From contig JAJZCY010000009.1 of assembly GCA_021828835.1 (NCBI GenBank), positions 1-38,805 of the forward strand: a stretch of 38,805 nucleotides of DNA, in the 5' to 3' direction. The translations under genes were made by a program, and so were the position numbers. Shown piece by piece: positions 1 through 38,805 of this stretch (positions are counted from its first letter, which is position 1; each line of letters starts with the position of its first letter). The notes under the pieces are model-generated. The model ran no database searches. It saw nothing but the letters and a program-made list of their open reading frames with translations, and was not told where the DNA came from. The stretch comes from Acidobacteriota bacterium (GTDB lineage Bacteria; Acidobacteriota; Terriglobia; Terriglobales; Acidobacteriaceae).

Positions 1-252
1 GGAGAAATGGTTGCCGTCATCGCCGCAAAGCCCATCGTGGTCCGGCTTGTAGGCGAGGTTTTTATGGATCTGCGTGGCCTGCTGCCGACGGCTGAGCAAA
101 AACTCGAGATCCGGCGCAGGAATGGGCAGCGGCGTCCTGGGAAAGTAGAGGATGCTTCCGGATTCGAGCAGCGCACACCAGGAGCGCGCTCTTTCAAACG
201 ACGGTGGCAGGCCGTGGGCCAGCTCTGCCAGGGGGATGGCGTGTACCGGCAT
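1..252 (-). CDS. Kdo hydroxylase-like protein, N-terminal part (truncated by left window edge)
   Basis: Open frame running off the left edge, not in the ORF track; my reverse translation is MPVHAIPLAELAHGLPPSFERARSWCALLESGSILYFPRTPLPIPAPDLEFLLSRQQQATQIHKNLAYKPDHDG...; the 'LEFLLS..Q....HKN(I/L)AY.P' pattern resembles the Kdo hydroxylase family from memory. Confidence 0.55.
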   Translation of the reverse strand, partial: MPVHAIPLAELAHGLPPSFERARSWCALLESGSILYFPRTPLPIPAPDLEFLLSRRQQATQIHKNLAYKPDHDGLCGDDGNHFS

Positions 253-415
253 TGCTGCATCTTAGCAACTCCGAAGCGCGAGCAGAGCTAGGGAATCCCC
301 GGGGGCTGTGGGGATTTTCAACCAGCGATACTCGGTCCGGGGTCCTCCCTACGGCCATCAGGAGATTGCCGACTGGCTGTAGGGTCCAGGCCTGATCGCC
401 GACGGGGATTCCGGT

Positions 416-1378
416 TTACGGGGTTGCACCGGCTGGCACCAGCAGCGTGAGGGCGTCGGACACGACCTCGAGGCGCACCGGGGCAGAGCCAAGTACTTCG
501 CCGTCGGCTTCGGCAAAAAGGCGGCCGCGGGATTCCCGCGGAGCGCGACATTCGACGCTGGACGCCTCCAGCAGTTGCACCGAGCCGTTGAAGCTATGCC
601 GTCCCGCCAGCACGGCGAGGAGAAAACGCATGTACTGGAGCCGGCTGCGGGTGCGGAAGGCGATCAGGTGCAGGTGCGCATTGTGAAGAGTGGCTCCCGG
701 CGCGAGTTGCCGAAGCGCTCCTCCAAAAGAACGAATACGGACTGCCAGCAGTTGCGACACCTCCAGGGTTTGCGTGACACCCGTGCCATTTTCCGCCACC
801 CGCGCCTCAAACAAGGGGAAGGGATGGGTAGCCCAGATGCGCGTAGCTTCGAGTAAGTAAAGCAGATACCCCAGGCGGCGCTTCAGGCGCCAATCCATCC
901 GGTACATCAGCAGAGCGTCGGGCCCGATGCCGGCCGCGACGACAAAGTAGCGCCAGGCCGGGGCCCCAGAACAGTCGGTGTAGTGGATGCGCCCCACCGG
1001 AATGCGAACGCGATCGGCCTCAAGCAGCTTTCGGGCGACCTGGGCGGGGGGGGCGATCAGCCCCAGATCTGCAGCCAGGGCATTGGCGGTTCCGAGGGGC
1101 AGCACGCCCAGCCCGATCTCAGTGCCGACCAGCGCCTGCGCCAGTTCGTGTACCGTGCCGTCGCCGCCGCAGGCGATGACCGCGTCACAGCCCTGCTCGA
1201 CGGCCTCGCGGGCGCGCCCCGTGCCGGTACCCGGACCGCTGGTTTCGAGGATGATGACTTCCACCCCGGCTCCCTGCAGCGCCGTCGCGGCTTCGCGAAT
1301 GGCGGCCTGGCGGCTTGCCGAATACTGTCCGGAAGCGGGGTTGTAGATAAGCGCCACGCGGCGCATCGTTGTCTTCAC
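416..1378 (-). CDS. Diacylglycerol kinase/YegS-BmrU family lipid kinase
   Basis: N-term RRVALIYNPASG, catalytic CDAVIACGGDGTVHELAQALVG and LGVLPLGTANALAADLGL motifs. Confidence 0.93.
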   Translation of the reverse strand: MKTTMRRVALIYNPASGQYSASRQAAIREAATALQGAGVEVIILETSGPGTGTGRAREAVEQGCDAVIACGGDGTVHELAQALVGTEIGLGVLPLGTANALAADLGLIAPPAQVARKLLEADRVRIPVGRIHYTDCSGAPAWRYFVVAAGIGPDALLMYRMDWRLKRRLGYLLYLLEATRIWATHPFPLFEARVAENGTGVTQTLEVSQLLAVRIRSFGGALRQLAPGATLHNAHLHLIAFRTRSRLQYMRFLLAVLAGRHSFNGSVQLLEASSVECRAPRESRGRLFAEADGEVLGSAPVRLEVVSDALTLLVPAGATP

Positions 1379-1520
1379 CTGGACTCGCTCGGAGGGCGGC
1401 TTCTCTGCCCGCCCTCATCTTCTCAGATGATCGCTTTCGCCTGCCTGTCACATGGTGAACGCCAGGTTAAGAGGCATTGCTCGAACCGGGAAAGGTACTG
1501 TTGCGCCGGCGCCAGCCCCA

Positions 1521-2684
1521 TTACAGGTCGAGCGCCATCTTCGCGATGACGGCGAGCTGCATAAACGAAGTGCCCTCGTAGATCTTGCCGATTTTGGCAT
1601 CGCGGTACAGCTTCTCCACCGGATAATCGCGCACGAAGCCCATGCCGCCAAAGACCTCCACCGCGAGACTGGCCACGCGCTCTGCGACCTGCGAGGAGAA
1701 GTACTTGCACATGGCGGCCTCCTTGCGGAAAGACAGGCCCGCATCCTTAAGCCGGGCGGCGTTATAGACCAGCAAACGCGCGGCCTCGATCTCGGTAGCC
1801 ATCTCCGCAAGCTGGAACTGCATGGCCTGGAACTCCACCAGGGGCTTGCCGAACTGCTTGCGCTCCTTGGCATATCTGGCGGCATGTCCCCAGGCGCCCT
1901 CGGCGAGGCCGAGCATCTGCGCGCCAATCCCGATGCGGCCCTCGTTCAGCGTCTCGATAGCAATCTTGTAGCCCCGCCCCACCTCGCCTAGCACCTGGGA
2001 AGCGGGCACCTCGCATCCATCCAGGATCAGCTCACAGGTGGAGGAGGCGCGGATGCCGAGCTTGTCCTCCTTGCGGCCGATGGTGAAGCCGGGCGTGTCC
2101 TTCTCCACCAGGAAAGCCGTGATGCCCTTGTAACCGGCGGCCGGATCGGCGTTGGCGAAGATGATGAAGACGCCTGATTCCCGGGAGTTGGTGATCCAGA
2201 GTTTGCGGCCGTTGAGAATCCAGGTGTTGCCGCGGGACTCAGCGCGGGTCTGCAACGCAAAAGCATCGGATCCCGAGCCCGCCTCGCTCAAGGCGTAAGC
2301 GCCGGCGTACTCGGAGGCGAGCCGCGGCAGATACGTTCGCTTCTGCGCCTCAGCACCCCAGCGCACGAGCGCGTTGATCACGAGCGTGTTCTGCACATCC
2401 ACAAGCACCGCCACCGCGGGATCTACGGCCGACAACATCTCGATCGCCAGCACCGAATCAAAGAAAGTGCCGCCGCTGCCGCCGTATTCCTCCGGGACCG
2501 CAATGCCCATCAGGCCCATCTCGAAGAGACGCCGCAGCAGCGCGGGGTCGAAGTGCTGCTCTTCATCCATGCGCCGCACCAGCGGAGCGATCTCCTGCTC
2601 GGCGAACTGGCGGACGGTGTCGCGGAAGAATTTCTCTTCCTGGCTAAGCTCGGTAAGAGGCGGTAGCTGCGCGATTTGCTCCAA
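1521..2684 (-). CDS. Acyl-CoA dehydrogenase
   Basis: ACAD signatures (YALSEAGSGSDAFALQT, FGGMGFVRDYPVEKLYRDAKIGKIYEGTS). The 528-aa ORF overlaps the divergent SDR gene; an in-frame TTG at 2684 preceded by GGAGGG is the more likely start. Confidence 0.93.
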   Translation of the reverse strand: MEQIAQLPPLTELSQEEKFFRDTVRQFAEQEIAPLVRRMDEEQHFDPALLRRLFEMGLMGIAVPEEYGGSGGTFFDSVLAIEMLSAVDPAVAVLVDVQNTLVINALVRWGAEAQKRTYLPRLASEYAGAYALSEAGSGSDAFALQTRAESRGNTWILNGRKLWITNSRESGVFIIFANADPAAGYKGITAFLVEKDTPGFTIGRKEDKLGIRASSTCELILDGCEVPASQVLGEVGRGYKIAIETLNEGRIGIGAQMLGLAEGAWGHAARYAKERKQFGKPLVEFQAMQFQLAEMATEIEAARLLVYNAARLKDAGLSFRKEAAMCKYFSSQVAERVASLAVEVFGGMGFVRDYPVEKLYRDAKIGKIYEGTSFMQLAVIAKMALDL

Positions 2685-2771
2685 GATTGGAGGCCCTCCA
2701 ACGACCTGGAGTATTATGACAGATGCTTTTTCTGGTCTTGAACATGTTCTTACGAAATCTGAGGGACGAAG

Positions 2772-3539
2772 ATGCAGATTCGCGATCATACCTTTGTAGT
2801 GACCGGCGCCGCCTCCGGGCTGGGCGCGGCCGTGGCGCGCATGATTATTGCCGAGGACGGTGATGTAGTCGCTGCCGACCTGAACTGGGACGCGGGCCAG
2901 GCGCTGGTGCGTGAGCTGGGTGTGCGCGCGCAGTTTGCCTCCTGCGATGTGACGCGGGAGGAAGACGGGCGGGCGGCAGTCCAGCTCGCGCTGGACAAGT
3001 TCGGCAGGCTGCATGGGCTGGTGAACTGCGCCGGGATCGCTCCGGCGGCCAAAGTGCTGGGCCGCGAAGGACCGCATCCCCTGGACCTGTTCACCAAGGT
3101 GGTCCATGTGAACCTGATCGGCACGTTCAACATGCTGCGGATTGCCGCTGAAGCCATTGCGCAGCAGGGTCCCGGCGAGGACGGCGAACGCGGGGTTATC
3201 GTGAACACCGCCTCCGTTGCCGCCTTCGAAGGGCAGATCGGCCAGGCAGCCTATTCGGCATCGAAGGGCGGCGTGGCGGCGCTGACGCTGCCGGTGGCGC
3301 GGGAACTGGCTCGCAGCGGCATCCGCGTGGTGACCATCGCGCCCGGCATCTTTGAGACGCCGATGATGGCCGGTTTTTCACCTGAGGTGCAGGAGTCGCT
3401 GGGCAAGAGCGTTCCCTTCCCGCAGCGGCTCGGCAAACCGGCGGAGTATGCGGCCCTGGTGAAGCACATCTGCGAGAACACCATGCTCAACGGCGAAACT
3501 ATCCGGCTGGATGGCGCATTGCGCATGGGCGCCAAGTAA
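2772..3539 (+). CDS. SDR family NAD(P)-dependent oxidoreductase, 3-hydroxyacyl-CoA dehydrogenase type II-like
   Basis: VTGAASGLG cofactor motif, NCAG, YSASKGG active site; type-2 HAD-like C-terminus. Confidence 0.93.
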
Positions 3540-3611
3540 CAGAAGTAGGGAACGACGGAACCGGCTATAAGCTGAGGGCTCATAGCCAGAAGCTGCCTTC
3601 AGGAGAACAGC

Positions 3612-4805
3612 ATGTCTTCAACATCCGATCCGATTGTGATTGTGGGCGCGGCACGTACGCCGATGGGCGCCTTTCAGGGCGAATTGAAGTCCGCGACGGC
3701 TCCCGAGCTTGGCGCGACCGCAATTCGCGCGGCGCTGGAACGCGGAGGCGTTTCTCCGGAGCAGGTGGAAGAGGTGCTGATGGGCTGTGTGCTGCCCGCC
3801 GGCCAGGGCCAGGCCCCGGCACGGCAGGCGGCTCTGGGCGCAGGCTTGCGGCTCTCTGCTGCGTCGACGACCGTCAACAAAATGTGCGGTTCGGGAATGA
3901 AGGCGGTGATGCTGGCGCACGACACCCTGGTTGCCGGCAGCGCCTCCATCGCCGTAGCCGGCGGTATGGAGAGCATGACCAATGCTCCCTACTTGCTGGA
4001 CCGCGCACGGGCCGGGTATCGAATGGGACACGGCCGCGTGCTCGACCACATGTTTCTGGACGGCCTCGAAGACGCGTACGACAAGGGCCGGCTGATGGGC
4101 ACCTTCGCCGAGGATTGCGCCCAATGCTGCTCGTTCACGCGCGAACAGCAGGATGCCTTTGCCACCGAGTCGCTGCGCCGCGCGCGCCGCGCCTCGGAAG
4201 ACGGCACCTTCGCCGCGGAGATTGCGCCCGTCGCGGTGAAGACCGGCAAGACCGAGCAGATCGTCGAGCGCGATGAGACTCCTTTCAAGGCCAATCCCGA
4301 AAAGATCCCCACGCTCAAGCCGGCCTTTCGCGAGGGCGGCACAGTGACGGCGGCCAACTCCAGCTCGATCTCCGACGGTGCGGCCGCGCTGGTGCTGATG
4401 CGGCGCTCGCAGGCCGACAAGATGGGACTGCGGCCGCTGGCGACCATTGTGAGCCACGCCAGCTTCGCGCAGGCGCCGAACCTCTTCACCACCGCGCCCA
4501 TCGGCGCGCTCAAGGCACTCGTGGAACGCACCGGCTGGCCCCTGGACAAGGTTGATCTCTTCGAAATCAACGAAGCCTTTGCAGTGGTTTCGATGGCGGC
4601 GATGAAGGATCTCGGATTGCCCGCGGAGAAGGTGAACGTGCACGGCGGGGCTACGGCGCTGGGGCATCCCATCGGCGCGTCAGGCGCGCGGATTCTGGTG
4701 ACGCTGCTGAACGCAATGCAGAAATACGACGCGCGGCGGGGGATGGCAGCATTGTGCATCGGCGGCGGCGAGGCCACGGCGATGGCGGTGGAGCGGGCCG
4801 GATAA
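3612..4805 (+). CDS. Acetyl-CoA acetyltransferase (thiolase)
   Basis: VGAARTPMGAFQG, NKMCGSGMKAVMLA active Cys, NVHGGATALGHPIGASGARI, CIGGGEATAMAVE. Confidence 0.96.
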   Translation: MSSTSDPIVIVGAARTPMGAFQGELKSATAPELGATAIRAALERGGVSPEQVEEVLMGCVLPAGQGQAPARQAALGAGLRLSAASTTVNKMCGSGMKAVMLAHDTLVAGSASIAVAGGMESMTNAPYLLDRARAGYRMGHGRVLDHMFLDGLEDAYDKGRLMGTFAEDCAQCCSFTREQQDAFATESLRRARRASEDGTFAAEIAPVAVKTGKTEQIVERDETPFKANPEKIPTLKPAFREGGTVTAANSSSISDGAAALVLMRRSQADKMGLRPLATIVSHASFAQAPNLFTTAPIGALKALVERTGWPLDKVDLFEINEAFAVVSMAAMKDLGLPAEKVNVHGGATALGHPIGASGARILVTLLNAMQKYDARRGMAALCIGGGEATAMAVERAG

Positions 4806-4863
4806 ATACGGGAAACAGCAAACAGCTTTGTAGATAGATGAGATGCAACGAATAAAGATTTCC

Positions 4864-4898
4864 CCACCTTCGCCGCGATCGAGCCGCGGCGAAGGTGG
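4864..4898. terminator. Stem-loop between convergent thiolase and response regulator genes
   Basis: Perfect 14-bp arms CCACCTTCGCCGCG / CGCGGCGAAGGTGG with a 7-nt loop; weak T-rich tail on the minus strand. Confidence 0.65.
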
Positions 4899-4923
4899 AG
4901 CACCGGATTGAAAATCGGTTGAG

Positions 4924-5556
4924 TCAGGGTTGAACGACGCCGTGGCGGATGGCATAGCGCACCACGCCGGCGGTTTCGTGAATGCCGAGCTTTTCCATGA
5001 TGCGGCTGCGGTAGGTCTCCACCGTCTTTACGCTGATCTCGAGCAGCGCGGCAATCTCTTTCGTCGTCTTGCTTTCGGCGATGAGTTGCAGCACCTGGCG
5101 CTCGCGGGGCGTGAGAGGATCCTCCGGCAGCTCGGACTTGTTCTGGTAGGCTTCCACAGCGGCCTGCGTCACCTCAGGGCTAAAGTAGCTGCCGCCGCGC
5201 GCGGTTTCGCGCACGGCATGCACCAGTTCTTCGCCGCTGCGGGTTTTCATGACAAAGCCGCGGGTTCCGGCGCGCAGTCCCTCAAGGATGAACTGCCGCT
5301 CGGTATGCATGGTGAGCATGATGGTTCGGGTTGCGGGTGAGACGCGGCGAATTTCGCGTGCCGCGTCAATTCCGTTCAGGAAGGGCATTGATAAATCCAG
5401 AACGGCGACGTCGGGGTGCACTTTCTCGGCCCATTCCACGGCTTCGCGGCCGTTCGAGGCTTCCGCCACGACCTTGAATCCTTCGCGTTCGAGGATGGCT
5501 CGCAGCCCGTCACGCACCACTGGATGGTCGTCGGCGAGGAGTATCTGAATCGGCAT
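4924..5556 (-). CDS. NarL/LuxR-family response regulator
   Basis: Receiver domain (ILLADDHPVVRDGL, VLDLSMPFLNGID) plus LTPRERQVLQLIAESKTTKEIAALLEISVKTVETYRSRIMEKLG HTH. Confidence 0.96.
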   Translation of the reverse strand: MPIQILLADDHPVVRDGLRAILEREGFKVVAEASNGREAVEWAEKVHPDVAVLDLSMPFLNGIDAAREIRRVSPATRTIMLTMHTERQFILEGLRAGTRGFVMKTRSGEELVHAVRETARGGSYFSPEVTQAAVEAYQNKSELPEDPLTPRERQVLQLIAESKTTKEIAALLEISVKTVETYRSRIMEKLGIHETAGVVRYAIRHGVVQP

Positions 5557-6493
5557 GTTCCACCTGTTGCAAGGGCGCAGTGATCTCTAACCGCGTTCCA
5601 CGCCCCTCGGCAGATTGGATGCGGAGTTTGCCCCCGAGGGCACTCAGGCGTTCCCGGATTCCCAACAGGCCCAATCCCGGTCGGCCGGAGTTGACGGTGG
5701 AAGCCGGGTCGAACCCGACTCCGTTGTCGGCGACCAGGCAGCGGACGATGTCCCCTTTCTTGCTGATCGAGATCCGGACCTTGGTGGCGCGGGCATGGCG
5801 GCGCACGTTGGTGAGCGCCTCCTGGACAATGCGGTAGAAGGCCAGCGACAGCTTGGGGGCGAGCTTGCCGTGCAGCTTGGATTCCACGGTGATGTGCAGG
5901 CCGGCGCGCTGCCCAAAGTTGGCGGCCAGGAACTCCAGCGCAGGCACCAGGCCCAGATGGTCGAGCATGGCCGGGCGCAACTCGTGAGAAAGGTCGCGGA
6001 TGCGCTCTTCTACCAGCGCGAGCAGAGCCTTCACGCCCGTCATCTTGGCTTGGACCTGGGGCGGCAGCTCGCGGGTCGCTTCGTCCAGGCTCAGGTGGAC
6101 GGCGACCATGAGCTGTCCTGCATCGTCATGCAGCGCGAGTGCAATGCGCTGCACCTCCTCTTCCAGAGTGTCATTGAGCCTGCGCAGCGCAGTGTTGGCT
6201 TCGCCGATGGCGCGGTGCGTCATCTCGAAGGGCGACATACTCTCCGCGAAGAACTGCCCGGCCTTGACAATGGGTTCGGAGGATAGGTGCGACTTGTCTG
6301 CGCCGAGCAGCGAGGCCAGCGCCGCGTGATGGAGGTCCACCATCTGCAGGACGCCGCTGCCGCCGGTGAGGCCCTGGCGCCCCAGTTCGTAAGCGTCCTG
6401 AAGTGGAGCTTCGCCGCCGCCGGTCAGATACTTGCCCAGCGCGCCCGCATACAAGCCGCCGAATTCGTCCAGCAAAGAGCCCGATTCGCTCAT
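5510..6493 (-). CDS. Histidine kinase (HisKA_3/HATPase_c) with RsbU_N-like N-terminal helical domain
   Basis: ALALHDDAGQLMVAVHLSLDEA H-box and VADNGVGFDP.../GLGLLGIRERLSALGG G-boxes; N-term LLDEFGGLYAGALGKYLTGGGEAPLQDAYELGRQGL resembles the RsbT-binding N-terminus of RsbU. Confidence 0.9.
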   Translation of the reverse strand: MSESGSLLDEFGGLYAGALGKYLTGGGEAPLQDAYELGRQGLTGGSGVLQMVDLHHAALASLLGADKSHLSSEPIVKAGQFFAESMSPFEMTHRAIGEANTALRRLNDTLEEEVQRIALALHDDAGQLMVAVHLSLDEATRELPPQVQAKMTGVKALLALVEERIRDLSHELRPAMLDHLGLVPALEFLAANFGQRAGLHITVESKLHGKLAPKLSLAFYRIVQEALTNVRRHARATKVRISISKKGDIVRCLVADNGVGFDPASTVNSGRPGLGLLGIRERLSALGGKLRIQSAEGRGTRLEITAPLQQVEHADSDTPRRRPSSGA

Positions 6494-6577
6494 GGGCTGA
6501 CCCTGGCCACCCGGACTAGAGTGGCCATCATGGGAGCAGTGCGAAGATTCCGGCCGCCGCTCCCCGGCTTCTTCCTT

Positions 6578-7120
6578 TCAGTTGGATTTCCATTTCTTGA
6601 CCGTGACAGTAGTTCCCTGGCGCAGCTTGGAGGTGACTTCGAATTCATCCATGATGCGTTTGACCCCGGGCAGCCCCAGGCCCAGCCCCCGCGAGGTAGA
6701 GTAGCCATCCTGCAGCGCGCTGCGGACGTCGCGAATACCGGGGCCGTGGTCAACGGCGGTGATGACGATGCCGGTTGCGCCCATGGGATGGTCTTCACCC
6801 ACGCAGATCTCTCCGTGGCCCGCGTAAAGCACGATATTGCGCGAGAGCTCGGAGATGGCTGTGGCGATCAGGGTGCAGTCGATGGAGGAGAAACCGAGGC
6901 GGCGCGCCAACTCGCGACCGTGGCGCCGGGCTTCAAGAATGTCGGCATTGGAGCGGATCAGGATGCGCACCTGGCCGTGACCGGCGGGCCCCGGACTTAA
7001 TGGCCGCGCGAGAGGCGCAGCCCGCTTGTGGTCTGCGCGCCGCTTCGTCAGCGAGCGCACCTTGGGCGCGGTAGTGTTTGCGACCGGGCCCTGGCTCTCA
7101 ATCATCCACTGCTTATTCAA
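6578..7120 (-). CDS. rsbT: RsbT-like serine kinase / anti-sigma regulatory factor (HATPase_c)
   Basis: ATAISELSRNIVLYAGHGEI N-box, VDHGPGI, GLGLGLPGVKRIMDEFEVTS typical of RsbT. Confidence 0.88.
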   Translation of the reverse strand: MNKQWMIESQGPVANTTAPKVRSLTKRRADHKRAAPLARPLSPGPAGHGQVRILIRSNADILEARRHGRELARRLGFSSIDCTLIATAISELSRNIVLYAGHGEICVGEDHPMGATGIVITAVDHGPGIRDVRSALQDGYSTSRGLGLGLPGVKRIMDEFEVTSKLRQGTTVTVKKWKSN

Positions 7121-7149
7121 GTGAAGACTCTACCCTGGGCCCCACGCTC

Positions 7150-7512
7150 TCAATGGGGAGCCCGTGCTCGATGTTTCAGATAAGCAAGGCCTGCGGCGCG
7201 ATCATGGACTGTCGGCACGGCCTCCAGATCGAGGCCAAACCTTGCAACGGCAACTGCTACATCTGGTTGGATGCCGGCAATCACCATCTCGGTGCCGCGG
7301 CTGCGCATTTTCGACGCCATGTCGCAGAAGGTGCGGGTAGCAAAAGAATCCACGACATCAAGTGCCCCGATCTCGAGAACCACCCCTTTGGGATGGATCT
7401 GCCGGACCTGGTTCAGTAGGGCGTCGTGGAGACGCGTCAGATCGTCGTCAACCAAGGCAGATTGGACGGAGGCGATCAGGTAGGAGCCCTGTTTAAGAAT
7501 TGGAACTTCCAT
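7150..7512 (-). CDS. rsbS: RsbS-like STAS domain protein
   Basis: MEVPILKQGSYLIASVQSALVDDDLTRLHDALLNQV...GVVLEIGALDVVDSFATRTF: STAS domain with Ser at the RsbS phospho-acceptor region; start chosen inside the longer ORF. Confidence 0.88.
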   Translation of the reverse strand: MEVPILKQGSYLIASVQSALVDDDLTRLHDALLNQVRQIHPKGVVLEIGALDVVDSFATRTFCDMASKMRSRGTEMVIAGIQPDVAVAVARFGLDLEAVPTVHDRAAGLAYLKHRARAPH

Positions 7513-7801
7513 AAGCGCTCTCTTGATAGCCGGCTTGGCGGTTGTTCCCCCACAGCCGGGTTGCAGGAAACAAATTGCAGGTTCAGCCGGCTTGCAGCAC
7601 GCGGAGCAGGCTTGCACCGCAGGGCTCCGGAAGAATGCGTGGCATTCCAGACCGTCGCGGCGCGGGCGGTGGAATCCTTCGGCACCCGCAGAGCGGTGGT
7701 CGAAGGGCGGAAGAAAACAACGGTTCTTCTAATCTGAAAACCGGCGCAAGCTGCGCACAATCAGGTTGGATGCCTACAAAGCCTGTAAGGTAAAACCCTG
7801 A

Positions 7802-9064
7802 TCAACTGGCGGCCGGCAGGGTTCGGTCCATGGTGAGCACCTTCGCGGTTCCGCCCGAAGACGAAGAAGCTGCGGCGGTGGCCCGAGGGGCGGGATGCGC
7901 GATTTCGAAGCGATTCTCATCGCGCGCGTGACCAGCCTCGATGCGATAGGCACGTACCTTGTAGTGCAAGCTGCGCAGGCTGATGCGCAGCAGGCGGGCT
8001 GCCTTCTGTTTATTCCCGCCGGTGCGTTCCAGCGCCTGTAGGATGGCGGCGCGCTCAGCGTCCTTCTTGATGTCGTGCATCAGAGACTTCAGGTCAAGGC
8101 CTCCGCCACGCAGAGGCACGGTGATATGGATGGAAGAGTCGTTGGGAGAGGCGGAGGGCGTGGATTTCGCCCCCTGATCGAGCTGATCCAGCACCGCGCT
8201 CTCCTCACCGAGCACCAGGCAGCGCTTGACAAAGTTCTCGAGCTCGCGGAGATTGCCCGGCCAGGAGTAACTGGAACACGCGTCGAGCATGCGGCTGGTG
8301 ACGGGCAGACGGGGACGCAGGAAGGCCGCGGCCCAGTTTTCCATAAGCTGATTGAGGAGCTGCGGCAGATCTTCAAGGCGCTCGCGCAGCGGCGGCACGC
8401 GCAGGGTGAAGACATTCAAGCGGTAGTAGAGGTCCGGCCGCAGCGCTCCGCTTGCGACGGCTTCGCGAATGTCCTCACTGGTGGCGGCGATCAGGCGCGC
8501 AGGACGGGTGAGGCCTGGAGCCTTCCCTGGCAGCGGAGAATCGCCTTCGCCGAGGGCTTCCATCAACCGCACCTGTGTGGAAACGGGCATCTCACTAATC
8601 TTGTCTAAAAGCAGGGTGCACTCTGAACTCACCTCAAGCAGCCCGCGCGAAGCGCAGGCTGCCTCCTCGGATTCGGCGGTACGGTAACCGAAGAGGGTGC
8701 ACTCCAGCAGTTCCGCGGGTTGCGCGGCGCAACTCACCTTGAGAAATTTTCCGGATCGGCTGGAGAACTTATGGATCGCGCGGGCTATAAGTTCCTTGCC
8801 CGTTCCGCTCTCGCCGACCAGAAGAACAGGGGTATCGATCTCGGCGACCTGTTCGATTTGGCGCCGCAGTTCGCGCATCGCCGGGCTGACCGCAGCGAGG
8901 CAATAGCCGTTCTCCATCACCTCCGCTCCACGTCCTTGCCCCGGCGCCAGCACCTCGGAAGGCGGGGCCTCGACGGCAGCCAAGAGGCTGGTGGGCAGCC
9001 TGGTCGCGCGGAATTGGCTGGGCGTATCCGCCCTTTTCTCTGCCAAAGATCCTGAACGATGCAT
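7802..9064 (-). CDS. AAA+ bacterial enhancer-binding-type regulator with Fis HTH, lacking GAFTGA
   Basis: GESGTGKELIARAIH Walker A, R-finger-type YYRLNVFTLRVPPLRERLEDL, YSWPGNLRELENFV, C-terminal Fis HTH (ALERTGGNKQKAARLLRISLRSLHYK). Confidence 0.92.
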   Translation of the reverse strand: MHRSGSLAEKRADTPSQFRATRLPTSLLAAVEAPPSEVLAPGQGRGAEVMENGYCLAAVSPAMRELRRQIEQVAEIDTPVLLVGESGTGKELIARAIHKFSSRSGKFLKVSCAAQPAELLECTLFGYRTAESEEAACASRGLLEVSSECTLLLDKISEMPVSTQVRLMEALGEGDSPLPGKAPGLTRPARLIAATSEDIREAVASGALRPDLYYRLNVFTLRVPPLRERLEDLPQLLNQLMENWAAAFLRPRLPVTSRMLDACSSYSWPGNLRELENFVKRCLVLGEESAVLDQLDQGAKSTPSASPNDSSIHITVPLRGGGLDLKSLMHDIKKDAERAAILQALERTGGNKQKAARLLRISLRSLHYKVRAYRIEAGHARDENRFEIAHPAPRATAAASSSSGGTAKVLTMDRTLPAAS

Positions 9065-9298
9065 GCAATCCCTCCTTGCAAATAGGCCCCGGTATTGCCA
9101 CCCACGAGAATAGCGCCTTGATTGAAAAACGCAATTCGGCAGAACCCGGCCCAGTCAGACCGGAAATCCCCCACGACACAATTGCAGAATCGGACGGCCG
9201 CTCACGTAAGGCGCCGGGTGGGCGACACGTCGAGGAGATCTGCTCAATGGCAGAACACCTCTAGACGCGGGGATGCGATTTTGAGGAGGTTGGATGCT

Positions 9299-10309
9299 TC
9301 AAGCTGCGGCATCAGGCTGGGCTCGCTGTGCCTGCTGCCGCATCTCGTCCACCTGCAATCGCCGCTCGATGGCCGCGGCTTCGACCTCGCTGTTGATCTC
9401 GCCGCCCAGCAACAAGGTAAGCCCGGTGATGTAAAACCATGTGAGCAGGATGATGACGGCTCCCAGCGAGCCATAGGTCATGGAATAGTTGTTGAAGTAG
9501 TAGAGGTAGAGACGCAGTCCGAGCGAAGCCAGCACCCAGCCAAGCATGCCCAGGGTCGACCCCGGCGTGAGCCAGCGCCAGCGCCTCTTGCGCCAGTCCG
9601 GAGCCCAGTAGTACACCACCGCAAAGTCCAGCAGGATAAGCGCTGCGGCGATCGCCCAGGCCAGGATGCGGATGCCGACTGCCGCGAAGAATCCCACCAG
9701 CGCATTCGAGAGGTGGTTCTCAAAGTACGTGGCGACAAAATCGCTGCCGAACATGCAGCCCAGCGCGATGGTTGTGATGGCGGCAAGCAAAAAGGTGAGA
9801 CCGATTGCCTTGACCCGCGCGCCGAGGTAGGAGCGGGTGTCCGGGATCTTGTAGACGTCGTTGAGGGTGTCCTGAATGGCGGAGACGCCGACCGAGGCCG
9901 ACCAGATAGCACCGAGTAGCCCGAAGGTGATCTTGCCGGAGGAGGCATTGGCGGCGGTCTGGTTGAAGGTGTGCATCACCATACCCATGGCGGAGTGGGG
10001 TACGACCAGCGCCAGGTTGCCGAGCAGCTTGCCATAGATAGGGTGGGCGGAGCGGGCGATGACTCCAAAAATCGAGGCGGCGCAGAACAGCGCCGGGAAG
10101 AGGGCAAAGAAGAAGTAGAATCCGAGCTCCGCGGCACGCCCGGGCACACGGTCATCCATCATGGCTTTGCCCACTCGTTTGGCCATTTCTTTCCATGTGT
10201 AGCCGTTCAAAGACCACAGAGAGGGGAGAGGAGAATGCGAAACGATTCTCCATACCCGCCGCTCATCCGGATCCCTTTCGGTCTCCGCGTTATAGCTTGG
10301 AATGCCCAC
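9299..10309 (-). CDS. YihY/virulence factor BrkB family membrane protein
   Basis: RAAELGFYFFFALFPAL, multiple TM segments, YGSLGAVIILLTWFYITGLTLLLGGEINSEVE signature. Confidence 0.93.
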   Translation of the reverse strand: MGIPSYNAETERDPDERRVWRIVSHSPLPSLWSLNGYTWKEMAKRVGKAMMDDRVPGRAAELGFYFFFALFPALFCAASIFGVIARSAHPIYGKLLGNLALVVPHSAMGMVMHTFNQTAANASSGKITFGLLGAIWSASVGVSAIQDTLNDVYKIPDTRSYLGARVKAIGLTFLLAAITTIALGCMFGSDFVATYFENHLSNALVGFFAAVGIRILAWAIAAALILLDFAVVYYWAPDWRKRRWRWLTPGSTLGMLGWVLASLGLRLYLYYFNNYSMTYGSLGAVIILLTWFYITGLTLLLGGEINSEVEAAAIERRLQVDEMRQQAQRAQPDAAA

Positions 10310-10460
10310 TGTGTCCCCGAATGACTCGTACTGTAGTCAGCGTGCTCGAGGTATGGATGCAGGGCGGCAATTGGCCGGTAGCCCGCGGCGGCAAGATCGA
10401 AGGTGGCGGCCGACGAAGGCTCGCAAAACTTCATTTACCGGTGAAGCATCTTAGCTCAAG

Positions 10461-13400
10461 GTGACATACGGCATCGATTCGTCTCCCGCCCTGCTTGATG
10501 TAAATCCCAGAAGGCGTACAGGAAGCCGGCCATGGACCACGCGGCTGTTGCGGGCCATGGCCTGGTTAGGAGCTGTTGCGCAGTGCGCGGTGCTGCTTTC
10601 GGGACAAACCGCGGCAAAGCCGGCCGACAGCTCCAGCAAAAAAGCGGTCGCTCGCAAGATGCCGGCCACTTCCCCGCTCACTCAGGAGATGCTCTCCTCC
10701 TATGAGGGGCAAAACGTCTCCGCTATTCACATCATTGGCCGGCCCGATCTCAATCCGCAGCAGTATGCGTCGGCAATGGTGCAGAAGGTGGGAAAGCCGT
10801 TCTCTAAAGCAAAAGTGGAAGCCACCGCGGCGGCCCTGAAGAAGGCCGGACACTTTCCCGAGGTACAGATTCGGGCGGAGCCGACAGCTAAAGGCGTGGA
10901 AGTGCAATTCGTCCTGGAGCCGGGCGACTACTTCGGCATCTTCTCCTTTCCCGGCGCGGAACGCTTTCCCTACGCGGAACTGATCCAGAGAGCCAACTAC
11001 CCGCCCCAGAATCCGTTCAGCTCCTACGAGATCGAGGGGGATCGCAAGAGCCTGAAGACTTTTTTCCAGCGGGAAGGCTATTTCAATGCGCAGGTCCATC
11101 CTCACGTCCACCTGAATCCCGCCGACTCGATCGCCAACATCGAGTTTGCTACCCAGTTGAGGAAGCAGTCGAAGTTCGGGTCGGCCGTGGTGCAGGGAGC
11201 GCCGAAGAACGAGGATGCGCAGCTTGCCAGCAAACTCACCGGCATCATGGCGCGGCTGCACGGAGCCGGCATTCGCCCCGGCAAGGCTTACCACCACAGC
11301 ACGATTGTGCGTGCGCGCCGCTACCTCCAAAAGCAGGTGATAGGAAAAGGCTATCTGGGCGCCAAAGTGAATGTCGACGGAGCCCAGTACGATTCCCAGG
11401 CCAACCGCGCCAACATCTACTTCACCGTGCATCCCGGAGTGCTTACGCACGTCCAGATCAACGGCGCACACCTGTGGAGTTGGGACAAGAAGGACCTGCT
11501 GCCGGTCTACCAGGGCATCGGAGTCGACCAGGAAGCCGTGCAGGAAGGCACCCAGGCCTTGATCTCCTATTTCCAGAAGAAGGGCTACTTTGATGTGAAG
11601 GTCAACGCCAAGCTGAATACCAGCCCCAGTGGCGACACCGTCATCTACAACATCACCAAAGAGAAGAAGCATGAAGTGACCGCGATCCACATCACCGGGA
11701 ACACTCACCTTCCCGACTCCAAGCTGATGCCCAGCGTGGCGCTCCAGAAGAAGCATCTTTTCTCTCCGGGCGACTACAGCAATCAGCTCGTGCAGTCGAG
11801 TATTAAGAACCTGACCGGGATCTACAACTCGGAAGGATTCAGCAAGGCCAAGGTAACCGCGGCGGTACATCGCGCCGGCGATGACATTCAGGTGACCTTT
11901 CATGTGGTCGAAGGCCCCCAGAACATCGTCCATGCAGTAGCGATCGAGGGTGCCGAGACCTTCCCGGAGGCGCAGTTCGCGCCCAACGGGCTCAAGGTGC
12001 GGCCGGGGCAGCCCTATTCCGCACAGCACGTGGAAGAAGACCGCAACCAGATCATCGCCAACTATCTGAAGGCCGGCTATCTCAATATGAGTTTCCGCGA
12101 GACGGCATCGGAGGTTTCGAGCACCGAGCCGCATCAGATCAATGTTGTCTACCACATTGATGAGGGCCCGCGCGTCACCACCGGGAAGATCATCACCCTG
12201 GGGCGCAAGCGCACGGCGCGGAGAATCATTCACAGCGAGACGACTGCGCTGCAGCCCGGGAAGCCGCTGCGCGAGCAGGACATGCTGACCGCGGGCAGCA
12301 AACTGTACGATCTGACCGGCGTGTTTGACTGGGCCGAGGTGGACCCCAGACGGCCAATCACCACCCAGACCAAGGAAGATGTTCTGGTAAAGGTGCACGA
12401 GGCGAAGAGGAACGAGTTCCAGTATGGCTTCGGCTTCGAAGTGATCGAACGCGGCGGCAGCATTCCCAGCGGAACCGTAGCGCTGCCCAATCTGCCGCCG
12501 GTCGGGCTGCCGCAGAACTTCACCACCAGCCAGCAAACGTTCTACGGCCCGCGGGGAACGGCGCAGTACACGCGCAACAATCTGCGTGGCAAAGGCGAGT
12601 CCATCACCGCGACCGCCTTCGCGGGCCGGCTCGACCAGCGCGGGGCTCTCTACTACATCGATCCCAACTTCCGCTGGACCCACTGGAAGGCCACCTCCTC
12701 GGTGAGCGTGGAGCGGGACGAAGAGAACCCGATCTTCTCCTCGCAAATGGAATCGGGCACCATGGAGTTGCAGCGGCCTATCGATCGCGCGCAGAAGAAC
12801 ATCGTGTTCTTCCGCTACCGCTTCAGCAAAACAGACCTGACCCGGGTGCTGATCCCGGCTCTGGTGCCCACCGAGGACCTGCATATCCACCTCTCGACCT
12901 TCGGCGCCAACTTCACCCGCGATACTCGCGACAATCCGCTGGACGAGCATCGCGGCATGCTGGGAACCCTCGAACTGGACATGAACTCAACCAAGTTGGG
13001 TTCCAGCGTCGACTTCGCCAAGCTGACGGGGCAGTATGCCTTTTATAAGGAGAAGATCCACCACATAGTGTGGGCCGACAGCATCCGCATTGGCCTGGCT
13101 CAGCCGTTCAGCCGCAGCTTTGTTCCGCTTAGCGAGGCGTTCTTTACCGGCGGTAGCAATACCCTGCGCGGGTTTCCGCTGGACGGCGCCGGACCGCAGC
13201 GCTCGGTGCAGGTGTGCAGCAGCGGCGCCAGCTCCGCATGCACCTTCATTCGTGTGCCGGCCGGCGGCAACGAACTGCTCATCCTGAACTCCGAGGCCCG
13301 CATTCCGCTTTCCGGCATCAAAAAGGGCCTGGGCTATGTGCTCTTTTACGACGGAGGCAATGTGTTCCCCAGCGTCGGGTTCCACGATTTCACCTCGCTC

Positions 13401-13538
13401 TATTCCAACAGCATAGGCTTCGGCTTGCGTTACGCCACCCCGGTGGGCCCTATCCGCTTTGACATCGGCCGCAATCTCAATCCGATCAGCGGCATCAGCG
13501 CGACCCAGTACTTCGTCACCATCGGGCAGGCATTTTGA
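10461..13538 (+). CDS. BamA/TamA-family outer membrane protein with POTRA repeats
   Basis: Signal-peptide-like N-term, multiple POTRA-like repeats (GKGYLGAKV, KGYFDVKV, AGYLNM), C-terminal beta-barrel (FFTGGSNTLRGFPLDGAGP, GPIRFDIGRNLNP, terminal F). Confidence 0.93.
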   Translation: MTYGIDSSPALLDVNPRRRTGSRPWTTRLLRAMAWLGAVAQCAVLLSGQTAAKPADSSSKKAVARKMPATSPLTQEMLSSYEGQNVSAIHIIGRPDLNPQQYASAMVQKVGKPFSKAKVEATAAALKKAGHFPEVQIRAEPTAKGVEVQFVLEPGDYFGIFSFPGAERFPYAELIQRANYPPQNPFSSYEIEGDRKSLKTFFQREGYFNAQVHPHVHLNPADSIANIEFATQLRKQSKFGSAVVQGAPKNEDAQLASKLTGIMARLHGAGIRPGKAYHHSTIVRARRYLQKQVIGKGYLGAKVNVDGAQYDSQANRANIYFTVHPGVLTHVQINGAHLWSWDKKDLLPVYQGIGVDQEAVQEGTQALISYFQKKGYFDVKVNAKLNTSPSGDTVIYNITKEKKHEVTAIHITGNTHLPDSKLMPSVALQKKHLFSPGDYSNQLVQSSIKNLTGIYNSEGFSKAKVTAAVHRAGDDIQVTFHVVEGPQNIVHAVAIEGAETFPEAQFAPNGLKVRPGQPYSAQHVEEDRNQIIANYLKAGYLNMSFRETASEVSSTEPHQINVVYHIDEGPRVTTGKIITLGRKRTARRIIHSETTALQPGKPLREQDMLTAGSKLYDLTGVFDWAEVDPRRPITTQTKEDVLVKVHEAKRNEFQYGFGFEVIERGGSIPSGTVALPNLPPVGLPQNFTTSQQTFYGPRGTAQYTRNNLRGKGESITATAFAGRLDQRGALYYIDPNFRWTHWKATSSVSVERDEENPIFSSQMESGTMELQRPIDRAQKNIVFFRYRFSKTDLTRVLIPALVPTEDLHIHLSTFGANFTRDTRDNPLDEHRGMLGTLELDMNSTKLGSSVDFAKLTGQYAFYKEKIHHIVWADSIRIGLAQPFSRSFVPLSEAFFTGGSNTLRGFPLDGAGPQRSVQVCSSGASSACTFIRVPAGGNELLILNSEARIPLSGIKKGLGYVLFYDGGNVFPSVGFHDFTSLYSNSIGFGLRYATPVGPIRFDIGRNLNPISGISATQYFVTIGQAF

Positions 13539-13548
13539 TGAGGGCCTT

Positions 13549-16500
13549 ATGAATACAGCGCTTCGACTTCCCCCTCAACCCGACGGACCGGATCCGGGCA
13601 AACCTAAGAAGAAGCACCGCGGCTGGAGAATCCTCGGGTGGTCGGTTCTCGGCCTGATCTGCCTGCTGATCGCTGTGCTCGTGGCCTTGGGCGCAATGAT
13701 CGACACGGATGGCCTGCACAAGGCGCTGCTGAGGTTCGCCGACCAGGAAGCCGCCAAAGCGCTGGGCGTAAACGTCCAAATCCAGAATTTCGTACTGCAC
13801 TGGGGATCGCTGAGCCTGGACGTCTACGGGGTGAAGATCGCCGGCGCCGGAGATCACCCCAATCCGCCGCTGCTCCAGCTGCAGCACGCCGAAGTAGGCG
13901 TGCGCATCGTTTCCATCTTCAAACGCGAGTGGTACCTGAGCTCGCTGCGCCTCGACAAGCCGGTGGTCTGGATGTACGTGGACGCGAATGGCCACTCGAA
14001 TCTGCCCACCTTCAAGAGCAGCAAAAGCAGCGGCAATAACAATATGCTTTTCACCCTCGGCGTCCGCCACGCAGTTCTGGACGGCGGCGAGGTGTACTAC
14101 AACAGCGTGCCCAAGGCGATCGACGCCGACTTGCACAATCTGGATCTGCACGCAGCGTATGCTCCGGCGCAGCAGATGTACAGCGGAGAGATCGCCTACA
14201 ACAACGGGCACCTGAAATACGGAGTCTACCGCCCGATTCCGCACGACATGTCGATGGCGTTCAAGCTTACGCCCACTACATTCCAGCTGAACCGCGCGCG
14301 GCTGGCGGTGGGCAATTCGACGGTGCTGCTGACCGCCGCGGTGAACCACTACCATCACGATCCAGCGATGCAGGTGGATTACCATGTGTCGCTGGATGGC
14401 ACCCAGATGGCGCAGTTGCTGGGGAATCCGGCAATTCCGCAGGGCACGATCCGTGCGGCCGGGGCCATTCACTTCGACGACATTCCCGGGCAGCCGATGA
14501 TGCGTACGCTGACGGTGAACGGTGACCTGAGCAGCAATCAGCTCCTCCTCAAGACCGCTGCGCGCACCGCGCAGATCTCGAACCTGACTGCGCACTACGC
14601 CGTTGCGAATGGCAATGCCGCGCTCCAGGACTTCCACGCTCAGGTACTGGGCGGCGACGTAGCGGCACAGGGCACCATGACGAACCTCGGCGCCAACAAT
14701 TCACGGTCCGATTTCAGTGCGGCGTTGCACAACATCTCCCTGACACAGCTCAAGCAGATGGCGGGGAATCAGCCGGCCGTCCGATCCGTTGCGCTGGCGG
14801 GAACGCTCAATGCCACGGCCCATGCGACATGGGGCAAAACGATGCAGGACCTGGTGGCGCGCGTAGATGCCGGCATGAATGCGAAGGTAGCTGGAAAGCA
14901 GCAGGCCGCGGCGGGCAGTTCCGCAACGGTTCCTCTCGACAGCCAGATCCATGCCACCTATACGCGCGCCAACGGACGGCTGCAACTGACCCACAGCTAT
15001 TTGAAGACCGCACAGACGACGCTGATGCTCAACGGGACGGTAGGCCGGAGTTCCAGCCTCGCCATCCGGCTCCAGGCGAACAATCTGAGCGCGCTGGGCA
15101 ACGTGATGGATGCGTTGCGCACCCCCGCGCCGAATCAGCAGCCGCTGAACCTGGCGGGCACGGCCAGCTTCGTTGGCAACGTGACCGGCTCAACCTCTGC
15201 GCCGCATCTGACAGGGCAACTTGCCGCGCTCAATCTGCGGATCAACCAATCTTCCTGGAAATCCGTTCGTGCGGGCGTGGATGCCAGTCCCGACCATGCC
15301 ACGTTGCAGAATGCCGTGATGATTCCAGCCACCAGGGGTCGCATCCAGGTCAACGCGCGGGCCGGGTTGACGAAGTGGAAGTTCAGCAAGCAGAGCCCGA
15401 TCCAGGCGCAGGTGCAGGCTTCGCGCATCGACCTCGTCGACCTGACGCAGTTCATGACCACTCCGCCGCCTGTGACGGGCACGCTCTACAGCAATCTGAG
15501 CCTGCACGGCAGCATCGCCAGCCCGCAGGGCAACGGCAATCTCTCGCTGACGAAGATGACGGCGTACCAGCAGCCCATCAATTCGCTGGATATGAACTTC
15601 TCGGGGACCGGGAACCAAGCGCGGGCGAAGCTTACGGTTCGCATCCCGGCCGGCACCGTGCGCGCGAATGTAACGGTGCAGCCCAAGCAGCGCACCTATA
15701 CAGCGCAAGTGACCTCTTCGGGAATCTCGCTCAACAAGGTGGCCGCGATCCAGAACCGCGGCCTGAAGGCAGAAGGTGTGATGCAGCTGCACGCCTCCGG
15801 CCAGGGCAGTTTCGCTAATCCGGAACTGGCGGCCACGGTCCAGATTCCCACGTTGACGGTCTCGAATCAGATCATTCACGCGGTGAACCTGCAGCTGAAG
15901 GTGGCAAACCACGTGGCCGACGCGGCGTTGAGCTCATCGGCGCTGAACACCTCCATCCAAGCCAAAGCCCACGTGGAGCTGACCGGCGACTACATGACCG
16001 ACGCCACCCTCAAAACATCGGTGCTGAACCTGAAACCGCTGCTGGCGATCTACTCGCCCAGCCAGGTACAGAATATCAGCGGTCAGACGCAGATTCAGGC
16101 CACAGTTCACGGGCCGGCGAAGAACCTGAAGCAACTCGAGGCGCATTTCACGATTCCGGTTCTGAATCTGGCTTATCAAAACTCCATTCAGCTCGCCGAG
16201 GCCGCGCCCATCCGAGTGAACTACAAGAATGGCGTGCTGGACGTGCCGCAGGGCGGAATTCGCGGAACGGATACCAACCTGACCTTTGCAGCGCACGTGC
16301 CGACCGATCGCACCCAGCCCATGTCACTGCGCCTGGGTGGCACGGTGAACCTGCAAGTGGCCCAGCTCTTCAATCCGGACATTCACAGCGGCGGCGAGTT
16401 GCGGCTGAATATCGACTCGCACGGACCGATGGCCAACGGCAACATCGGCGGCGAAATCGATGTGGTGGATGCCAGCTTTGCGGAGGGCACCATGCCGGTT

Positions 16501-17586
16501 GGCCTGCAACATGGCAACGGGGTGCTCAAGCTGACTACGGACCGGCTCAACATCGCGAGCTTCGAAGGCACGGTGGGCGGTGGCAAGGTGCAGTTGCAGG
16601 GGGGCGTGACCTACCGTCCGCATCTTTCTTTCGACCTGGGCATGTCCGCGCGAGGCATTCGCATGCTCTATCCGCAGGGCCTGCGCGAAACCATCGGCGC
16701 CAATATTCACTTGGGCGGCACCACGACCAGTTCGCTGGTGGCGGGCACAGTGAACCTGACCGACCTGTCGTTCACGCCGGGATTCGACCTGACCAGCTTT
16801 GCCGGCGGGTTATCGGGCGGAGTGGCAGCGCCACCTTCGCAGGGCGGCATGGAGCAGAACATGCGCCTGAACCTGAATGTGCGCTCCACCAACAATATTG
16901 ATCTGGTAAGCCGCCAACTCAGCGTCAATGGTGCGGCGAATCTGCAGGTCGTGGGCACCGCCGCGCAGCCGGTGATTCTGGGCCGGGTGATGCTGACCGG
17001 CGGCGATGTAATCCTGAACGGCAACCGTTTTTTACTCTCAGGGGGCACCATTCAGTTCGTCAATCCTTCGCAAACTGAGCCGGTGCTCAATCTGGGCCTC
17101 TCGACGACCATCCAGCAATACAACATCACCATGCACTTCCGCGGACCGGCACAGCAGATTCATGCCGACTACGCGTCGAACCCGGCCCTGCCCACAGCAG
17201 ACATCATTCATCTGCTGGCCTTCGGAGATACCACCGAGGCTGCGGCCAATAACGTGACGCCGGCGAATCAGCAGGCGGAGTCGCTGGTGGCTTCGCAGGT
17301 GGCCAGCCAGGTGACGAGCCGCATCTCCAAGGTGGCCGGCATCTCGCAGCTCTCTGTGAGCCCGGTGCTGCAAGGAGGAACGCAGGAGGGGCCGCCGGGG
17401 GCAACCGTCACGGTCCGGCAGCGGGTCACCGGAAATCTGTTCATCACTTTTTCAACCAATGTGGCGTCCACGCAGGATCAGGTGATCCAGGGCGAATACA
17501 AGATTTCGCCGAAGGTTTCCTTTAGCGCAACCCGCGATCCAAATGGCGGCTTCGGCTTCGACACGCTGATCAAGCATTCATGGTGA
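13549..17586 (+). CDS. tamB: TamB/DUF490-type translocation and assembly module protein
   Basis: N-terminal TM anchor, very long repetitive beta-rich region, C-terminal TamB domain (GGTIQFVNPSQTEPVLNLGLSTTIQQYNI, LPTADIIHLLAFG, QGEYKISPKVSFSATRD). Directly follows the BamA/TamA-like gene; ATG at 13549 chosen over the upstream overlap. Confidence 0.9.
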   Translation: MNTALRLPPQPDGPDPGKPKKKHRGWRILGWSVLGLICLLIAVLVALGAMIDTDGLHKALLRFADQEAAKALGVNVQIQNFVLHWGSLSLDVYGVKIAGAGDHPNPPLLQLQHAEVGVRIVSIFKREWYLSSLRLDKPVVWMYVDANGHSNLPTFKSSKSSGNNNMLFTLGVRHAVLDGGEVYYNSVPKAIDADLHNLDLHAAYAPAQQMYSGEIAYNNGHLKYGVYRPIPHDMSMAFKLTPTTFQLNRARLAVGNSTVLLTAAVNHYHHDPAMQVDYHVSLDGTQMAQLLGNPAIPQGTIRAAGAIHFDDIPGQPMMRTLTVNGDLSSNQLLLKTAARTAQISNLTAHYAVANGNAALQDFHAQVLGGDVAAQGTMTNLGANNSRSDFSAALHNISLTQLKQMAGNQPAVRSVALAGTLNATAHATWGKTMQDLVARVDAGMNAKVAGKQQAAAGSSATVPLDSQIHATYTRANGRLQLTHSYLKTAQTTLMLNGTVGRSSSLAIRLQANNLSALGNVMDALRTPAPNQQPLNLAGTASFVGNVTGSTSAPHLTGQLAALNLRINQSSWKSVRAGVDASPDHATLQNAVMIPATRGRIQVNARAGLTKWKFSKQSPIQAQVQASRIDLVDLTQFMTTPPPVTGTLYSNLSLHGSIASPQGNGNLSLTKMTAYQQPINSLDMNFSGTGNQARAKLTVRIPAGTVRANVTVQPKQRTYTAQVTSSGISLNKVAAIQNRGLKAEGVMQLHASGQGSFANPELAATVQIPTLTVSNQIIHAVNLQLKVANHVADAALSSSALNTSIQAKAHVELTGDYMTDATLKTSVLNLKPLLAIYSPSQVQNISGQTQIQATVHGPAKNLKQLEAHFTIPVLNLAYQNSIQLAEAAPIRVNYKNGVLDVPQGGIRGTDTNLTFAAHVPTDRTQPMSLRLGGTVNLQVAQLFNPDIHSGGELRLNIDSHGPMANGNIGGEIDVVDASFAEGTMPVGLQHGNGVLKLTTDRLNIASFEGTVGGGKVQLQGGVTYRPHLSFDLGMSARGIRMLYPQGLRETIGANIHLGGTTTSSLVAGTVNLTDLSFTPGFDLTSFAGGLSGGVAAPPSQGGMEQNMRLNLNVRSTNNIDLVSRQLSVNGAANLQVVGTAAQPVILGRVMLTGGDVILNGNRFLLSGGTIQFVNPSQTEPVLNLGLSTTIQQYNITMHFRGPAQQIHADYASNPALPTADIIHLLAFGDTTEAAANNVTPANQQAESLVASQVASQVTSRISKVAGISQLSVSPVLQGGTQEGPPGATVTVRQRVTGNLFITFSTNVASTQDQVIQGEYKISPKVSFSATRDPNGGFGFDTLIKHSW

Positions 17587-17603
17587 GCAGTGCGGAGGGC
17601 CAA

Positions 17604-17640
17604 AAAGGAGAGCGGCACGCGAAGCGCGTGCCGCTCGTTT
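17604..17640. terminator. Bidirectional intrinsic-terminator-like hairpin
   Basis: Perfect 12-bp arms GAGCGGCACGCG-AAG-CGCGTGCCGCTC; AAAAAGGA on the 5' side gives a T5 tail for the minus strand, between convergent tamB and the H1-like gene. Confidence 0.8.
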
Positions 17641-17669
17641 CACTAAGGGGAGGAAAGCTTTTCGCCCGC

Positions 17670-17864
17670 TTAGCGGGCCTTGGCCGTGCTCTTCTTTGCA
17701 GCCTTCTTGGCCGTGCTCTTCTTTGCAGCGGTTTTCTTTGCAGCCTTCTTCGCGGGGCTCTTCTTTGCAGCCGTCTTCTTTGCTGCCTTCTTCCGCGGAG
17801 CTGCCTTCTTCGCGGGTGCCGCCTTCTTGCTGGGTGCCTTTTTGCCTGTGGACTTCGTTGCCAT
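17670..17864 (-). CDS. Histone H1-like / KAAK-repeat basic protein
   Basis: MATKSTGKKAPSKKAAPAKKAAPRKKAAKKTAAKKSPAKKAAKKTAAKKSTAKKAAKKSTAKAR; SD-like GGAG upstream of ATG (revcomp AGAGGAGAATCAAATG). Confidence 0.88.
   Translation of the reverse strand: MATKSTGKKAPSKKAAPAKKAAPRKKAAKKTAAKKSPAKKAAKKTAAKKSTAKKAAKKSTAKAR
17680..17835. repeat. Degenerate tandem repeats encoding AAKK(T/S) units
   Basis: Recurring TTCTTTGCAGCC(TTC/GTC)TT-type units within the H1-like gene. Confidence 0.75.
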
Positions 17865-17995
17865 TTGATTCTCCTCTGAGTTGTGTTTGCAACCAACCTC
17901 GCGCTGATTGACTAGCCCGATTGGATAAGTCATGGTTGCGACTGACAGGATAACGCGGCAGGGTGCAGGTTTGCACGATTTCTTCTCAGCGGCTG

Positions 17996-18001
17996 TATAG
18001 T
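17996..18001 (+). promoter_or_regulatory. Candidate -10 element (TATAGT, preceded by TG)
   Basis: TGTATAGT ends 8 nt upstream of the ATG at 18010; TTGCAC lies upstream with 19-nt spacing (longer than ideal). Confidence 0.4.
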
Positions 18002-18009
18002 GGTGCTAG

Positions 18010-18408
18010 ATGCGGAAGGGACTCACAACCTTTCTGGTCCTGTTCTTCCTCCTTGGTCCGCTCGCAGCGGCGCTCCCGACCAGTCAAGATGCGCTTCTCC
18101 CGGCTTGTTGCCGGCGGAACGGAGCGCACCACTGTGCCATGAGCATGGCAATGGCGAGAAACATGGCGGCAGAAGCTTCGGACGCAGGACCTGCATTCAG
18201 CGCTCCCCTCACCTGCCCGATGTGTCCTCGCGCTGTGCTGGCGTTGTTGCCGGTCCCGCACGCAATGCTGACAGAGGCGGCCACACCGCCGGCTTTGCGT
18301 GGACAGAGAATTCAAAAAGTTGCGGGGCATCTCGCAACCCGCTCCGCGTTTACCGCGAGCCACGCGGGACGCGCTCCTCCTATCCACCTGCCGGCGAAAA
18401 CTGCGTGA
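18010..18408 (+). CDS. Small secreted Cys/His-containing protein, possible metal-related accessory protein
   Basis: Signal peptide MRKGLTTFLVLFFLLGPLAAALP then ACCRRNGAHHCAMSMAM and LTCPMCPR; immediately upstream of a TonB-type receptor. Confidence 0.6.
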   Translation: MRKGLTTFLVLFFLLGPLAAALPTSQDALLPACCRRNGAHHCAMSMAMARNMAAEASDAGPAFSAPLTCPMCPRAVLALLPVPHAMLTEAATPPALRGQRIQKVAGHLATRSAFTASHAGRAPPIHLPAKTA

Positions 18409-18613
18409 GTCCTGCTGCTTGCGGTCTTTGAAGAACGCTGGACCGCAGGTTTCTCTTGGCGGGCATGGGCCCGCTTTCACGCGGCCGTCTCCTCAACCGA
18501 GCTGACACCAGGTTTTCCGCACTTATACTTTTTCTGCGTTTCCCCTGTCTGTCCGCTTCACGCGCGAAGCAATGCGCGGGAGAATGGCTCGCGTGCCTTC
18601 CCCGGAGGTACGA

Positions 18614-20908
18614 ATGTTTCGCAATGTTGTCCTCGCCTTTGCGGCGTTGCTTTTCGCCGCGCCTTGTGCCCGGGCCACGGTCTTTGCCGTGGTGCGCGGC
18701 ATCGTGCACGATGCGGAGCACCGGCCAATTGCCGGCGCCCGCGTGACTCTGCAATCGGCAAACTCCGCCTTCGTGCTGCACGCGGTCACCAATACCGATG
18801 GCGCCTTCGATCTTCAGCAGGCCCCCATCGGGCTCTACCAAGTGACCATTATGGCGAAAGGCTTTCAGACGCTGAAGGAAGACCTGATGCTTGTCTCCGG
18901 AACCAACCCGGTGCTGCATTTTCCGCTGGAGGTGGGCGGAGGGACCAGCTCCGTGGTGGTGCAGGGGACCACGAGCACCATCGCGGATACCGTGACGCCG
19001 ACCACGATGATCACGCGCAAGATGATCGAAGAGACGCCGGGCGCAGATCGCACCACCGCCATGGAGATGATCACCGATTACGTACCGGGCGCCTACATGA
19101 CCCACGACATGCTGCACGTCCGCGGCGGACACCAGACCAGCTGGTTGATCGATGGCGTGGAGATTCCGAATACCAAGATCGGCGCGAACGTCGGTCCGCA
19201 GATCGATCCCAAGGACATTGATTCGCTGGAGACGCAGCGCGGCAGCTACTCGGCCAGCCTCGGCGACCGCACCTACGGAATGTTCAACGTTCTGCCGCGC
19301 AACGGATTCGAGTTCAACCGCAATGGCGAGTTGATGCTTTACGGGGGCAACTTGCAGACCGGTGAAGTGCAGGTCGCTTTCGGAAATCACTCGGAGAAGA
19401 GCGCGTGGTATGCCAGCGCCACCGGGTCGCGCGCGGCCTACGGGCTGGCCACCCCGGTGCCGGCGATCTATCACGACGCCACTAACTCCGAAAGCGGCTT
19501 TGTCTCCCTCATCCGCAACCAGACGCCGAAAGATCAGTTTCGCGTGGACGCGCAGATGCGGCAGGATTTCTTTCAGGTGCCCTACGATCCCAGCCAGACC
19601 GACTACGAGTGCGCCTCCGGCTACTACTGCTCCTGGGGCCTGCGCGATGGGCAGACCGAGCGGGATTCGTTCGTGATCGCCAACTGGGTGCATACCATCT
19701 CGCCGAAGGCGGAGTTCTCGGCGGCGCCTTTCTATCACTTCAACCAGGCCAACTACGATTCCCGGCCCACCGACTACCCGGCCGCGACCACCTGGCATGA
19801 GACTTCGAATTATGCCGGCATGCAGACGGATGCGCACCTCGAGGCGGGATGGAACAGCTTCTCCGCTGGAATGTATTCCTTCGTTCAAAGGGAGAGCGAT
19901 CTCTTCGGGGTGGTGGTGAACAACGGGAACGGGTCATCGCTGCCGAACACAACATCCAACGCCAACGCAGGCCTGCTGGAGTTCTACCTGGACGATCACC
20001 TGCGGTTGGGCCGCTACGTGACGCTGCTCGGAGGAGAGCGCTTTTCCATCTACCGCGCCGAACTGAATGAGAGCGCGGTTTACCCGCGCATCGGCATGAC
20101 GGTTCGGGTTCCAAAACTGAACTGGGTGTTTCGCGGATTCTACGGCCACTACTTTCAGCCGGCCCCGATCCAAACCGTCTCTTCTTCGGTGCTGAACTAC
20201 GCCAGCAGCCAGCCGGCAGGCGAGAACACCTTCACGCCGCTGCCCTCCGAGCGGGATGAGGAACACCAATTCGGGGTCGCCATTCCCTACCGCGGATGGA
20301 TGCTCGATATCGACAACTTCAAGACGCGGGTCAATAACTACCTCGATCACTCGAACCTGGGTGAGTCCAACATGTACTTTCCGATTGCGATTGACGGCGC
20401 CCTCATCCGCGGCTGGGAGCTGACGCTGCGTTCCCCGGAACTCGCCCGCCGCGGGCAGTTCCACCTGAGCTATTCGAATCAGATCGCCGAGGAGCGCGGC
20501 AACATCATCGGCGGCTTCACGTGCAGCAATCCCAAAGATCCCGCCTGCAACCTCGGCCCCAACTACTTTCCCCTGGATCACGATCAGCGCGACACTCTGA
20601 ACGCGGGCTTTACGGTGAATTTGCCCACGCACACCTGGACGGCAAGCAATGTGTACTACGGCTCAGGATTCGCCAACGGCTTGGCGGGCTCCGGCTACGG
20701 TCCTTATCAGGGAAATTATCTTCCGGCGCACACCACCGTCGATCTCTCCGCCGGGCACAACTTCGGCGAGAACTGGACGCTGACCGGCAGCGTGGTAAAC
20801 GTGGCCAACTACCGCGTGCTGCTCGACAACTCCATCACCGTGGGAGGCTTTCACTACGACGATCCGCGCATGATCAACGCGGAGCTTCGCTACCGCTTCC
20901 ACTTCTAG
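18614..20908 (+). CDS. TonB-dependent receptor with carboxypeptidase-regulatory-like domain
   Basis: Signal peptide; VRGIVHDAEHRPIAGARVTLQSAN...DGAFDLQQAPIGLYQVTI; plug-like LHVRGGHQTSWLIDGVEIPNTKIG; C-terminal ...AELRYRFHF; GGAGGT SD before ATG 18614. Confidence 0.9.
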   Translation: MFRNVVLAFAALLFAAPCARATVFAVVRGIVHDAEHRPIAGARVTLQSANSAFVLHAVTNTDGAFDLQQAPIGLYQVTIMAKGFQTLKEDLMLVSGTNPVLHFPLEVGGGTSSVVVQGTTSTIADTVTPTTMITRKMIEETPGADRTTAMEMITDYVPGAYMTHDMLHVRGGHQTSWLIDGVEIPNTKIGANVGPQIDPKDIDSLETQRGSYSASLGDRTYGMFNVLPRNGFEFNRNGELMLYGGNLQTGEVQVAFGNHSEKSAWYASATGSRAAYGLATPVPAIYHDATNSESGFVSLIRNQTPKDQFRVDAQMRQDFFQVPYDPSQTDYECASGYYCSWGLRDGQTERDSFVIANWVHTISPKAEFSAAPFYHFNQANYDSRPTDYPAATTWHETSNYAGMQTDAHLEAGWNSFSAGMYSFVQRESDLFGVVVNNGNGSSLPNTTSNANAGLLEFYLDDHLRLGRYVTLLGGERFSIYRAELNESAVYPRIGMTVRVPKLNWVFRGFYGHYFQPAPIQTVSSSVLNYASSQPAGENTFTPLPSERDEEHQFGVAIPYRGWMLDIDNFKTRVNNYLDHSNLGESNMYFPIAIDGALIRGWELTLRSPELARRGQFHLSYSNQIAEERGNIIGGFTCSNPKDPACNLGPNYFPLDHDQRDTLNAGFTVNLPTHTWTASNVYYGSGFANGLAGSGYGPYQGNYLPAHTTVDLSAGHNFGENWTLTGSVVNVANYRVLLDNSITVGGFHYDDPRMINAELRYRFHF

Positions 20909-20955
20909 GCCGTGCAGGCGTTGGGAAATGAGCGTGGGTCGGCAGACCGGCGCGA

Positions 20956-21756
20956 CTATTTCCTTCCCAGGGAAGATTCTTCCACCGCATCGCGCCATCT
21001 CTCCAGAAAGTCGAGCAGTGCTTCCGGCGGCTTGAGCCATACATCGGCGGCGGTGTCGCGCAGCTCGGGGCGGACCAGAACGCTCAGTCCGCGGCCCTGC
21101 AAGGCGCGAAACGCCGCCTCGTCCGTGAGGTCGTCGCCGAGATAGGCAGCCGGTCCGCAATCGGCGCACTCGGACAGCAGAGTATCGACCGCGGCGCTCT
21201 TGTCGCGGCCGGCGCGCAGCTCCAGACCAGCCTCAAAAGGCAAGAGCCGGAAGCCCTGCCCATGCGCCAGCGGCTCAAAAAGAGCGCGCGTGCGCCGCTC
21301 GACCTCTGCGGCTTGCTGCGCCGACAGCCCGCGCCAGTGCATGACCGCTGCATTGGGTTTGGCCTCGTAAAGGCCGCCGAAGCTGTCCCCCGTAAGCTGC
21401 TCGTGCACTGCGCTGAGATTCCTCTGGACCGGATCGGGCAGGTGCTCGCGCTCATGCCGGCCATCGGGATGCAGCCGCTCAAACCCGTGCAGACCCCAGA
21501 TCTCAATCGGCTCGCGGAGACCGAGCAGCGACCCAATCTCCGAGCCGGGACGGCCGGTCACGACCACCATCCGCGTGACCTGCTGATCCTGAATCTGCTG
21601 AAGCAGTTCGCGCGCGCCCGGCCAGGGCACGGCCTGGAAGCGATCCACGTGAAACGGCGCCAGCGTGCCATCGTAATCGAGCAGCAGGAGCGGGCGGCGT
21701 CCTGCTGCGAAGCCGCTGAAGAAGCGATTCAGAATTGGAGCTGTGTCGGCAGTCAA
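20956..21756 (-). CDS. otsB: Trehalose-6-phosphate phosphatase
   Basis: HAD motif LLLLDYDGTLAPF, VVTGRPG, GLHGFERLHPDG, KSAAVDTLL, AYLGDDLTDEAAF; adjacent to the TPS gene on the same strand. Confidence 0.95.
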   Translation of the reverse strand: MTADTAPILNRFFSGFAAGRRPLLLLDYDGTLAPFHVDRFQAVPWPGARELLQQIQDQQVTRMVVVTGRPGSEIGSLLGLREPIEIWGLHGFERLHPDGRHEREHLPDPVQRNLSAVHEQLTGDSFGGLYEAKPNAAVMHWRGLSAQQAAEVERRTRALFEPLAHGQGFRLLPFEAGLELRAGRDKSAAVDTLLSECADCGPAAYLGDDLTDEAAFRALQGRGLSVLVRPELRDTAADVWLKPPEALLDFLERWRDAVEESSLGRK

Positions 21757-21840
21757 GGGTCCATCTGCAGTGTAGCGCGCTGCCGAGACTTCCCGAAGCT
21801 CTCGCCCAGGTTTCGCTTTAGGAAGCGCTCAGCCAGCCGA

Positions 21841-24192
21841 TCATGCCGTCTTTTTTTGCAGCAGGTCCGAGGAGCCGAGCACGGTGCGAGTGACCCGCGC
21901 GATCGACAGGCCCTCTTCATGTTCCAGCCGCAGATCGCGCAGGTCGCCCAGAATGCTCGCGGCCCAGAGATAAACGTTGTGCTCCATTACCTGGCGGCGC
22001 ATGCGGCGCATGCGGTCGCGGCGCTCATGGCGTCCCATCTGCAATCCGCGATGCATGGCTTCCGCCACGGCATCGGTGTCATAGGGATTCACGATCAGCG
22101 CGTCCTGAAGCTCCAGGGCGGCGCCGGTGAACTTGCTTAGGATCAGCACGCCATCCTCGTCGCTGCGCGCAGCCACGTACTCCTTGGAAACCAGGTTCAT
22201 GCCGTCATGCAGCGAAGTGACCATGCAAAGATCGGCCACGTTGTACCAGCGGCGCAGCTCTCCGTGGGAGAGCTGGTCCTCAATCAGGACCACCGGCTTC
22301 CAATCGGAGGTGAGGAAGCGGTTGTTGATCTGCTCCACGAGTTCTTCCACGCGCACGCGCAGGTTGGCATAGCTGTGAATCCGGGTGCGGCTGGGTGCGG
22401 CAATCTGCACCAGCGTGAGCCGTCCCTGGTACCAGGGCCGCTCCTCCAGCAGGTGCTCAAAGGCGATCAGGCGCTCGACAATGCCCTTGGTGTAATCGAG
22501 ACGATCCACACCCAGGGCGATCGCCTCGGCGCGAACTCCGAAGGGCGCCAGAAGCGCGTCTCGCTCCGCCGTCAACGCAGCTTCATGAGTGAGCGCATCG
22601 CGGCGTTCTTCCTGTTCGCGGATTGCGTCCTCACAGGCGACGCTGATGGGATACGGCCGCACGCTTGTGAGGTGGCCATGATGCCGGGTAGTGAGCTGGT
22701 CGTGGCTGGTGCGGGCCTCCAATACGTGATCCACCGTGGCCAGAAAGTTATGGCAGTGCAGCGGAATGTGGAAGCCGAGGAGGTCCGCACCCAAAAGCCC
22801 CTCCAGCAGTTCGGTCTGCCACGGGCAGATGCCGAAGGCCTCCGGATTGGGCCAGGGAATATGCCAGAAGAGCGCCACACGGGCATCGGGACGCACCCGC
22901 TTGACCATGCGCGGCAGCAGCGCGAAATGGTAGTCCTGGGCCAGAACGATAGGCTCGGGGCAGTCTTTCATCTCCGCCAGCAGGGCGCGGGCGAAACGCT
23001 CGTTGATCTCCTGGTAGCACTTCCAATCGGCGGCGCGGAAGATCGGACGGGTATGAGCCACGTGGCAGAGCGGCCACAGCCCCTCATTGGCGAAGCCGTC
23101 GTAGAAGCGCTGCTCTTCTTCTTCGGTGGTCCACACCCGGCGGAGGGTGTACTTGGGATCTTCGGGAGGAACTCGCAGATGATCGAATTCATCCACCGTG
23201 AGGGCGTCGGCTTCACCGCAGCCGTTGGCCACCCACACGCCGTCGCTGGCGCGCAGTACCGGTTCGAGCGCGGTGACCAGTCCGCTGGGTGGAACCACCC
23301 AGTCAATGTCCTGTCCGTGGCGCACGTGCATGTAAGGCTCGCGGTTCGAAACAACGAAGATGCGCCTCGCTTTTGCGTGGCTGCGGATGTGGACGGCAAG
23401 TTTTTCGGCCGTCCACCACTGATCACCCGATTGGCGCAAGCGAGCCTCGGTGATGGCGGCCGCGCGCGCGGCCTTCAGGCTCTGCGCGATATTCTCCACC
23501 TCACGCGCGATCGGCGAGATAAGTTCCATGTCTTCGCCGATCGGACCAACCGCCTTGGCATTGCCAGTGCGAATGTGGCGCAAACGCTCGGCGATTCGGC
23601 TCATCGGACGGGTCAGGAACCAGGTCAGCATTCCGCCGGTGATGGCGGTAATCAGAATCATGCAGGCGACGATAAGCCAGAAGCTTCGACGCCACACCGC
23701 GCCGGCGTCGGCGGTGATATAGCTGGCATCCGCGACCAGGGCCATGGTTCCTGCAACGCGGGTACCATCGTGGAGCGGGAATGTGTGTTCCAGCCAGCGC
23801 CAATGCCCGGTTTTCCCAAATTGAGTTTGTTCGTCGTCCTGCTGCACCGTGCGCTTGACGGGGTCGAGGTATAGCGCGTGCATGACGCTGGAAGGTCCCG
23901 AACTGGCAAGAAGATGACCTTGGGCGTCGTAGATTGCAAGGCCCAATGCACCCGTATCTCTGCGCAGGTCCCTGGTCAAGCCGGAAAGCGCGGAGGAGTT
24001 GCCGGACTGCAGAGAGGCCTCGACGTCCGACACGATGGTCAGGCCCATCCACTTGGTGCGATTGTCAAGTTCCTGACGCAGAACATGACGGTGCGAGAGC
24101 ACATCAAAATACGTAAACGCGACGGAGACAATCGTCACGCTCGCAATCAGAGCCAGTATCAAACGAAGATGGAAGCGATGCACTGTTTTCAC
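21841..24192 (-). CDS. otsA: Membrane receptor-like (TM-periplasmic-TM-HAMP) protein fused to trehalose-6-phosphate synthase (GT20)
   Basis: N-term TM, ~150-aa extracytoplasmic segment, second TM, HAMP-like region (TRPMSRIAERLRHIRTGNAKAVGPIGEDMELISPIAREVENIAQSLKAA), then GT20: VVSNREPYMH, AQDYHFALLP, FWHIPWPNPEAF, GVDRLDYTKGIVERL, LHDGMNLVSKEYVAAR. Confidence 0.93.
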   Translation of the reverse strand: MKTVHRFHLRLILALIASVTIVSVAFTYFDVLSHRHVLRQELDNRTKWMGLTIVSDVEASLQSGNSSALSGLTRDLRRDTGALGLAIYDAQGHLLASSGPSSVMHALYLDPVKRTVQQDDEQTQFGKTGHWRWLEHTFPLHDGTRVAGTMALVADASYITADAGAVWRRSFWLIVACMILITAITGGMLTWFLTRPMSRIAERLRHIRTGNAKAVGPIGEDMELISPIAREVENIAQSLKAARAAAITEARLRQSGDQWWTAEKLAVHIRSHAKARRIFVVSNREPYMHVRHGQDIDWVVPPSGLVTALEPVLRASDGVWVANGCGEADALTVDEFDHLRVPPEDPKYTLRRVWTTEEEEQRFYDGFANEGLWPLCHVAHTRPIFRAADWKCYQEINERFARALLAEMKDCPEPIVLAQDYHFALLPRMVKRVRPDARVALFWHIPWPNPEAFGICPWQTELLEGLLGADLLGFHIPLHCHNFLATVDHVLEARTSHDQLTTRHHGHLTSVRPYPISVACEDAIREQEERRDALTHEAALTAERDALLAPFGVRAEAIALGVDRLDYTKGIVERLIAFEHLLEERPWYQGRLTLVQIAAPSRTRIHSYANLRVRVEELVEQINNRFLTSDWKPVVLIEDQLSHGELRRWYNVADLCMVTSLHDGMNLVSKEYVAARSDEDGVLILSKFTGAALELQDALIVNPYDTDAVAEAMHRGLQMGRHERRDRMRRMRRQVMEHNVYLWAASILGDLRDLRLEHEEGLSIARVTRTVLGSSDLLQKKTA

Positions 24193-24205
24193 CCGGTCGA
24201 GCTCA

Positions 24206-24221
24206 ATCCAAGTACTTGGAT
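24206..24221. promoter_or_regulatory. 16-bp perfect palindrome upstream of the sensor-TPS gene
   Basis: ATCCAAGTACTTGGAT centred about 22 bp upstream of the GTG start. Confidence 0.4.
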
Positions 24222-24396
24222 GCAGGCGCGCGACTCATCGCGCTTTGCATACAATGACCACCATGTAGTTTTTTTTCATATATTTGAAACCACCGAGCGC
24301 CCCGCATAGGGGGCGCACCGGCTTGCTGTCGGGGCGTCCCCGTCAGGTTCCCTCGCCAGGATCTCGGCGGGCGTACGGACCGTCATGCGCTATTCT

Positions 24397-24438
24397 GTCC
24401 TCATGTAGCTGCATCCATATATGCAGCTACATGAGGAC
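24397..24438. repeat. Perfect inverted repeat, 18-bp arms, 6-nt spacer
   Basis: GTCCTCATGTAGCTGCAT-CCATAT-ATGCAGCTACATGAGGAC, ending 19 nt before mlaE ATG 24458. Confidence 0.95.
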
Positions 24439-24457
24439 TCCAGACCGGCCTGAGCCT

Positions 24458-25240
24458 ATGGCGACAAACGCAATCGAACGTACCGCCAAGCAAATCGTGC
24501 TGAGCGTCCAGGAGTACTCGCTCTTCGCATCGCGGGCCGTTCTCAATCTCGTTCGCCCGCCCATTTACTGGACCGATTTTCTGCTCCAGTCCGATGTCAT
24601 CGGCGTCGGCTCGGTGGCCATCGTGCTGCTGTCGGGCTTCTTTACCGGTGGTGTGCTGGCGCTGCAATCCGCGGCTACGCTGGCCGCCTTCGGAGCCACC
24701 GCAGTCACCGGCCAATTTGTCTCCCTGACCATGGTGCGCGAACTCGGTCCGGTGTTGACCGGAGTCATGGTCTCAGGGCGAAACGCGTCTTCAATGGCCA
24801 GTGAACTCGGCTCCATGGTAGTGACCGAACAGATAGACGCGATGCGCGCCCTGGGTGTCGATCCACTGCGCAAGCTGGTGACGCCGCGCATCTTCTCCAG
24901 CATCGTGATGCTGATGTTTCTCACCATTGTCGCGGATGCCTGTGGCATCCTCGGTGGCGGCGCGGTCACCGTCTTTCTGAATCATCAAAACGGGACGCAG
25001 TACTTCCACATGGCCTACGAGCGGCTGCGCTATCCCGACATCGTCCAGGGCACAGTAAAGCCGCTGTTCTTCGGCTATATCCTCAGCTCGATCGGATGCT
25101 TCTACGGGATGCGCACCACCGGCGGCACCCAGGGTGTGGGCCGCTCCACCATTTCGGCGGTGGTTGTGTCCTCGGTGCTCATCATCTTTGTGGACTTCCT
25201 CATCACCCATGTACTGCTTACCGTCTTTGGACTAGCATGA
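24458..25240 (+). CDS. mlaE: MlaE-family ABC transporter permease
   Basis: SLTMVRELGPVLTGVMVSGRNASSMASELGSMVVTEQIDAMRALGVDP signature; alternative in-frame ATG at 24431 lies inside the inverted repeat. Confidence 0.93.
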   Translation: MATNAIERTAKQIVLSVQEYSLFASRAVLNLVRPPIYWTDFLLQSDVIGVGSVAIVLLSGFFTGGVLALQSAATLAAFGATAVTGQFVSLTMVRELGPVLTGVMVSGRNASSMASELGSMVVTEQIDAMRALGVDPLRKLVTPRIFSSIVMLMFLTIVADACGILGGGAVTVFLNHQNGTQYFHMAYERLRYPDIVQGTVKPLFFGYILSSIGCFYGMRTTGGTQGVGRSTISAVVVSSVLIIFVDFLITHVLLTVFGLA

Positions 25241-26073
25241 GCGCCGCGCCCGCTTCCCTCCCTGCGGCTTCAGAAGGTGCACCGGCGCCGGTGGTCGCGG
25301 TGCGCCATGCGACGGTCTCCTTCGGCGGATCGCCGGTGCTCGAGGACATCACTTTCTCCGTGGCGCCCGGCGAAACCCGCATCCTGCTGGGACCGGCCGG
25401 AGTAGGCAAAAGCGTGCTGCTGAAGCTGGTCAACGGCCTCATCCGCCCCGATCCCGGCACCGTGGAGCTCTTCGGAGAAGAGATCACCTCCATGCCGGAA
25501 GACCGGCTCTTTCCCCTTCGCGCCCGCACCGGAATGGTCTTTCAGGAGGGCGCGCTCTTCGATTCGCTCTCCGTGCGGGACAACGTAGCCTACCAACTGA
25601 TCCAGGATCCGAATACTCCAGACCAGGAGATCGACGCGCGCGTCCGCGAGGCGCTCCGCTTCGTGGGTCTGGAGGAGACATTTTCGCTGTTTCCCGCGAG
25701 CCTCTCGGGCGGCATGCGGCGGCGTGTCGCCATCGCCCGCGCGCTCATCAACAACCCGGAGTTCCTGCTTTACGACTCTCCGACCGGCGGCCTGGATCCG
25801 GTCACCTCAACCACGATCATGGAACTGGTGATGCGCCAGCGCGACGCGCACGGCACACCATCCCTGCTGGTGACACACCGGCTTCAAGACGCTTTCATGC
25901 TCTGCACCCATCGCTTCGATGAGGAAAAGGGAGCCGCAGTGGCGCTGCCCAAAGGCGAGACCGTTCGCAACACCACGTTCCTGATGCTGGAGGAGGGCCG
26001 GCTGATCTTCGATGGCTCTCTCGAGGAGCTGGTGCACAGCGAAAATGCCTTCGTCCGCGAGTTCATTCAGTAG
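25237..26073 (+). CDS. mlaF: MlaF-family ABC transporter ATP-binding protein
   Basis: LLGPAGVGKSVLLKLVNGL Walker A, LSGGMRRRVAIARALINNPEFLLYDSPTGGLDPVTS; ATGA overlap with the mlaE stop. Confidence 0.93.
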   Translation: MSAAPASLPAASEGAPAPVVAVRHATVSFGGSPVLEDITFSVAPGETRILLGPAGVGKSVLLKLVNGLIRPDPGTVELFGEEITSMPEDRLFPLRARTGMVFQEGALFDSLSVRDNVAYQLIQDPNTPDQEIDARVREALRFVGLEETFSLFPASLSGGMRRRVAIARALINNPEFLLYDSPTGGLDPVTSTTIMELVMRQRDAHGTPSLLVTHRLQDAFMLCTHRFDEEKGAAVALPKGETVRNTTFLMLEEGRLIFDGSLEELVHSENAFVREFIQ

Positions 26074-26094
26074 CGCGCCGGTCTTGCGCGGTGC

Positions 26095-26430
26095 TTATCT
26101 GCGGGCACGGGCTTGTCCGGTGTTCTTCCACAAGATGGCTGCAAGCAGCGCAATCCTGGAACTGAAGCGCATCAGGAAGACCCAGGCGTTGCCCAGGTTG
26201 GGATGCCGCAGGGTGATCTCATAGGCGTCGCTGCCCGCTTGCATCAGGAAGAAGATCGCGAAACCGAGAAAGAGCACATCCCGGGTCTCGCGCCAGAAGC
26301 GCAGAAAAAACAGCCCCGCCACCATCGAGAGTGCGGCGGCGCAGCCCACCAGAAACAGGTCGGCGGAGGGATGGGCCACCGGAGCCATCGGGATATGCAG
26401 CAGGGCGGCGGCCATCATCTGCTCTCCCAT
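26095..26430 (-). CDS. Small membrane protein, DUF5985-like
   Basis: Three hydrophobic segments (LFLVGCAAALSMVAGLFFLRFW..., VLFLGFAIFFLMQAGSDA); overlaps the preceding similar ORF in tandem. Confidence 0.7.
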   Translation of the reverse strand: MGEQMMAAALLHIPMAPVAHPSADLFLVGCAAALSMVAGLFFLRFWRETRDVLFLGFAIFFLMQAGSDAYEITLRHPNLGNAWVFLMRFSSRIALLAAILWKNTGQARARR

Positions 26431-26672
26431 ACCAGGCCGTACACCAGGATCGCGACCGCCAGCGCGGCCGATGCAGTGCGATAGGTGAAGAAATCAATGG
26501 AGGGAAATAGAACCAGGTCGGCGATCGCAAACAGGCTGCCGATGGTGAGGATCACAAAACAGATTCCACTCCACAGCAACAGTCTGCCGCGCGTGCGGAA
26601 ATAGGCCCGCAGCAGCAGGAACGCGCAGAGCAGAGTAGTCAGAAACGTGAGAATGTTGAGCGTTTCCGTCAT
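26415..26672 (-). CDS. Small membrane protein, DUF5985-like
   Basis: MTETLNILTFLTTLLCAFLLLRAYFRTRGRLLLWSGICFVILTIGSLFAIADLVLFPSIDFFTYR; multiple TM segments, overlapping start/stop with the downstream ORF. Confidence 0.72.
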   Translation of the reverse strand: MTETLNILTFLTTLLCAFLLLRAYFRTRGRLLLWSGICFVILTIGSLFAIADLVLFPSIDFFTYRTASAALAVAILVYGLVWESR

Positions 26673-26832
26673 GATCCGGTTCTTCTTTGATATTGCAGGA
26701 CGGGGGAGACGCTTTCAATGTACCATGCTCAAGCCTCGCGCACTTCCAGGCGAAGCGCTCGAGCCGCGATCGTGCGCGCCTTCGCAGCTTTCGATCCCCG
26801 TCTGGCAGCGTGACGAGCGTTGCCGCCCGACG

Positions 26833-27216
26833 CTAGTGCACCGACAGCAGCCGCGAAGCCTTTTGCAGCATGAGATCGGGATGGACGGGTTTCTCCAGGA
26901 TCTCGAAGGGATGGCCCGATTGGGCGGCGGCGCTTGCCAGTTGCGCGGTGCTGGGGTTTCCAGAGAACAGCAGGATCTGGCAGGAGGGCCGGCGGCTGGC
27001 TAGTTCGATCGCCAGCTCAATACCGCTCATCTTAGGCAGTACCACGTCCAAAATCACCAGGGCCGGCTGCCAAGTAGCCATAATTTCAATAGCTTCCTCT
27101 GCCGAGTAGGTCGCGCGCGCCTCGTAACCGGCAATCGTAAAGATCGTGGCCAACGTGTCGGATGTCCACCGCTCGTCGTCTACGATCAGAACTTTTTGAC
27201 CCTTGGAAGCCAGCAT
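26833..27216 (-). CDS. Stand-alone receiver-domain response regulator
   Basis: KVLIVDDERWTSDTLATIF, ALVILDVVLPKMSGIEL, EKPVHPDLM; no output domain. Confidence 0.92.
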   Translation of the reverse strand: MLASKGQKVLIVDDERWTSDTLATIFTIAGYEARATYSAEEAIEIMATWQPALVILDVVLPKMSGIELAIELASRRPSCQILLFSGNPSTAQLASAAAQSGHPFEILEKPVHPDLMLQKASRLLSVH

Positions 27217-27482
27217 GGGTATACCTGAGGAGCAGCGAAATCATGCCGAATTGGTCTGGAAATTGTGCCCGGGGGATCGAGCTCTAGGTCGGACTTTGGC
27301 GCGAACCCAGGGGTGCGCAACTAGCTCATTATGCCAGGGGCAGGCTGTTTTCGTCCCGTTCTGCAACGCAGGTCCAGATGAAGCGTCACAAAATCTGCCT
27401 GATTCGCACGCATACGCCACCGCCAATTCCTGAGAAGAAATTCTCTTGAAATGCGTTGCCAGAAATCAGGATGGAGAAAAAC

Positions 27483-27532
27483 AAGGAGGCCTACGCGATT
27501 TCAGCCAGCCGAAACATCGCTTACGGCCTCCT
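27483..27532 (-). terminator. Terminator-like hairpin downstream of bcp
   Basis: AAGGAGGCC...GGCCTCCT arms with further CGCGAT/ATCGC pairing; T-rich TTGTTTTTCTCC follows on the minus strand. Confidence 0.7.
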
Positions 27533-27542
27533 CAACAACGGC

Positions 27543-28016
27543 TTATTTCTGCCTGTGCTTCCACTCGTGGAGCAGCGCCAGCACCTCCTCGGCGTGACCC
27601 TCAGGCTTCACTTTGGGAAAGATGTGAATGAGCGTGCGGTCGGGGCCGATTAGAAACGTGGTCCGCTCGATACCCATTACCTTCTTGCCGTACATGTTCT
27701 TTTCCTTGAGCACGCCAAACTGGTTGCAGACCTTCTCATCGACATCGGCCAAGAGCGTGTAAGGCAGGTTGAACTTGGCCTTGAACTTCGCCTGGTCGCG
27801 GGGTGTGTCGCGGGAGATGCCGAGCACCACCGCGCCAGCATCTTGCAACTTCTGGAAGGTGTCGCGGAAGCCGCAGGCCTCGATGGTGCAGCCGGGGGTA
27901 TCCGCACGGGGATAGAAGAAGAGGATAACGGGTTTGCCCGAGTAATCCGAGAGGCTGACGGTCTTCTCCTCGTCGGTCTGGAGCGTGAAATCGGCGACTT
28001 TCTCGTTGATTTCCAT
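27543..28016 (-). CDS. bcp: Thioredoxin-dependent peroxiredoxin (Bcp type)
   Basis: GKPVILFFYPRADTPGCTIEACGFRDTFQKL peroxidatic Cys motif, LGISRDTP, RTTFLIGPDRTL. Confidence 0.95.
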   Translation of the reverse strand: MEINEKVADFTLQTDEEKTVSLSDYSGKPVILFFYPRADTPGCTIEACGFRDTFQKLQDAGAVVLGISRDTPRDQAKFKAKFNLPYTLLADVDEKVCNQFGVLKEKNMYGKKVMGIERTTFLIGPDRTLIHIFPKVKPEGHAEEVLALLHEWKHRQK

Positions 28017-28173
28017 GGGAAGGACCTCGCAACTAGGATGATAGGCGATTTGGCCGCTGCACAGCGATTCTTTCCAGTGTGGCGGCCGTGCGTCTAATCT
28101 CGTAACGACGCCGGGATGCGGTGGGCAGCCGCATCCAAGGGAAAGCGCCGCGAAGAGTTACGGAGAGCACAAT

Positions 28174-29613
28174 TTGCATGGTCAGGCCAATAATTCGCCC
28201 CGCAGGCTGGCTGCCTGGATAGCGGGCGTCCTCTGCTGCCTGGCTGCGCTGCCGGCAGTTGCCCAGTATCCAGGCCAGATCAGCACCAAGCCCAAGAACG
28301 TGCCGCCCCTGCGCGCGGTGGCCGTCATCGAGTGGACCGGAACCCTGAAGAAGCCGACCGCCAGCCGGGTGATTCCCATCAGCGTCTGGGATGGGACAAC
28401 GCTTCAGGATGCCGGCATCTACCTGGCGCGGCCCGCGCCTCTCGCGCTGCAAAGCGAGACCGAATACGTGCTTCAGAAAGACGGCCGCGACGACGGCCTG
28501 TTCGACGTGAGCGAAGCCGCCAACCAGGGCGGCACTTGGATCGGCTTCGGCGAGTGGAAGCCCTTGCCCACCGGGCCCTCGCCCGCCGAGCTGGCCCGGG
28601 AGCGCGCCAATCGGGAGTTCGCAGCGGAGGACGCGGGCGATGAGGACGAGCCTGTCCTGCACCGCAAATATCATCCCGGCGATGCGCAATCCGCGGGCGG
28701 CAAAGCCGGAAAGACTGCCAACAACGCGCCCGCGCCCGATCCGGACCGCCCCCGGCTGGGCGGCGACGACACTACAAGCGGAAGCTCGACGACGGCGGAC
28801 AACAATGCGCCGCCCCCCGATCCCGACCGGCCGCGCCTCAAGGCCGATGACAACTCCAAGCCGGCGAAGGCCCCTAGCTCCGGCGCCGGCCAGGACATGG
28901 CTCATGTGACGGATCTTCCCAACATCGCCGACCCCGACCGGCCCCGGCTGGCCTATGGCAAGCCGGCCGATTACCAGGGGCCGGCGGTCAAGCCGACGGT
29001 CATGGGGCTGCCCCCGGATATGCACCAGCAGGTCGGCATCTCCGACGTGCGCAAGATTCAGAACCACCCCTGGGACTACAGTTGGGCCAATCCGGCCGAC
29101 GCCCTGAAGATGAAGACCGCTCTGGAACAGATCGCCCGCAAGGCGATGGGCCTCGACCAGCCCGCCGCTCAGGCGCCAGCCTCAAAGAGCAAGCGGACTT
29201 CGCGCACCCGCAAAGCGGCGGCCCCGCCTCCGCCCCCGGTTCCGCTCGAAGACGAGCAGTTCCGGGTGCTTGAGCTGACCTACGGCTCCGGCGCGACGAT
29301 GGTCTTCTCCGCCCATACCAAGGGCGCCGGCGCCGCCGAGAAGTTCATCACCCTGATTGCCCAGCCCGATCTTTACGGCGGAGTCATGGTCCTCTATAAG
29401 AACCTCACGGACGCCGATCACCTGGACCTGACGCCCCGGATGCGGCTAGTGGATGCTGTCGATGCGGAAGGCGACAACCGGGGCGAGCTGCTCTTCGAGC
29501 TGCGCGGCAAGATCCAGCGCGAGTTCGCGCTGTTCCGCGTGGTGCGCGGCCAGGCCACCGAAATCTTCGTGACCAGTCCGCTGGGTCAGGGCCGGGCTGC
29601 CGCTGCCGAATAA
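28174..29613 (+). CDS. Secreted hypothetical protein with DPDRPRL repeats
   Basis: TTG start then signal peptide (AAWIAGVLCCLAALPAVAQ); three copies of (P)DPDRPRL in a proline-rich middle; conserved-looking C-terminal beta-rich region. Confidence 0.75.
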   Translation: MHGQANNSPRRLAAWIAGVLCCLAALPAVAQYPGQISTKPKNVPPLRAVAVIEWTGTLKKPTASRVIPISVWDGTTLQDAGIYLARPAPLALQSETEYVLQKDGRDDGLFDVSEAANQGGTWIGFGEWKPLPTGPSPAELARERANREFAAEDAGDEDEPVLHRKYHPGDAQSAGGKAGKTANNAPAPDPDRPRLGGDDTTSGSSTTADNNAPPPDPDRPRLKADDNSKPAKAPSSGAGQDMAHVTDLPNIADPDRPRLAYGKPADYQGPAVKPTVMGLPPDMHQQVGISDVRKIQNHPWDYSWANPADALKMKTALEQIARKAMGLDQPAAQAPASKSKRTSRTRKAAAPPPPPVPLEDEQFRVLELTYGSGATMVFSAHTKGAGAAEKFITLIAQPDLYGGVMVLYKNLTDADHLDLTPRMRLVDAVDAEGDNRGELLFELRGKIQREFALFRVVRGQATEIFVTSPLGQGRAAAAE

Positions 29614-29814
29614 GCGATTTCGGGGAGCCGCAAAGGCTCTACCGCCCGGTCGAATGCAGGTTGCAACACCAACCGGAGGCTCCCCGCCGCGCCCCTTGGC
29701 CGCCATTCCGGCCCGCATCAAAAATGGAAGGCCAAACGGCTCTCTGTGCAACCCTCCTATACAATGAGGTAACATGGTGGGTTTCCCGACACCTCCTGAA
29801 GGACTTCCGAACGA

Positions 29815-30822
29815 ATGGCAACACCCGTAGCTTCCCCTTCCACCCAAACTGCCACCGACGTACTGACCTTTCCTGACCATCAGGAAGCAGAGACGCAGCC
29901 CCACAAGCCCCTGCACCCTGTGCATGCAGTCCCCGCGCGCGAGCAGATTCGCATGGGCCGCTCGGTCACGGTCAAGGAAGGACTGAATACCGGCACGCTC
30001 GCCATCATCATCCTCTTCCACCTGGGAGCAGCCGCCGCGCTGTTCTTCTTCAGCTGGGAGCGGTTGCTGGTGATGTCGATTCTGTATGTGCTGGCCATTA
30101 ACGTGGGTATCGGCATGTGCTATCACCGCCTGCTGACACACCGCGGCTACCAGGTGCCAAAGTGGATTGAGTACGCCATGACCGTCTGCGCCACTCTCGC
30201 GCTCGAGGGCGGACCGATCTTCTGGGTGTCCACGCATCGCGTGCACCATCAGCTCAGCGACCAGCAGGGCGATCCGCACACACCGCGCGAAGGCGCCTGG
30301 TGGGCGCACACCGGCTGGATCTTCTTCGGCGAGGCTCTGCATTCGCAGCCGGCCGCGCTCAGCCGCTACTCGCCCGACCTGGCCCGCGACCGCTTCCATG
30401 TGTGGCTGAGCAAGTGGCACTGGGTACCGATGGTCATCAGCGGCCTGCTGCTGGTGGGTCTGGGCTGGGCCTTCGGCGGCCCGGTCAACGCGCTGGGCAT
30501 GCTGCTGTGGGGCGTTTTCCTTCGTGTCACGCTCGGCCTGCACGCCACCTGGCTGGTGAACTCGGCCACGCACCTTTGGGGCAGCCGCCGCTTCCAGACG
30601 CGCGACGACTCGCGCAATAGCTGGTGGGTGGCGCTGTTGACGGGCGGCGAAGGCTGGCATAACAATCACCACGCTCACCCTGTGAGCGCCCGCCACGGTC
30701 TCACCTGGTACGAGGTCGACCCCAACTTCTGGGGCATCTGGATCCTCGCCAAGCTCGGCCTGGCCAAGAAGATCCAGGTGGCCAAGTTCGACCCCGCCAA
30801 CCCCAAGCCGGCAGGAGTATAG
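29815..30822 (+). CDS. Fatty acid (acyl-CoA delta-9-type) desaturase
   Basis: Histidine boxes HRLLTH, HRVHH, HNNHH and GEGWHNNHHAHP; TM segments. Confidence 0.94.
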   Translation: MATPVASPSTQTATDVLTFPDHQEAETQPHKPLHPVHAVPAREQIRMGRSVTVKEGLNTGTLAIIILFHLGAAAALFFFSWERLLVMSILYVLAINVGIGMCYHRLLTHRGYQVPKWIEYAMTVCATLALEGGPIFWVSTHRVHHQLSDQQGDPHTPREGAWWAHTGWIFFGEALHSQPAALSRYSPDLARDRFHVWLSKWHWVPMVISGLLLVGLGWAFGGPVNALGMLLWGVFLRVTLGLHATWLVNSATHLWGSRRFQTRDDSRNSWWVALLTGGEGWHNNHHAHPVSARHGLTWYEVDPNFWGIWILAKLGLAKKIQVAKFDPANPKPAGV

Positions 30823-30861
30823 CGGCAGGGAAGTCGGCACCAGGAGAAACAGCAAACCAGG

Positions 30862-30901
30862 AAAGTAAAAGCCCTCGCCAGCTGGCGAGGGCTTTTACTT
30901 T
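30862..30901. terminator. Perfect 40-bp palindromic bidirectional terminator
   Basis: AAAGTAAAAGCCCTCGCCAG|CTGGCGAGGGCTTTTACTTT, A/T-rich outer arms and GC core, between convergent genes. Confidence 0.92.
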
Positions 30902-30950
30902 TGGGTCCACAAGGCCGGTTGTACGGAGTCGGGCAACCGTCGCCCGGAGG

Positions 30951-31499
30951 CTATTGCATCTGGATGGCTGTCACTTCAAGCTCCATCGACCCCTTGCTGT
31001 CCAGGGAGTCGGATTTGAAGACGACGGTGGGCTTCCCAACCGGGACCAGGACATCGCCGGTCCAGACATTCTGGCGGAGAACTGGCTCGGAGACCCCTGC
31101 CACCACTCTGGGCGTCTCCATACTGCTGACTTCCGCGTGGAGATTAAAGGCAAGATGGTTTCCGTCTTCATGAATGTCGCTGGCGGTAATTTTTGTTCCG
31201 ATGTCGATGTACTGGAATTGATCCCCGCCGGTGCGAATGGGTATCTTGGAGCCAACCGTGACAGAACTGTTGCGCCTTCCCACAGCGTTGGCTGTAGTGC
31301 TGAACGAGCGGCTGTTCACCGGCTTGCCCGCTGAATCGAGCTCTTCGAGAACATAATCGAGGCGATAGAAATGGCCGGGCTGGGCGGCATCGGCGCGGTG
31401 GGCAGAATCCGCAGCTTTCGGCCCTTGCTGGGCAGGCGTGGAAACCGCGAATACCGGGACCAGCGCGAGAAGAGCAAAGCAGACGGCAAGTTTGCGCAT
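30951..31499 (-). CDS. Secreted conserved-type hypothetical protein
   Basis: Signal peptide MRKLAVCFALLALVPVFAVSTPAQQ; beta-rich body; start placed at internal ATG 31499 (upstream part overlaps another ORF). Confidence 0.75.
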   Translation of the reverse strand: MRKLAVCFALLALVPVFAVSTPAQQGPKAADSAHRADAAQPGHFYRLDYVLEELDSAGKPVNSRSFSTTANAVGRRNSSVTVGSKIPIRTGGDQFQYIDIGTKITASDIHEDGNHLAFNLHAEVSSMETPRVVAGVSEPVLRQNVWTGDVLVPVGKPTVVFKSDSLDSKGSMELEVTAIQMQ

Positions 31500-31509
31500 A
31501 AGGTTCTCC

Positions 31510-31839
31510 TTAGTTCGTGTTCGTGCCTTCATTGAGCGCATCGAGAGAAAGAGCATGAACCGACGCGAGAGGCAGCGGAACCTGCCCCTGCTCCGATTCG
31601 GCAAGAGCTTGCTGGGCCGCGGGCGGCGCATGCGCAACGTAATCGGCAAGCGCGCGCTCCTGCGGGGTCGGCGGGGTGGGAGTTGGGAAGACATCGAGCT
31701 TAGGAAGCCGGCGGAAGACAAAGCGCGCCCGGCGCTGTACCAGGGAGGTGAATGCCGCATCCTCAGCGCTCACGAGGCCTTCCCCATCTCGCATCTGCGG
31801 CCAGACCATTCCCCTCGAGGTGCAAGCATCCCCAACCAT
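31510..31839 (-). CDS. Hypothetical protein
   Basis: ATG preceded by AGGAG at good spacing; abuts the downstream secreted protein gene on the same strand. Confidence 0.55.
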   Translation of the reverse strand: MVGDACTSRGMVWPQMRDGEGLVSAEDAAFTSLVQRRARFVFRRLPKLDVFPTPTPPTPQERALADYVAHAPPAAQQALAESEQGQVPLPLASVHALSLDALNEGTNTN

Positions 31840-32014
31840 CCTCGCTCCTGTTACACACGCTAAGACGAGCAGACGTTTGCAGGTGTTCAGATATTTTAAG
31901 GATTCTTGCTAATGCGGAATGGAAATTTGGGAGCGAGCGCCCGGATAGCTGCGCGCTCTCAGGGGCGTAGCCACAGATCGGCCGTCCTAGCTCTCAAACG
32001 GCTGTTGTCCTTCC

Positions 32015-32347
32015 CTACCGCGTTGGCAGCGGATGGTTGGGAGGATGCCCTGCGGGAGGCAGCGGCCGGATCTTGCCGCCGTTGGCCCAGCTCAGGGCCA
32101 CAAACCAGCCGATGATCGTCCAGCCCAGCAGAACATTGACCACCACGATCCAAACACAGGACTGACAGCCGCGATAAATGGCGACGATGGTGGGCAGCAG
32201 GTAGATCCCGAGCATCACCAGGGCCATCAGGAAATTCACCGGGGCCAGCAGGTTTTCTACGTGCTCCGCGAGCCCGACCAGGAGGAGCAGCAGCGCCAGA
32301 AAGCCAAAACCTGCAATCATGATCAGGCGGAACAGCTTGCTTTCCAT
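32015..32347 (-). CDS. Superinfection-immunity-type small membrane protein
   Basis: MALVMLGIYLLPTIVAIYRGCQSCVWIVVVNVLLGWTIIGWFVALSWA matches the YLLPT.VA..R......I...N.LLGWT.IGW..AL.WA pattern; start at internal ATG 32347. Confidence 0.85.
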   Translation of the reverse strand: MESKLFRLIMIAGFGFLALLLLLVGLAEHVENLLAPVNFLMALVMLGIYLLPTIVAIYRGCQSCVWIVVVNVLLGWTIIGWFVALSWANGGKIRPLPPAGHPPNHPLPTR

Positions 32348-32523
32348 CGTCCACCTCCCCAATTGCGCCCCTAGTCTAGCCCCGAACCGGAGCGCGCGCA
32401 AGGATGCAGGCGACACGCGACCGGTCCGCGCTCCGATCGAGAAATGCGCGGCGCGAAAACGGTTTTCCACATGACGGCTTGGTGACAACTTGATCGCTCG
32501 GTAGTCAAAACCCGTGTTCTGAG

Positions 32524-33609
32524 ATGATTACCGTCAACGCGCTCACACGCAGGTATTCCCATACCGTTGCCGTCGATCAAATCTCATTTTCGGTCGAGAA
32601 GGGCCAGATCGTCGGCTTTCTGGGCCCAAATGGCGCCGGCAAAACCACCACCATGCGGATGCTCACCTGCTTCCTGCCGCCCACCTCGGGCACCGCCCAG
32701 GTCGCAGGCTACGACATCCTCGAGCAGTCGCTCGAGGTCCGCAAGCGCATCGGCTATCTGCCCGAGACGCCTCCTCTCTATACCGACATGGAGACGGCCG
32801 AGTACCTGCGCTTCGCCGGCCGACTGAAGGGCATGTCGGGCCAGGAGCTGGACGGGCGCATCGAGTACGTGCTGGGCCGCTGCTCGGTAGCCGACGTCCG
32901 CAACAAGCTGCTGGGCAAGCTCTCCAAGGGCTATCGGCAGCGCGTCGGGCTGGCCGCCGCCATCCTGCACAATCCCGACGTGCTTATCCTCGACGAGCCC
33001 ACCGCCGGCCTCGATCCCAAGCAGATCAACGAGACCCGCGACCTGATCAAGGACCTGGCCGGCGAGCACACCATTATTCTGAGCACGCATATCCTGCCTG
33101 AAGTGGAGCAGACCTGCCAGCAGGTGGTCATTATTAACAAAGGCAAGCTGGTGGCCACCGATTCGGTCGCCAACCTGCAAAGCCGCGCCCGCGGCGTCGA
33201 GACCACCATCCTCGAAATCGCCCCTGCCGGGGGCGGGCTTCTGGACGACCGGGTGCCCCAGGTCCCCCGCATTTCGGGACCTGGGAAACCACAAACCTCT
33301 GTCCTGGATATCGATCGCATCCAGCGCACTCTCGCCCAGGTCCCCGGCGTCAGCCGGATTCTTCTCAAGGAACAGCGCGACAACACCGCCATCTTCGAGA
33401 CCGAGAGCCCGCGCGGCGCGCTGGTGCGCGGCGATCTGGCACGCGCGGTCATCGCCGCCGGCTGGGATCTGAACGAGCTGCGGCCAGGCGCCATGAGCCT
33501 GGAAGAAATTTTCCTGCGGCTGACTGGCGGCGACGTCGCCCAACCTCAACTTGTGCCGCCGCCAGCCGCTCCGGAGGAACCCCAAGCCCACCAGGAGCCC
33601 AACGCATGA
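32524..33609 (+). CDS. ABC transporter ATP-binding protein (GldA-type)
   Basis: FLGPNGAGKTTTMRML, LSKGYRQRVGLAAAILHNPDVLILDEPTAGLDPKQ; followed by permease and GldG-like genes. Confidence 0.95.
   Translation: MITVNALTRRYSHTVAVDQISFSVEKGQIVGFLGPNGAGKTTTMRMLTCFLPPTSGTAQVAGYDILEQSLEVRKRIGYLPETPPLYTDMETAEYLRFAGRLKGMSGQELDGRIEYVLGRCSVADVRNKLLGKLSKGYRQRVGLAAAILHNPDVLILDEPTAGLDPKQINETRDLIKDLAGEHTIILSTHILPEVEQTCQQVVIINKGKLVATDSVANLQSRARGVETTILEIAPAGGGLLDDRVPQVPRISGPGKPQTSVLDIDRIQRTLAQVPGVSRILLKEQRDNTAIFETESPRGALVRGDLARAVIAAGWDLNELRPGAMSLEEIFLRLTGGDVAQPQLVPPPAAPEEPQAHQEPNA
33257..33285. repeat. Palindromic element within the GldA-type ATPase gene
   Basis: CCCAGGTCCC-CCGCATTTC-GGGACCTGGG, encoding VPQVPRISGPGKP in-frame. 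Confidence 0.7.
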
Positions 33610-34373
33610 AAAACATCTGGATCATCTTCTCCAAGGAGATGAAGAGCTACTTTGCGTCGCCCATCGCGTGGCTGCTGCTAACGCTCTTCGCCGTCGTCTT
33701 CGGTTACTTCTTCTGGACCGCGCTCGAGTTCTTCACCACCATGAGCATGGAGATCCAGATGAGCGGCCAGGCCTACCCCATCAACGTGAATGAGCAGGTC
33801 ATCCGGCCGCTGCTCGGCAACGTGAGCGTGCTGGGGCTCTTCTTCATTCCCCTGATCACCATGCGGCTCTTCGCCGAGGAGAAGCGTACCGGCACCATCG
33901 AACTGCTGGCCACCTCGCCGGTGCGCGATGTCGAGATCATTTTGGGCAAGTGGCTGGCGGCGCTGGGACTCTACGCCTGCATGCTCTTCTTCACCGCCAT
34001 CAACTTTGCGTTTCTATTTCACTATGGCAAGCCTGACTGGAAGCCGCTGCTGGTCGGCTTCCTGGGCCTGCTCTTGCAGGCGGGTGGATTGCTGGCGCTG
34101 GGCACGTTCATCTCGACGCTCACGCGCAACCAGATCATCGCCGGCGCCGCAACCTTCGCGGTCTGCCTCTTGCTTTTTGTGTTCGCGTGGGTGAGCGGCT
34201 TCAACTCCGCCACCTGGGCCACCGTGTTGGCCTACTTCTCCGTGGCCACGCACGATGAGTCCTTCGCTCGCGGGGTGCTCGACTTGAAAGACTCTATCTA
34301 CTATCTCAGCGTGATTTTCCTGGGGCTCTTCTTCACCGCCCGCTCCATGGAAGCGCTGCGCTGGAGGTCTTGA
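33606..34373 (+). CDS. ABC transporter permease (GldF-type)
   Basis: MKNIWIIFSKEMKSYFASPIAWLLLTLFAVVFGYFFW; FAEEKRTGTIELLATSPVRDVEIILGKWLAALGLY; ATGA-type overlap with the ATPase gene. Confidence 0.94.
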   Translation: MKNIWIIFSKEMKSYFASPIAWLLLTLFAVVFGYFFWTALEFFTTMSMEIQMSGQAYPINVNEQVIRPLLGNVSVLGLFFIPLITMRLFAEEKRTGTIELLATSPVRDVEIILGKWLAALGLYACMLFFTAINFAFLFHYGKPDWKPLLVGFLGLLLQAGGLLALGTFISTLTRNQIIAGAATFAVCLLLFVFAWVSGFNSATWATVLAYFSVATHDESFARGVLDLKDSIYYLSVIFLGLFFTARSMEALRWRS

Positions 34374-34382
34374 GAAACGGGA

Positions 34383-35765
34383 ATGGCGAATCAGTGGAAC
34401 AAGGCGAGGCAGACCCGTTATGCGCTCTATGCGGTGTTCTACGTTCTGGTGGTGATCGCCGCTGCGGTGATCGTGAACGTGCTGGCCAACCGCTACGACA
34501 AGACCTGGGACTCCACCTCAAACAAGCGCTACAGCCTCTCCGAGGAGACGCACAAGATCGTGGGCGGCCTCAAGCAGGAGGCCACCATCCTCTACTTCAA
34601 CCAGAGCACGCGCTTCGCCCAGGCGCGTGACCTGCTCGACGAATACAAGAACCTGTCGCCGCGCGTGCGCATCCGCTATGTGGATCCGGACAAGGATCCC
34701 ACTCTGACCCGCGCCGACGGCGTGCAGAACATGGGCACCGCGATCGTGCAGATCGGCGACAGAAAAGCTACCGCGACGGCCTTCTCCGAAGAGGGCATCA
34801 CCGGCGCCTTCATTCGCGACATCAAGACCAATACGCGCACCGTCTGCTTTGTCACCGGCAGCGGCGAGCACCAGATCGACGCGAGCGGCCGCGACGGTCT
34901 CTCCGAGTTCAAGACCGATCTCGCCAAGGAAAGCTATCAGACCCAGTCGATTGATCTGCTGAGCAAGGCCCAGGTGCCTGCGGATTGCACGGTGGCGGTG
35001 GTTGCCGGTCCGCAGCACGATTATCCGCAGACCGAGGTGGACGCGATCCAGAAGTATGTACAGGGCGGCGGCCGCGCCATGTTCCTGCTTGACCCGCCGC
35101 TGAAGGGCCGCGTCACCAATATCGCCGCCAATGACGCGCTCGACAGCATGCTCTCGGGCTGGGGCATCACGCTCCAGAAGGACCTGGTGCTCGATCTCAA
35201 TCCCATCGGCCAGCTCACCGGCACCGGCCCCGAGGTTCCGCTGGTCACCAGCTACGATTCGCAGCCTATTGTGAACGATCTGCGGGGCAACGCCACCGGC
35301 TTCCCGCTGTCGCGCTCGCTCGATGTGCACGGCACGCCGCACACCACCGTGCAGGCGCTGTTCAGTTCGTCCAGTTCCAGCCTGGCCGATACCAATCTGG
35401 CTGCCACCGAGGTGCGCGTCAACGATCCCAGCAACCGCAAGGGACCACAGACGCTGGGCGCGGCGGGCACTTACAACGCCGGCAAGGCGAGCGCGCAGGG
35501 CCGCTTCGTGGTGATCGGCAGCTCCACCTGGCTCACCAACAGCTTTCTGAACTTCAACGGCAACGCCGACCTGGCGGTCAATGCGATCAACTGGCTGGCC
35601 TCCGATGAGGACCTGATTTCGATTCATCCCAAGCCGCCGGACAACCGGCCGGTGACCATGACCAAGGCGCAGATGGGTCTGGTGCGCATCACCAGCCAGT
35701 TCATTCTGCCGCTCATCATGATCGTGCTGGGCACGCTGGTCTGGTGGCGTCGCCGGCGCTCGTAG
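34383..35765 (+). CDS. GldG-type ABC auxiliary protein
   Basis: N-term TM, NKRYSLSEETHKIVGGLKQEATILYFNQ, ...LLDEYKNLSPRVRIRYVDPDKDP, C-term TM plus WWRRRRS. Confidence 0.92.
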   Translation: MANQWNKARQTRYALYAVFYVLVVIAAAVIVNVLANRYDKTWDSTSNKRYSLSEETHKIVGGLKQEATILYFNQSTRFAQARDLLDEYKNLSPRVRIRYVDPDKDPTLTRADGVQNMGTAIVQIGDRKATATAFSEEGITGAFIRDIKTNTRTVCFVTGSGEHQIDASGRDGLSEFKTDLAKESYQTQSIDLLSKAQVPADCTVAVVAGPQHDYPQTEVDAIQKYVQGGGRAMFLLDPPLKGRVTNIAANDALDSMLSGWGITLQKDLVLDLNPIGQLTGTGPEVPLVTSYDSQPIVNDLRGNATGFPLSRSLDVHGTPHTTVQALFSSSSSSLADTNLAATEVRVNDPSNRKGPQTLGAAGTYNAGKASAQGRFVVIGSSTWLTNSFLNFNGNADLAVNAINWLASDEDLISIHPKPPDNRPVTMTKAQMGLVRITSQFILPLIMIVLGTLVWWRRRRS

Positions 35766-35889
35766 ATTTCGATTGCAGTTTTGCTCGTGCATCGTACGTG
35801 ATTTCCCAGGTTTCTCAAAGGCAAGACCTGGGGCGTCCCAGCATTCAGGCGAGGACGCAATTCACTCTCTTCGCTTTGGAACCTCTGCT

Positions 35890-37206
35890 ATGAAGAGTGG
35901 AAAACAATTTCTGGGTCTTATTGTTGCCGTCGTCGTGCTTGGCGCGCTATCGGGTGTGTTGTATTGGTCCAACCGCCATCCCGCTAAGAAGCCGATCGCC
36001 CCGTCGCTCCAGGGCGGTCCTGTTGTGATGAAGGTCAACCCCGCAAAGGTGACCGCCATCGCGATCACGCCCAAGGATGCGCCGCCGATCGAACTCTCAA
36101 AGCAGACGAATGGCACCTGGCAGATCACCGCTCCCGAAAAGATGCGCGCCGACGGCAGCACCGTGGTGGAGATGCTCGAAAACATCGCGCCGCTTCATGC
36201 CCACAGCGTGGTGGAAAACAATGCGACCGACCTGAAGACCTTTGGTCTCCAGGATCCAACGCTTCAGGTAACGATCACCTCCCAGGGCGGCACAACACAG
36301 AAGCTGCTCTTCGGTGATAACACTCCCATTGGCAGCAATGTCTACCTGATGCTTGCGGGCGCCCCGCGGGTCTTCGCCGCCTCAGAGGAGCTCAAAAGCG
36401 AACTCGGCCAAAGCGTCACGGAGTTGCGCGACAAGCGCCTGATCAGCATTCCGGCGGACCAGATGACCCGCATCGAACTCACCCGTGCCGGCCAGACCAT
36501 GGTGCTGGCGCGCGCGGACTCCACCTGGACGCTGAAGAAGCCGGCGCCTTACCGTACCGACACCATCGCCGCCGACAGCCTTGCCTCCGCGCTGGGCAAT
36601 GCTGTCATGGACGCCAGCCAGCCCGGCCAGAAGCAGTCGGCGGCCGCTTTCGCGCATGGCACTCCCGTCGCCAGCGTGAAAGTGACTGGCCCCAACGGCG
36701 AGCAGCAGACCCTTGAGATTCGCAAGGATCATGGAACCGACTACGCGAAGTCGAGCTGCGTGTCCGGCGTCTATCAGGTGGATTCGTATCTGGCCGATGC
36801 CATGGCCAAAACCGTGAACGACCTGCGCAACAAGCAGATCTTTGCGTTCGGCGACAGCGATCCCGATTCGATTGATATCCAGGCCACCAATCCAAAAGAG
36901 TCTGGAGCGGAGCTCCGCAACGCACAGGGCTGGTGGCGCGACGGCAAAAAAATGGACAGCGCCAAGGTGGAGTCGCTCGTCTCCGCGCTGCGCGAGCTTT
37001 CGGCAGTCACGTTCGCCAGCAACGGCTTCACCAAGCCGATGCTCACGATCACAGTGAAATCCAATGGCGGAAACCGCGTCGAAAAGGTCGAGATCGCAAA
37101 GAACTACAGCCAATATTACGCGCGGCGCGGCAACGACCCTTCGCTCTACTTGCTGGACGGCGGCGCAGTGGAAGGCATCGAGAGCGCAGCCGCTGCCATT
37201 CAATAA
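35890..37206 (+). CDS. DUF4340 domain-containing protein
   Basis: N-terminal TM; follows the GldA/F/G-type genes; VYLMLAGAPRVFAASEELKSELGQSVTELRDKRLISIPADQMTRIEL typical of DUF4340; start placed at ATG 35890. Confidence 0.88.
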   Translation: MKSGKQFLGLIVAVVVLGALSGVLYWSNRHPAKKPIAPSLQGGPVVMKVNPAKVTAIAITPKDAPPIELSKQTNGTWQITAPEKMRADGSTVVEMLENIAPLHAHSVVENNATDLKTFGLQDPTLQVTITSQGGTTQKLLFGDNTPIGSNVYLMLAGAPRVFAASEELKSELGQSVTELRDKRLISIPADQMTRIELTRAGQTMVLARADSTWTLKKPAPYRTDTIAADSLASALGNAVMDASQPGQKQSAAAFAHGTPVASVKVTGPNGEQQTLEIRKDHGTDYAKSSCVSGVYQVDSYLADAMAKTVNDLRNKQIFAFGDSDPDSIDIQATNPKESGAELRNAQGWWRDGKKMDSAKVESLVSALRELSAVTFASNGFTKPMLTITVKSNGGNRVEKVEIAKNYSQYYARRGNDPSLYLLDGGAVEGIESAAAAIQ

Positions 37207-37225
37207 AGGCTGCGCAATGTAATTT

Positions 37226-37269
37226 TTCAGGAAGACCAGTCAGCAGCTTGCCTGGCTGGTCTTCCTGAA
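37226..37269. terminator. Hairpin downstream of the DUF4340 gene
   Basis: 18-bp stem with one G-T pair: TTCAGGAAGACCAGTCAG - 8-nt loop - CTGGCTGGTCTTCCTGAA; no downstream T-tract. Confidence 0.55.
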
Positions 37270-37558
37270 TGCTGGTGTTGACCCCCACGCCTCAGAAGCC
37301 GAATGGAGGAGCGCACGTTCTCCATTCCCTGCACCCGAACCATGTTTCTAATGTATATAGCTTGTATCTAGGTATAGGTCCTGCCTGCCGGCAACGCTCA
37401 ACTGTTCTTTGTGGCCGACCCGACAACAGATACCGGAAGCGAAGAACCACTGTCAAGAATTGTTTACACAAATGATTAGTTTTTCTGAAAACGACTTTCT
37501 CACACTCGCCTCCGGCGCATGACTCCACCGGGATCGTGCCCGTCTGTAGCCGAAACCG

Positions 37559-37771
37559 CTAAGGCTGGGGTTCTTTCCCCGGCTTCCGGCCTGCAATCCT
37601 GTTCCAGCGCGCCAGCAACCCGGGATCGCAGACGTGAGTCTTCTCTGCGCTCTGCAAGTCAGCTTCCCAGATGGACGTGCAGACGGTCACGTAGCACGCC
37701 CGGCAGATGGATTCCGTGGCACCGTCGCGGTTTTCGCGATGCACGAAGGCCGGGGGATTCGCAGAACCCAT
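37559..37771 (-). CDS. Small putative zinc-ribbon-like protein
   Basis: MGSANPPAFVHRENRDGATESICRACYVTVCTSIWEADLQSAEKTHVCDPGLL...; strong SD GGAGG 7 nt upstream of ATG; CxxC...HxC pattern. Confidence 0.65.
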   Translation of the reverse strand: MGSANPPAFVHRENRDGATESICRACYVTVCTSIWEADLQSAEKTHVCDPGLLARWNRIAGRKPGKEPQP

Positions 37772-37906
37772 AGCACGCCTCCAGACCGGATGGTGTGGTC
37801 CGATCGTTCCAATCAGGGGAATTAACTATAGTTTAGCCCTTTCCCCGCTCTCTGGGAACACTTTCCACCGGCCAGGCGGGCAGCCCCCGCGTGGTTCAAT
37901 AGGTAT

Positions 37907-38805
37907 ATGACACGAGTGGCGCGACTCATTCTCGCACTGATCGTGGGCCTTGCGGTGCTGACCTTTGCGGCCTCCGGAGTGGTGGAGTCCACGGTCCGCC
38001 AGTGGTCGGAGCGCGACATGGAGGCTCGCGCCCTGCTGGTGCTCACCGGTGCGCGTCCGGCTCTGGCCGACGCCTGGTACGATCCCGCTGCCCTGAAGAA
38101 ACAACTGGATGCCCTGGATAGCGATCAGCGGGTGATCGGCGTTGCCGCCTGCGGCGAGGACAACTCCACCCGCGCCATCACCGCTGATTTCCCCGCCGCC
38201 TTCGGCTGCGCGGACGTGGGTCCGCGCGTCCGCGATTTGGAGGATAACTTTACCCGCAAGCCACGGGACTGGACGATCGTCGCCACCCTGCCTACGGGAC
38301 TTGCGCTGGTCAGCGCCATGCCGGTCCAGGTCAACGGCCAGACCCTCGGCTTCGCCATCCTGGTCCACGACCTCAGCTACATCGATACCCGCCAAAGGCG
38401 TGCCCAGACCTTTCTGCTCGCCATCTTCGGCGCTCTCGCCATCATGGCCTTCGGGATTCCGATTCTGGTGAACCGCCAGGCGCGGCGCGAGTGGAGCCTG
38501 GAACTGCGCGACCTGCTCCGCGGCCGCGGCAAGCAAACCCGCGAGTTCCAGCCCATCCTGACCGACATGCGCGAGCTGATCGGCCGCATCGTCAACGAGC
38601 GTGAGGACGATCCCGGTCGCTGGACCGCCGAGCGCCTGAAACACACCCTGAATCGCTACCTCCAGGGGGAGAAGGTGGTGATTCTCGCCAACCGCGAGCC
38701 GTACATTCATCACCGGACGGCCAACGGCGAAATCGAGGTGCAGCATCCCGCCAGCGGTCTGGTCACCGCCCTCGAGCCCATCATGCGCGCCTGTTCCGGC
38801 GTAGA
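37907..38805 (+). CDS. Second membrane sensor-TPS fusion (truncated at window end)
   Basis: Open frame to the edge, absent from the ORF track: MTRVARLILALIVGLAVLTFAASGVVESTVRQ... second TM TFLLAIFGALAIMAFGIPILV ... DDPGRWTAERLKHTLNRYLQGEKVVILANREPYIHHRTANGEIEVQHPASGLVTALEPIMRACSGV, closely matching the start of the GT20 domain in 21841-24192. Confidence 0.9.
   Translation, partial: MTRVARLILALIVGLAVLTFAASGVVESTVRQWSERDMEARALLVLTGARPALADAWYDPAALKKQLDALDSDQRVIGVAACGEDNSTRAITADFPAAFGCADVGPRVRDLEDNFTRKPRDWTIVATLPTGLALVSAMPVQVNGQTLGFAILVHDLSYIDTRQRRAQTFLLAIFGALAIMAFGIPILVNRQARREWSLELRDLLRGRGKQTREFQPILTDMRELIGRIVNEREDDPGRWTAERLKHTLNRYLQGEKVVILANREPYIHHRTANGEIEVQHPASGLVTALEPIMRACSGV

Follow-up and report, generated by a model that had tools for sequence, protein, structure and literature searches.

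Does the open reading frame that runs off the end of this Acidobacteriaceae contig (the window, 38,805 nucleotides analyzed in full) encode a second, divergent fusion of a membrane sensor to a trehalose-6-phosphate (T6P) synthase, as a sequence-only reading had proposed, and if so, what would a sensor module contribute to a sugar-phosphate glycosyltransferase? The window is a whole contig (C321) of a fragmented genome that is 87.6% complete, and the frame, which we again found open from its ATG to the window end, continues past it. Searched against its own genome, the open reading frame also matched a contig (C186) over residues 258-299 at 100% identity, and the first 126 bases of that contig are all identical to window sequence (Table 1). 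Joined, the two contigs give a 745-residue protein, TPS2; beyond position 38805 the frame runs on through a full GT20 domain with the motifs QDYHF, RLDYTKG and DGMNLVAKEF, rather than closing early without them.

The final three bases of the window (38803-38805, AGA) disagree with C186, probably as an artefact of the contig tip. This mismatch is what could be said for a wrong join, with TPS2 reduced to a truncated pseudogene at a contig edge; given the identical 126 bases, the end-to-end alignment of the joined protein with orthologs from three genomes of the same genus (residues 1-744, 1-742 and 1-741, 74-75% identity) and the fact that the same clade is closest to both halves of TPS2, we consider such an error extremely improbable. 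By blastn, homology to these orthologs sets in at the ATG or slightly 5' of it (window 37891-37906) and stops near the stop codon. Because the orthologs align over their full length and the DNA similarity covers just the TPS2 gene, the join is trustworthy: the gene cut at the window edge is real, and it is complete across the two contigs.

Table 1. Positions of the sensor-GT20 fusions and the otsB gene; positions refer to the window unless a contig is named.
Feature	Position	Strand	Basis or remark
TPS2 5' part, 299 of 745 codons, sensor-GT20 fusion	37907..38803	+	open frame
TPS2 N-terminus and TM helix 1, residues 1-30	37907..37996	+	hydropathy; AF2 helix 3-55
TPS2 extracytoplasmic PAS/single-Cache-like domain, residues 31-160	37997..38386	+	AF2, Foldseek WalK/CitA, conservation
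TPS2 TM helix 2, residues 161-190	38387..38476	+	hydropathy; within long AF2 helix 157-204
TPS2 cytoplasmic linker, residues 191-255	38477..38671	+	HAMP-like helices in model; weak HAMP profile match
TPS2 GT20 start, residues 256-299 (NREPY, PASGLVTALEP)	38672..38803	+	Pfam PF00982 on joined protein
126-bp overlap used for the join	38677..38802	+	identical to L006:1-126
TPS2 remainder, residues 300-745	contig C186 (locus L006), stop ends at base 1468		joined sequence
TPS1, first sensor-GT20 fusion, 783 aa	21841..24192	-	
TPS1 parts: TM 4-33; Cache-like ectodomain about 34-165; TM 166-194; HAMP-like linker about 195-257; GT20 277-752			
otsB (trehalose-6-phosphate phosphatase), directly downstream of TPS1	20956..21756	-	PF02358

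The catalytic half is recognizable. PF00982 covers residues 256-721 of TPS2 (E 3e-116, 389 bits; TPS1 401 bits; cut-off 32.5), the nearest PDB proteins by sequence are T6P synthases, and the AF2 model of an ortholog (L037) matched T6P synthase crystals, 5jio with E 5.6e-37 and TMt 0.92 and E. coli OtsA (1gz5) as well. Aligned to OtsA of E. coli MG1655 (Met1 numbering), both TPS1 and TPS2 carry equivalents of R10, G23, Y77, W86, D131, H155, R263, K268, R301, D362 and E370, which we take, from established knowledge of the OtsA structure, to be active-site positions. The expectation that the two proteins share an enzymatic output is thus borne out at the level of residues. With OtsA (CAZy GT20, PF00982; E. 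coli, Mycobacterium thermoresistibile) TPS2 has in common the GT20 fold, all the substrate and catalytic positions checked and, as a family, linkage to otsB; it differs by about 255 additional N-terminal residues that make up two TM helices and an extracytoplasmic domain, and it has S for the first G of the GG loop (SG, not GG) and H for R before DGMN. Since TPS2 and TPS1 score 406 and 433 bits against the NCBIfam OtsA equivalog TIGR02400, below its cut-off of 564.85, we treat them as a divergent T6P-synthase-like subgroup rather than as OtsA proper, and their exact donor and acceptor are for the same reason not certain.

For the N-terminal half, hydropathy places TM segments at residues 1-30 and 166-190, in agreement with the two segments around some 135 residues noticed earlier, and an AF2 model built for the 299 residues that lie inside the window (pLDDT 84.5, mostly 93-98 in the ectodomain) retrieved with Foldseek the kinase WalK (whole-protein model 9a5d at E 1.6e-7, as well as crystals of the ectodomain), CitA and amino-acid chemoreceptors. 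The histidine-kinase-type layout, two TM helices on either side of a PAS/Cache ectodomain, is thereby confirmed; the order of TM, PAS/Cache, TM and HAMP-like helices is that of WalK/CitA sensor kinases, but TPS2 has no HisKA or HATPase domain, and its output domain is a sugar-phosphate glycosyltransferase. The resemblance extends to detectable homology with histidine kinases of the same phylum. In 197 of its genomes, the N-terminal 250-260 positions of a fusion profile also match proteins that have no GT20 domain (best E 1.8e-26), and the five of these that we examined are histidine kinases, in which Pfam identifies HAMP, HisKA and HATPase_c; with the TM segments removed, the ectodomains still match histidine kinases at E 3.2e-11 (TPS1) and E 2.4e-8 (TPS2). 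The linker, which in TPS2 ends in a conserved W-T-x-x-x-L motif, matches histidine-kinase HAMP well in TPS1 (E 4e-7, 93%) and weakly in TPS2 (E 0.0026, probability 12%); a Pfam scan reported HAMP for neither protein. A receptor-like N-terminal half is strongly supported by the predicted structure and by the occurrence of the same module on kinases. Four kinases of the phylum that share the TM-Cache-TM-HAMP module with the fusions lie at L123:278-1894 (+), L124:1973-3547 (-), L125:1671-3137 (+) and L126:2011-3462 (-), and their partners and ligands could point to the signal of the fusions.

TPS1 lies on the minus strand about 13.7 kb away (some 14 kb had been estimated), and the motif stretches reported as parallel between the two proteins are present in both. 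That TPS2 is a second fusion divergent from the first is evident from identities of 51% in the GT20 domain and about 16% in the ectodomain. The suggestion that the extracytoplasmic regions are unrelated did not hold: without TM segments, hhalign pairs them at 97.7% and E 1.4e-12, and controls with reversed sequences, used for all ectodomain comparisons, were negative (E >= 0.1). They are diverged homologs with a WalK/CitA-like PAS/Cache fold. Across phyla, the ectodomain of the TPS2 family has invariant W33 and D37, and R41, D73, R75, C82, P96, C101, G131, G148, H154, D155 and S157 are near-invariant; R162 is likewise invariant in TPS2 relatives. Because the near-invariant pair C82/C101 of TPS2 relatives is absent from TPS1, it is plausible that the two proteins receive different inputs.

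Relatives of TPS2 are confirmed in named genomes at least 585 times, and the family statistics given here refer to the best 80 of these. They come from about ten phyla: Acidobacteriota, Myxococcota, Thermodesulfobacteriota, Nitrospirota, Bdellovibrionota, Pseudomonadota and Gemmatimonadota, together with single MAGs labelled Planctomycetota, Verrucomicrobiota and Spirochaetota. The match extends through the N-terminal module in 79 of the 80, the exception (L047) being cut by a contig end. The otsB gene adjoins 75 of the 80 loci, nearly always directly downstream on the same strand, and a GH15 gene, with a trehalase-like N-terminal domain (TREH_N) in those tested, lies near 51. Reduced membrane forms occur: L011:1117-3039 encodes a membrane-anchored relative that has two TM segments and no extracytoplasmic domain, and L136:3755-5596, on an Aminobacter plasmid, one with a single anchor and likewise no such domain. 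MscS genes lie near a sensor-TPS gene in 8 of the 80 loci (L109:609-1760, L113:1874-3703, L080:8195-9259, L111:7922-9064, and in L038, L040, L102 and L112), by a weak profile. They would fit osmotic stress; as a conserved neighbor, MscS was set aside, since an initial cluster of 20 loci fell to 8 of 80 with a model built from two seed sequences, and it is a weak hint.

Within the phylum, a full-length fusion was found in about 19 of the 197 sampled genomes, and besides the window's genome two of them (G045 and G143) have two. In a GT20 tree (midpoint root) all fusions are separated, at 95/98 support, from the order's soluble enzymes; the TPS2 types form one multi-phylum clade (100/99), in which the Acidobacteriaceae group adjoins Polyangium-type sequences of Myxococcota, and TPS1 falls in the clade of its genus. 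By this tree TPS1 and TPS2 belong to old, separate clades, and recent duplication is ruled out as their origin. The idea of a receptor-trehalose family in this genome therefore stands in part: the genome, as far as it is complete, has exactly two GT20 genes and both are sensor fusions, but the family is not private to it, the clades being old and the TPS2 type spread over about ten phyla.

The window's genome departs from its relatives in one respect. Its TPS2 locus has no adjoining otsB, so that the otsAB-operon arrangement is seen at TPS1 only, and the otsB gene beside TPS1 is the only PF02358 gene found in the 87.6% complete genome. Among close relatives this absence is peculiar to the window's genome (L007-L009 keep otsB). 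Neither tblastn nor blastn found a credible otsB or GH15 relic beside TPS2, the sole significant otsB signal being the partner of TPS1, and the two GH15 genes of the genome lie on other contigs. The place that otsB has in the relatives, 3' of TPS2, is taken by a convergent gene (L006:1520-2023, minus strand) whose product is c-type cytochrome-like, having two CxxCH motifs. Elsewhere in the window, four genes at 32524-37206 resemble by eye a Gld-type ABC transporter (ATPase, permease, GldG-like, DUF4340-like), and at 10461-17586 a BamA/TamA-like protein of the outer membrane appears, also by eye, to precede a very long protein resembling TamB.

Taken as an architecture, TPS2 is well supported by sequence: an input module of histidine-kinase type (TM, extracytoplasmic PAS/Cache, TM, HAMP-like linker) is fused to GT20 in place of a kinase. 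Because a kinase sensor module is reused and ectodomain residues are conserved across phyla, we infer that TPS2 is probably a transmembrane, receptor-like T6P synthase in which a signal gates T6P synthesis through the membrane. Acting on the extracytoplasmic domain, such a signal (a small solute, a physical stress or a redox stress) would shift the TM and linker helices, which would switch the activity or oligomeric state of GT20; T6P would be made from nucleotide-glucose and glucose-6-phosphate and then dephosphorylated to trehalose by OtsB. Trehalose synthesis would thus follow outside conditions with no need for new transcription. The window's genome would then have two such receptors, TPS1 with otsB beside it and TPS2 lacking it, served by one common phosphatase. 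Counting against this are the weakness of the TPS2 linker as a HAMP domain, the L011 and Aminobacter relatives, the lack of an otsB neighbor at the genome's own TPS2 and the score below the OtsA cut-off.

The main rival to signal gating is that the TM and Cache-like part merely anchors or oligomerizes a T6P synthase that is constitutively active, placing it, for instance, close to an exporter or to the machinery for envelope glycans. The reduced N-termini (no ectodomain in L011, one TM anchor in Aminobacter) would suit an anchor, as would an ectodomain that evolves faster than GT20; yet a large clade keeps W33 and D37 invariant across phyla, along with near-invariant polar residues and cysteines, and histidine kinases use the same module, which is therefore more than a pure anchor would need. 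We consider a mere anchor unlikely.

Two further readings concern what GT20 does. The product may be another phosphorylated glucoside, such as glucosylglycerol-phosphate, instead of T6P: the OtsA and glucosylglycerol-phosphate synthase equivalog models are both below their cut-offs, and the S in the glycine loop and the H before DGMN could be taken the same way. Set against this, the glucosylglycerol-phosphate synthase model scores lower than the OtsA models, the neighbors are OtsB-family phosphatases and trehalase-like GH15/TREH_N proteins, and the glucose-6-phosphate contact positions are kept, so that such a product seems improbable. Alternatively, GT20 might mainly read intracellular nucleotide-glucose or glucose-6-phosphate and signal outward or to a partner, with catalysis secondary, in the manner of Arthrobacter OtsA, which has been reported as an osmotic-stress sensor through T6P (PMC5685639). 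The retention of all catalytic positions and of otsB beside 75 of the 80 loci favors flux over a dead receptor, and we find a reverse sensor of this kind very improbable.

Taken singly, GT20 and the Cache/HAMP modules are well known. The two occur together in hundreds of genomes, and the open-access literature searched yielded no description of the combination: queries for a bacterial TPS carrying HAMP, a sensor domain or a sensor in the periplasm gave nothing relevant, and a transmembrane TPS goes unmentioned in the accessible portions of an evolution paper of 2006 and a review of 2024. A relative of the TPS2 clade in a plasmid collection is annotated, where the annotation is readable, only as “trehalose-6-phosphate synthase,” and the membrane half is therefore easily overlooked. 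The closest parallels differ in arrangement. In the msc-gt-tpsp operon of Thermoproteus tenax, a TPS-TPP fusion has a separate glycosyltransferase as its activator (PMC3634074); there a T6P synthase is genetically tied to a mechanosensitive channel, as perhaps in the 8 loci with MscS found here by a weak model, but the membrane part is a gene of its own, while in TPS2 it is fused. The stress sensing of Arthrobacter OtsA, ascribed to T6P level and OtsA self-assembly (PMC5685639), likewise implicates a T6P synthase in sensing, with no membrane receptor fusion.

More broadly, and more tentatively, the family may consist of widespread one-component receptor enzymes in which outside stress directly gates the synthesis of T6P, as a solute precursor or a signal molecule, in place of the kinase output that a two-component sensor has, with some bacteria having two such enzymes tuned to different inputs; we hold this as a possibility somewhat short of even. 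Cultured hosts usable for testing include Paucimonas, Noviherbaspirillum, Ramlibacter and Anaeromyxobacter. Control of trehalose synthesis in bacteria is usually attributed to transcription and to allostery of soluble enzymes. If the receptor reading is true, osmotic or desiccation sensing and solute synthesis would be a single step and, with related genes numbering in the hundreds and spread over many bacterial phyla, an outside signal may directly turn on the synthesis of protective trehalose in some bacteria.
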